From NCBI GenBank assembly GCA_004335635.1, contig QAXH01005480.1:57719-121718 (forward strand): 64,000 bases of DNA, in the 5' to 3' direction. The notes beneath the pieces are model-generated. The model did not search any database. It was not told where the DNA came from and saw only the letters and a list, made by a program, of their open reading frames with translations. A program made the position numbers and the translations under genes. Positions within the stretch are counted from its first letter, which is position 1; every line of letters begins with the position of its first letter. The stretch is from Chloromonas sp. AAM2 (Eukaryota > Chlorophyta > Chlorophyceae > Chlamydomonadales > Chlamydomonadaceae). This document shows positions 1 to 64,000 of the stretch, in pieces.

Positions 1-228
1 CCAACCACCTACCTCACGCAGAGCCCATCATTAATCAATCCGTCCAATACCACATCCACGTTCTGACGGCTTCCCTGGTGTAAATACATATGTATATATA
101 CATCCACGTGAATCTTAAATTCGCAAGTGTATTTTTGCACCCCGAGGAGTACTGAACTATGCTAGTGGGGCCACTGTCCTGGACCCTTGCCCAACCTAAC
201 CGTCCCCTGCGTTTCTCCGTTTCTTCAG

Positions 229-483
229 GTGTACTCACGTGCCATGGATGACGGTCACATGGGCGGCAGGACCCACCTGGAGGCCCCCGGTTCAAACGCG
301 TTCGGCAAGGGGCCCGACATGCTGGCATGGCACCCGGAGCAGGCAGTCGGGCAGTTCGTGCCCTACGCCAAGCTGGCACAGCAGGGCAGGGCGCCTCTCA
401 AGCAAGGCATCGAGGGCGGTTCCATGCGAAGACCAATGACCATCCCTCGTACTATCTCGCTCAACTCGTCCACCCGGTTCTGA
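229..483 (+). CDS. 3'-terminal exon of an unidentified gene (partial)
   Basis: An acceptor (pyrimidine-rich stretch ending TTCAG at 221-228) opens an 84-codon in-frame exon that ends with TGA at 481-483. The residues are rich in Gly, Ala, Pro and Gln (for example GRTHLEAPGSNAFGKGPDML) and finish with a basic, Ser/Thr-rich tail. I do not recognise the family. The upstream exons lie left of the window. TGTAA poly(A)-type motifs follow at 616-620 and 707-711, which fits a gene ending here. The phase-0 acceptor is inferred; the exon could start later. Confidence 0.45.
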   Translation: MYSRAMDDGHMGGRTHLEAPGSNAFGKGPDMLAWHPEQAVGQFVPYAKLAQQGRAPLKQGIEGGSMRRPMTIPRTISLNSSTRF

Positions 484-615
484 AATCCCAACTAACCGAC
501 TTCTATCTTTACCTGAACCGTTGTTCTGGATTAGCCTGCAATTTTGTTTGGTCCATGCTGGGCCAAGTTCACTCTGTTCCACTTCTCCTAGTTGGTGCCT
601 TGTTGATATGCGTGT

Positions 616-711
616 GTAAGGTACCATTTACAATGGTCTCCCTGGTTTAACCCACCACCACCCGTTCGCCATTAGGGTGGTTGATTCATGGTGTGCACTC
701 CCTCCTTGTAA
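616..711 (+). promoter_or_regulatory. Candidate poly(A) signals (TGTAA) after the first gene
   Basis: TGTAA, the poly(A) signal typical of chlamydomonad algae, occurs at 616-620 and 707-711. The second lies inside a 20-base sequence (692-711, TGTGCACTCCCTCCTTGTAA) that recurs exactly at 31798-31817, again downstream of a gene on the same strand. Confidence 0.4.
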
Positions 712-1935
712 GGTACCCCTGAGTATTGCAACACAAGCTGAGGCCCGCACGCTTTTGTTAGCACACACCTAAAGCCTGAAATGGCTCTTGATCCCCAGTC
801 CGAGCCTCTGAGCCATGCATGACAGTGTAGGCCCTCCCAGCACCAAGAAGAGTTGGCTGGCAAGAAGAGTGAGTGAGTGCCTCTTTGAATATGTGTCGCC
901 CAACAAGTCGAACAGCAGATGGCTTAAACATACTGCTCTTCTGAGAGTGGGTCCGGCATTAGAGGGGATCATCAGCCACAAATTCATCAAACTTGCCCAG
1001 CATCAAAATGTGATGCAAGATGAGAGGCTCTGTAAGTCCTCACAACACAAATGTCACAGTAGTCGCGTGGTTTAGCAGCCGTTACTGTTCAACGAGCGGA
1101 GAGAGTTACTCCAATCAAGGCTCCATCTTGGCAAGATACTTGTCTGGCACCCTGCATGCGTGCAACCTGTAAACCCAACAATGGCTGCCCTAAAATTGAA
1201 AAACTGGCAGGGCGCTCAGAAAGCCGGTGAAACTAGCATTCTGCCATGCTGGTCCAAACCCGAGGCTTGGAGTGGAATTCCGGTAGCCGTGTCGGTTGTC
1301 ACATGCTACCTTGGAGACCAACGGTGTGCACCCAACCTAGGCCAGTCAAGCAGCCCACCCACCCAGACCAGACACAGTACCAGACACAGTCAATCGCCGC
1401 TTTTCTCAGCTCAGAATAGGTCAGGGCGGTACACATCCCGTCCCGTGTCCCTGGACGGCTTCCCTGATGTAACAAATCAATCAATCAACCGCTGCCGAAC
1501 TTGAACCGATGGGTCAAAAGGAATCCAGAAGTTTCCAAAAACGTCTACTTACTTCCAAGTACCCGCCATCATGCAAACCCATCGACGCCACATCAGGTGC
1601 ATGAAAGTGAGGCCCAGATGCGCTTACACTGCGCAGAGACGAGGCTATGGCGTTCCAATAGCATGGAAAAGCGTGTCAATGTACCGCTTGTCAATGTCCT
1701 TGAGACACACATCACTATCGTTTGGCCGCCAACTGCTCATAGCGTGGCAACTGAACACCGCCGTTTGTGCATGCATCAGCTGGTCCTTCACTTGGGGGGG
1801 AGATGCCATATTTCGTGCCTAGACTGCGGGGGCTGCGGTATGCCATACCAAGCTGCAAACCGCAGCATGCAAAAAGGCATGGAATGCTGCAGCTGCGACT
1901 GCAGCTGGCTGTCTCGTTCTGGTTGAAAATATATT
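712..1935. other. Intergenic region without a convincing gene
   Basis: I see no spliced coding structure on either strand. The stretch holds a dispersed-repeat end at about 1446-1480 (GGCTTCCCTGATGTAA followed by an AAATCAATCAATCAA tail) and a minus-strand TGTAA (plus-strand TTACA at 1624-1628) that may serve the minus-strand gene ending at 2044. Another copy of the same repeat end lies near the window's left edge at about 69-100. Confidence 0.4.
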
Positions 1936-2012
1936 GGCTCAAGTCATGACGCTGATGAGGTTTAGAAAGCCATATACTGATGACGATGGCTCAAGTCATG
2001 ACGCTGATGAGG
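1936..2012 (-). repeat. Two exon echoes of the last exon of the 4643-2044 gene
   Basis: The 25 bases covering the last codons, stop and first 3' UTR bases of the minus-strand terminal exon (2041-2065) recur at 1936-1960 and 1988-2012, with spacing of 52-53 bases. The copies lie just past the stop codon on the 3' side of the gene. They match the pattern of partial exon copies seen at other genes of the window. Confidence 0.7.
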
Positions 2013-2043
2013 TTGTAGAAAGCCATATTCTAATGATGATGGC

Positions 2044-4643
2044 TCAAGTCATGACGCTGATGAGATCCCGGAAGGCTTCCTGGGAGAGTTGGGCGTCCAC
2101 AATGTTGCCGACGTCATCCCGCACCTGCACCCAGTTGTTCGGTTGTTCGCTCAATCAGTTAACGGTCATGATGACGATGATGATTGGGTAACCAAGGAAA
2201 TACCGGAAACCCCATAGACACCTGCCCAGTGCCCGCTTCCATGCCCCCTACACAAACAACGGCTATTGTGAGTCATGCATGTCATACTGCATGAACACAG
2301 GAGCATGCACACGGCTGGGCAGCAGCAGCGGCACAGTGTGCAAGGGCCCTGAACAACACATGTTGGAATCGTTTGAAGCCAGCGGCAATGATATGTATGT
2401 ATATTGATTACATCAGGGGGTCCACATGCACCGAGTGCGAACGCTAGCAAGCCATGCAAGAGGGGAGGCTGGATGCCGTCCTAACCAACCCTGAGCAACA
2501 GAAGGCAACTGCAATGTTTGTGTGCAAGTTCATGGTGCATACCGGCGTAGCTGCCACCCTCATATGACTAGTTGCTCCGGAGGACGCCGAAAGCCTTAAC
2601 CTAACCCTTAACCAACTCTTAGCCGTGGCCCTGATCATCATGGGGGAAAGCCTCAACCCTGGGCCCAAACCCTACCCATCTTCGCACCTGCACTCTCCAT
2701 GGGAAGACCCAATGTCTCATCATTCACCCTTTCTTGCTCTCCGCTACCAGCTCCCGGCCATGGCCATCATTCTCATTGGCTCTTATCCACCTCCCCACTC
2801 GCACCTGCACTCTCTGTGCTTGTTGCTCCCACGACCCGTCGCCAAACAGAGCGATCACAACGTAGTCATCCGTCAAATCAATCTGCATCAGACAAGTGGA
2901 CAATGTGATGGACCATTGAGTGAATCGGCAGTGAGGTAAGCTGTGGATCAGCGCAGAGGGAGCAAACGGGGCAGCGTGACCAGGTCCAACAAGATGTGTC
3001 TGCATCCAACAAGGAGAAACCTTTTTTTTAAACATATTTTACATATAGACAAACTGTAAGAAGGCTATCAGGCAGGTGCTATGCGGGAGGCAGCCACCCA
3101 AAGCGCCCCCGGTGGGCCGCGCCAGCCGTCATTCTGTGCATTAGTTTCTGGCACCCGGTGCCTCGCGCCTCCGCCACCTCGCGCTCTCTTCTACGCCCCA
3201 ACCGCCTCCCGTCCCCCGCCCTCTCCCGTGCCCCCACCTGTTCCAACCTCAAAATACGCACCTGTTGTAGCCCTAGTGTGATGAAGTTGACGTATCCCAG
3301 GTCATCTCTCAGCAGCAGTGTGCCGGGCACTTGCGCGTCCAACCGCACCTCCCACCACTCGCCACCACGCGCCTGAATGTATGAAGAAAGTACACATGCT
3401 TCTTGATGAATCCAAATACAAGTAAAACAGAAGAATAAAATAAAATAAAAAATAAAAGTGGGCTTGCAAGCGATGCTTGTAATGCCTCCATGCTTGTACC
3501 GCCTGCCCGGCTACAGGTACTAAGAAGCAGTACACACACCTGCACCCACACGTGGCCGTCATACTCCCGTCGGAACTGCGCCTCGGCTCGCAACTCATCT
3601 GCAGCGTGATATGAGCGGGGATGGCCAGTCTGTTGCTCTTTGCTTGGTTTTTGGCAGTGTGACTCTCTTTCTGATGTTCTGAGTCGTGAAATTTGTGAAT
3701 CGGCTCGCAACGGACAGGGTAAGCGCAGGGCTGGGTGAGGGCAGGGTGAGGGCAGGGTAAGGGCAGGGCGAGGGCAGGGCGAGGGCAGGGCGAGGGCAGG
3801 GTGAGGGCAGGGTGAGCGCAGGGCGAGGGCAGGGCGAGGGCAGCGCAGGGTGAGGGCAGGGTGAGCGCAGGGTGAGGGCAGGGTGCGGGCAGCCGTCTGG
3901 ACTGGCTGCTGTTGGGAAACAGCTGGTGTGTGTGTGTGTGTGTGTGTACGTGGGTGTGGGTGAAGGGCAAGCGAGTCATTATGCTGGACCGAAGGCCAGG
4001 TAAAAAGCAACAAAGTAATCTGTAAGTTGGCGGCTGCTCGAGAACAGCAGGACCTAAAGCACACTGCTGTTTGTCATCTGCAGTCATTTAGTTAGCTGGG
4101 CTGGAGACCTACCTATTTCTTTTATATCTGTCGATGACAATGTGCCTGCCGGTAGGCTGGCCCCACTCTTGCCGCTGTTGTTACCGGCCAGGAAGCCCAA
4201 TGCACCGCCTGCAGCTGCTGCACCTGCCAATCCGATGTAGGATAGAAAGCTGCGCCGTGTCTGCAGCCACGTGGGTTACTGTCACATGCTTGGCGTGAAT
4301 GCGATGCGTGGGTCACTGTCACATGCTGCTAAAGTAAGACCAGCCAGGCAGCTGACAGCTGGCAGCTGGTTCACAAACTGTGAGCCTGCAGCTGGGGCCT
4401 CTTGCTGCAATAACATAACGACACTGGCACATTTGCACACATGCACACATGCACACATACCGGAGGCGGCGGTGGGGGAGGTGGTGGTGGTGGAAAAGGC
4501 CGAAACTCCGACTCAGCTTCCGAGACCGTAGATCGGGCCTTCGTTCTCCTCAATCTGCCATGAAAGGTACGGCTTGCTGCTCGGCTGGCAACGGGTTGGG
4601 AGGTTCCGGCCGCAGCCGATGATGCTTGCCGAGACGTTAACAT
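2044..4643 (-). CDS. Plastid-targeted small protein with a twin-arginine (Tat-like) segment, unknown function
   Basis: Five minus-strand exons join in phase: 4643-4461, 4260-4113, 3598-3540, 3372-3262 and 2124-2044, giving 193 residues. Exon 1 starts MLTSRQASSAAAG, a Ser/Ala/Arg-rich transit peptide that ends in 11 prolines. Exon 2 opens with TRRSFLSYIGLAG followed by an Ala/Gly-rich hydrophobic run, which resembles the RR-type thylakoid import signal of lumenal proteins. The rest is a soluble domain with EWWEVRLD and RDDLGYVNFITLGLQQ. The inference is a thylakoid-lumen protein; I do not recognise the domain. An alternative last exon (3133-3068, also phase 0, stop at 3070-3068, with a minus-strand TGTAA at 3043-3039) cannot be excluded, but the 2124-2044 exon continues the sequence more naturally. 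The gene is divergent from the + gene at 5267, 623 bp away. Confidence 0.6.
2401..2461. repeat. Dispersed repeat end, family with inverted copy at 59530-59600
   Basis: The sequence from TTGATTACATCAGGGGG to AGCAAGCCATGCAAGAG recurs in inverse orientation at about 59530-59600 with only a few changes, and more distantly at 19515-19550. Both close copies abut a TATGTATAT-like or ATATCTATA tract. This looks like the end of a short interspersed element whose variable edge is an AT microsatellite. Confidence 0.6.
3716..3895. repeat. GCAGGGTGAGG-type minisatellite in an intron
   Basis: About 16 degenerate copies of a 10-12 base unit (GGGCAGGGTGA / GGGCAGGGCGA) lie in an intron of the 4643-2044 gene. 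The long minus-strand open frames here (Pro/Ala/Leu repeats) are by-products of the repeat. Confidence 0.85.
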
Positions 4644-5266
4644 GTTTGTATAGTGTACCGCTCGCACACACACACGGTTCCAGGTTGCTTGTAATTAATG
4701 GAAACCCTGCCCGTTTCTAACTGCCGGCGGCAGATCGAGATTTGCTTTTTCCGTGTAACAGGGAATTGTGATTCGCCGCTGCATATTGGGTCGCCTGTTT
4801 TTTCTGTTGTTCGGGTGTCACTGATGCTTTAAAGGCAGGCGCGTTACAAACCACAGGCAGTGTTGTAGGGGCACAGGCAGACATGCAGAAACACATGCAT
4901 CAGCATCAACGTCAGCAGCCCTGCATCAGCACATGCAACGTCAACAGTATAACTGAGCTGCGACACTTTGGTACCGTGTTCCGGTAAGTGCATGCTTGGC
5001 ACAAGCGACACTGGCCATCGGTTGTTGTGCACATGATGTGATTCTGATGAGAAATTGATGCATTTGTGCAGTATGTAGATGTGCTTGCGTGAGATAAGCA
5101 CGAGTGATCGGCTCCGTTGGGAGAACATTGGATAGTCATGCATTGATGCTGATGCAATGCCATGACATGACATGATGCATGACATGACGCTGCACATGCG
5201 GCTCGCAGCGCTCGACCCTGCCATCCATGGCCAAAGCCAGCCCCATGTGGCACCTCTCCATGTGTC
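4644..5266. promoter_or_regulatory. Divergent promoter region between two genes
   Basis: This 623-bp region separates the start codons of the minus-strand plastid protein and the plus-strand membrane protein, so it must hold both promoters and 5' UTRs. I see no TATA box that I would defend, and no coding exon. Confidence 0.4.
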
Positions 5267-7514
5267 ATGCATGGGGCACACCGGTGTAGCCACCATGCCC
5301 TACCAGCCTGCTCCCAGCTTCACACATCATGCAACAGCAGCAGGAGCAGCAGGAGCAGCAGGAGCAGCAGGAGCAGCAGGAGCAGCAGGAGCAGCAGCAG
5401 CACCACCACCACCACCACCACCACCAGAAGAGCAACATTTCAAGGTGTTGCGTACCAGTCCCAGCCGCATAGCAGCTGCAGCTGGCCGGTGCCACTTGTC
5501 CAGAAACAGCAGCGTGGAGCAGCTACAGCAGCCGCAGGCAGAGAGTCAGATACCCCTGGCGCTGATTTCAACAGTCAGCAGCCCGATGCCACATCAACCC
5601 CAGCACCAACAAACACAACAAGCGGCGCTGATGATGCCAGGGAACGGCTAACCGTTTCAGAAACGCAGCCTGGAACGCCCAGCACACCCACACAGGCCAG
5701 GCCAGGCAATGCGTCTGATGCATCTCCAACGGCCGATGAAAGTGACGAAGAAAGCAACCTGCGGCAAGAAATAAAACGACAGGAGCAGCTACTAAAACAG
5801 CTCTTATCAGGCGCACCACTCCCAGCCTCCACGCAGCCAAACGGCCAACCAGCCCCAAGCGCAGAGGCAGAAGAACAGCAGGCGAAGGAGCAAGCAGACA
5901 TGCAATCCCCCTGGTATACACAGCCGTTCGTCACGTGGGCCATGTGTGTGTGGGCATGGGTGGTGAGTGAGTGAGTGAGTGAGTGGGCTCAAGCATCCAT
6001 CAACAGCATCATCACACTCGCAAGGGACTGAGGAATGGGTGCATGACATGCCGCTCGAAAGAGCACACTTTGGCAATGGTAAGAAACGTGCCAAATCATT
6101 GTCCTCGTGTGTGCGTGCGTGTGTTAGGGAAGCCGTCTTGTCATGAGACGCTTGGCCATGATATACTTGTTCCGCATTGTGGCAAAGTCCAAACCAACGT
6201 CGTCACCTGGATTTGAACCCAGGTGCTGGTGCAGCAGTGGTGGCCCCTGGCTGGACCTCTGATGGCCCAGATCACGGACTTATGGTCAGCGTTGGTTGTG
6301 ATGGCGGGCTTCACGTTGTTGGTACCGCATACAGAGGTGGCAGTGGCCTATCAAATGGTGAGTGTGAGGGGTGATGGCGGTTGTGGGGCGACAGCACCAC
6401 CAGTAACAACGGCACATGATCGATTCTATGCCTGCTCACATGCCTCATAAGCACGACGACATGCATTGCGTCTGCCGTTGGTCCTTGGCTGACACAAACC
6501 AGCAGTGATTTTGCAACTGTTGTCTGCAGCCCAGAGCTGAGCAAAGCCGGGCTTGCGTTCACAGCCGCCCGCTTGTGTCACCTCCCGCTTCCGCCCTCGC
6601 TGAGCAGTCCTTCCGAACTCAAGGCCATGCAACGGCAACAATGGTTGTCAGCGTGCACAGTCACGTCCAGTCACATGCCAGAAACCGCTTTGCACGTGCA
6701 GGACATCATGTCCTGGGTGACAGGTGACTGGACCTCCGCTGCGATCAAGGCATCCTTCATGTACGGGGGCGTGCTGCCAACAGTGGTGAGCGTTCACCGT
6801 GTGCATCTTGATGGAGATGTACACGCGTCTACTCAGCAAGGGCCGTAACAGGCCTGATCTGTTTGGTCCGATGCCAGCTAACACCATCGCCAGTGACGTA
6901 CAAGACCAGAATGATATTTGGAACAAACGGCCCCGCAGGCGTACCAGAGCATTCACGCAGGCATATCGCCAGGAATCAATATGTATTTGCGCAGCGTTCC
7001 CACAGCCGCTGTTGATGAGCTCAAAGGCTATGTGCATGGCTGTCAGACTGGCTGATTCTTTATTCATTTACTTCCCGCAGCGCGATGGGACAAGGCGTTT
7101 TATTTCCCACAGAGTGATAAATAATTACTGAAATCCCCCGCGGACTTCCTGCAAAAGGCTAAAAATGGGGTTTTTGAACCCGCACCCGCCAACAATCAAC
7201 TATTTATTGCGGGATCAGATATGGTCTATACGGTAGTTCCCACTTAATCGACCATCTCTGTACTGCTTTTACTGCCTGTACCGCTGGTATTGCATGTACT
7301 GCCTGTGCCGCCTGTACCGCATGTGCAGGTGTTCACACGCGCCCTGCTGCAGGCAGGCAACGTGGTTGAGCGGGCGTACGGTCCAATAGTGATGGCGTTA
7401 CACGTGGCCTTTGCAGCCTGGGGGGCGGCTGTGGGGCAGTTTCTGCAGGCGTCATCGCCCGTTACCATCACAGGGCCAGGTGTGAGATCACAACAGACCA
7501 ACAGATCAACAGCA

Positions 7515-7580
<66 letters not shown>

Positions 7581-8060
7581 CATAGCCTTCAGTCCGGGTA
7601 ATTCAAACAGATGTACATGCCTGTGCTGCCTGCTTGGCTACCCATCCTCATATCTTGCACAGCTTGCTACCCTGCTGTAACCTCTTTGAACATATCTACA
7701 TACATGAACATGGCATGGCGCGCCCATGTGACTTCTGCAGCGGTGGTGTGCGGCGTGTACGCGGGCATGGCATGTGTCCTAGCGCGCGAGCAACGGGAGC
7801 TGCGCCAACAGCACGACGTGGCCATCGCCACACGTGGAAAAACCGCCAACACAACCGTTTCTAACAACCCAACCACCACAACCACCGTTGCCACCAGTAG
7901 TAGTGGCTCGGTGACATCGGATGAAGAGGACGAAGAGGCGGCGTTGCTCAGGGTTCCCATTGTCAGCTGGGGGGCACTGGTTACGTGGGGGCTGGCATTG
8001 GCGCTTGGCTGCTTCCAGCCCATGCTCAGTGTGGGGTGAGTGAAGGCGCATGTGAGCATT

Positions 8061-8122
<62 letters not shown>

Positions 8123-8698
8123 TAGATAGATAGATAGTAGATAGACAGATAGACAGGCAAATTGATAGATACTGGAGAAGATGCTGCATTTAAGCCTGCT
8201 GCATGGCTATTGCCACAATCAAATGCTGCAATCAGTGCTTTCCTGATTGGTCTGCAGCACCTCTAGCTACGACAACCGCAGCAAGCGAACAGCCGTGCCA
8301 TGTGATTTGCAAGGGGCAGCCGGTCCTGCTTGGCTTCGTTTTTGCTTCATGGATATCCAACCCATGGATGACCCTTGCACTGCGTGATTGCCCTGTACGG
8401 CCTTGTTTTGGTTCACGGATGTAGGATGACGGATGTCAAAGCATGACCATTGTGCTGCGTGATTGCCTTTTGCAGGGGTGTGGTGGGAGGTACCCTGGGT
8501 GGCCTGGTGGCAGGCCTGACGTGCTTTGGCCTGATAGGCGCGTTCCGCTGGACGGTCTCTCGCTCAATCACCCTGTTCTTCATGCTCCTGGGCTGGCTGG
8601 TCCGCGTGCCCTTCCTGGTCATTCAGTTCGTCCTGGGATTGGTGGTAGTGGTGGTGGCTGCATTGAAGGATGCCGTGCAAGGCTTCAGGCGCATGTGA
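5267..8698 (+). CDS. Unrecognised multi-pass membrane protein, probably organellar
   Basis: Six exons join with matching phases: 5267-5962, 6235-6357, 6702-6785, 7329-7479, 7741-8035 and 8476-8698, giving 523 residues. The N-terminus is Arg/Ser/Cys/His-rich and contains an (SSR)n run encoded by a CAG-rich repeat; it could be an organelle presequence. Residues about 150-215 are acidic and polar with a short coiled-coil-like QEIKRQEQLLKQLL. From exon 2 on the protein is hydrophobic, with about six membrane segments. An acidic loop (TSDEEDEEAALL) sits before the last pair, and the C-terminus is a Gly/Val-rich pair of helices ending FRRM. No family was recognised. The start is uncertain, because the Q/P-rich repeat is open in three frames. 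Exons 3 to 6 are the best supported. Confidence 0.6.
5337..5430. repeat. AGCAGCAGG and CAC triplet repeats at the gene start
   Basis: A (CAGCAGGAG)n run is followed by about nine CAC triplets. All three frames are open through it (Gln/Glu, Ala/Gly, Arg/Ser), so the reading frame of the first exon depends on sequence beyond it. Confidence 0.85.
7515..7577. repeat. (GTT)n tract joined to a SINE-like repeat end (minus orientation)
   Basis: About 20 GTT triplets lead directly into TTTACATAGCCTTCAGTCCGG (7576-7597), the reverse complement of the CGGACTGAAGGCC-ATGTAA motif found at 60781 and 63438. The pair forms a short element with a (CAA)n tail in minus orientation, lying in an intron. Confidence 0.7.
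8062..8170. repeat. (ACAG)n / (ATAG)n microsatellite in an intron
   Basis: About 15 tandem GACA units are followed by GATA units just after the donor of exon 5 of the membrane-protein gene. The minus-strand Cys/Leu/Ser frame is a repeat artefact. Confidence 0.9.
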
Positions 8699-9933
8699 AC
8701 AGCTGGGTATGCCTGTCAAGATTCTCAAGGTACATGCCCACCACTGTGACAGTGAGGAAGAGAGTAAACCGAACGTTTGGACAGGCCTGTACAGCTGCCA
8801 AGAAATAGTTTGTTCTTGGGCTGGTGGTGGCGGTGGTGGTGGTGGTGGTTGGTGGTGGCGGTGGTGGTCGTAGTGGTGGTGTAGAGCTACTAAGCAATTT
8901 GGCTCTCGCTAGCCAGCACGTTGCTGCCATGTGCGTTGGACACTTGTGTTTCGTTTCATTCAGTTGAGCTGCACCTGGTGTGCAGCCCTGGGGCATCACT
9001 TGGTTGCGTTGTTTGGAACAGATGCCTACTAGCCACTTGACAGGCAGTGTTCGGAAGGAGTATTTGGCTTTGGGCGGTAAACAAAGCGCCATCAGTGGTC
9101 AAGGTAAAAATGCAAACTGGACGCTCAACATGTTCACACGGCATGGACAGACATGACGTTCATCACGGCTGGACAGTAACTAGGTTGCAACACGAACTGA
9201 TTGAGCGCACAGAGGACCCGCTCACTAGATTTGCGTTAGATGCACTCTCTGCCTCGTTCGTTATCACTCTGTGTGAAGGCATGTAGAAAAATGTAACGCA
9301 AATGGTGGCGATGATGAGGCGGCCATCTGGCACAGGCGCAAACATTCGGGTACGCAGTCGCAACCAGGCTGCCTCTCGCGAGTGAGTGGAAGCCCGATCC
9401 GAGCTTTACAATGGCGGGCACGCCAGGTCCTGTGCTTGTCTGCGAGTACGATCAAAATGGGTCAAGTGGACTTTGGACGTCAACACTCACAAGACTGAGT
9501 GTAAAGTGTGCGGCGGCGCCGCATGTACGGCAGTTTGCAACCAACCATGGGTTTTTGAGCCCATTCTTCGGCTGGGCTGGAATTGTGATGCAGAAATTGA
9601 GACAATTGCGTAATCCACGCCTCACTAAGTTCTCACAGGCCGACGTTCATCTACTCGGACGCACCTTCTGATTTGATCAGCTTCTCTCAGCTCCATCATT
9701 GTAGGGAAGTGAATGCTAGGCTTTCCTCCTCGCGCAGGGTTCTGAACGACGCCCTACTTTGTTCCAAGAATATTCTGATCAAAATTAACCCCCACCACCC
9801 ATTACGGCGCTAATTACCGTAGACTTCGATTTTTCCTCCAGCTGCGTCAAGCAACTATAGCATTCACAAGCACTTGGGTTCGTAGGCTTCACGTACAACA
9901 GAGCGGCCCGCTGGCCAGACCAGTCAAAAGGTC
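8699..9933. other. Intergenic region between two + strand genes
   Basis: No coding exon is evident. It contains a GGT-rich microsatellite (8820-8883) and a TGTAA at 9292-9296 that may end the upstream gene. The promoter of the chromate transporter presumably lies in the last few hundred bases. Confidence 0.4.
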
Positions 9934-12900
9934 ATGACCCAACCAAACCGCGACCCTACGCCAGACACTGGAATGAACCGTGTTCATCCTAATGGTGACG
10001 TCGAAGCACCTCCGCCTGGTGCTATCGACGAACCGCCTCCTGGGGCTGCGGAAAGTTATCTCGGACTCCCCCCTCAACGCTCATCTTCCTCATCTGGCCA
10101 GGCTACTGAGGACAAGGAAGTCATAAAGGGCACAGGTGTGGAGCTGGTTGCTCTCAATGGTGGTGGCCCTCCAATCAAGCCCGTTGACGCGGGCAAAGAC
10201 GTGCAAGAGGAAGAGGAGGCACCAGTTGTGGAAGAGGTCACGTACATGGACATTGCCAAGCAGTTCTCGCTGCTGGGCTGGATTGCGTTTGGTGGCCCTG
10301 CAGCTCACATCGGCCTTTTTGAGAAAGTAGGTGCCGCACCGCTACCTACCACCCTGGCCACGACATTACCGTAGGCGCACAGCGCAAAGCCTCCATTTTG
10401 TTTGTTTCGGGTGCAGCAAGCAACGCGGCAGCTACAACATGGAGACATGCTGAATGTTCGTCAGACGCTGTCCTGCTTTTCCAAGCGTGCTACCATTGAT
10501 GCTTGCCTTGCATGCACTTGACCACCACAGAGACTGGTTTCCAAGCTGCGCTGGATGACCCACGAAGTTTTCATGGAGCTCTTTGCCCTGGGCCAATGCC
10601 TGCCCGGACCTTCATCCACCCAGGTCTCATTTGCTATTGGCACAGTGCGCAAGGGTGTGCTCGGTAAGCGTCATGACATTACAGGCTACAAGACATGATT
10701 CAACAGGACAAGCGGGCAGCACAGCAAGGCAGGCAACACAGTCAAGTAGGCAGGGCAGGCAAACGCTACAAGCAACCCACCTCACTTAGCACACTCAATT
10801 GCAATCAACCACCAGCCAACAACCTTGCTCCTGCAATGCAGACTGGAACAATGCATGGCTTGATATGAAGTAAGAGGAGCCTTGTGGGAACCTTGGAACC
10901 CCATGCTCGGCATCCATGCAACCAGTCCTTGCCTGCCATCGTCACTGTTTGGTTTCGCCTTCCTGCACCGGAGTCTGTTACTCAAACGTTCCTGAAACCG
11001 ACGCATGTGCATGCAGGTGGTCTGCTCGGCGGTGCCCTGTTTCAGTACCCAGGCGCCATCATCATGACTGGTGTGGGCGTGGGCGCTGCCGAGGTCTTGT
11101 CCGACCCAGCCTTGTGGCTCAGATCGTTGACCGCAGGCGTGGGTGCTGTGGGTGTAGCACTTGTGGCGTCGGCTGCCAAGGGGCTGCTCTACAAGCTCTG
11201 TAACACACAGGTGAGGACAGTTGAACACAGGTGAGGACAGTTGTTCGGGTTGTTGTTCGGGTTGTTGTTCGGGTTGTTGTTTGGGTTGTTGTGGTTGTGG
11301 TTACCCCGGCAGGGGAAGCACGGGCAACACAACATTGGGCGCATGGGCTATACAACATTGGGCGCATGAGTAGTGTCGAGGGCATGGGCAGTGACAGCAT
11401 CATGATGGTGCATGCAGCAACTTGACAGTATGGCCAGTCAGGAGCAGAAAATGAGCACAGTAATCCTGTGGGTTTGCTTTCAGGGCTACAATGCCGTGGG
11501 TTTGTATTTCTCACAATCTCATCTGTGTTCGTCTCATTTTCTACACGCGTTCGCCTGTCACACTTGATGAATGCAGTTGCTCGCGAGCATTGGTACCCTG
11601 GCTGCCGCTGCCGCAATCTACTGGTCTCCACCTTGGCTATTCCCTCTGGTCATCGCTATTGGTGGTTTGATCACTATCTACACCAACAGAAACATCGACA
11701 TGAGCTTCAAGGCAAGCGCTTATTTGTCTGTTTTGTTGGTCGGTTGGTTAGTTGCACTGGATCCGTTTCTCAACCACGTGTGTGTATGTACCGCAGGGTG
11801 GTGAGAATGACGGAGTGAAGTCCCTGGGCTTCAACATGAAGGTTGGCGGTTGCATCATCATAACCTGGTTGGTGGTGCTCGCTATCGTGTTGGTGAGTGG
11901 GGAAGTCCAGACGTGTGGGACTGGGAAAGCGCATGACAGTATGGTCAGTGTGGAGTGTGAACAAGCAAGCATGCACTGGACATTCTGGATATTGAGCAGG
12001 ACAAACTGCTTGCAAACTGCAAAAAACAAACTGGCAAACTTGGAGCCATCATGTAACCCTGTATGAGTGGAAGCTGATGTTAGGACCTTTATGTAACCCC
12101 TGTATGAGTGGAAGGTGATGTTAGGACAGGAGATGAGTGAAGAGTAGCGGGGTTACAAACAAGCAGCGCAACCTGCGCGTTTATGCACGCTCACACTTCT
12201 GAGGCTCAACCTCAACAATCGCATGGCTTGCCTTGGTTCACTCGCACATGACCAGCTGGCTTCGTTTGCTTTTAGACTTCGGCTCACAGCCTGGATTACA
12301 CACAACTGCCTAGTTTCAGACCCTGGCCTCTACATCTGCCTGCCTATCTACGGGTTTGCTTGCCTCCTCATTTTCCTGACTTGCATTCTCCCACATCTGC
12401 CTTCAGTCACTACTACACCTGCCCAATATTCACCACATTACCAGCCTTTCTTCTTTCTTTCTAACTCTGGCTCACAGCCTGCATTACACTCATCTGCCTA
12501 GTTTCAGACCCTGGCCTGTACATCTGCCTGCCTGAATGCAGACCCTGGTGCGCACGCTGGATTACGACCACCGCCGGGACGCCAACGCCCTGGACTGGTT
12601 CGAGGTGTTCTTCCGCATTGGGTCAATCATTTATGGAGGAGGCCAGGTGGGTTATAACGGCTTCCTGGACGTTTTTGGCCGTTATGGTCGTGACTGCCGT
12701 TTCAGCCAATGCTGAGCGCCGCACCATGCGCCATCACTGCACCATGCGCCATCACTGCACCATGCGCCATCACTGCACCATGGGCCATCACTGCACCATG
12801 GGCCATCACTGTACCATGCGCCATCACTGCACCATGGGCCATCACTGCACCATGGGCCATCACTGCACCATGGGCCATCACTGTACCATGCGCCATCACT

Positions 12901-15872
12901 GCACCATGGGCCATCACTGCACCATGGGCCATCACTGTACCATGCACAGCATGGGCTGTCTGACATCATGACACACGTGGTTCATGCAAGCATAACCGCC
13001 TACCAAAACGGACTTGTCCACACCACACGGCACGCACTCACATTCGGCCTGACATCAGACAGACACACGTGCTTCATGCAAGCATTCTCATCCAAATGGC
13101 CTGACCCTGGGACCGAAACGGACGAAAACGGTCTTGCCCACGTGCAGGTGGTGCTTCCCATGCTTTTGAGCGACCTTGTCAAGGATGACCCGGCACAGAG
13201 CTGGATGACTTCTGACCAGTTCTATGCCGGACTGGGAATCGTTCAGGTAATTGGATGCGAAGTACTAGGACTGCCCGTGAACAATTCGACCCAAACCTGG
13301 GTATTGTTCGGGTGAATGTTGAACAGAGGTTGAATGGGCTTTGATGTGCGGGGGGTGCTGCAGACCAAGCAGTTTTGGCACTTTGTCAGCCGCCCACACC
13401 CCACGCAGTGCATGGGAGCTGAACCCGAGGCCCTGTTGCACAGTGCTTTTGTTGTCACATCACCACTACATCACCACCATCGCATGGGGATGTTGGCTGC
13501 CGCTGAGCCCCGAGCTGGTTGGTCCTGCGGTGCCATGTGTTGAACCATGATAAGCTAGGTAATGATGATGGTGACCACCATCACACATCTGACACATTCG
13601 TTGAATTCACCACAGCAGTGGCCTTCCCAGTCCTCGGGTCCTAAGATGTCCCCTCCTCCTAGAATGCCTTTCAAGCAGGGCAGGTGGCCTGTGCACCCTG
13701 AACGGACAACTTACACCGAATCCAGTGCGCGCACCGTTGCCCGGCCGGGTACGACACTGGCCGACGGCCAAGTGGCCCGACACCGGCCCCAAACCTCAGA
13801 CCGAGTATGCTGAGTATCTCATCTCACCTATGACCACACGTGCAAGTGCCTTTTGCCGGAATTTCAGACAAGAACGAGATGTCATTGCGACCCCAACTTT
13901 GGCTGTCATTGATTTGAAAGTCTGTTGATGCAATGTCTTTGACGTAAACATCTGCGTTGCGCTTGACCTGTTGACTGCGTCCCCCAGGCCATGCCCGGGC
14001 CTCTATTCAACTTCTCCGCCTACCTGGGCGCGGTCATCGCCTACAACGCTGGGCAGTTCTTCCTGCTGGGCACGGTGGTGGCCTGGTTCGGCCTGTTCGG
14101 ACCCGGAGTCATGCTCATGTTTGGGGTGAGTTTGTCAGGTCTGATAAACAGTGCAAAGGGCACGTTATTGAAAAGACAACAACATAAGGCATTCACTACA
14201 GGAAGGCAGCAGTGTTGTTTCCTTCGGCATTGGTTCTTGCTGAACAACACACGTTTCATCATCAAGCTTTTGTTTAGCTGAAAAGCACCACCTTGCCCAC
14301 GTGGGTCGGTTTCTTGTAGCCTGATCACATGCATGCTCGTGTGTTGTGTTGTGTCGCCGTCTGCACAGGCGCTGCCCTTCCATGTTGGCCATGTGCTGAC
14401 ATGCATCTGATCACGTGCTCACATGCACCGGATCACATGCTCACATGCATCGGATCACATGCTCACATGCATCGGATCACATGCTCACATGCATGGGATC
14501 ACATGCTCACGTGCTCTTCTGTGCAGGTGCTGCCCTTCTGGAAGAGGTTCCGCTCCTGGCAGTTCTACAGGCGCGCTGTGCCCGGTGGGTGGAGCTCATG
14601 ATATGAAATGTTCTGAGACTTGCCATTATCATAGCAGGTCAGGTCAGCCTCAGCGACCTTTTGCCCTTTCAACCACCAACAGCATGACCTCTGATTCTTC
14701 ATGCCCTACGCTTGTGGGTCAACGTCACATTGCCGTTGTTTTTCCCACGCCTCCTACTGGTTTTTATTGCATGCCCCACGGGATTTTTTATTATTTGTTT
14801 GATTATATTTTTTACTATACTTGATATATTTAATATTACCCACCTTTCATGCCCTTCAATTTATTGCGCGCACACGGATGGCCTGTGTTCCAGTCATGCC
14901 ATGCACCTGGCTTGCCCCATCCAGGAAGTAACCCTTCTGGCTATACACCTGATCTGCTTGTAGCTGCTGATGAATATCCTACGCTGGCGTCGTCCTTCTT
15001 GTGTGCATGCTTTAGGCATAACGTTGATGTTGGCCAGCGTTTTTTGCATGACGGTTGATGTGTAACAACAACCTTGTGTTGTTGTTGTTGTTGTTGTTGT
15101 TGTTGTCTTTTTACATCCGCAATGCGCATAAGAGTTGTGTCCCGCAACTCAGGGACAAAATAAACTCAAAGTCAATTAATGCGAGTCATGTTGTTGTTGT
15201 TGTTGTTGTTGTTGTTGTCTCTCTGCTGCGTGTCTCAATAACCTCCTTGTGCTTGTGTTGTTCCCTGTGATTGTTTCGCAGGCATGAACGCCGTGTCCGT
15301 TGGGCTCATCTTGGCCAGCGTGTTCCGGATGACAGTCGACCTGTACAGCATCTCGCCCTTCCCCTCCGCCTCGCTCTGCATTGCGCTGTTCGCCTTCACA
15401 GCTGTCGACACGCTGAAGGTATGTTCTGTTCACATGTCCTGCCAATGTCTGCCAGCCGATCACAGCACTGGCACGTCATCACCACCATCGTCGTACATTT
15501 TTGCATACTGCACTCGTGCAGCTTGCGGTGCTGCAGTCTTATGCGCTCAGCAGCCGCCCCCAGTATCAATTTATCCAGAGCAAGAGCATGAGCATGATGT
15601 ATTTTTGCTGCAGCACAACCAGTGAACAGCTCTCCGCATGCGTTGTTTGGTCAGCGCTAGTCGCTGCCAGGCCGGCTGGCAGCCGAAGCATTTTGTGTAA
15701 GCGTGTGTTCGAGCATGTCTGCCAGAGCCATGTGCAATGCATTCTTTGGAAGTTCTGTCCGTTTCTGACCAGCACATGACCACCACGTGATCACGTGCAG
15801 ATCTTCGAGCCCTTCGTGGTGATTGGCGGCATCGCCCTGGGCATCATTGCCTGGGCAGGCGACATGCACTAA
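9934..15872 (+). CDS. Chromate transporter (CHR family, two-domain type)
   Basis: Eleven exons fit exactly in phase: 9934-10326, 10531-10663, 11017-11210, 11577-11711, 11797-11892, 12542-12646, 13148-13246, 13988-14125, 14527-14584, 15282-15418 and 15801-15872, giving 519 residues. Both CHR half-repeats are present. The first has GWIAFGGPAAHIGLFEK (about 115-131) and CLPGPSSTQ (154-162). The second has the matching YGGGQ (348-352) and MPGPLFNF (387-394). Family knowledge: CHR proteins are membrane transporters that expel chromate, and eukaryotic members are found in algae and fungi. About 100 polar residues precede the first domain, longer than bacterial members; they look disordered rather than like a clear transit peptide. 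Intron 4 has a GC donor (GCAAGC at 11712). The ATG at 9934 opens the frame; the membrane is unknown. Confidence 0.95.
12290..12545. repeat. Duplicated intron segment upstream of exon 6 of the chromate transporter
   Basis: About 65 bases around CAGACCCTGGCCT at 12290-12345 recur at 12470-12535 with few changes. The shared CAGACCCTGG core is also the acceptor and first bases of exon 6 at 12540-12549. It is a local tandem duplication reaching the splice site. Confidence 0.6.
12722..12945. repeat. 18-bp tandem repeat in an intron (about 12 copies)
   Basis: Units of the form CACCATGSGCCATCACTG are repeated head to tail, with GCG/GGG variants mixed along the array. The array lies between exons 6 and 7 of the chromate transporter. 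Long frames on both strands reflect the period being a multiple of three. Confidence 0.95.
14400..14515. repeat. 22-bp tandem repeat in an intron (about 5 copies)
   Basis: The unit CGGATCACATGCTCACATGCAT is a TGATC/ATGCAT-rich repeat placed immediately before the acceptor of exon 9 of the chromate transporter; the last unit runs into the polypyrimidine/acceptor region. Confidence 0.85.
15073..15220. repeat. Dispersed repeat flanked by GTT tracts
   Basis: Two (GTT)n tracts bracket a segment containing CAACTCAGGGACAAAATAAA, then CTCAAAGTCAAT and GAGTCATG. The same core appears at 61435-61480 (CAACTCAGGGACAAAACCAC, CTCAAAGTCAAT, GAGTCATACAACAA). This is a second short repeat family associated with GTT/CAA tails. 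Confidence 0.6.
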
Positions 15873-17198
15873 GCTTTGGCGTTGCTCGAACAAGCACCCA
15901 AGCCAGAGGTGACGGCATTGCCTGAAAAGGCAACACGCCATGATTGCTGCCAGATTTGGCGCTCTGTGGTTGCCAGACACGGGCCGCTCCACGGCCTGTC
16001 TGGTGGCACAACAAAGGTTTTGGAAACCGTCAGTGGACTGCACATACTGTCAGTGGGCTCATCCCACATGCGCTGGAATCTCATCCTAATCGAGGCAAGA
16101 GGCCAACGTGTTGGTGCCCAAGGAGGAAGGAATATTCAGCAGCAGCCTGGCATGCTACACCAACCAATGCCACTAACTATACAGCTAAAGCTGCAGCCAG
16201 CAGGTAATGGCTAGCCACTGACCTTAGGCACAGCCTGACCAACCTTGACTTATCGCATCTGGCACGTCATCGCCTGCCCGGGAAGCCAAGGGAGGTGCCG
16301 CTGTTGGTAACCGCCAGTACCAGACGAGTTAGTTTGGCAGTTGTGGTTCAAGCGCTTGCACATGATGTCGTTGTTGGCTGCAATAACACCAATGGCGATG
16401 GAGCTTGCCTGAGCACACCATACGAAAAAAAGGGAACTCACAGCAAATAACGGGTCAGGGTGCATCTGGTCAGGACCTGGTTGGGACGTGGTCATCAGGC
16501 AAAAGGGTATGGTCCCACAGCTGGTGATTTGACGACGCTAGCCCTCAGGCCTGGGCTGCAACAGCAGCTGCCGGCATTGCTGTACAATTCATCTCACGTC
16601 CAGTCCAATGGCCCCTATTGCGTCGCTCAACATGGGATGTGAGCACGTGACAGTTCCAAAGCGGTTTTCTTTGACACCGTTTCTTTGCGCAAAGCACTTT
16701 CAGTGTGATCGAAGAAGTTTGGAAAAACTTGTGTTAGCTTGTGTACTCGCGACCTTATCAGTGTGCTGAGCACATTCCATTCCCACTGCTTGACGAACTT
16801 GTTATGCTATGATGGAGCACGTTTTGTGCTTTTGAGATAAAACAACGCACACATTCAGTATTCATCACCTTTGAGGCACGCCACTGCGGTAGCAGTGCAA
16901 CCTGCCATGACCCCTTCCAAGCAGACAACCATCCCTCACACTGCCAATCACTCACACGTTCATTGGTCTGTGACGTGCTGATTGCCCTATGGATGGGGTT
17001 GCAGTGCGAAGCATAGCTTGAGGTGCCACTTTCTGGGCAACTCTTGTGTACCCTGGCACTGCAGAGGCCCCTGTGTGCATGCACATGTGATCCATGTGGC
17101 AGCCTCAGACACGTGGCTGTCGGTTACTGTGGTTGGTTGGTGAGCAGGTTGAAGCAAACAGCTTGGCATGTTTGAACAGTTCGTCACTTCTTTGCCAG
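15873..17198. other. Region without an assigned exon
   Basis: It probably holds the 3' UTR of the chromate transporter and the 5' part of the next + strand gene. A frame starting ATGGCCCCTATTGCG at 16608 has a targeting-peptide-like start, but I could not connect it in phase to the exons further on, so it is not called. Confidence 0.3.
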
Positions 17199-19456
17199 GT
17201 TTATGTGCTACTTTTATGTGCATGAGTGGTCCACGTGCGCTGGAGTGCGAGAGTTCAAGAACTGGAAGCGTCCACGATGTAAGTAACCATATGCCTCAAC
17301 TTTGCGTGAACTACAGAGCCATACTTGACCAGGCACAGCACAGCAACTGAAGCTGTTGGGATAGTAAAGCGTGACATTGAATAGTATGGTACACAAACCA
17401 GCCAGAAGGGGTCAAATATCTGTTTACAACAATGAAGCTGTCACAGGACATGTGGTGGAATAGGCGCCGTCCTAATCTACCCTCAACCTGGTGGTTTACT
17501 TGATTCGGGGCAGTAGATATGCGTTCAGTACAAGACTACAGTAGACGATGACCAAGTTGTCCCACTGCAGCACAGCAACTGAAGCCGGGAACAAACGGCT
17601 AAAAGGATAAACCGTCTTTACCCTAATTCACCTAAATTACCTGATTTACCCTAGGGTGACCCTTAACCTATGCAGTGGTTAAGCATGCCCGTGCTTTGAT
17701 ACATATATTGAATTTTGCCGCTGTACCACACCAGTGGCTGAGCAGTATGAGGCATTCCTCTTCTCCAGCTAAGTGCTTCAACGAAACGTAACCGCGCTTT
17801 CCCAACGTTCACTCGCGCACCATCGCTGATGATCACGTTGACTCTATTTTGATGAGGCCAAAGCATTATGCCGCCTCGGACTATCCCCTGTAGAATTCAC
17901 GGCAAAACCCTGCAGTGCTTTCTGCTCGTCAGCGCGTACACGGAGCCGACCGATCCTTTTCGACTCAAAGTTACACTGCGAATCCCGGAGACTGCTCCAG
18001 AGTACTCAGGTATACGCGCCGGCATCGCTTCGGCATCACTCGCCAACTACACGACTTGCATGCCAAGCACTTGTCACCATCTGACAAGCCAAATCTAGGA
18101 GCTTGCCTGAGAATGAGCTTCTGGCATTACCTACCTTTCGCCGTACACACAATCAAACACATACATCAGAACACCCTGCAACCCTGCATTGCATGTTACT
18201 CCTTTCACTGACACAGACAAGATGCAAACCAATCAAGGTCTGTCTCATAATCTCATCATAATCTCTTCATAGTTTATTCAGTCTGTCATGTCCATGCTGT
18301 CCAGATTGTCACCGGTTGATTGCAGCTCTCAAGCTGGCATTGCATGTGCTGTGCAGCCTTGACGCCTTCATCACCTGTTCTGAGCATCAACTTACCCAAT
18401 CTACCCAACCCTGGGCCACGCCAGTTCTTCTTCAAAGCATGGGACGAGAATCATGGGCTCATGGAGAGCTTGTTGCAAGCTGGTGTGTGTGTCCTGGCCC
18501 CAACCTAACCTTAACCCTAAGCAGGTCTGTCCACCCAAGGCCCTAACCCAACCCAACCTAACCCTAACCCTATGGCAGTGTGCACAGTTCAATACACTGT
18601 TGCGTTTTTGAACGCATACTGCTTTATGTCCGCCACCCCAAGCAAATAAACCTGGCCTGTTTGGGTTGTAGTTGCCATGAACCTTGACCCCATTGAAGAC
18701 CTGACTCTCCGCCAGGCAGGTCAGAGCGCATTCGAACAATGCTTTTCACATCAACAATGTCTTGTCTCATCCAGTAGTTGAAATGAAATGTTACACTTGT
18801 CATTCCACATCAGGAAAAGCCGTCACCTGAGGGTGCCATTCGCAACGAGAAGATTTGTTGAGATTTGAGATGTAAGCTTTTCACACAAGAGTTGCTGACA
18901 TTGAGTGCTGCTGTGCCTGTGTGTAGTCTGACATTGTGAGCGAAGTAAGCATCAGTTGCTGACATAGACGGTTGCCACATCTTCCAGGGGCCCTGCGTGT
19001 AGTTGATGAAGCAGGCGTCCCTGTCAGACAATCGGGAGCAAAGGCGTACCAGGTCGAGCTGCTCTGGCCTGACTCGGACATGGAGGTATGAGCATGCAGC
19101 GCGTCATGTGCATGGCAGACAGGTGGCATGTGCCATGGCGCTGCATGGGTGGAGGCGCTACTTGGTCGGTGAGCATGCAGGATGCCACACATGTACGTAC
19201 CCAGGCGCCTCTTGTCATGGCGAGTTGGATGCTTATGGCCATAGTTCACGGCTTGCCCATGTCGGATTAGGACCATGGCTGTGCACCACATCCAAGTAGG
19301 GTGGGTATGGGCTTTGCATGCAATGGGTTGTACTCATAGTCTGGTGAGCGACATGCCATGCAGGTTTCCATCCCCAGCCAAGAGGAGTTGCAGCGCGGAA
19401 ATGAAGACTGGGGACGCTTCTTCTCCAACACTTGCACCATGCACCTGGGCCTGTGA
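17199..19456 (+). CDS. 3' part of an unrecognised multi-exon gene
   Basis: Three terminal exons join in phase: 18425-18482, 18988-19085 and 19364-19456 (stop TGA 19454-19456). They encode FFFKAWDENHGLMESLL, then ALRVVDEAGVPVRQSGAKAY and YQVELLWPDSDME, and finally a tail ending TMHLGL. Two upstream candidates look like real coding sequence but do not connect without missing pieces: 17199-17278 (FYVHEWSTCAGVREFKNWKR, good acceptor and GTAAGT donor) and 17868-18009 (LQCFLLVSAYTEPTDPFRLK). I do not recognise the family and assign no function. The three-exon tail is the best supported part. Telomere-like CCCTAA tracts fill the intron at 18500-18575. Confidence 0.5.
18500..18575. repeat. Interstitial telomere-like CCCTAA tract in an intron
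   Basis: Degenerate CCTAACC / CCCTAA units occupy this intron stretch. Similar tracts lie at about 2598-2625, 17625-17675, 22685-22785, 34910-35015, 59935-59990 and 60590-60635. Confidence 0.7.
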
Positions 19457-20800
19457 AATGCATCTAGAAATGCGAACAGAGATAGGTTACAACGGTACAG
19501 AGAGATTATGCTTATGCTTATAGATTATACCAGGGTCCCACTTGCACCGAGCTGATATGCGGAGCTGCTGCTACATGTGTGGCTGTGCCCTTCTCACGCC
19601 TCGAAGTGCGAGGGAAAATGGCGTTGTCTGATTACTCTCACTCCATGATGCATGACATGACAGCATGCTGATTTCTGCATACCGTCGTTCAGCGAATTAT
19701 TGTTTCTGGTTTTTGGTTGTATGGGCCTTTCGCTTTTACGACTTACCTGTTCTGCAAATGTCTGGCGCCCTGGGCACTTGCCAGCGGTTACACACTTGTT
19801 CACGTCGAGCATGTTGGCGTATCTCTTATTTGTCTTGGTCAGTGACATGCCAGGACCTCTCATACCATGTGAAATCACTGTTACGCTTGGCTGACTTTAA
19901 TGGCAAAGTGCACCTGTCAGGAGACAGGCACGGTGCACCAGGAACAACAGCAGGCATTGACGGCAAGCGCCAACCAAAAGGCTAATAACAAATCATTTGT
20001 TGTTGATGGGCAGACGTGCGGTCGTCAGCACAGATTTGAAGCAACGCCGGTCGAAAGAAAGTCCGGGCTTATCCTAATCCTGAAACGTTGACTGCTGGAG
20101 ACTATCCAAACTGAGTGTCTGCTCACCTACAGCTTGTCGGTGTAACAATATGTATGTACAACCTTTGCTTACCACGCCATGTTCGTACTTGGACATCAGT
20201 ACCACACCAGGTACAATAACGTACATTCAGACGAGCATTTGAGTCGGTAGCTATTGGGCAGCCACGGGAAATAATCCAAAAGGCACGCCAGGTTGATACA
20301 GTTACACCGTGACGCAACTGCAGCGCCAACCCGCAGGTTGCTTGATGGATCAGCTGTTGGTATGAATTTCATCCGTAACAGACACGGTCTGTTCTGATGC
20401 TCTTACTCAGGCAGTGAGGCAAGAGGAGAGACAGAGCGTTTGCCAGCGATCACACATGCATCAATGCATTGCAGGTAATGAATCCCTGTAGCGAAGCTGC
20501 GTCTTTTAGGGCGCGCCAGACAGTGAGACATCACAAGTCAACATTCGTCGCAGCCAAGGTGTATGTGTCAGAATTCGGCAGCCACACATTGTGTATGTTT
20601 GTGTGAGACAGGGCCTGACGTAATCCCAGCCCATGGCTCTGGCACTGACATGCCATAATGTCATGTCGTGTCATGTCATGCCCATCACGTAGGGGATGTA
20701 GAAGTACCCACTCTGGAGTGTCTGGCTGCGTCCAAACTGCTCCTGCCTCGCAATTACACCATCTTGGGTTACAAAACAGGGCTCTTGCACAGCCATGCAG
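19457..20800. other. Region without an assigned exon
   Basis: A degenerate member of the repeat family shared with 2401 and 59530 is visible at about 19515-19550. I find no other convincing structure. Confidence 0.3.
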
Positions 20801-21010
20801 AGCCACATGGATCGCACGCAGGCAGATCAGAAGAAGTCAGCGAATAGGATTCTATCGTGGTTTATGCCCCGTGATGAGAGCTTCTTGCTAAGGGATGAGG
20901 CGATATCCCCGGACATGCCAGCCAGTAGCACCACCACCTCTCCACAGTTGCCGGCGATGCCTGGGCAGGGAGCGACAGGCAGCATTTCAAGCAATCAATT
21001 CATGTGCTGA
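20801..21010 (+). CDS. Possible terminal exon or small gene, unknown
   Basis: A CATGCAG acceptor at 20794-20800 opens a 69-codon frame that begins SHMDRTQADQKKSANRILSW and ends FMC-stop at 21008-21010. The composition (basic amphipathic start, then a Ser/Thr/Pro/Gln tail) is protein-like. An ATG six bases upstream (20795) means it could also be a single-exon gene. No family was recognised and no upstream exon was found. Confidence 0.35.
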   Translation, partial: SHMDRTQADQKKSANRILSWFMPRDESFLLRDEAISPDMPASSTTTSPQLPAMPGQGATGSISSNQFMC

Positions 21011-21302
21011 TTGATGACGTGGACCCTGAGACAGGGTGGCAGCTCCTGCACCTGGTATTGTGCGGCTTTGCAGCCTACCAACCTCCTACATCACAGCCGT
21101 CAACTCGCAGGAAAACAGCGTTGGTCGGTGATATATCAGTGCTAATGATACGACTGCTCCGCACTCACAGTTGAATCCTTGAAATTCTAGAACAAGACGT
21201 GATACAATCCTAGAACAAGAAGTGCTTACATCCTCAGGCAAACAAGCTGCCCATGGATGACTGTCCAGTTGTGAACACCGCAGCGGCACCACCTTGTCAC
21301 CC

Positions 21303-21457
21303 CACTCACTGTTGAACCCCCCCTCCCTCAGGAACAGCGCCTTGGCACCCCACTCACTGTTGAACCCCCCCTCCCTCAGGAACAGCGCCTTGGCACCCCA
21401 CTCACTGTTGAACCCCCCCTCCCTCAGGAACAGCGCCTTGTCAAGCAACTCGACAAC
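21303..21457 (-). repeat. 48-bp tandem copies of the end of the last visible reductase exon
   Basis: A 48-bp unit is present three times on the plus strand starting at 21303, 21351 and 21399. On the minus strand each unit encodes KALFLREGGFNS followed by EWGA, and each contains a GTGAGT donor-like site. The copy nearest 21457 is joined to VVELLD and a good acceptor, so the other two look like exon echoes or an in-frame expansion of the C-terminus. Confidence 0.8.
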
Positions 21458-24400
21458 CTGCATCAGGACACAGTGTATGGTACTTTTGTCCGCTGCTGGT
21501 AGCGAAATGATGTATGTATGTATTTACACCAGGGAAGCCGTCAGAGGACACGGAGCGGGCTGGGCACCAAGTGATCAGAAGTGATTAGATGTGATCAGAA
21601 GTGATCAGAAGTGATCAGAAGTGATCAGATGTGATCAGATGTGATCAGAAGTGATCAGAAGTGATCAGAAGTGATCAGANNNNNNNNNNNNNNNNNNNNN
21701 NNNNNNNNNNNNNNNNNNNNNNNNNNNNNNNNNNNNNNNNNNNNNNNNNNNNNNNNNNNNNNNNNNNNNNNNNNNNNNNNNNNNNNNNNNNNNNNNNNNN
21801 NNNNNNNNNNNNNNNNNNNNNNNNNNNNNNNNNNNNNNNNNNNNNNNNNNNNNNNNNNNNNNNNNNNNNNNNNNNNNNNNNNNNNNNNNNNNNNNNNNNN
21901 NNNNNNNNNNNNNNNNNNNNNNNNNNNNNNNNNNNNNNNNGATGTGATCAGAAGTGATCAGAAGTGATCAGATGTGATCAGATGTGATCAGAAGTGATCG
22001 TGCTAGTGCTCCAGCATCCAGTTTGAGAAATCCATGCACGTGTTGCACACAGCAGCAGTAACAGCGGGTGATTCAGTCATCATCAAGTCTGGGCACAAGG
22101 CTTTGCCCATGCAGTCCCAGCCGCGTTGTGACATACTGTGGGTTGAAGTTGTTACAGTCGTTACAGTTGGGATTCAGCATAGGGCCCCTTAGATAGCAAA
22201 TCCACCTCCTTGCTCAAACCATGCTTTCTAAACAACTCCTGCCACCCGCCCAAGTGAGTTAGCATCTCACGTGGCCTTACCTGTTACCCCATACGACCGT
22301 CACAGCCAGTCACCAGCCTCAGAAACCTACCATTTCGCGTGCTAAAAGCGCCCCATCCCATGCGCACCCCCAGTTTGCATTGTTTTTCCCCGCATCTGCT
22401 CCCACCTGTGCGTGTTGTTCCGGGTCGCCTGACTGAGATGCCGCCGCATCCACATCCCACGTCTCCGAGTAAAGTGGCTGCACGTGCACCTGAGCAACCA
22501 ACCAACCAACCAACCAACAAACAAACAAACCACGTGGGCAAATCAGAGGACAAGGGCTGAAGCAGTGTTCTCTGCACTGATTGGTTAATGTTTTGGAGGG
22601 GCAGAAACGCCTGGCCTAACCACTCCCATGGCTTGCAACGTATCCATAAACGGCTCTGTGTCATGCAATATGATGCTGGTGGACACAAACCTAACCCTTA
22701 CCGACCCTAACCTTAAACTCAACCCCTCCCTCCAGCCTCCTTCCATGCACCGCATACCCTTACCCTAACCCTTAACCGTCACCCTGACTCCTCACCCCTG
22801 CTTCCCTCCATGCATCCCATTCGGGCAAAAACGCCCCGCTCGTCACGTTCTGAGTCACGTACAAACACGAAACCTGCAGCGACAAAACATCCCACACACG
22901 CTGATCAACGCCCACTGCGTGCACAAAAAATGAGATGGTTGGTTGTCTCTGTCCGCGCCTGTGAACGTGCCTGTTGTTACAAAGTGCGCTTTGTGTCCGC
23001 AGACCGGGGCATGGTAGCCACAGGCTGTCCGATGAGCCCCAGTACTGGGGATAGTGGACCACCATTGTGTACATGTTTTGTGAGTGTGAGAGCCATACAG
23101 TGGGGTGTACCTGTATGAGCCAATACACCAAGTAGTACGCCATCGTACATACACATGTTTTTCAGTATGTGTTTAGTAGTGTGTTCGGGCACCGTTAGAG
23201 TTGTATTGGCTAGAAGTTGCGTATTGTGAGAGCGACTGTCGTGCAGCTCTGGTAGCAACACCAGAAAGTGGCGACTGATATATGGCTTAAAGCACCTTTG
23301 ATGCGGTTGCATGAACCAGTACGGCTGTCCAGATGAGCAGTACGTGTAACAAGAGCTTTGCAATAACGCGTTTACGAAGTTGCACTTTGCACATTTGAGA
23401 TTTGGCAGTTGTGAACTGGATGTCAAGCGCACATGCTTGTAGAAAAACCCTGCTTGTTCAGACCAGTGGTCTTTCGGCCAATGATTACAGAGCACCTGTT
23501 GAAGCATTGCTTCGCTCGTAAGCTTACCACGCTTCAAATTGGCTTGTTTCAACTCAACAACTCGAACTTTTACGAACGGATGCCTGTTCGCATATGTGAG
23601 CTTTTGCCTTTATTTACTTGATCAATCAAGTTTGAGAAGCCAGAGAAGTTGCTGTGTTACGAAGTCCAAACGAGGACACGGTATTGTTTTTCTAAATGGT
23701 TATTGTTCTTCATTTCATCACCTTTGATGCGGTTGCGTGTGCCAGCACGGGCGTCCAGCTGAGCAGTGCGCGTATGGGCACGATGCCCCGGGTGCCCACC
23801 GCAATGCACAGCAGCGGCCGACCCTCCTGCACAGTCAGGCAATTGAAAATCTGTGATCTCAAAATCATCCCTGTGATGGATGCCCTGTGATGGGTGTGAG
23901 TCTTTTTTTCACGCCAGTGACTCTGGAGTGGTTCCTCACCAAGCAAATGCTTGACAAACAAATCATCGTACTTCCGGTGTTGAAGTCATTTTTTGCCGCA
24001 TTTTGTCTGGTGGGTTTTTCTGTTTCTCGTAAGACTTGAAACTTGCGTCATTCAGACTTGAATTCGGGATGCTGTTAACAAGTGCTCTAGATCTCCCGCA
24101 GTCAGTGTTACAATGACCTATAGCTGGCAAGCCCCGACAACGCTGTAAACCAACGACCGGAATTGTGACAACTGCACCACAATCAGTGTCGTCATGGTCA
24201 TCAACAGGCGTCGGAAGATTGTCCTGCCATGTGTGCAAGTGCTGCTGCATGCAGTAGATGCCTGCAGGAGAGTGAAGTTGCCAGTGCTGCAGACATCAGC
24301 AGCCCCCGTTGACGTGTTTGCGTAAAGCAAGCTGAGAGGAATCAAGACGGCGTCACCATTGGAATTGAATTGTCATGCACCGCACCTCTAGAGCCAGTTG

Positions 24401-27400
24401 TAGCGAGCTTGTGGAACTGAGCAGCGCCGCAAAGCCGCGCCCGATGACCTGACTCACCTGCAGGAACAAACACAGACCGTTGATAAAACAACTAAATAAT
24501 ATAATAATAACTGACACGCAGGATTACTTATACCGTAGATCACTTACTATTGCCATGTTGTTATTCATAGCTTCCTGCCATGTTATTATTGGTAGTATTT
24601 TAAATTTGAAATTATCACTACATGTTTGCAATAACGTACCATGTTGTGTGTCTGTCGCTTCCGATCCCCATGCAATACAGTGTGCCAAACGTGGGGCCTA
24701 GGTGTCAACAACGCAACAGAGTACGTGTCCGCTCCTTGCCTGGTTCCATGCCCCTCCCCAGTGCCACTCACTTCCATGGGTGTGCCGCGCTCTAGCGGCA
24801 CTCTGGTAAAAAATATGCTATGATAGTGCAAACACCGAATGACTAAGACAGTATGACACAGTGTGCCTAAGACACTGCTATGATAGTGCAACTAAACTGA
24901 AACTACGCTATGACTTTTCCACTCACTTCCACGGGTGTGCCTGGCTCCAGGCTGGCTAGCAAGGCATCATCCGGCCCCGCATTGCGCTCGGCAACAACCT
25001 ACACATGCACATTTCAACACAAACACCTCACGGCACAGCATGTCGCACGTAGATGCATATGCACAGCATCTTGCACCTTATACAATACATCATCTTTCAT
25101 CCATTCCCATACGCGTTGAACAACCAGCCATGCCCGTCCCGTGTGACAATATTTTCTATCTAGATGCTCTCCCTCCCTCACACTCTCTCTCTCTCTTTCT
25201 CTCCCTCCCTCCCTCCCTCTCTCTCGCTCTCGCTCCCTCCCTCTCTCTCTCTCACTCTCTTTCTTCAGCAGGTCATGTTTGGGCTCCGAAATCAAGAGCC
25301 TCCACTGTCACAGGCAGGCACTCTCTCATGCACCGGCGTGACAGCCTCTCTGATGTAATCATCCGAAAGACTTAACGAGGCATCCCTTAGCAACTCGGTT
25401 CAGTGGAGACCCGTGCAATCTAACCCAAACAATCAAGAGTAGGGCCTACCACACCTTGCCTGGATTTGTCATCAGATTGTGTGCTCACCTCCACCAGCAA
25501 TGCGTTGATGTGGAATGAGTCCCGCCAAGGTAAACACAATACGTAATAATTCACATAATACTATGATATCCATCAACACCACATGACACACACGAGGCCC
25601 TCTAACGACAAAGCCCACCCTGGATTTGTCGTCAGAATGTGTGCCTACCTCAATCAGCGATGCGTCGATGTAGGATGAGTCCCGACGCGACTCGTACGGT
25701 GTGGAGGCTATGCTGCACGTGATCAATATAACAAGGGAGATGAGTTGAAACTGAATGAGGAACCGACGAACTGTCAAGCCTCTGATGCAAACAATCACAG
25801 AGCGGAGGCTGTGCTGCAAGCAATTGACAATTGGCAAGGGTGCACAGAACTACGCTGCATGATTTCTGGATATTTCCCATGCTTCTACTGCTACAGCATT
25901 CAGAATGTAGTACTTTGCTGGAAGGAGTGCTTGAGCACATGTATTCCAAACGTGATCGCGTGCCCAGTTTCCCATTAGTGACATCAATCAACTATTGAGA
26001 ATCTCCGCAGATGGGGCGGCCTTTTGAAAAGCAGGTAAAATAAACAGTTGGCGCTTGCAACTGCAGGACTGTGCCTGAGGATTGCTGGAGAAAAACAAGT
26101 GTGGATGATTCTGAACACAACAGATGCTTCTTCACCTGGTAGACACACCTTGCCACCCGCTCACCTGTACAGGCGCCTTGCCACCTGACCTCCGGGTAGT
26201 TTGATGGCCACAAACTGCCCCGCCATGGTGTAGCTGCACGGCACAAGGCAACAATAACTGAACGTTGCAATCTCGCAGGCCTTTTCCTTGGTGGCGTGCT
26301 GCAGCAGCAAGGTGGCCTGATACAAGAAGTAGACCACACCATGCTGCCGCATTGCTGACTGATGTGGTGACCGACTTGCCGTGTCAACCATCAATCAGTA
26401 ATGCTGTGTCAACCGAAAACCAGGTTTACATCAAAAGCAATCCCTGCTCCCCCATCCCGTCCTGTAGCCCCCAAAACCTGGTGTACCATGTCACACACAT
26501 CATTGGAACCGACAAGCCCTGCAACCGACACCAGTTTTGAAACAGGAGTTTTGAAACCCCTCCTTTTCCCGCTGTGGCCCCCAGACACACATACGAGTGC
26601 ACGGTGTGCTGTCGGTCCCCCCAAAACCTTGAACAACAGTACCCCTGCTTCTTCCTCCCCCCTGCCTCCCTCAAAACACACACAATGTTCAAGGCTAACT
26701 TGGCTGTTTCAGAGTGCGAGCACACCTGTCTCTACACCGTACGCCCCCCACCCCCACCCCTGCAACGAATGTGACCCCTGCTCCTTTCGGCGCCCTCTCC
26801 CTCCCTTCACATACACATGATGTTTGTCATATCAACATGCTGGTCTCAATCCCCTTCCCTGACCCGCAAGAAAACACAAATCCCACAGCGTGTGATATTC
26901 TGTCGACATCAGCGCACCTGTCTATCCACCTAGGTGCCTGCTTGACCCCCTGCACCTTCCTGCCGTACAGCAGCTCTACATTGTCCGGGATGGAGAGGTA
27001 CAGCAGCCGGGCTTTATTCTCGACTGTCAACGCACTGTGAGGTGAAACGAGAGGGCACATAACCAATCAACACTAAACATGAATAATCATCATTAATCAT
27101 AAAGGAAAGTGATAAAGCGCTTTGACTGCTGTATTGACTGCACCGTGCCCTCAGCTGGAGAGGGCTGCCTGGTGATACAGGCTGTATACGGGCTGCATGG
27201 CAGCACATGATAGGCGTGGGCTATAAGAACGACTGGCAGCCTGGCAGCCAGGTGGTTGATATGCCTTGCATGACTGCATGACTGCATGTACCTAAGTGCT
27301 GCCCTGTGTGAGGTTTAGGCCTACAACATGATTGCTATAGCCAAGCCAGTTGATGCATTCATGCAGCAAGAACAGCATATGTGTTGTTCACAATCGCATA

Positions 27401-27722
27401 CGAAGTCCTTGCGTGTCTTCCCGGCAAAAAGTACTGTCGCCTGGGTGTACACTTACTCGTTCCGGATGACTTGGGCCGGGAACCATGTAATCTTATCCAA
27501 GTCCTTGACCTTGGTAATGGCATTGGGCCCGAGGTGCTGGGGGCTGGTTTCGTGAGGAGTGTCATGGTGGCTCTTTGACGTGGCGCAGATGTGTCCCGCC
27601 CGCCTTTGCTGGTGCGCCTGAAGCGATCGGACCTGACAATGCCTCAGTATTGTTTGCTTCGCGAGATGCTGAGGCCTTTGCCTCTCCAGCGGGCGGAGGG
27701 CCTGACTCTGCCTCAGCAGCAT
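21410..27722 (-). CDS. FAD/NAD(P) oxidoreductase, fruit-protein pKIWI502-like (ferredoxin-reductase fold)
   Basis: Well-supported minus-strand exons are 27722-27457, 27034-26956, one ending at 26165, 25712-25649, 24998-24927, 24457-24386, 23826-23722, 22873-22796, 22489-22406 and one starting at 21457. Exon 1 begins MLLRQSQALRPLERQRPQ, a basic presequence. Family landmarks appear in order: ARLLYLSIPD, SYTMAGQFVAIKLPG (FAD-domain strand), SIASTPYESR, VSQVIGRGFAALL, LLCIAVGTRGIVPIRALLSW (nucleotide-binding loop, normally GTGSGISP-like; here GTRGIVP), and SCLYVTQNV...EWDAWREAG. Plant pKIWI502-type proteins are plastid flavoproteins of unknown substrate. The third exon's 5' end and the C-terminal CGQ region are unresolved, the latter perhaps in the assembly gap. 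At least four exons have echoes. The gene is divergent from the COQ7-like gene. Confidence 0.82.
21570..21996. repeat. 10-bp GTGATCAGAA/GTGATCAGAT satellite with assembly gap
   Basis: Tandem TGATCA-containing 10-mers flank a run of 261 N (21680-21940). The same repeat resumes beyond the gap, so the gap is almost certainly more of this satellite and its true length is unknown. Confidence 0.95.
23296..23340 (-). repeat. Exon echo of reductase exon 23826-23722
   Basis: The 45 bases match the 3' end of the exon (23722-23766) and the adjoining GTG donor. Translated in frame, LLSWTPVLAHATASK becomes LLIWTAVLVHATASK: no indel, no stop, conservative changes. It lies in the downstream intron. Confidence 0.85.
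24771..24798 (-). repeat. Exon echo of reductase exon 24998-24927
   Basis: The 3' end of the exon (LEPGTPVE then GTGAGTGG) is repeated downstream as LERGTPME then GTGAGTGG, in frame and with the donor kept. Confidence 0.75.
25164..25262. repeat. (CTCTCCCT)n pyrimidine-rich tract
   Basis: A long CTCTCT/CCCTCCCT microsatellite lies in an intron of the minus-strand reductase gene; it reads as a GAGA tract on the transcribed strand. Confidence 0.9.
25452..25524 (-). repeat. Exon echo of reductase exon 25712-25649 plus intron flank
   Basis: The last 36 exon bases (25649-25684) and about 35 bases of the following intron recur here. RDSSYIDASLIE becomes RDSFHINALLVE, in frame with conservative changes, and a GTGAGC donor replaces GTAGGC. 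No acceptor precedes the copy, so it is not a complete exon on its own. Confidence 0.85.
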
Positions 27723-27938
27723 CGCAAGGGCTTCAACAAAACGATCTTGTTTTAGCTAACGATGGGACAGATCTTTTGGAGATTACAGATCAATGACGCT
27801 TACAGATTGGACGGTCGATCTGGTATAGAGAGAACAACCTCACTCACAAGGGCTGGACCGCGGAAAAAAGCCGCCCGTTATTCTTAGGGCTAGGGCTTTG
27901 GTGACGTGATTTCCAGAATCTACGGCACATAACCAGCT
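27723..27938. promoter_or_regulatory. Short bidirectional promoter region (216 bp)
   Basis: The start codons of the reductase (minus, 27722) and the COQ7-like protein (plus, 27939) are only 216 bp apart, so both transcripts must start within it. It contains a TGACGTGA motif (CRE/bZIP-like core) near 27901-27908 and an AT-rich CCGTTATTCTTAGGG stretch. Shared regulation is inferred from spacing only. Confidence 0.55.
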
Positions 27939-31216
<3,278 letters not shown>

Positions 31217-32139
31217 ATACGTGTGTATCGTTATCATTGGAAATCCTGAGCGAGCCTCAGACCCAACAGAGCGCTTGGGGCAGCCGGTGTGTAGACAGCG
31301 CTGGCTGTGTCGTCATGAGATGATGGAACTGTCGCATCTGGCTGTAGGACGGAGTAATCACACCGGGTGTGTGCAGCTCAGTATGTTAAATGTCGTGCCT
31401 CTTCTTTTGTACCTCTGTACAGATCTCATCTGGTTGTAGCACGTGTCAAGTGTGCGCCAATTATAGCGTGCAAAGCGTGCTCGGTCTCTGTGTGCTGAGA
31501 GAATCATGTGCTAACTGTATCAGGTACAGAATCCCTTTGTTGCGTTTACTTCTGCAAACGGTAGCGCCTGTTGATTGTCAGTGTATTGTAATATAGCCCA
31601 TTGTACTTTTCCTGCTCTCTGGCTTACTTATTTACTTGGGTCGCTTGAAGTATTGAAGTATTTATTTTCCTTGACTGGCTTGTGCTTCCTTGCTCAGCAT
31701 CCCAGTCCTGTGCAGGATGTGGCTGAGAGAAGGACTACTCGGAGAAATGTTGCAATTTGCGCAAGTAGTTGATATTTGCGTTGGACGCACTCCCTGTTGT
31801 GCACTCCCTCCTTGTAATGCTGGTTCTACGGGTTTTCCAGCCTGCACACAACGTAGTTGGCCATCCTTTTCCTGCGTGCGGCATAGGTGATGTGGCTATG
31901 TCAGAGGTCCTAGCGGGGCTGTAACTGCAAGAAGGACGAATGAGCGCAGCTCGCATGGCCAAACAACCTCGTGAGGTTGAACGTGCAGATGCGCCCCCCA
32001 GTGTGAAACTGGGACAACGTGTTACAGTAACGGAACATGCGAAAGGCACGGGGTATTACGCGCGGCATGCGCGGTTGTACGTGCCCATTACAGCATTTTC
32101 TGACTCGCGCATCTTGCAGGTGAACGCATTTCTCCAGCG
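31217..32139. other. Intergenic region between COQ7-like gene and phosphohexomutase
   Basis: It probably holds the long 3' UTR of the upstream gene, ending near the TGTAA at 31813-31817 inside the 20-mer shared with 692-711. The rest is the promoter and 5' UTR of the phosphohexomutase. Confidence 0.4.
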
Positions 32140-35100
32140 ATGGCTCAATTGTTGCAGACCTCGCGGTTACATCGCTTATCCGGTGCACACACCACCAATC
32201 ATCAGCAGCACCTGGCAGGATGCCCATCAGCGCTGGTCAGGAGCCCAGGTGATGAAGGTCTCGGCAATCTGGCAAGGGACAAGGGTTCTTGATCAACATT
32301 TCGACATCGGGAGCCCACCTTCATCAACTTGCAGGCTTGAACCTGATTGGCTTGGCCGATCTGACAACATGTCGAAGTGGCCGAGGCGCTGTGGCAGAGC
32401 CAGCATCCCGTGCTATGCAAACAAATCAAGTGCAACCATCCGAACCTGGCGTGCTGCATTCTTCCATCGTCGCACCTAAGCCTGTTCAGGTACGCGTCAA
32501 TGATTGATTGGCAGATCGCTCACGGTCATGTTTGAGTTACGTAATGCCGTGCTCACCACCCACCTTGATGCTCACACTTCGTCTGACGTCCCATCTTTAT
32601 TTCAGGTTCCTAAGCCAAGGTCAGGCCCAGTGGTGGGACCCGAGCTGGGGGAGCTGCACAAGAAGTTCAAGAAGCTTCAGAATGGCAGTGACATCCGTGG
32701 CATTGCTCTGGACGGTGCGTGGCTCAGTCTGCAGCCAAGTCATCACATTGGCTTTGCCGGCACAGACACGTACACCCAATCAACAGAAAGAAACAACAAC
32801 AAACAGACCAGCAGCAGATCACATCAGAAGGTGCCTTACTCTTACCCTACCCTACCCTACCCTACCCTACCCTACCCTGGCATATGGTCCACAAGTGACA
32901 CCCTGCCCGTCACCAATTGGAGCTCATTTCACGCGAAAAGGGGTTCCCGATGTGCAACGGCACTCATGCAGCGCACACATGCACTGGTGAATTAAAGTAG
33001 TGCTGCCGCGACGCACGCACACACGCTCAGACACGCGTACAGACACAAATGCGCTCACGCACGCTCATGCACATGCAGATGCAGGTGTGCTCGACGAGCC
33101 TATGACGTATGCACAAACGCATGCACACACATGCACACGCTCATGCACATGCAGGTGTGCCCAACGAGCCCATGACTCTGACCACGGGCGCAGTCTTCTT
33201 TATAGGCGTGGCGTTCGCCCGCTGGCTCAGAGCCAAGAACCCAGACACGCCCATATGTGTGTCTCTGGGGCGTGATCCCAGGCTCAGGTGAGCACCAGGC
33301 AGTACACTAGGATCACATGGGCAGGACGTGCAGATCGCATGACAGCTCTGGGATCACAGGCGGATCACATGGCAGCTCTGGGATCACAGGCGGATCACAT
33401 GGCAGCTCTGGGATCACAGGCGGATCACATGGCAGCTCTGGGATCACAGGCGGATCACATGGCAGCTCTGGGATCACAGGCGGATCACATGGCAGCTCTG
33501 GGATCACAGGCGGATCACATGGCAGCTCTGGGATCACATGGGCAGGACATGCAGATCACATGACAGTTCTGGGCAGGATGCAGGGATCACGTGTCTGCTT
33601 GGGCGTGATCCTAGGCTCAGGTGGGCAGCGCACTCATATCATTCGGACCACATGGCAGGATTCTGGGATCACATGGGCAGAGTACAGTGTGGTGTTTGCC
33701 CGCTGGCTCAAGGCAAATAACCCAGACGCGCCTGTGTGTGTCGTGCTGCAGTGCAATCACGTAGCAGTGTTTTGGAATCACATGGGCAGGACGTCCGGAT
33801 CATGTGGCAGGGTCTTGGCTGCATGTGGGCAGGGCGTTGGAATCAATTGGCAGGCCTGAGAACCAGAACTCTATACGTCATACTTCTGTGTGGTGACATG
33901 GACGAATGTCTGGTATACCAACTGCCGTGACAGCTAGATGATTTGTACGTATCCTCACTCACGTGCTGTCACGTGCATGCCACCTGCCGTCACATGCTTA
34001 TCAGTTCCGCTTTTTTCTAAGTAATCACGTGCATGTTGGCTGCTGTCACGTGTCTCTCACATGCATAACGTGCAGTGGCCCCATGATCGAGTCTTCCCTG
34101 GCTGCGGGTCTGGCTTCAGAGGGTGTGGACGTCACACTGTTTGGCCTAGCCACCACTCCATGCATGTTCTACTCGATCATGGAAACAGGTAAGGGTCAGA
34201 CTGGGCGGTGCATGTTCCGTTCGATTAATGGCATTGTTTGGCCTGGCCACCACTCCATGCATGTCAAACTAAATATTGAAGACAGGTAAGGGTTCGACTG
34301 GGCGAGGCTCTACCTTCGCATTTGAATGCATGGGAACAATCAAGTCTCAAGAAGCAAACATACAGAGGGATTGGGCTGGCTCAGATTGTGCATGACTGTA
34401 CATGCATGCACTTATGCACTTGTTGGGTTGGTTGGTTAGGTTGGTTGATTGATTGTGGGGCCTGGGCGAGGTCATCTTTGGTCTGACAGTATGACGGGTG
34501 GGCTAGGTGCTGAAGCAATGCCTTTCTAGATCCTCTGTCCTGCCAGTGGATTACCCTTGACTTTCGTGACATTTCTTGATGCATCATCATTGGTTTCTTG
34601 ATGCATCATGATTGGTTTCATCACATGGCATTCACTGGATTGCCCAAAGCATCGGTTTCATGTGATAACGGCGATAGCGCGCGAGCTTTCAGTGCTGCAG
34701 TTGAAACGATTCCTTTCACATGCATGCAGTGGGGCTGTACCAGGGTGCCATCATGATCACCGCCTCCCACATGCCATGGAACGCCAACGGCCTTAAGTTC
34801 TTCACAGCCAAGGGCGGACTGGAGAAAACCGATATCACTGAGCTCGTACATCTAGCCTCCCAGGTAGGATTAGTAGAAAATAGTTAATAGGCAGTAGACA
34901 GAGTTACCTCATTTTAACCCAACCCTGAATGGACGTTACCCAACCCTGATTTCAAACCTTTTACTTGAACCCTTGCAAGTGCCGTCTGCCAACCTAACCC
35001 AAACCCCAAACTCCAGTCTCTGAGAAGGGGGAGGGTGAATGGACGCAGTAAGGAGCGGCATTCATTACAATCATGAATGCAGAAGCAGTATGTAATAAAG

Positions 35101-38100
35101 TATGTTGCGTGTGGAGTCAGGGTCAGCCTGGCAGAAAATGGAAAGCGCAGGTGGTGAAAAAACACACTTCTGAACACAGGCGTGCGGCGAGGCGAGTCTG
35201 ATACTGGGGAGCCTAGGCGATCATCACAACTATAACTCTCAACGGCATCATCAGTTTATTTGATAGCATCTGATGATGATTGATGTCTGGTTATGTTCAT
35301 CAATTACTGCTCCATGTCTGTATGCCATACAGGCATGCAGCGAGGCGGGGGTGATGTTGGGGGAGCCATGGGCCGAGGCAGCGCATGTGCTGGAGGCCAG
35401 CCGGGCACTCGAGGGGGAAGTGGGGCACGTGAGTACACGTGGGCGGTTACTTTTGTCGTTACTGTTGTTCTGCTTGTTGATGCTGGGGCCAGCGCGCCAG
35501 CCGGTCATTTGAGGGCGAGATGGGGCACGTGAGTACCGTTACTGGGTGGTTACTGTTATTGCGGTTATGGTTGTTGATGGCTGCCGGCGCAGGCGCCAAG
35601 CAATGCCTGCAGGCGTGCAAGCACTAGTCACTGGTGTGACCTGGTGATAATCAAGCATCTGCAAGAACGAACCACTGGTCCTGTTGCCGCTTGGGTCCTG
35701 TACACTGTATACTCAGGGACAGAGGCGCTGGTGTGATCTCACTTGCTGCCCGTTTCTGCTGCGTGACTTCCGTCCCCTATACGCCAAGATGCTACGTGGG
35801 CTGATCATCCAAGGGGTTCACATTCCTTTGCTTGTTTACACGCCCGTTTCTCTATCCGTTTTGTCGGTTTCTGCAGCGTGACTTCCGCCCCCTGTACGCC
35901 AAGATGCTACGTGGGCTGATCATCCAGGGGGTTCAATCCAAGGATGCGCCCAACTTACCGCTCCTGGGGTCAAAGATTGTGGTGGATGCGGGCAATGGAG
36001 CAGGGGGCTTCTTCGCGACAGAGGTGAGGGCTTTTTATTTTTGACTCTGAGATCGAGGCGGCCATGCAATGATGTTACTTCTGACCAGGTGCTTGCACCC
36101 TTGGGTGCCGACGTTCGTGGCAGCCGTTTCGTCGACCCTAGCGGTTCCTTGCATGCCATATAATGATCGCTTTTGCCATGGTTACTTATGCCCAGGTGCT
36201 ATTGCCCACTCTCACCTGGTCGTGTCTTGTGCAGGTTTTGGCTCCCCTGGGTGCTGACATACGCGGCAGCCGTTTCCTGGACCCCGACGGTTCGTTCCCC
36301 AACCACCCGCCCAACCCCGAACACCCGGCTGCCATGGCCTCAGGCGCACAGGCAGTCACAGAGGCAGGGGCGGATCTAGGCATCGTGTTTGATACGGACG
36401 TGGACAGGTAGGTATCGTTTTGATATTAATGTTGGTGTTTAGTTCTGATATCGCTTTACTAATGGTACTGATTTCTAATTAGTATCTAGTTTATCGATAT
36501 GTATTTGTTTTCAAGCGATTGTTTGATCTTCTTTCAGTTTCATGCTACGTCGTTTTGATAATAGTAGTATTTGGTTCTAGTAAGAACTATAATTGTTTGC
36601 TTTATAACACCTCTAGAGCACAGGCAGTGTCAGACAGTGACAGGGCGGCTGCAGCAAAAACGCAATACGTCCGCTGCATGTGTGACTGGCGGGATGGGTA
36701 CGGGTATGTACGGGATGGGTACCACTGATGAGATGCTAGTTACAGAGCTTAGAGCTTTGTGTTACTTACGTTTGTCCCTGCACTTGACATAGACGCGCCA
36801 TGCATTGTGTACAGGGCGGGATGGTTGAACTGGCATGTGTGAGAGCCATGTGAAAGATGTGTCAAGTGCGACATGTGCGTGCCATGCCATGGTGCCTGCA
36901 GGTCGGCCATTGTGGACCGCCATGGCCGCGAAATCAACTCTAACAAGTTCATTGCACTGATGGTCAGTCAGTCAGTCACATGGGACACACTCATGAGGTC
37001 AAGTCAGCCAGTCACATGGGGCACATGCATGCATATGTCACATGGGGCACATGCATGCATGTACCACATGGGGCAGATATCACATGCATGCATATGATCA
37101 CAATCAGCGGCCACGTGCACGCATCAACACATGGGCACCTTGCATATGGCACCTTGCATCAGCGCGTGGGCCACCTTGCATGGCTTCACATTACCTGGTA
37201 CGGCAATGACAGTTTCAAGGGTACTAGATGTAGTGAACAAGGGTGCTCTGCTTTGCAACAGTAGTAATGCAATAGTGACAGAAAGAGGCATATTGAGAAG
37301 GAAAAAAATCACTTTTCAGGCTGACCTGTAGCCTGAACTTACCCGTATCCTCACGTGCAGCAACTCTAAAACAGTTCCCCGTACTGCCTTTGCTTCAGGC
37401 TGCTATCATACTGCGCGACCACCCCGGCACTACAGTTGTAACCGACAGCGTTACATCAGCAGGACTGGCCAAGTTCATTGCAGACCTAGGGGGCAAGCAT
37501 GTCAGGTGGGCTGACCGGACTGGGCAACTGACTGTAACGTCAGAGGCTGCCACACTATACACGGTTGCACATGCGTGGGACGACATCTCCGCCACACCAA
37601 TTGCACGCTACAGAAGTACTGTAACTGTGGGCCCTCCTGTTAGAACAAACCCTTGCAGTAAGATGCATCAATCTCGGTCCATGCTGCCATCTCCTCCGGT
37701 CCATGCCACTGACTTGAGTGATAGAGGTCTCATGCTTTTGTTTGAGCGAGAGTCCAACTGGCAGACTGCTAGGCGCGGCACCCCGACTTTAGCTACGCTT
37801 GCTTGCTGATGACTTACCCCTGTACATGTGTGCCATATCTGTGGTACATACATGTGTTCGTGGTACATGTGGTACACATGTCTGCCATGTCTGTGGTATC
37901 TGGGCGGTCTGCATCAGAGAAGCCGGGACGTGGAATGGATGGACACTGCCCTGGCCTACTACGGGCAATACGATGCTAACACAGCTCAAGTGATGGGCTG
38001 AACTGCATCCTGGCTAATATCAAGGTTCTGTCATGTTCCTTATTGATGCATGCAGGTTCAAGCGCGGGTACAAGAACGTCATTGGCAAGGGAATGCAGCT

Positions 38101-40839
38101 CAACCAACAGGCACGACAAACGTCGCATTGTAACATGCAAACACTTGCCTCCACCTCACAGCACCAGGGAGTGCTCCCGCTGTGAACCGCAATACTGTGG
38201 CATGCACTTGTCTTGTAGCATGCACACACCCATCTCACAACCTACCAACGCGCTCCCAAAGCAGCACGACGTAGTGTCGCCTCTTACCTGGTAGCATGCA
38301 CCCTTCGCACAGCTTAGACAAAAAGCGCCTCCCGTGCAGCATTGACAGCACATTTGCATGTATGCAGTTAATATACAGTGGCATGTAGCATGCACACATC
38401 TCTCTCACAACGACTCCTCATGTGGCTTGACACGCATGCATGCACGTACGCACAGTAAGCTAGGGCAAGCTGGCCCATGCTGCATTTTGATCGACGCGAT
38501 TCTGTATTATGTTCTCACACGGAGCCACAGTAAGTTATTAATTTATCATTTAGGGCATCCAAGACCACATCAAGCATCGTCAGCATGTGCGCCACATGGC
38601 CGCGTGTGCTCGTGCACATGCAGGGCGTTGAGACACATCTCATGATGGAGACCAGCGGTCACGGCGCTGTTAAGGATAATTATTACCTAGATGACGGGGC
38701 CTACATGGCAGTGCAGGTCAGTGAGTCAAGATTTGTTTTATGAGGGGTGGCCATGAGTAGAGAAGGGGTGGAAGGGAACAGAGATTGTTTCATTGGTGCA
38801 CTGGGGCATACATGGCAGTGCAGGTAGGTACATTCAGGGAGCCTCAGGAAAGCCGCCGGAAAAAGGGCAGGGAGGCAAGAGGCCTGGATGGAGGTCTGAA
38901 CAGTAAGGCATGATCAGAACCCTTTGGCAAAGGTGGTGAGCTATGCAGCTGTATCTTGCAACATGTGAATGTGTGTAGCACGTTGGGCAGGTGGGATGAG
39001 AAAGCTTACATGGCAGGTCAGTAGATCAGTAGGTCATGCAGGTCGGCAGGTCAGCAGAACGGCCGGGGATGGGTTGGCAGAGGCAGGGACACGACGGTCG
39101 GGGATGGGTCGGCAGAGGCAGGGACGCGAACGGCCGGGGATGGGTCGGCAGAGGCAGGGGTATGGCCAGAGCAAAGGTTTGCAGGCAAACGTGGCCGAGG
39201 GGATCGCGGCTTGCGCACAGGGCTGGGCCTTCTGCCTGTCCGACCGTGCCCATGTATATTATGCAACAAAGACATGACCAGTGTTTTGCCTGGACTCGCA
39301 TGTAATCTGTTCAGGTAGTAATTGAGGCCATGCGTCGGCGCCAGGCAGGCACCGGTGATATCGGCGATCTGTTGGCCCAGCTGAAGGAGCCATTAGAGGC
39401 GAGGGAGGTGCGCATTCGCATCACCGACCCTGACCACTCGGCTATGGGAAAAGAGGTGAGAATGGAGGTTGAGAAGTGGTTCAACACACAATCGACTGGT
39501 GGGCGACGTATGGATGGCATGCATAAATAGACTTGGGCCGACAGGAGCCTGTTTTCCGTTGAGATCATGTCACCCTGACGTGAATCTGCATCACATGAGA
39601 TTATCCTGTCGCTTCGGCACCCCTGTGCTGGCTTACTCAGTATCGGCTGATGCATGTCGCCACAGGTTGATGGTTTTTGCTTTGAATGAGGCTTGTTCTA
39701 TAGTTGTACTAGCATGGCTCTTTTGTTTTGAACACACAGGTTGTTCAGCGATTCCACGACTGGGTTGTTGGTGGTCCCCCTGCCCCCTCCAACTGGACCC
39801 TGGACCCAATCAACCATGAGGGATGGTGAGTGGACACAAACCAACTGCTGAGCACGTTGTAAGGCGACGCTTTACGTCAAGGTAATTGTGTGCGTTCTTA
39901 GTTGGGTGATGCCTGCTTTGCTCCAGTGAGCCCCGCAGCATAGTGCTACAACGATGTGACGTGCGTTGAGTCAAGTCTATGTTGCATGGTGGCCTTGGCT
40001 ACCTGTTCTCTGTTGTTCTCTGTGCAAAACGCGTGAGCTGATTTTGGCAAGGATTCTGGTCTGAAATCGGTAAAATTTCGCTTAAAATTGCGGTCGATTC
40101 AAACTGCGTTCATCTAGAAAAATAAATGGTGTTTTTCGGATCCGTAAAACTTAGCATCCGTAAAAACAACTGCGGTCCTACGTTTTTTTGTATACGTATC
40201 TCTACTGAGGGTCCAAGATACGATTGTGGTCTACAGCCCCAGGAATTCAAACTTGACTTGTGCTTCTGTTTGTGCCCAGGCGTGTGAATGTGGATGAAGG
40301 CAACGGCAAGAAGGGCTGGGCGCTGCTGAGGCAGTCGCTGCACGATCCGTTGCTGGTGAGGCGCATGCATGCTCACTCTTAGCTCCAAGCGTCATCACCG
40401 CTAGCTTTCAGCTTTGTCTTTCCATGATTGCTGCCTGACATTCAATCTTGTGTCAGAACGCTCGTGTCAACATTATGTGCCCCTCCAAACCGAGGCACTG
40501 CGTGCATTGCATGCGGCACTTCGTTTTGGTGACTGTTGACGTCACTTTCATTCCATTCATTTGTTTTGGTCAGCTGCATACATGCCTACTGTTACCTTGA
40601 CATGTGCGTCATTCCAATCTGGCCGTTGATCAGAACGCTGCTGCTCCGGATCGAAGCACTGCATACGTTTCATCATCCTCACATGACGGTTTCTTTGCAC
40701 GTTTCACCATGTGCCCCAGGTGTTGAACGTTGAGAGTGAGGTTGAGGGCGGCTCCAAGACCACACTGCGACAGGTGTTGGACTTCTTTCTGCAGCGCTGC
40801 CAGGGCATGCCTTTGGACCTGTCAACGCTGCCTAACTGA
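32140..40839 (+). CDS. Plastid alpha-D-phosphohexomutase (plant GlmM/PGM-like, At5g17530/At1g70820 type)
   Basis: Seventeen exons fit in phase: 32140-32248, 32335-32489, 32606-32714, 33155-33287, 34076-34188, 34730-34863, 35333-35428, 35877-36023, 36235-36407, 36902-36962, 37399-37505, 38056-38110, 38624-38716, 39315-39455, 39740-39825, 40280-40355 and 40720-40839, giving 635 residues. The first 70 or so (MAQLLQTSRLHRLSGAH) resemble a transit peptide. Catalytic landmarks: phosphoserine loop TASHMP (217-222), metal loop DTDVDR (385-390) in place of the usual DGDGDR, sugar-binding ETSGHG (473-478), and LLRQSLHDP (586-594) where most members have RxSGTEP. These variants are typical of the plant/algal plastid clade. 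The expected reaction is 1,6-phosphate transfer on a hexose phosphate; the sugar is not certain. The exon 12 donor is GC (38111). TGTAA follows at 40899-40903. At least seven exons have echoes. Confidence 0.93.
32839..32879. repeat. (CCCTA)n tract in an intron
   Basis: Seven tandem CCCTA pentamers lie between exons 3 and 4 of the phosphohexomutase gene. Confidence 0.9.
33081..33106 (+). repeat. Exon echo: acceptor and start of phosphohexomutase exon 4
   Basis: GCAG plus the first 22 bases of exon 4 (33151-33176) recur 70 bases upstream with three substitutions. The AG acceptor is intact, so it could compete with the true acceptor. Confidence 0.75.
33331..33545. repeat. 30-bp tandem repeat (about 7 copies) in an intron
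   Basis: Near-identical units of the form GGATCACATGGCAGCTCTGG plus GATCACAGGC follow the donor of exon 4. There is no spacer between units and no unique sequence, so it is a minisatellite. Confidence 0.95.
33686..33748 (+). repeat. Exon echo: middle of phosphohexomutase exon 4
   Basis: 63 bases match exon 4 at 33205-33267. FARWLRAKNPDTPICVSL becomes FARWLKANNPDAPVCVVL. There is no indel over 21 codons and most changes are conservative. It lies in the downstream intron. Confidence 0.85.
34234..34301 (+). repeat. Exon echo: end of phosphohexomutase exon 5 with donor
   Basis: It matches 34137-34207, including GACAGGTAAGGGT at the donor. The first ten codons are conserved (LFGLATTPCM, with two synonymous changes); the following part is scrambled and has a TAA. 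Confidence 0.8.
35174..35214 (+). repeat. Exon echo: start of phosphohexomutase exon 7 with acceptor
   Basis: It matches 35327-35367 (ACAG then GCNTGCNGCGAGGCG) with several substitutions and a small deletion at its end. Confidence 0.65.
35498..35535 (+). repeat. Exon echo: end of phosphohexomutase exon 7 with donor
   Basis: It matches 35398-35435: CAGCCGG, then TTGAGGGCGAGATGGGGCAC before GTGAGTAC. The donor is intact. Confidence 0.75.
35762..35820 (+). repeat. Exon echo: first 59 bases of phosphohexomutase exon 8, acceptor destroyed
   Basis: It matches 35877-35935 with only three differences in 59 bases. All three are third-position synonymous changes (CGC/CGT, CTG/CTA, CAG/CAA), so RDFRPLYAKMLRGLIIQGV is unchanged. 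The acceptor AG of the true exon is TG here (35760-35761), so it should not be spliced in. Confidence 0.9.
36089..36154 (+). repeat. Exon echo: start of phosphohexomutase exon 9, acceptor kept (possible poison exon)
   Basis: It matches 36235-36300. VLAPLGADIRGSRFLDPDGS becomes VLAPLGADVRGSRFVDPSGS, with many synonymous changes. CAG acceptor bases at 36086-36088 are intact. If used, the frame meets TAA shortly after the homology ends, so inclusion would truncate the protein. Confidence 0.85.
38801..38823 (+). repeat. Exon echo: end of phosphohexomutase exon 13 with donor
   Basis: GGGGC-TACATGGCAGTGCAG before GT (38698-38716) recurs at 38803-38823, followed by GTAGGT. A shorter trace is at 39003-39020. 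Confidence 0.65.
39036..39165. repeat. Degenerate GGGATGGGTCGGCAGAGGCA tandem repeat
   Basis: Three to four copies of a unit of about 33-37 bases lie in the intron before exon 14 of the phosphohexomutase. Confidence 0.8.
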
Positions 40840-40912
40840 AGCCTTGCAAGGCAGCAGTCGTGCTTGTCAGCAGTAATGTTAAACGTACAAATATCAGGTG
40901 TAAGAGTTTGTC

Positions 40913-40963
40913 CTACAGCGCAGCCAGGGCATGCCATTGGACCCGCCAACACTGCCTAACTGA
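40913..40963 (+). repeat. Exon echo: end of the last phosphohexomutase exon including the stop codon
   Basis: 51 bases match 40789-40839. LQRCQGMPLDLSTLPN-stop becomes LQRSQGMPLDPPTLPN-stop with no indel. It lies 73 bases beyond the true stop, near the TGTAA at 40899. Confidence 0.9.
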
Positions 40964-41099
40964 GCCCCCTTGTTGGCATCAGTGCAGTCAATGGAACTGT
41001 CTCACCTCAACTGATTTCGTGGTGGCGTTTTAGTGAAACGCTTTCACTGTGAGCACTGCGCAAGGATGATGGTCACCCATTTTGCAATTTATATCTTCA

Positions 41100-42540
41100 A
41101 TCTAATCAGGAACCTGAGCGTATATATTGTGATTACACCAGGGCAGGGGGGCTGAGCGCGAAAAAGTAGACCACATGCACCGTGAGCATGATGAGGAGAA
41201 CGTAAGAAGAATTCCCAAGGAACCCCGAAGAACCAGTTTGGCCGGTTGGTTGTGTGAAGCCAATACATACGAGTCTGTCTGCAAAGTTGTCCGTTGATGA
41301 GCGAGTGAGAGTGACATGGTTTGTGGGATATGCGTGCGTTAACCATTGGCTCCTCAACATTTGAAAAAAAAATCTGGTGGTTAAGTGGCCTCTGCACGGG
41401 TGGCCGTAGAGAGTTGACTGGCTTGTGTGGAATGTGCACGGCTTCAACGCCCTGCGCAATCAGGTTGGTCCAACAATATGGACAGAACATGAACTTGCCA
41501 GCCCATAGCCACAAATACGACTCAAAGACCTGAAGCCAAACCACGGATTAGACCTTGGATCGCCTGCAGCCTGACAGCATCAGGTTCATTGGATACTGCG
41601 GCACACAATTGCAGGTGTGCCAGTACAACCCCTTGGTGGGTGGTAGGGCTTACATTCCATTGTGTATGGCTGTGGCAGTCATTCCAAAGCCCATCTGAAA
41701 ACGCTTGTCAAGCTGCAACAGCAATGTACCAGGATTAGATGCGTAGAACATCCGCTCATGGCCGGTACACCAAGCATGTGTGGCTTCCCTGGTGTAAATA
41801 CGTATATAGTGTATGTGTTTCATTCGGCATGTGTTTCAACTCTCGGAGGCAGCCAGTTTCTGTTGAGCTTGACTACAAGGGAGAGCGCATTGAGCAAGTT
41901 GAATCATTCAGCTATCTATTTGCGTCACACTTGAATCTCTCGCAAACAGCGGAGAGGCGGGGAGGGGCCATGCGTGAAACGCAAGCGGCTGCCAAGGTAA
42001 GTTGTGTTCAAGACTTGCATGGCGCCATGTTGCGTCTGTTTCAAACTTTTGTTCGGCCCCATACTATGTATGCTAGCCAGATTTGTGCCACTCCAGTCTT
42101 GACTGTTAATAAAGCGCTTACGTGCCCCCTTCAAGCCAGGCTTTTGTACGACGGCAATGCGTCGTATGGTCATGAAGCGCAGGCAACTAATTGCTATCCT
42201 TGTGCACAAGCATACACAAGCTTGCATTGGCCCCGCAGGCCTTCCCTTGGTTGCTGCAGGGATGCCAGCTTGTTGGACGTGCTTGATCTGGTGTGTTGTC
42301 CACCCTTCAAGGCAGCAAATCTGCTTCTCTCCATCTTGTGTGCGGCCTGCATGTGCACAGAAGGTGTTTGGCCTGCATAGGACGGATGACACTGATGGAT
42401 GACACTGATGGACACTGCAGCAAGTTGGGCAAGCAAGCAGCCTTGCTGCGTCAGGATGTGCACTTGCGTGTTGAGCCGTTACCACCTAACGTTGGGCCTT
42501 GTCATGAATGTTGCTGTGTGAGCGAGCACTCTACATGACA
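41100..42540 (+). mobile_element. Decayed non-LTR retrotransposon (endonuclease and reverse transcriptase relics)
   Basis: At 41425-41480 a frame reads VDWLVWNVHGFNALRNQ, which resembles the first strand of an AP-type endonuclease (WNVNGL). At 41850-42080 a second frame reads DYKGERIEQVESFSYLF, then a gap-rich segment ending LFQTFVRPHTMYASQI. This is the usual end of a LINE reverse transcriptase (VxxFxYLG, then FxxxVRPxLxYxxxxW). The pieces are in different frames and short, so the element is dead. Copies of the dispersed repeat end lie at about 41105-41155 and 41783-41812. Confidence 0.6.
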
Positions 42541-43996
42541 AGTTAGTCACTTGGCATGGACTACCCCCGATTCTTCCCGACCAGGCGCCTCTGAACATGC
42601 TCGTCGATTGCACAGCACACTAGACAGGAGCGGTCAATCACCTAACCCCGATCAATATTTGTGCAAATGCGCAGATCGGCAAGCGCTCGCACCGAAATGA
42701 GCTGGTGGCTATGTTTCGTCGTGAGATGGAGACGGGTTTCCTGTGCCCGAGTCCCAGCCGCGGCAGTGTGGGCAGGGATATGATACGAGGGCCAGAAACC
42801 GGAACAATACCCTTTGGTTGCTGGTAATGAAGCGGACGTCAAAATTGTACTGTGCGTTCAGCGTGCCGCTCGATTGACGCGCGACCTGGCAGTTGCGCCG
42901 ATGGCTGTTTGATCTCGAACTTGAGTTTGATTTAGGTTCGATTCGTTCCCATTTGCTTGCCATTTTCACAAATTTCGTTGACTAGTAGGACGTGCAATAT
43001 GTCCAGAGCACAACAGTCCAAACTAAAAATTGAACTAACGTCGCTCTTACAGCCTTCGCTGTCGGCTGGTCAAATCTCCAGCGTGGACACGTGCCAGCAG
43101 GTGACTGTAGACATTACACGACACGTACTATCACATGTCATCTGTCACTGCGCTCAGCAGCCACCAGACAGGTGCTGGGTTAGAAAACACATGGCCCCGT
43201 AACGTGTTCAATGGTTTGATCCAAGGTGGCCTATAGCCTCAAAAAAAACTTGTTTGCCAGTTCTGGGACAGTTTTCAGGATCGCCGCTGGAACCAGGCTG
43301 CAGTCGCTCGAAAACAAAGTCCGGTGGTGGCTACGATGCAATGACCTCAAAACTCAACTGAAGGCCGTGTCATGCGTCCTAACTCGAGCACCCTAAATTT
43401 TATAGTCAGGCCAATCAGGTCTGCGTATGCCACGCTGCAGACTACCAACTGGTGTGCATGCCAGCTGATGGTGTTAGAAGCACGCTGTCAAGTGAGTTTC
43501 AAAGGTTGGCTGCTGGCATCAAATGTGAGTTCCAAAGAGCAACACTCCGAATAGTACGACTGGGCGCACGTGGACCAAGTCACACACTAAATCAAGGTAG
43601 GTGATGCGAGCGGCTGCTGAGCGCATAGGTGTGTGTGCTGTCGCCCTAGCAAAAGCGTGTAATGATGATGACTGTGATGAACTGTGCTGTCAGCAAGAAA
43701 GGAGAGTTGCTTCTTTCTTGAAGGCTGAGCTTCAGGCCAGAGCCCCCATGCTTCTGGTGCTGCTTGCATCACGCTCTCCAGCCACTTATGTAGCCATGCC
43801 TCGGGAGGCCGGCTTCACTAGTCACGTGGTGAGCCGTGAGACGGTCACTTCGACGGTCCGACCACAGAGCAGAGCCCTTGTGACTCTGACTCTGTGATGA
43901 CAGCATTACGCTCATACGCCAGTGTCGTGAGCGTACCACCAAGCCTACCTACAATACCTGCCAAGATAGCTCTGCCATTTTGATCCTCAAAAGGCA
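42541..43996. other. Region without a recognised gene
   Basis: Short open frames on both strands have no exon-like boundaries that chain together. It may contain more retrotransposon debris. Confidence 0.35.
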
Positions 43997-44060
43997 ACCT
44001 TGAGCATTAGGCTTCCTGTGGCACCCGCTGCGGTGCCGAGGGAGGCATGGCATGTGACGG
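43997..44060 (-). repeat. Exon echo of the last SYLF exon and 3' UTR
   Basis: 64 bases match 44133-44196, covering the last 14 or so codons, the TAA stop and the first 3' UTR bases of the minus-strand gene, with several substitutions. Confidence 0.8.
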
Positions 44061-44142
44061 CGCATACGCTCTCAAGTGCGTCTCTGGAAACCGCTGCCTG
44101 TTTCTCCGTTTTGTTGGCTGTTTTGAGGGACAACCTTGAGCA

Positions 44143-46887
44143 TTAGGCTGTCTGTGGCACAGGCTGTGGTGCCGAGGTGGCCACGGCATGCGAGCCGGAG
44201 TGCGAGGCTTGGAGTGAGCCTGCGCGGGTGATGAGTGTCCGCTGCATCTCCATGACCTCCTTGATGGTGTTGTAGAGCAGGGTGGCTTCGCGGGGTGGCA
44301 GGATGGATCCGTTCAAAATCTCAGTGGGCGTCACCTGCAAACACCACGCACCCCACCTCAAACTTGATTCCTTTACTCCCGATATGACTTGTGTTTTGTT
44401 TCTTTCTTAATCTAGTCTGATTGCCACCAACTTGTCGTTACTGCCAGCGGCTCTCCTGCCCTGGCTGTTTGGGCACGGTATGGCTGCTCGTGCGCGCCAA
44501 ATGCTGGGATTCAATGCTGCTACTGGCCACCACAGGCACAGCATGAAGAAGCGCGTGCACCAAGATGCACACAGCGACAAACACACGCATCTTTAGGAGT
44601 GGTGGTGCGAATGTCAGCCTCTTTGGGCCTCTTCCTAGCTATGTGGCATGTCAGCTTACAGTGTGTCAGCTTACAGTGTGAGAAGGTGTTCCAGACATGA
44701 AGAGAGACACCCATGCATGTGGCCAAAGAGAAGAGACACAAACAGTACATGGCCCCTCAACACCTACGTGGAAACAGGCACGTGTGTGGCACCCACCCTA
44801 ATGCAGTTTAGTGACTTGAGTGTACTGTAGTGAGTTTGGTGAGTTTAGGTTAGCATGTGTGCGATGCTGATACCATTCTATATATTGTCTACTACATCGT
44901 ATAGCTGATATCGCTGGTTGCACCAGAGTTGTTGTCAAGTGAATACAACGTTAAGTGATTCAGGGAGCCGCTCCACCTGGATCCCGTAACAGCTGCTGAT
45001 GTCTTCCACGTCGATTTAAAATGGATGTGAAGGTATATATTGTTTTTTGATTGTTTTTTTTTAGAATGGTACTACAACCCTTTTCTGATTGCGAAGAACA
45101 CGGTTTCGCACCGTAGCACCTGAGCGCACCTGTGACTATGCATACTACATTGTACTTGCTTCCAGATGGCTGCATTATGGACCTGTGGTCGTTAACCACT
45201 CAATGACGTTCACCACTCTGACTTCAATGACGTTGCTATGTGCAAACCGTCCCACCTGCGCCCCGTAGCAGTTGCTGATATCTTCCACGTCGGTTTCCAC
45301 TGAGGTGCCCTTCAGTGACATATCCATCATCATACCCCTGTGCAACACGAGGCAATCCACAAGGTAGAAACGTGAGTAACAGACCAGTGACTTTGCCTCG
45401 CCTGGTGATGCTGCTGCATGGTCCGACAAATGGCCTCTCTCTCCCAGCTTGTAGAAAGAGACTGTGCGCAACGGACCAATGACCTGGTCTCGTTGTGGTC
45501 GCCGGTTTCTACTGGCCTGGCCTAACATATGCAACAGGTGTTCAAAGCACTTGAAAAAACAAGTGCCAGAGTGCCTTCATCCCATGCAAAGGAATGCTCA
45601 GCGTCCTCCTCCCAGAGTGTGGGGAGGGGTGTGTGTGTAAGAGGCCGGTAGCTTGGTCTCGCTTTGGTCTCCACTGTCATGGTGGGACACATGCAACAGG
45701 TGTCGGATGGCAGTACTCGCATGGACACATGCAACAGGGCAGTACTCGCATGGACACATGCCAGAGCGTGCTGTCACATGACGTGCAGTCTACATAGGAC
45801 TGTGCAGCCCGGAGGACAGAAAGCGTGCAACGATGCTCAGCGAAGGCACATGCACATGCAACTTGACAGATTGGTGCCTAATTGCTTCTACCCTAGTTCT
45901 TCGGTTTGCATGGTATGAAAACACAGTTGTGCTTATGTGTCCTCAAATCATGCGTGTTCCCCAACTCACTTGCTGATTGTGAAGGCCTTGGTTTTCAACC
46001 CTGTGAGCCCCGTCTGTGCGTTCTGTGTGTCCAAGGTTAGATCCTTGTTGAAAGCGTCCTTCAAGTTGAGCGCCATTTCCAACCCAACCTTCATGGCACG
46101 CTTGTCCTGCGCGGTTACATGGTCCAGAAGCCATTTGTACTTGCTCTGGCAGTTGCCTGGGGCTGCTCAGCATTTGAAATGCCAAAGGTTTCTATTTCAC
46201 CTTTGGTTCTGCACAACTCATTGAGATTGTAAACAGGGTAACCGCCAGCTTACTGTTGATCAAGCACCTGGAGTGCAAATGTGGAGCATGGGCTGAAGAT
46301 GGCTAGCACTCACCGCCTTGAAGTTGGTGATTTCTTCTTCTGTGGCTAGGCAAATGATAGTGTGCTGTTCGCTGAAGCCCATGACGGCGCCCACGCTGAA
46401 TCCATCCACTTTGACTGGCAGAGGTGCGGACCTGCCACGAAGCAGGCATGCATCGGCAGTCAGGAAAAAGGTCGCGGCAGGCATCGGGCAGTCAGTAGCG
46501 CTGCAGCTCTAAGGAAGCGCTTACCACCCGCTAGGCCGGTTGGGGGCGCGAGCGATCAGCAGCCCGTAACCTTGCGTAATGGAAAGTCCAAAACCAATCT
46601 GCATGGCAACAACAGCTTGCTTAAGGGTTTGCGAGTGCGGACAGCCGGCAATGTGAATGTGTTCTTCTGGCCTTGCCACACACCTTGTCAGTCTTCATGA
46701 TGAGCAGGCCCTTCGCTTCCTGAAGGTAGAGTGAAGGAATTGTGTTCTTTTCTGCCATTGCCTTGAGCGTGTCCACTCCGTCTAAAATTGAGATGAGCAG
46801 TGGGTTTTTATGTACATCCAGCATGCGCCTGGGGCCCTGCTTGACGCCCAGCTCTGTCAGAATCTCGCCTTCACTAACTTCCGTCAT
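44143..46887 (-). CDS. SYLF/Ysc84-domain lipid-binding protein
   Basis: Six minus-strand exons fit in phase: 46887-46684, 46598-46525, 46431-46314, 46145-45970, 45337-45256 and 44334-44143, giving 281 residues. Domain landmarks in order: LYLQEAKGLLIMKTDKIGFG (57-73), YGLLIAR, WSAPLPVKVDGFSVGAVMG (93-111), CLATEEEITNF, DMSLKG, DVEDISNCYGAQ and VTPTEILNGSI. The C-terminal 25 residues are low complexity. SYLF domains (yeast Ysc84, animal SH3YL1) bind phosphoinositides, and fungal ones also bind actin. This protein has no SH3 or FYVE partner domain, like many algal and bacterial members. It covers the full domain length. It is divergent from the gene at 47500. A 74-base exon (46598-46525) was found only by joining phase 0 to phase 2. 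Confidence 0.9.
44977..45015 (-). repeat. Exon echo of SYLF exon 45337-45256 with donor
   Basis: The exon's last 39 bases (45256-45294) recur: TDVEDISNCYGAQ becomes IDVEDISSCYGIQ, followed by GTGGAG. Two changes are synonymous. It lies in the following intron. Confidence 0.85.
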
Positions 46888-47499
46888 GGTGTTTGTCGTT
46901 TGGGACACGCAAGCAGTGAACAACAATGGACGTGAAGGCGGCTGGCGGGGCAGCCGAGTCAAATCCCAAACCGCCAGTAACGGGTTTGGTTGGTCGCTTT
47001 CCCTTTTGCGGACATGCATCACGGCATTTCACAATGCTCGTACTCCTGTACGCCATACGAGCAGTGGAGAGGTACGCTCAAGATACGAGCATGGAGTGGT
47101 AGAGACCGAGCTACAGCCTTTCTGTCGCTTGCCTTGAAAACACAAGACTTCACAGGCGTTGTACCCCTGCTGGTTCGAGTGACAATTTGCATCAGTGCCT
47201 ACACCGCTCTCTCACGTTGCTGCGGTGCATACTGACTGTCCCTCCTGGTGAGGTTCAAGGTGAGTTTAGAGGCTTACCGCAACAGTTAACATCGCCTGTC
47301 GTGCTGCAATGCATGATTACTGCGGTCCCATCGGGTGCAGTATGCATGTCCTGAGGCTCTTTGCCTTCTGAAGACGGTAGTAATCTGGCCATACTTGTCC
47401 TGAGCTGTTTGGCTTGAGGGTTGCTGCTCTTTTTGGGACAATGATGGTCAGATAGTGATTGAAATTGGTAGAGTGCTTGCATGGGAGCGTGCTTGCAGA
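46888..47499. promoter_or_regulatory. Divergent promoter region (612 bp)
   Basis: It lies between the SYLF gene start (minus) and the start of the disordered protein (plus). No core element is clear enough to name. Confidence 0.4.
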
Positions 47500-50400
47500 A
47501 TGGCGTCTGGAGAACCAGGCCCCGTAAGCACAGCACGAGTTCGCAAGTACGAATCTATAAGCAGCTTGAAAGAGCCAACATGGGACAAGCACACCCTGAT
47601 CTCCTCCATCCCACACCATGTCCGCAAATCCCCACCTACATTGGACACCTCAGCTCCCTCGTCGCCAGCCAAGGCCCGACCGCCCGCACAAGCAACAAGT
47701 ACGCCCTCTCATCTCCAACAACACATAGCGCCTCCTCCAGTGCCCCCTGCTGCCAGCATTGCAGCCGACGCAACTGTCAGGCCATTGAATTCGCTGTCCT
47801 CCTTTCGCAACCCTGAGCAAGCAACGCTACCAGGAAGCGCAGCTGCGCTAGCACACACGCAGCCTACGCATTTGACCTCGGCACGCCGTGCCGCTGAGAG
47901 CGCAGCGGTGACAAACGCGATAGCAGGGATGCTGGCACCCAAGCCGGCTTGCCTGTACACGGACGCCAGTACCGGCGTAGCCCCTTCCCGCTTTGCGCGC
48001 ACTGGCAGCGTCAACCGCGCTGCCGCTACTTCCGCTGTCGGGCACCATGGTGCACAACGTCGCCAAACCAGCGAGGATGAGGATGCTACCCCGGAGGCCT
48101 CCTTGATTGCGCAACTTGGTTATAAACTCAAAGTGGGTGCTGTTGAAAGTCCAGCATTGAGCACAGGGCAAACACCGGTGCAATCTCCACGCCGGACTCG
48201 TGGTGCTAGTGGTCGAGCTCCTGCAGGATTGAGCGTGCTGGTCGGAAATAGCAACGGCACGGTAACGGGATCTGCAAAGGCAACCAACTCAGCCCCTGCA
48301 TCGCCCATCACTGAGCGGGGCAAGGCTTCACGCTTCCAGGGAGGGGCCGCACTATCAGCAGCCATGGTTCTGCAGGCTTCACTTAGTATCGCCGATGGTC
48401 CTGCAAGCGCGGCCTTGTCGGCATGCAGCACGCCAGCCGGAGCAACGTCGCCTGTTCTGCACAGGAGCGGGAGCGTGCTTAGTGGATCGGCATCACCGTT
48501 GCTGGATCGGATCGGCAGCGTCAGTCGAGGGATGACATCGCCTATTCTCGATGGCACGGGTCGTGGATGGGACATGTACGGGATGCCCTGCCTGTCGCCT
48601 GGTGGACTGAGCAGACAGGCCAGCATGGCAAGGACCCAAAGCACAGGTGAGCAGTGATGCTGAAATGGATGGATGGTGCCTAGCTGTCATCATTTGATTT
48701 GCCCCAAGCATTGCTCCGAACAAACAAACCTCCTAAAGCTGGGCCTGTGCTAACCACTACTAGACACTGGAAATCATCAGAAACAAAAGTCGGTTGCAAC
48801 TCTGCTTGACAATGACCTGGAGTTTGACTAGCATGACAGCATAGTCATTGCTGGCAATTCAAAGGCTAGTTGCAGTCGTTGCTAGTGCTTAATCGACATG
48901 TTGTGTCATGGTGGCTGGCATGCCGTACAGGTGGATCAAACCCTGGCGGCATGTCACCTACAACTATGCTGGGCCGTGCAAGCACCATGGCACGTGGGCA
49001 AAGCAATGGCAAGGCAAGGCCTGGCCTGGGCCATTCGCCTAGCATGGCCCGCAGCAGCGGTAGCGGTGCTGATAACAGCATCATAGCTACAATAGATCCA
49101 CCGATGAGCCCCATACAAATACACAACCAGCACGTGCAGCTGAAAACGTTGGCACAGTCCATCGCTCGCAATGTGGCCAGTACATCACGGGCAGGGAATG
49201 TACTGCGACCCACAAGTGCTGTCCAGGGTTTGGTCACCAACGCTGTCCAAGGTTCAGCCACCAGTGCTGTCCTGCCTAGTGCCGGCAGCAGCGGCCTCAG
49301 TAGCGCCGGGCCCAGTGGCCTTAGTGCAGCTGGCCCCAGTGGAGTGTTCAACACCAGCACCGCTGGTCCAGCTGGTGATGGAGCAGCAGCAGCAGCATCT
49401 GCAGCCTGGCTCCAGCCTGTGCAGCTGCTGGGGACACAGCTGGGCGCAGGTGCAGCTGCAGTGGCACCATTTATCGGAGTTGCCCAACCACCGAGCGTCG
49501 TTGACACTGACATCAACGGCTGTTGCTTGTCGCCTGGTGCGGGGGCAGAGCAGTTCATGTTATCAGAGAAGCTGTGGGCACCTGGTGGCGAGTCAGCCGC
49601 AGCAGCCCGGGAGGCAGAACACCACTCCATGCCGCAGTTGCTGCTGTGGTCGCAGGCGGGAAGAGCGTCCTCGCGACCTCGTCTCTCGCTTTCAGGTGAT
49701 GCTGCCATAACGACTCCCATTACCGCTACAACAAACACGACTGCCACTCCCACCACCACCACCACCACCACCACCGCTGCCAACACAAACACTACTGGCA
49801 GCACACCAAGGCCACGCCTATCTCTAACAGGTGACGGTGCCGCCGCTGCCGCCACCACTGGCAACACGTCTAGACCACGCCTCTCCCTTTCAGGTGATGC
49901 CGCCGCTGCCACCACCACTGGCAACACAACAAGGCCACGCCTCTCTCTGGCAGGCAGCACGATTTCTGAGACAACCCAAGCCATGAACACCGTCAGTGGT
50001 GCACTCCCAGCCTCGCCATGGGAGCTGCCAATGGCGGTTAGTTTCAAGTCCCAGCTGAACTCAGGTAGCCCAGAGCTGCATTCAACCCCACAGCTTGGGC
50101 GCTGCTCCCAGCCGCAGCTGGCTATCCCAGCTGATCCTCAGCCAGTGTCACTCTGGAGCCAGCCAAGCAGCACATCCCAGTCACAGCTGGCTGTCCCAAC
50201 TGACCCTCAGCCAGTGTCACTCTGGGGCCAGCCAAGCAGCACATCCCAGTCACAGCTGGCTGTCCCAACTGATCCTCAGCCAGTGTCACTCTGGGGCCAG
50301 CCAAGCAGCACATCCCAGTCACAGCTGGCTGTCCCAACTGACCCTCAGCCAGTGTCGCTCTGGGGCCAGCCAAGCAGCACATCCCAGTCACAGCTGGCTG

Positions 50401-51635
50401 TTCCAACTGACCCTCAGCCAGTGTCACTCTGCCGCCAGCCAAGCAGCGCATCCCAGCCGCAGCTGGCTCTGCCTGGCAGTATACAGTCAGCTGCTCCGTG
50501 GCCACCAGCAGGTGGAAGCTCCCAGCCGCAGCTGGGGCTGGACATGGCCAGCCTGGCAGCTGGGCTCCAGCCGACCAGCCCAGCCTCTGCTGCTACCGCT
50601 GCCTGCACACCGCACACCGCCCAGCAGCTGCTGCTCAGCTCTCGGCAGCTTCTGCTCAGCTCTCCACCCAGTGCACGTGTCAGCATCCCATCGCTGCCTA
50701 CAGAAACGGCCTCACCAGCAGCCTCTCCCATTCGCCAAAGCTCACCCTTGCCCATTCACTCCGGCATGTCCAACCTCAGCGCGACTGGCCCAGACGCAAC
50801 ATGCACCGACGTTCGCCCCAGCGAGGTCCGCCCCCCAACAACTAGCCCTGCCACGTGCACCCCAGTAACTGCCACCGTTGCGCCCACACTTCAATCTGTC
50901 TGCAGCACTGGGACAACCACAGCTCCTGATTACCAGAGCCACGTGGCTAAGCATCAAAGCCACGTGGCTCTAATGAATTCAGGCATGGCAGTGCTTCAAG
51001 CCTTGCAGGGGCCAGGGGCTTTGGCACCAGGCGCACGTACGCCAAGGGCCGTTGCATCTGCCCAGCCCAGCAGGGACGGGGCAGGGCAGGAGGAAGTCCC
51101 AGGACGCGAGGCGGCTGCGTTGTCGCCAAGCCAAGCGGGTGAGCCTTTGATTGTGGTATGTGCTCGGCCACACCCGGGTGCATACGTGGCATGGACATAG
51201 GGCTGGGTGCATGTGTAGCTTGCGTCAAAGGTAAAGTTCGTGTCTATCCGTGAAGTGTTGTCTGTGCTTAACATTCGCCCAGTCACACCTTGCATGCCAC
51301 TGAGAGTCCAACCTGTTTGCCTTGCATCGCGCCTTGCATGCATATGGGGGTATGGTATGCTAACCCTCACACTTGCGGTGTGCATCCCATTGCCAGTTGA
51401 ACCCTGCTGTATCATTTGATCCATTCTCTATGATTACCATGCTCTGCCCTTTGACGCAGGTGCGGTGCGCAGCAGCTATGCCCAGCTGCATGGTTTGCTA
51501 GGCACGAGCACATGGGAGCGTCAGCTGGGGCCGGGCTACACGGCAGCCCCGGCACCCACGCCCGACGCGGCCCATTTCCGACGCAAGGCCGCCGCGCGCA
51601 CCGCACAGGAGGCCAGGGACAAGACACACAGATAG
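47500..51635 (+). CDS. Very long, mostly disordered Ser/Ala/Pro-rich protein, unknown function
   Basis: Three exons join in phase: 47500-48646, 48931-51138 and 51460-51635, giving 1176 residues. An ATG at 47455 in the same frame is an alternative start. Short ordered-looking pieces are RVRKYESISSLKEPTWDKHT near the N-terminus, IQIHNQHVQLKTLAQSIARN near 450, and SSYAQLHGLLGTSTWERQLG near the C-terminus. Repeated short motifs include SPVLxRxGS and RPRLSLSGD (four copies). A 23-residue unit (SLWGQPSSTSQSQLAVPTDP core) repeats five to six times at 50095-50470. The many SP and RxxS sites suggest a phosphorylated or cytoskeletal scaffold, but that is inference; no domain was recognised. Confidence 0.7.
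50095..50470. repeat. 69-bp coding tandem repeat (5-6 copies)
   Basis: Units of 69 bases keep the frame and encode 23 residues each. Copies differ by single bases, with the first and last copies the most divergent. Confidence 0.9.
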
Positions 51636-53151
51636 ACAGAGCCCGGGGCAAAACCCTGTGACGACACCTCTGACGGCACCCGGTGTTGCACCTTTCTGCG
51701 TTGCAACAAAGGCTGAACAAAATTCATGGCTGTATGTTGAAACACTGTCTGAGATTGTTGCATGTCTGCCTGGCTAAGAGCTGGGCATTGTTGCATGACC
51801 ACCGGGCCATTTATTTTTGGCACCTCCGATTATCATGGTATGCATGATCCTTGCGTTTGCACGACCCCACCACATCCGGGGGTCAAGCAGTTTTGACTGC
51901 ACAGTACTGGCCAATGGCAATCGCATGACATATGGTACGTTGTCATGCAATAGTTTAGAACACTGTTGCACATCCGAAGCCTGTGGTTTGTTTTCTCCCC
52001 AAAAATTTGTTGACATCATTTTCCAGTTTCCGGCCTTGGCAGAGCAATCAGCAGCTTCACAGCCGATGTACACTGGGGCCAGTCTGGCAAGGTTTGCTCC
52101 AAGCTTTACTTTTTCCTGAAGCCTTGGCAGGGTGCAACTGAAAGGTCTGAATGCCGGCGTAATCAGGCCCTGACTCTACACGTCACCTTTCCACTGCCTT
52201 GCGTGTGCCCATTGTGCCTTGTCTCGCCTCGGTCCTCTTGTTTTCTTGCTCAGTGTTGATCAGGGCAGTGCCCATGCTGTTTTGTATCCTGTGTCGGCTT
52301 CATTGGTGTAAACACATACCTAAAGCAATAGTGGTAACGTTATCAAGGAGCTCGTCCTGTGCATGGCTTTCACGTCCGGTAGGCCCGGATGGCATGGGAG
52401 AGGAGATGGTAGAAGCCATGGGCATGCGCCAGTGCGTGTCACAAAGCTAGCACTGTACTGCTGAGTGCTGAATCTGACCGGGGCCGGTTGGTTGAAATCG
52501 TTATTTGCACTTTAAAAAATCCTAGTCATGTGCATGTCAGCCAGGTCAGAGGTTGTCATTCCTCAGGATTGAGTGCACCTTACTTACCGTCTCCGGCCAG
52601 CGTATGATGATGTAACGGTATGTGTAGACAGAGGGTTTCTGATGCCTAATTGTGGAGTTCACCGTGTTGCTTGCTCACGCTCTCCATCCAGTGAGCAAGA
52701 CGTTTCTTTAATTACAGAGACAGGACCCACACGCACTGAGACCCGAGGTTGTAAAGTTACCAACGAAAGAAAACGTTTACGGCAACACTGACGCTACTCA
52801 CACCACCCCCGGATGACAGGCTGCCAACCAGTGAAACATCAAGGCAATAAACCCAAACAGAGGGTTACCGTAAACTGAAAAGAGCCACAGACAGTACATG
52901 CTTGGATAGTGAGAATGGACAGTGCGTAACTTGGTATCTTATCCAACATGAACGCTTGACAGTGTTCTAAATGTTGTGTTACTTTGATTGCACACCAGGC
53001 CTACATACCCTTCAGAACTGCCCTTGATTGCTGTCACTGTTTGCACCAGATACACATTTTGATGACACGAGTTAGGGAGCAGCACAGCCATTGTAACTTA
53101 TTTAGGCCCATCGCATTGTCAGACCATTTGCATTTGTATCATCTACCAGGC
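51636..53151. other. Intergenic region between convergent genes
   Basis: It holds the 3' ends of the + gene ending at 51635 and the - gene ending at 53152. A 99-codon minus frame at 52073-51774 looks protein-like in parts, but I cannot place it in a family or connect exons to it. Confidence 0.35.
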
Positions 53152-54733
53152 CTATTTGTCCAGCAAGGGTCCTATCCGGTTGGCCGAGGATCTGAACTGC
53201 TTGTCGCGCTGTGCCTGCCCTGCACGCCGCCGGCCGGCCTCTATCGCCGCCTCCACTGGGTCGCGCTGCGCTCGGCCCATCGCCAGGTGCGGCCAGGCGC
53301 CCTCGCCCAGTGCCGCTCTAAGGGAGGAGTACTGGTCCGCCAATACCTCTGCAGTGAGAGGCAGGGCGCACAGACTGTGCATCGGCGAACGTGAATACAC
53401 TGCTCAAGGACGTGAACACCTGCTTCGGCGGCCCCACAGGCGGTCTCCTGGCACACCAAGAGCAAAGGCTCGAAGTACAGATGTGAATGAACTGTGTCCG
53501 TATGGCATGCATGAAGAGGACAGCAGAGGCCTGTGGTTATGTGTGCCAGCTGCGTAGCAATCCGGCCTCAGGACTGCTCCTGTGTTCAGCTGTCAGATTC
53601 GCATGGCACGGCTCAGAAGCACAGATCAGGCAGCTCACCTGTGTAGCATGCATGAGGCTGCACATGGGCTTGCGCAATTCACATGAGCATAAAAGACAGT
53701 GAGGCTCAACCTGAGGCTCACCTGTGTTGATGACATGTTGCGAGTCCCTAGGCCCAGGAGAATCACATGCAGTGCTCGAACTGCGTCTCCTAGTCAGCAC
53801 CACGATGTCCTTATCACGTGGTGTGACCGCCCCTTCCTGCAGGGAGCAACATAGCAGCAGTCAACAGGCAATAATCAACAACAGCGATGTGTAATGAGCA
53901 GACGCTATGATTGTCCTACTGAGCACATGCTGGGACCCTTCCCCTGCTGCAGAGGACTGCAGGTATCAACAGCAGTAAAATAGGCAGCATCCGGTTAGTA
54001 CAGCAAAGCTGCACAGGACAGTGTGACTCTCAATTCGACGATTTTGATTTGGATAGCCCATCAGGCGCCATGCTGAAAGGGATTAAATCCGTGCCAAGGA
54101 AGGTCTTTGCACAGTAATAGACGAAGGATTGTAAGCTGCAGCTTTGCAACATGGGCTGCACTCAACATGGCTGTAGCATGCAGCATGCCATGTCGCAGAA
54201 AACCAATCATTGGTCATGGTGCCACACCACAGCCTCAGCTCTTACGTGTGGTGTGGCACCGCGGCCCTGCACTGCCGGGCCCTGTGTCCTGAGAATGGCT
54301 GTTTGATCTACGCGTGAATGTACTTACGTGTGGTGTTGTACTGCGCGCCCCTTGTGCCCGTAGTATGGCTGCAGCCGCCGCTAGGCCGCTAAGAGGGTTC
54401 ACCGTCGGGTCGGCTGCGGCCGCTGCGGCTGCGGCCTGACGCTCCTGGGCTTCTAAGGCCTTGTAACTGCAGGGTACGGGGAGTGAGAGTAAGAGTGACA
54501 ATACGGGAAGCAGTGAGATGATGGCATGATAAAATCACATTGTCAGGCCTTTTGACTGCAGGGTAAGGAGAGTAAGGGTAAGGATGAGGGTAAGGGTATG
54601 GACAAGAGGCAAGGGGAGAAAGGGTGTAAGGGTAAGGCAAGGTCAAAGCAAGGGGAGTAAAGGCAAGGCAAGCTGACCCAACAATCAACTCTTTAGCAAC
54701 ATCCAGCGTGATGCTGACAAATCCTTCCACCAT
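53152..54733 (-). CDS. Small helical protein of unknown function, possibly the 3' part of the neighbouring gene
   Basis: Four exons fit in phase: 54733-54678, 54466-54328, 53836-53722 and 53348-53152 (stop 53154-53152), giving 168 residues. It starts MVEGFVSITLDVAKELIVG. An Ala/Gln helix (YKALEAQERQA) and a basic segment (DKDIVVLTRRRSSSTACDSP) follow, then a charged C-terminal helix (EAAIEAGRRRAGQAQRDKQF). No family was recognised. Only 157 bp separate it from the stop of the upstream minus-strand gene. A GT at 54963 in that gene would allow an in-phase splice onto the segment before 54733, so the two may be one transcript. Confidence 0.6.
54246..54280 (-). repeat. Exon echo of exon 54466-54328 with donor
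   Basis: The last 35 or so exon bases and the CACACGTAAG donor (54324-54362) recur 82 bases downstream; RAQGARSTTPH becomes RAVQGRGATPH. Confidence 0.75.
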
Positions 54734-54890
54734 ATCTAAACAAGCACGACCCCAATCGAGAGCCTTTGCTTGTGCATTTGTTTTGGCTTTCTAGGTGTAG
54801 TACTAGTTCTAGGTACTACTTGGTGAACAGTATTTATTCATATCATTGTCATATGAATTTGAAGCACGAGCCCCAACTTCTGCAAACTCA

Positions 54891-57091
54891 CTATGCAATG
54901 TTAGAAAACGCTGGGCCAGGATCCGGGGCCTGGGAAGTAGTAGGCACCGGTGGAGGTGTACCAGCCTCCCCCCCCGCCCCTGGCGCAGCATTTCCCCCTT
55001 GTGTCTCATTCCCTGGTGTGTTGTGGCCCTGGGATGCAGCATGTGAAGTACGGCTGCTCTGCAGCCACTTTGCCGCGGAAGAGGCAGCTGCCTGCACCTC
55101 CGAAGGCACCCCTTGGCTGTCGATCGGATTGGCGACAATGTCGGGGCGGAATCCCCGCCCGCGGCCCTTCTTGTTCAGACCAGTCGTTGCGTACACTAGA
55201 TCGCTGAAGGAGAACTTCTTCTTGCTGCTGGTGGTGTCGGTGGGAGTTGCAGGCGATGCTGGTTGCGTGCCGGGCGCGGGGGAGGCCGTGCCTGCTTGGT
55301 GAGAGGGTGTGGCCTGGCCGGAGGCAGTCGTTGTGCGGAGCGCAGGCGTGACTGCTCGAGTTGCCCCGGCGGCCGGGGCGGGAGACGCGGCTCCCGACCC
55401 GGCACCGCCGCTGCTACGGAACTGATACTTCGATTTGATGGACGCAGCTGGCAGGCAGGTGCCGTTCATTGCAGAGCCCATGGGTCCCATGCCACTTGCA
55501 TGGTCCCCGTTAGACCAGCTGTTGACAACTGCACCCGCCACCGTTTGAAAACGAAGCGCAGTGCTGTCGCCAGAGCAGTTATCCGGTAGGGCTAGTCCGG
55601 TCATGTGTAGTGCCGGTTTCTGTGTGGTGCGGCCTTCCTGAGACTCAGCATGCGAGCGAGCCTGCATGCCCTGCATGCGAGCCATAACCGACCCGGTGGT
55701 TGAGAAGTTGAGCTTTTTCCAACCACCTTCCCCGGCCAAGGGCTCGTCCACGAAGTGGCCGGCCGGGTTATTCTCGGGATTCCATGGGCAAGGGCTGTTT
55801 GGACCAGCGCTGGCAGGCTGCTGCTGCTGCTGCTGCTGTGGCTGTTGGTTCTCCGGCTGCTGCTCTTGTTGCTGTTGTTCCTGCTGCTCCTGATGCTGCT
55901 CTTCTGAGACTGCCCGTCCGTCTTGGGAGGCACCTGTTGATGCACGTGGTGTGGTACGGATGCTTCCTTGCCTCGGGCCCGTCTTGGCTGTGGCAGGTGG
56001 GGTCGGTGTCATCAATCCTGTCTTCACTGGCGAAGCAGCACACACGTAGCCTGCTTCAGAGACGGGGCGGACAAGAGGTGAGCGTGGAACGCGGCCAACA
56101 CCTTGGGCACGTGAAGATCCTGCAGAAGTACGTTGGTTCTCGGCGTTTGCGACCAGGTCGCGTAATGGCACGTCTGTGGAAGGCGGTCTGGGACTGAGCT
56201 GGTTGCTGGAAAGATTGCTACGGGTGCGGGACTCAGCATCATCCTCTGCTGTTCCGACTGCGCTGCTGCTGAAAGGGTGCAATGGCGCTGTGTACTGCTG
56301 AGTAGTTAACGCGCCAGGTGTGGTTGCGCTGCGATCAGAAAACCCGGTTGTTGACGGCCTGATGCGGGGGGTGGAGTTGCCAACAAGGGGTGAGCTGGTG
56401 CCGCTGGCTCCCGGCGCGACTGGAGGCTTGCCCAATGAGTACCGGCTGGCCGGGGAGTTTGCACCGCTGGCGAGAGCTAGCAAGGGCACAGCCTGCTGTC
56501 GTTGCTGCATTGGGGAGGCAGTGTAGGACGTGCTCGGTCGCCGGCCCACGTCTTGATCTGACACCACCAGTGACGTGCGAAGCGACTGCGCAGCGGCTGT
56601 TACTGCGGTGTTTGACTTCGCCCTCAACGCTGACACGTCCGATACGTCCCAAGACTGCAGCATTGGGTGTGCAGCGACCAGTGTCGGCCCATCCGTGCGT
56701 TGCGGCCTGATCCCGGAGTCAACGGACAGCCGGAAAGGGCTGTTCAGGCCACTTCCTGCCTTGCTTGCAGAAGGCAGCAAACCACCCATTGAACTGGCCA
56801 AAGAAAAGGGTTGCGCCGGTTTGGTCCGAGCATCATTTGCTTGCTCGGCTGCCAGCTCTGCAGCTCGCTGGGCCTCTTCCACCAACGAAGCCGTTTGCTG
56901 CACAAACCCTTGCAAAGCTGACAACCTGCATCGCATCAAAGCTCGTGAAAGGAAGGTTTCGTACGGGAGTTTGACATCGTCGCTCAGGCGCCATGATGCC
57001 TTCCATGCCTTAACACTCACTTGCCCACGGATATGTGCGAACGCGAGCTCCTGACATTTCCATCATTGCTGGCTCTCAAGGGCGAAGTCAT
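54891..57091 (-). CDS. Disordered Ser/Pro/Gln-rich protein, unknown function
   Basis: Two exons, 57091-57021 and 56925-54891, joined by a 95-bp intron, give 701 residues. The start MTSPLRASNDGNVRSSRSH is chosen because only this frame joins in phase 2 to the long exon. A short helix (QGFVQQTASLVEEAQRAAEL) follows. The rest is low complexity, with a glutamine-rich tract at 55815-55910. The most ordered-looking parts are a Trp/Phe-containing segment (NNPAGHFVDEPLAGEGGW) and the basic motif KKKFSFSDLVYATTGLNKKG near residue 600. No known domain was seen. In composition it resembles the protein at 47500-51635, which suggests, but does not show, a related role. Confidence 0.7.
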
Positions 57092-58144
57092 CGACTGGTA
57101 CAATGATGTTTGACAACCTGCTGTCTTCTGTTTGAGGACGCAAAAGGCCACGTCTTCACGGATGTCTAAAGGTTGCAGCTTCCAACAAGTTGTGCTCGCT
57201 GAGTGTCATTGCTGCATCAGAAACAAAGCCGGGATTCCATATCGCAAGCAAGCTCAGCTGCTTGCCGGTTGCGCACAGCAAGGAAAGTATAAGGATCCAT
57301 CTGCCATTGGCTTCCTACCTCTAGACCAGGGTTTTGTCAGGACGCTTTTTGCCGATAGCCGTTTCTTTCTCACGACCATGCGGTCGCCTTTTTCCTGGCA
57401 AGAGACATGCGCTGGTTCTGGGTTGTGAGTACTTTGACCAGGCCAAGACACTTTTTTTTTCAGAGGGTCGCTGCTGGTAACAGTACTGCTGTCTTAGCAT
57501 CCAGCATGCAGACTTGCCTTGGTTCCCGGCCATGCTCAAAGTGAACACCACAGCCGATCACAACTGCAGAAGGGCAGGCAATAGTGCCACCAAAGGCAAA
57601 CGCCCTGAAAATTGTGACAAGCAAGCAGCCCAACCTTAAACCGGTATACACACGACTACACCAGCTGCCTGAGTCTGGTGGTATTTGCAACGGATCCGTG
57701 AGTGCACTTAGTGCCTGGGTCCTGGCCTTGCCAAAGTCGGTTCATTCAACCAATCAGTGTACGTAAGCTTGTACTCCTTACATCAAATATATACCGGCAC
57801 AGATAAATGCAAAGCAAAGGGCTCTGCCAGGCACGGCCAGGCAACCAACGCAATCAAGCGCAGCACTGACATGCATGATGCATGTTGCAGCCTAGCATGG
57901 TAGCAATGTCCACTGGCTAGCTATGGGAGGGGGCTGGATGGGCGCCTGCATGGAGGCACCGGCATGCGGCGTCTGCATGGAGCCTGCCAGCGGGCCTGCA
58001 TGTGAGCCTGCATGCGGCTACATGGCAGGCTGCATGGGCGCCTGCACGGAGGGCTGCATGGAGGGCTGCATGGAAGCATGCATGGGGCGCCTGTGTTTCA
58101 GGCCAGCTTACGCCTTGCTGCATGCCTTGATCGCCATCACCGTC
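57092..58144. other. Intergenic region between two minus-strand genes
   Basis: It includes the 3' UTR of the helical-repeat gene (minus-strand TGTAA at plus 57778-57782) and a GCATGGAGG/GCCTGC-rich tandem stretch at 57940-58085. No coding exon was identified. Confidence 0.4.
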
Positions 58145-61100
58145 CTACTCTGCCCTGCCTTCCATGGCTGGCTGCTGCCGCCCCTGCTGCTCCGCAGCCG
58201 CATCTGCACCGGCCTGCCCTTGCATGGCAAGCTCAATGAAGTCCTGCATGGAAACGTTCAGAGAACATCTTAAACAACTATCCAACCACGTGCAAGAAGA
58301 AACACGCTTACTTCCTGCCTGGCTTCATTCCTCCTAAGCTTCACTCAACAAACAGCATTTTCTCACCGTTTGTTAGCAGTTTCACTAGTCCAATTGTACT
58401 TCCACATGCAAAAACAATGGCTCTTCAACTGAAGTCCACATATATACTTTTCACACGGTTCCCAAGACTGGCTATTCCGCTGACACGCACGGCCAGCGCA
58501 CCCACCCCAACAAATTCGTCATTATCAGTATTATAATCAGTACTACTATTATCATCAACACCTTGATATGCACAGTGAGCACATGGTCTGGCAGCACGTC
58601 CAGCACCGCCAGCATCCTTTGTGTAAGCATTATTACAATTCTATTGATATAATTATTATTATCACCTTGATGTGCGCGATGAACACATGGTCTGGCAGCA
58701 CGTCCAGCACCCCCAGCTGCTCGAACGACCACACCACGCGTATTGTGGTTGCCTCGGCGCGGCTGCTGTGGTTCCACTTACCGTGCGCTGCGTCCAGGCA
58801 CTCCTGCGGTCCACAAGCAGTGTTTGCAGGCATCGTTCAACGTTTTGCATCGGACGCTCAAACACGCCCCAAAATCAACTGAATGGCCGAAAGTACGAGT
58901 ATTCAACCAACACGTATTTGCTGAAATTTGCTGATAATCATCTGCCGATGTTTGCTGATTCCACATTGCCCATGGGCGGGCACACCAGACACGTACATGC
59001 ATATGGCACATGGTGCATTGACCAGCATTAACTTTTGTCTTGTCCTGAACGTCGACTTGTCTCTGGACCGACTTGCATCAGCATTTGTCTGGACCAAGCC
59101 ACCAACAACTTCAACCGCCTTCAGCCTTGCACCGGCCCTGCATGCTGCTCCCCACCTTCAGGACCTCCTTGCTAGAGATAATGTTTCAACACTGCCAAGT
59201 TACTAGATCAGAATCCAACACTCCTGAACCGTTGACTCCTGAACCGTTGACTCCTGTCCCTAGAACACAGCGACCCATAAACCCTTAACCTACACACTGA
59301 GACACTCAATCACCCCCTGACACAACCCGCATGCAGGTGGGCTCAACAAACCTTGGATTTGAGCTCCTCACATGCTTGCGATGCATGCAAAGTGGTCAGA
59401 GGTATTCACTCCCGCATAGGGTCATTTTCTGTCCAAACCCCTGCCTCCTGCCTACACACTGGGACACTCAATCACCCCCTGACACAATTTGACTACTCTG
59501 TGCCTCTGGCTAGGACGGTACCCAGCCTCGTCTCTTGCATGGCTTGCTAGCGTTCGCGCTCGGTGCATGTGGGCCCCCTTGATGTAATCAATATCTATAA
59601 GCATGATGGCGACATGGTTGAGAAATGTTTGAACACCGTCATCCCCCCACACACCTGCAGAAACTCCTTGCTGGGGTTGTATTTGAACACGGCCAGGGCA
59701 TACAGCACATCCGACAAGTAGTCCAGGCCCATCTGAGCGACCATGTTGGTGCGCCTCATGTGCTCCTCCAGCTTTGTGAACAGGCCTGCATGCACCAAGA
59801 AGTGAAGTGCGTCGAATGCTTCTTTTTTGTGCTTTCCTGCTCAGGGTGTAGGGTCTGCATGGGTGCGAGATGAACGAAGTCATAACGCTTCTTGAGTACG
59901 GTATGTACCCTGCGTGTGTTAGGGTGGAGGGCGTAAGTCCAACCCAACCCTAACCCCAAACCCTAATCCTAAACCCTAACCCCCGTGTGTGAGGTACAGA
60001 GGATTGCCTTGGCAGAAGGGTGCTTCTCGTGATGGTGGTGCTGGCATGCAACGGACGCATGTGGTGTGGTTGCTGGCACAGAGGTGTGCCTCTCGTGATG
60101 GTGGTGCTGGCATGCAACGGACGCATGTGGTGTGGTTGCTGGCACAGAGGTGCGCCTCTCGTGATGGTGGTGCTGGCATGCAACGGACGCATGTGGTGTT
60201 GTCGCTGGCACAGAGGTGCGCCTCTCGTGATGGTGGTGTTGGCATGCAACGGACGCATGTGGTGTTGTTGCTGGCACAGAGGTGCGCCTCTCGTGATGGT
60301 GGTGTTGGCATGCAACGGACGCATGTGGTGTGGTTGCTGGCACAGAGGTGCGCCTCTCGTGATGGTGGTGCTGGCATGCAACGGACGCATGTGGTGTTGT
60401 CGCTGCTTTGTGAGCTGCGTTCGTTTTGCTTTCTTGCTCAGGGTAGGCCAGCATGGCGCCAACCCCAGCCCATGTGTGGGTGGCCTGTGACGCCTCCCTT
60501 GATGTGAACAGGTGTATATACACTCTCGTGCATGCAAGGCTTTGACGAGGCGAAGGCGGGGATGCAGGCAGCACCTTGGTGCGCTATTCAACCCTAAGTC
60601 TAACCCTCATCCCTAAGCCTAAGCCTAGCCCTACCTTGGTGTGTGACCTCGGCATGTGTGAGAGCCCAGCAGCAGTCGACCACGGAGGTGAGCGTGAACA
60701 CGTCCACGTTCTCCAACGCCCTGTGCACACACACACACACACACACACACAAGATCTTGTCCTTCCCCTCTTGCCCCTGCTGAGCAGTCCTCCCCGGACT
60801 GAAGGCCATGTAAACAACAAACAACAACCTAACCAAAGCAAACCCAGATCAAACGTACCTATCGACGAGCACGCTGAACAGCTCCCGGTCCTTGTGGCCC
60901 AGTTTGGCAAAGGCCCACATGAGGTCAGTCAAGTTCTGCAGCCAGCATACACACAAGAGAGGCAGCACTTACAAATACAACACAAATCAACAAATATTTG
61001 CACAGCCCTGGGCTTCCTGTCAAGCTTCCCAGCCAGTCACTACAACCTCTCACAAGCCTATCTGTATAAAAACTGTTGTTGTTGTTGTTTTTGTTGTTGT

Positions 61101-63780
61101 TGCTTTTGTTACCAAACTTGAAGCAGAATGTTGTTGTTTTTGTTGTTTTTGCTGTTGTTTACTGGCCATTCAGTCCGGGGAGGACTGCCCGGCGGGGGCC
61201 TATCTGGATGCTGGCAGAGGCCTAACCCTGCTAAGCTCCTTACGAGTCCTTGAGAACATTACTCCCTGCCCCTCTCTCCATTCGACGACACTCTTAGTAT
61301 CTGTCCATTCCCATCAGCCTGCTATTCCCTCAACGGCCTGCCAACTTCCCTGCTAAGCTCCTTACGAGTCCTTGAGAACATTACTCCCTGCCCGACGGCT
61401 TAACAAACATCAGACACCACCTGATGCGTCCCCCAACTCAGGGACAAAACCACTCAAAGTCAATCGTATGAGTCATACAACAAAAAGTCTGAACAATAAA
61501 GCAGGAGCCTGGCCGTCAGTGGCAGAACAAGCACCATCTTCCAAAACACCACCTGAAATGCGCCCAGGCGCCAACACAGCCTCCCACCAGCAAGGCCAAC
61601 ACGGCCGGCTGGGGGTCCGCGCCCAACAGGACCCCTCCTGGAAAACTGTCTCTTCCCGCCCTTCTCGGTTCTGTCCGCCAGTGTCAGCTACCCTGTCCCG
61701 CTGCCTGCTGCCTCTCACACCCTCTAGCTTGCTTACTTCCACCCTTTTGTCCCTGCCAATCGTTCCTTGGCACCTGCGCCTTGACACCTGCTCTTGCACT
61801 GGGCCCACTTCCCACACTCCAGCCACCTCGGTCACACCTCCAGTCAGCGCCCAGTAGTGGTGCTTGGGGTAGCGCACGTTTTCTATCTGCTACCTGGTCC
61901 TTGTAAGGCCCAAATGACTTGGAGCCGCACTGACACAGTCTTGAAACCTTATGACTTCCTACCCACATCCATACTTGTAATTGTTGCAGTTTGCTCCCAT
62001 TATCCACCCACCTGTGCGTTGAACTGCTTCATGGCGATGCCCTGACCCAAGGGCCGCAGAACCTTGTTGCCACTTTTGAACTGCGAGCAGGTAGAGGCAT
62101 GAGAAAGAACATGTGGACTGGCGTGGTGACAGCAAAGCAAGTGAAACCAACCAACCAACCAACCAACCAACCAACCAACCAACCAGACGACTAACAACCA
62201 GGCTACCAAGGTCATGGGCCGGAGCCGGTATGACTAGGCGAGAAGTGACAACAATTGAGGCTATAGGCCAGCAACAAAGTGAGTCTTGGGATGTGCAAAA
62301 ACACAGGAGAAGTCCGCGACTGCCAGCATGCTTTGGCCATGTCGACACATTTCATAACCGGCACATCCATGATTATCTGACCGCAGGAGTGCCACTCGGA
62401 AACCTTAGAGCATGCAAACCCACAATGGCCTGTTTGCAAAGGCCTGCCATCTTGACTGCCCTCTCTGCACTGTTGCATGCGCCTATACCAGTCCTCCCGC
62501 GCCTCTCTTCTCTGCATGACCTTTCCGGCGAATCGCTCTGAAAACACTGGAGCAGGAGTATCGCTATGGAAAATCTGGAAATTTTAAGAGAAGTCAGTGG
62601 GCAGACTTGCAAATGCAGTCACTCGCCAACGCACACCTCTATTCTCTGCATGACCTTTCCGTTTTCGTCCGTGAACCGCTCCACCAGTGTGCACTTGTTG
62701 GGCACTGTGTACCACTCCACGCCGCTCACTGCGTCTCTGTGAAGCTGAGAACGACCCTCCGGATCCTGCATTGTTCAAGCAATTTGTTTTCGGATGACAT
62801 AGATTAACATAGACATAGATAGTATTATTAGAATCTATAATCTTGGATTTTCTTTCATGTTTCATTTGTGATTTTGAAAGAACAGAATACTAGAAAGCAT
62901 CAAAAACAAATACTTGAATAATTGATTAGAAAGACCTTGAGCATTGGTGGTGAGCGCCAGCAACTCTGTCCAGTTGCATTCGGTGTCTGCTGTTGTTATA
63001 CTGCGTCTGAAGGTGAGCTGGCTGGCAACATGGGTATTCACAGGACCATCAATGGCAGGCCCTGAGGGGCAGAATTGCATTTGGCAAACGGCTAGGAAAC
63101 CCTTGTCTGTTTCTGACCTTCAGTAGCTCTTTGAGGTGCGCTGCGATCACGGCCTGCAGCTGTGGGTCTTTGTAATCCAGGCAGGCCAGGGCCCAGATGC
63201 TGTTGGCGATGTTCTGAATGGTGAAACTGCGGCAGGACAAGCAGAGGGCAACGAGTTCACAGCATGCCAGCATGCACGAACCACACCAGTCTGCCCTTAG
63301 TTGCTGTAGAGTTGAGTACTCGGAGACACAGTCGTCTGCGCTGGAAATTGTTCACGTTGACTTTGCTGTTGTTGACAAGGGTGCAGTGCAGTGGTGACCA
63401 GTAGGTTACCGGCACTTTCCCTTCCCCCTTGCCCCCGCTGAGCAGTCCTCCCCGGACTGAAGGCCATGTAACACACCCACAACAGGACAAGCAGAAGAAG
63501 ATAGGGGTGCAATATAAACGTGTACGAATACACAATACGGGTCCAGGCAAGCGCTGCTCTGTTCCTATGTGTATTTCTACAAGAATCATGGCAAATGGCG
63601 TTTTGGTTGCCTAGCTTCCTCAGCTGGCCAGTTGGTACCATGTGTCGTGTCATTAGTATGTGTGTTGTTGCGATGATACTTTTACACAACTTACCTGGCT
63701 AGATTGGTCTGTATATGCGTGCTGGCCAGTTGGTACAGCTCTGTCTCGGACCCCAGACCCTGACGGGCGAACGCCCACAG
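58145..63780 (-). CDS. C-terminal part of an alpha-helical repeat protein (OPR/FASTK-like), partial at right edge
   Basis: Minus-strand exons in phase are 63780-63695, 63226-63118, 62989-62936 (tentative), 62765-62655, 62574-62521 (tentative), 62080-62012, 60935-60859, 60720-60635, 59785-59655, 58803-58666 and 58243-58145 (stop 58147-58145), giving about 337 residues. Repeats carry the signature of organelle RNA-binding helical repeats: LWAFARQGLGSETELY, NIANSIWALACLDYKD, LTDLMWAFAKLGHKDRELF, VVDCCWALTHAE and LSDVLYALAVFKYNPSKEFL. In OPR and FASTK-type proteins such WA[FL]A repeats serve organelle RNA processing or translation; that role is inferred. I do not see a RAP domain; the C-terminus ends in a Gln/Ala tail. 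The insert SGVEWYTVPNKCTLVERF is unlike the repeats. The beginning lies beyond 64000. Confidence 0.6.
58562..58618 (-). repeat. Exon echo of exon 58803-58666 with donor
   Basis: 57 bases match 58666-58722. GVLDVLPDHVFIAHIK becomes AVLDVLPDHVLTVHIK, in frame, followed by GTG. It lies in the last intron. Confidence 0.85.
59530..59600. repeat. Dispersed repeat end, inverse copy of 2401-2461
   Basis: The reverse complement of the 2401-2461 element, with the same order of TTGATTACATCA, GCACCGAG, GCGAACGCTAGC and GCAAGAG blocks. It is intronic. Confidence 0.6.
60010..60408. repeat. 66-bp tandem repeat (6 copies) in an intron
   Basis: Units of 66 bases begin near each CTCGTGATGGTGGTG (60026, 60092, 60158 and on). 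All six frames stay open through much of it because the period is a multiple of three; the His/Cys/Arg-rich frames are not genes. Confidence 0.95.
60770..60835 (+). repeat. SINE-like element end with (CAA)n tail
   Basis: CCCCTGCTGAGCAGTCCTCC, then CCCGGACTGAAGGCCATGTA, ends in AACAACAAACAACAAC. Copies: 63421-63480 (+), 61140-61200 (-), 7576-7597 (-), and degenerate ones near 6590-6640 and 3983-4015 (+). Confidence 0.7.
61225..61395. repeat. 45-bp direct repeat separated by about 120 bp
   Basis: The segment from CCTGCTAAGCTCCTTACGAG to CATTACTCCCTGCCC is present at about 61227-61271 and again at about 61348-61393 without a visible difference. Confidence 0.85.
62145..62187. repeat. (CCAA)n microsatellite in an intron
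   Basis: Ten or so CCAA units. A similar tract is at 22497-22530. Confidence 0.9.
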
Positions 63781-63845
63781 CTGCGAAACCACAAGCACAC
63801 AAGCAGACTTGATAAGCTTAAACAAAACTGGGTCTGCTGAAGGTG

Positions 63846-64000
63846 GGAAAACTACAGAAAGTCCACATCAGGTCTGCATGTGCCATGTCCACGTCAGGTC
63901 TGCATGTGCCATGTCCGCATCAGGTCTGCATGTGCCATGTCCACATCAGGTCTGCATGTGCCATGTCCGCATCAGGTCTGCATGTGCCATGTCCACATCC
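63846..64000. repeat. 26-bp tandem repeat at the right edge
   Basis: Units of CATCAGGTCTGCATGTGCCA plus TGTCCA repeat to the window edge with A/G variants, upstream of the first visible exon of the helical-repeat gene. Confidence 0.9.

Follow-up and report, generated by a model that had tools for sequence, protein, structure and literature searches.

The locus examined here raises the question of how a single gene could come to carry, beside so many of its exons, partial copies of those same exons. It lies in a 64-kb stretch of DNA from Chloromonas sp. AAM2 (the window, from whose first letter positions are counted), whose sole run of N, at 21680-21940, is far from the gene. Our model of this phosphohexomutase gene joins 15 exons, numbered 3-17, exons 1-2 being outside the model; once joined, they give an open frame of 547 amino acids without interruption, with GT-AG junctions and one GC-AG, and the predicted product contains Pfam PF02878, PF02879 and PF02880 (PGM_PMM domains I, II and III). 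The original prediction counted at least eight partial copies of seven exons, each adjoining its exon and in the same orientation. A search of the 1.2 kb on either side of every exon (E up to 0.01) bore this out with ten same-strand pieces from the same seven exons (three of exon 4, one of them new, two of exon 7, and one each of exons 5, 8, 9, 13 and 17), all of them oriented like the exon and situated either in the intron next to it or shortly after the stop codon; in the same flanks and at the same threshold, eight of the 15 exons (3, 6, 10, 11, 12, 14, 15 and 16) gave no copy. The gene and its copies are the following:

32606..40839, plus strand: phosphohexomutase gene (PGM/PMM family), exons 3-17, with the stop codon at 40837-40839.
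33053..33106, plus strand: lies upstream of exon 4 and repeats its start with the acceptor, whose AG is kept; 54 bp match 33123-33176 at 81%, 32 bp of them intronic.
33591..33660, plus strand: lies downstream of exon 4 and repeats its end with the donor; 71 aligned columns match 33259-33326 at 77%, the larger part of them intronic, and the exonic part has a 1-bp insertion.
33689..33742, plus strand: copy of the middle of exon 4, downstream, the exon end lost; 56 aligned columns match 33208-33263 at 82%, with a 2-bp deletion.
34232..34304, plus strand: lies downstream of exon 5 and repeats its end with the donor; 73 bp match 34135-34207 at 82%, with an in-frame TAA.
35176..35213, plus strand: lies upstream of exon 7 and repeats its start with the acceptor; 39 aligned columns match 35329-35367 at 79%, with a 1-bp deletion.
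35496..35579, plus strand: lies downstream of exon 7 and repeats its end with the donor, making up most of a tandem unit of 100 bp; 91 aligned columns match 35396-35482 at 75%, and in the search of the 1.2-kb flanks the match spans 35496-35557.
35752..35820, plus strand: copy of the exon 8 start, upstream; 94% over 69 bp to 35867-35935; acceptor AG changed to TG; intron flanks unrelated.
36086..36150, plus strand: lies upstream of exon 9 and repeats its start with the acceptor; 65 bp match 36232-36296 at 77%.
38803..38825, plus strand: copy of the exon 13 end with donor, downstream; 22 of 23 bp identical to 38696-38718.
40895..40963, plus strand: copy of the exon 17 end with stop codon, beyond the stop; 83% over 69 bp to 40771-40839; in-frame TAA.

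Separate from these copies, intron 4 holds a minisatellite with a 30-bp unit (33333-33538), to whose repeats the intron flanking exon 4 shows some matches, and intron 15 holds a dispersed repeat that stops short of the splice sites.

Plain chance is ruled out as the origin of the copies by their placement and by shuffling. In an all-against-all comparison of the 15 exons with 16 flanks on both strands, at a threshold that the short copies of the exon 4 and exon 7 starts do not reach, all eight matches were on the same strand and in a flank adjoining their own exon, which upholds what had been claimed of position and orientation. In the search of the 1.2-kb flanks, opposite-strand matches amounted to four short ones (exons 4, 6, 7 and 17; 19-33 bp), three of them self-palindromes. 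Eight of the nine masked local pairs within the gene hold at least 15 exonic columns (P=0.007 under random placement), and 382 of their 582 columns are exonic (P=0.02); three shuffles of the 313-kb sample described below gave no local pair at all. To this can be added a rule of sides absent from the original prediction, namely that copies of exon starts lie upstream of the exon and copies of exon ends downstream, which holds for 18 of 18 assigned pieces in three genes or stretches (sign test), the assignments being our own (those for stretch L019 by eye from translations) and leaving out the pieces without an exon end (the middle of exon 4 and the CCT-alpha piece MLGQ), the CCT-alpha pairs 6735/7111 and 7186/7355 (reverse-strand coordinates of L026), two weak unframed pairs of L034, the other L019 pairs and all other stretches. 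Such a rule follows from overlapping fragments, and contiguous tandem duplication predicts the same one.

The count against shuffled controls that had been proposed for the whole genome was made on 313 kb, or 0.4% of the 74-Mb assembly, and within that sample the phenomenon recurs, but very unevenly. Exon copies were found again in a gene on another contig, placed by analysis no closer than the Cpn60/TCP1 family and presumed here to be CCT-alpha, and in at least one more stretch of the phosphohexomutase contig; among the other chaperonin stretches, four had no pair and two had one pair each. In CCT-alpha there are even copies of copies (of the last exon and of the 372-426 exon), which by eye have silent differences from the exon in common. 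Identity lies at 75-85% in 28 of 35 local pairs and reaches at least 90% in only three, as if the difference had already existed when the copies were born.

Copies and exons differ in a coding-like manner. Mismatches in the phosphohexomutase copies fall on codon positions 1, 2 and 3 at 21/147, 8/149 and 39/141 (in the exon 9 copy, nine of the 15 exonic differences are at third positions), and together with seven CCT-alpha copies at 24/230, 12/232 and 58/224, with 39/127 at fourfold sites; for two of the CCT-alpha pairs the frame, and in that gene the decision which copy is the real one, depend on a presumed CCT-alpha sequence. The fourfold rate is 5.9 times that of second positions in both genes (likelihood-ratio test, one-sided P=5e-5; bootstrap over 17 pairs, 3.4-12.4) and 5.3 times in phosphohexomutase alone (P=0.003), while for a copy dead since birth we estimate a bound of about twice. 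Biased mutation (CpG, high GC3) weakens this signal without removing it, since the fourfold rate without CpG sites is still 3.3 times that of positions 1 and 2 (95% 1.9-6.4); gene conversion refreshing the copies would be expected to reduce silent and replacement differences alike. Third-position differences lean from G/C in the exon to A/T in the copy (34, against 15 in reverse), which suggests change on the copy side.

Beyond the two genes, five pairs from two other stretches of the same contig, framed by codon usage alone, have 10, 4 and 33 differences at the three positions, a third-position share of 33/47 against the 0.45 that we assume, by our own estimate, for a dead copy (P=4e-4); four other pairs framed in this way (two in L031, one in L010, one at window position 58548) have 10, 18 and 22, with no excess. 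This framing is rough, being passed by 275 of 2910 random windows and by only four of the 15 known pairs of the two genes, and the distinction drawn among framed pairs, between those of rich genes and isolated ones, is post hoc. A frame-free test found three-base periodicity in all local pairs (P=0.001) and in those outside the phosphohexomutase gene (P=0.009), with P=0.56 for inverted and P=0.23 for far pairs; a frame-free mixture estimate was significant for no set, phosphohexomutase and CCT-alpha included, and for that reason we rely on the framed pairs. Past the aligned piece, the intron is less similar than in a simulated duplicated unit in 12 of 13 pairs, the exon 8 pair with its 94% identity among them, and the thirteenth offered only 16 bp for the test.

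How could such pieces have arisen? They might stem from ordinary tandem duplication, long ago and at short range, in which break repair or slippage doubled exon-intron boundaries of the gene itself; the results would have survived only where the coding sequence was spared, and be visible only where one of the two copies is a conserved exon. Mutations of this kind, small tandem duplications formed at DNA breaks, are an established class (PMC8355091). The repeated short local duplication of the original prediction agrees with the data in so far as the pairs are close together and direct (58 local direct pairs against one inverted in 313 kb); the copy of the exon 7 end and that of the middle of exon 4 run on into alignable intron (the latter with z 4.9 on the intron side), several others take in intron beside the splice site (19-40 bp in the exon 4 start, exon 4 end and exon 5 end copies), the four framed pairs without coding excess fit, and so does the rule of sides. 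Nevertheless, apart from the two copies just named, homology does not run through the whole unit, the flanks falling below the expected similarity in those 12 of 13 pairs, the codon pattern exceeds what a dead copy would give, and there are few young pairs, so that we hold this origin possible but doubtful. The geometry is also that of an assembly fault in which sequences from two diverged haplotypes or two co-cultured strains, whether as contigs or as gap fills, were concatenated with their overlapping ends unmerged, each junction showing the exon end twice. About 22 of the 35 local offsets are 60-160 bp, near the length of a short read, an internal N run of L019 (4965-5116) sits inside a local tandem repeat, though N can also mark withheld sequence, and local fragmentation would make genes differ as unevenly as they do.

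What speaks against such a fault, which the original prediction had envisaged as collapsed haplotypes, is the state of the copies, expected to keep open frames and intact splice sites if they came from working alleles: six of the ten bear lesions, that is, in-frame stops (exon 5 end and exon 17 end), frame-shifting indels (exon 4 end, exon 4 middle and exon 7 start) or a lost acceptor (exon 8 start), sequencing error being a possible source. Furthermore, the one N run of the window is distant, and a search of the assembly, which also missed most of the known copies in the query and thus had low sensitivity for short pieces, brought up no other copy of this gene's exons. We consider the fault about as doubtful as tandem duplication, yet a serious rival, its geometry being the same. 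The same lesions weigh upon the idea that the copies are, or once were, used exons, serving as alternative splice sites or ends under protein-level selection. The coding-like divergence would agree with this, as would the state of the splice sites, seven of the eight boundary copies with such a site having kept the AG or GT and only the exon 8 start having lost it; but none of the ten covers a whole exon, nine of the ten offsets to the exon are not multiples of three, and in both phosphohexomutase and CCT-alpha the last-exon copies lie beyond the stop codon. Such use is very improbable, and mutually exclusive duplicated exons are rejected for want of a whole-exon copy and for the stops and indels.

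There remains the third suggestion of the original prediction, a diverged copy zipped into the gene by recombination, which best fits the coding-like divergence and the unrelated introns. We tentatively favor it, at a probability of roughly 0.4: the phosphohexomutase copies would be dead remnants of another, diverged version of this gene, joined into it by error-prone, overlapping recombination. Our reasons are that silent sites differ far more than others between copy and exon, and that the intron further out is mostly unrelated, the exon 7 end and exon 4 middle copies excepted; the rule of sides, the scarcity of pairs at 90% identity or more and the silent differences shared by copies of copies in CCT-alpha speak for it too. 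Two versions of the gene, whether diverged alleles, hybrid subgenomes or a lost duplicate, would have coexisted, and repair or replication would have switched between them, re-entering slightly upstream every time, in such a way that each junction would repeat about 70-500 bp, present once from each version. The exons, conserved between the versions, would still be recognisable, and the introns mostly not; splicing would have retained a single complete exon while the leftover ends decayed, and the other version would later have been lost. Against this we count the tandem-like intron in the five copies named above, the copy-side base skew, the weakening without CpG sites, the four pairs without excess, the null mixture estimate and the unevenness among chaperonin genes; nor did the search of the 74-Mb assembly, with its low sensitivity, find a second version of the gene, and none was found for CCT-alpha (40 of 706 candidates scored) or for L019, where the search was swamped by repeats and L019 itself was unlisted. 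That whole genes of this genome could be zipped mosaics, of two versions which differ at roughly one silent site in three and were stitched exon by exon by repeated overlapping template switches, with an echo at each switch point, is a bolder and somewhat less probable extension.

Template switching between diverged repeats in break-induced replication would give collinear mosaics with short overlaps, although we know of no description of it as an exon-end pattern through whole genes. Frequent duplication within genes, the ubiquitous internal gene duplication on which Gao and Lynch reportedly wrote in 2009, is similar; to our knowledge, clustering with coding-like divergence is no part of it. 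AGGT-type intron gain, treated in the review PMC3443670, likewise places duplicated exon-derived sequence inside an intron of the same gene; in that model, as we work it out, the intron should open with a repeat of the following exon's start and close with a repeat of the preceding exon's end, whereas here end copies follow the exon they derive from and start copies precede it, seven exons are affected, and none of the eight all-against-all matches is placed as the model needs. In a potato RNA-dependent RNA polymerase gene (PMC4974935), tandem duplication across an intron-exon boundary also leaves exon sequence in an intron, but this is one recent duplication with inherited splicing signals, in contrast to ten pieces with coding-like divergence and a usually unrelated outer intron. 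Introners (PMC9860276) too put repeated sequence into the introns of many genes; they are one element in many genes, while the echoes, as far as tested, matched no sequence but that of their own exon. Introners or a transposon were rejected as their source, as the echoes had no match elsewhere in the assembly in a search of limited sensitivity for short pieces, and the dispersed repeat of intron 15 does not reach the splice sites.

Should the copies be a fault of assembly, it would be a systematic one, placing false exon ends in introns and misleading gene prediction and studies of intron evolution. If they are real, introns would have grown and genes become mosaic by a route outside plain tandem duplication, and the junctions between two gene versions within one genome could be counted; and if whole genes were indeed zipped in this manner, the echoes would preserve, as fossils do, the traces of past recombination between gene copies of hybrid or duplicate origin.

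The phosphohexomutase gene of the original prediction is real: its exons 3 to 17, fifteen in number, join into an open frame of 547 aa. The product contains three phosphoglucomutase/phosphomannomutase alpha/beta/alpha domains, and the nearest solved structures by sequence are chains named phosphomannomutase/phosphoglucomutase. The contig, one of 2324 in an assembly of 74.4 Mb, is 121.7 kb long, and the window makes up its final 64 kb. GT stands directly 3′ of the acceptor AG in 8 of the 15 exons (window 32606-40839), and these AG/GT sites could in principle act both as donor and as acceptor; intron 12 has a GC donor. The introns also hold a CCCTA pentamer run (intron 3, window 32843-32878), a minisatellite of 30-bp units (intron 4, 33333-33538), ATGCAT-rich imperfect palindromes (intron 10, 37015-37098), a short dispersed repeat (intron 11, 37546-37612; 12 other matches spread over 10 contigs, 79-86%), and a dispersed repeat of ~222 bp that stops short of the splice sites (intron 15, 39961-40182; 14 further matches on 13 contigs, 87-95% identity).

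When each exon was compared with the adjoining sequence, partial copies ("exon echoes") were found, as predicted, for seven of the fifteen, ten pieces altogether, and none for the other eight. All ten pieces have the orientation of their exon, again as anticipated. Copies of exon starts lie upstream of the exon and keep the acceptor, except in exon 8 (AG to TG), and copies of exon ends are found downstream and include the donor or, at exon 17, the stop codon; the exon 13 copy is of 23 bp only. A comparison of the 15 exons with all 16 flanks of the gene on both strands gave 8 matches, every one in a flank adjoining its own exon, so that the predicted adjacency also stands. The open-licence literature searched (titles and abstract openings) gave no account of exon echoes that are clustered and collinear, which is weak evidence of novelty. 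Six of the ten copies are damaged:

In-frame stop: exon 5 copy; exon 17 copy
Insertion or deletion: exon 4 end copy; exon 4 middle copy; exon 7 start copy
Acceptor lost: exon 8 copy

A search of the assembly found no further copy of the gene's exons, and since it also passed over the majority of the copies known within the query, short pieces elsewhere could escape it.

Exon echoes are not confined to this gene. In a sample of 313 kb (the window and 29 fetched stretches of the same assembly, 30 sequences, ~0.4% of it, with tandem arrays masked) there are 58 direct local pairs against 1 inverted, and none in three shuffles, the kind of control that the prediction called for; the 58 are not necessarily all exonic, as 13 passed a codon-usage rule. 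The pairs are spread very unevenly. Seven non-redundant pairs lie in a CCT-alpha-like gene (L026), one of them formed by the last exon and its copy beyond the stop codon, and L019, on the contig of the window, has ten, three of which read as echoes of a single exon; one pair each occurs in chaperonin stretches L028 and L029, two weak ones in L034, beside the CCT-alpha-like gene, and none in chaperonin stretches L027, L030, L032 and L033. Within the window there are further local direct pairs at 23293/23719, 25459/25619, 43995/44131, 44973/45252 and 58548/58652, whose minus-strand translations resemble exon pieces, and which are perhaps echoes of neighbouring genes. Two more repeat families, in L019 (~184 bp, partner matches on the opposite strand) and L026 (~125 bp), have dozens of matches each among the matches listed; the light-harvesting family gives 30 exon-level matches in the genome, which points to a source that is probably a photosynthetic eukaryote; and a chaperonin reading frame of 536 aa (G000:C1117:28996-30504) is intronless, against the multi-exon others, and is possibly bacterial or organellar.

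A contiguous duplication must include intron, and 13 pairs allowed a test of the sequence outside the aligned piece. With divergence per copy set at 0.05-0.12, the similarity of the intron flanks fell below simulation in 12 of them, and at 0.18 in 11; at exon 8, copy and exon share 94% identity although the introns flanking them are unrelated. The alignments of the exon 4 start, exon 4 end and exon 5 end copies include 19-40 bp of intron. Two pairs further to the 13 look like simple tandem units: at the end of exon 7 the copy aligns over 91 columns of its 100-bp unit, and for the middle of exon 4 the alignment extends into the intron (z 4.9).

On our own reasoning, a copy dead from birth changes equally at all codon positions while its exon adds silent change only, so that four-fold differences should not exceed about twice those at second positions at any age. 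The phosphohexomutase copies have mismatches at 21/147, 8/149 and 39/141 of positions 1, 2 and 3, and at 23/80 four-fold sites; with the seven CCT-alpha copies added, these become 24/230, 12/232, 58/224 and 39/127. This joint set significantly exceeds the bound of two (one-sided P=5e-5; bootstrap interval over the 17 pairs 3.4-12.4), and with CpG sites dropped the ratio of four-fold sites to positions 1+2 is 3.3 (1.9-6.4). Framed by codon usage only, a rough guide that 275 of 2910 random windows also pass, five pairs of L019 and L022 differ 10, 4 and 33 times at the three positions, and four others, of which L031 supplies two and L010 and window position 58548 one each, 10, 18 and 22 times, with no coding excess; a frame-free estimate reached significance in no set of pairs. 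Third-position differences run from exon G/C to copy A/T in 34 cases against 15 in reverse, which is consistent with change in the copies, or with a donor version of lower GC3.

Conserved exons, mostly unrelated introns and mainly silent exon differences are the picture that a comparison between two diverged versions of the same gene gives. An old tandem duplication would explain the orientation and, if contiguous, would predict the same placement of starts upstream and ends downstream; it accounts well for the exon 7 end and exon 4 middle pieces, but leaves the codon pattern and most flanks unexplained, and we consider it improbable, though slightly less so than the remaining alternative, an assembly fault. 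This last, to which we would give roughly one chance in four, would produce the geometry and the unevenness but not the lesions: six damaged copies in ten argue against fragments that the assembler left in from a functional second haplotype, unless contig ends are error-rich.

We tentatively favor, with a probability of about 0.4, a mosaic of two gene versions. Two versions of the phosphohexomutase gene, whether diverged alleles, hybrid subgenomes or a duplicate since lost, would have met, and repair or replication would have switched between them several times, each re-entry lying slightly upstream, such that each junction would repeat a stretch once per version; each fragment being a collinear piece of the gene, starts would come to lie upstream and ends downstream, the rule held by 18/18 assigned pieces across three genes or stretches (assignment our own; sign test). 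Across the junctions mainly the exons would remain recognisable, the complete exon being used in splicing while the remainder decays, and the other version would later have been lost. In the wider sample, a split seen post hoc suggests that there may be two classes: clustered pairs that diverge as coding sequence does, and solitary pairs that are ordinary dead duplicates.
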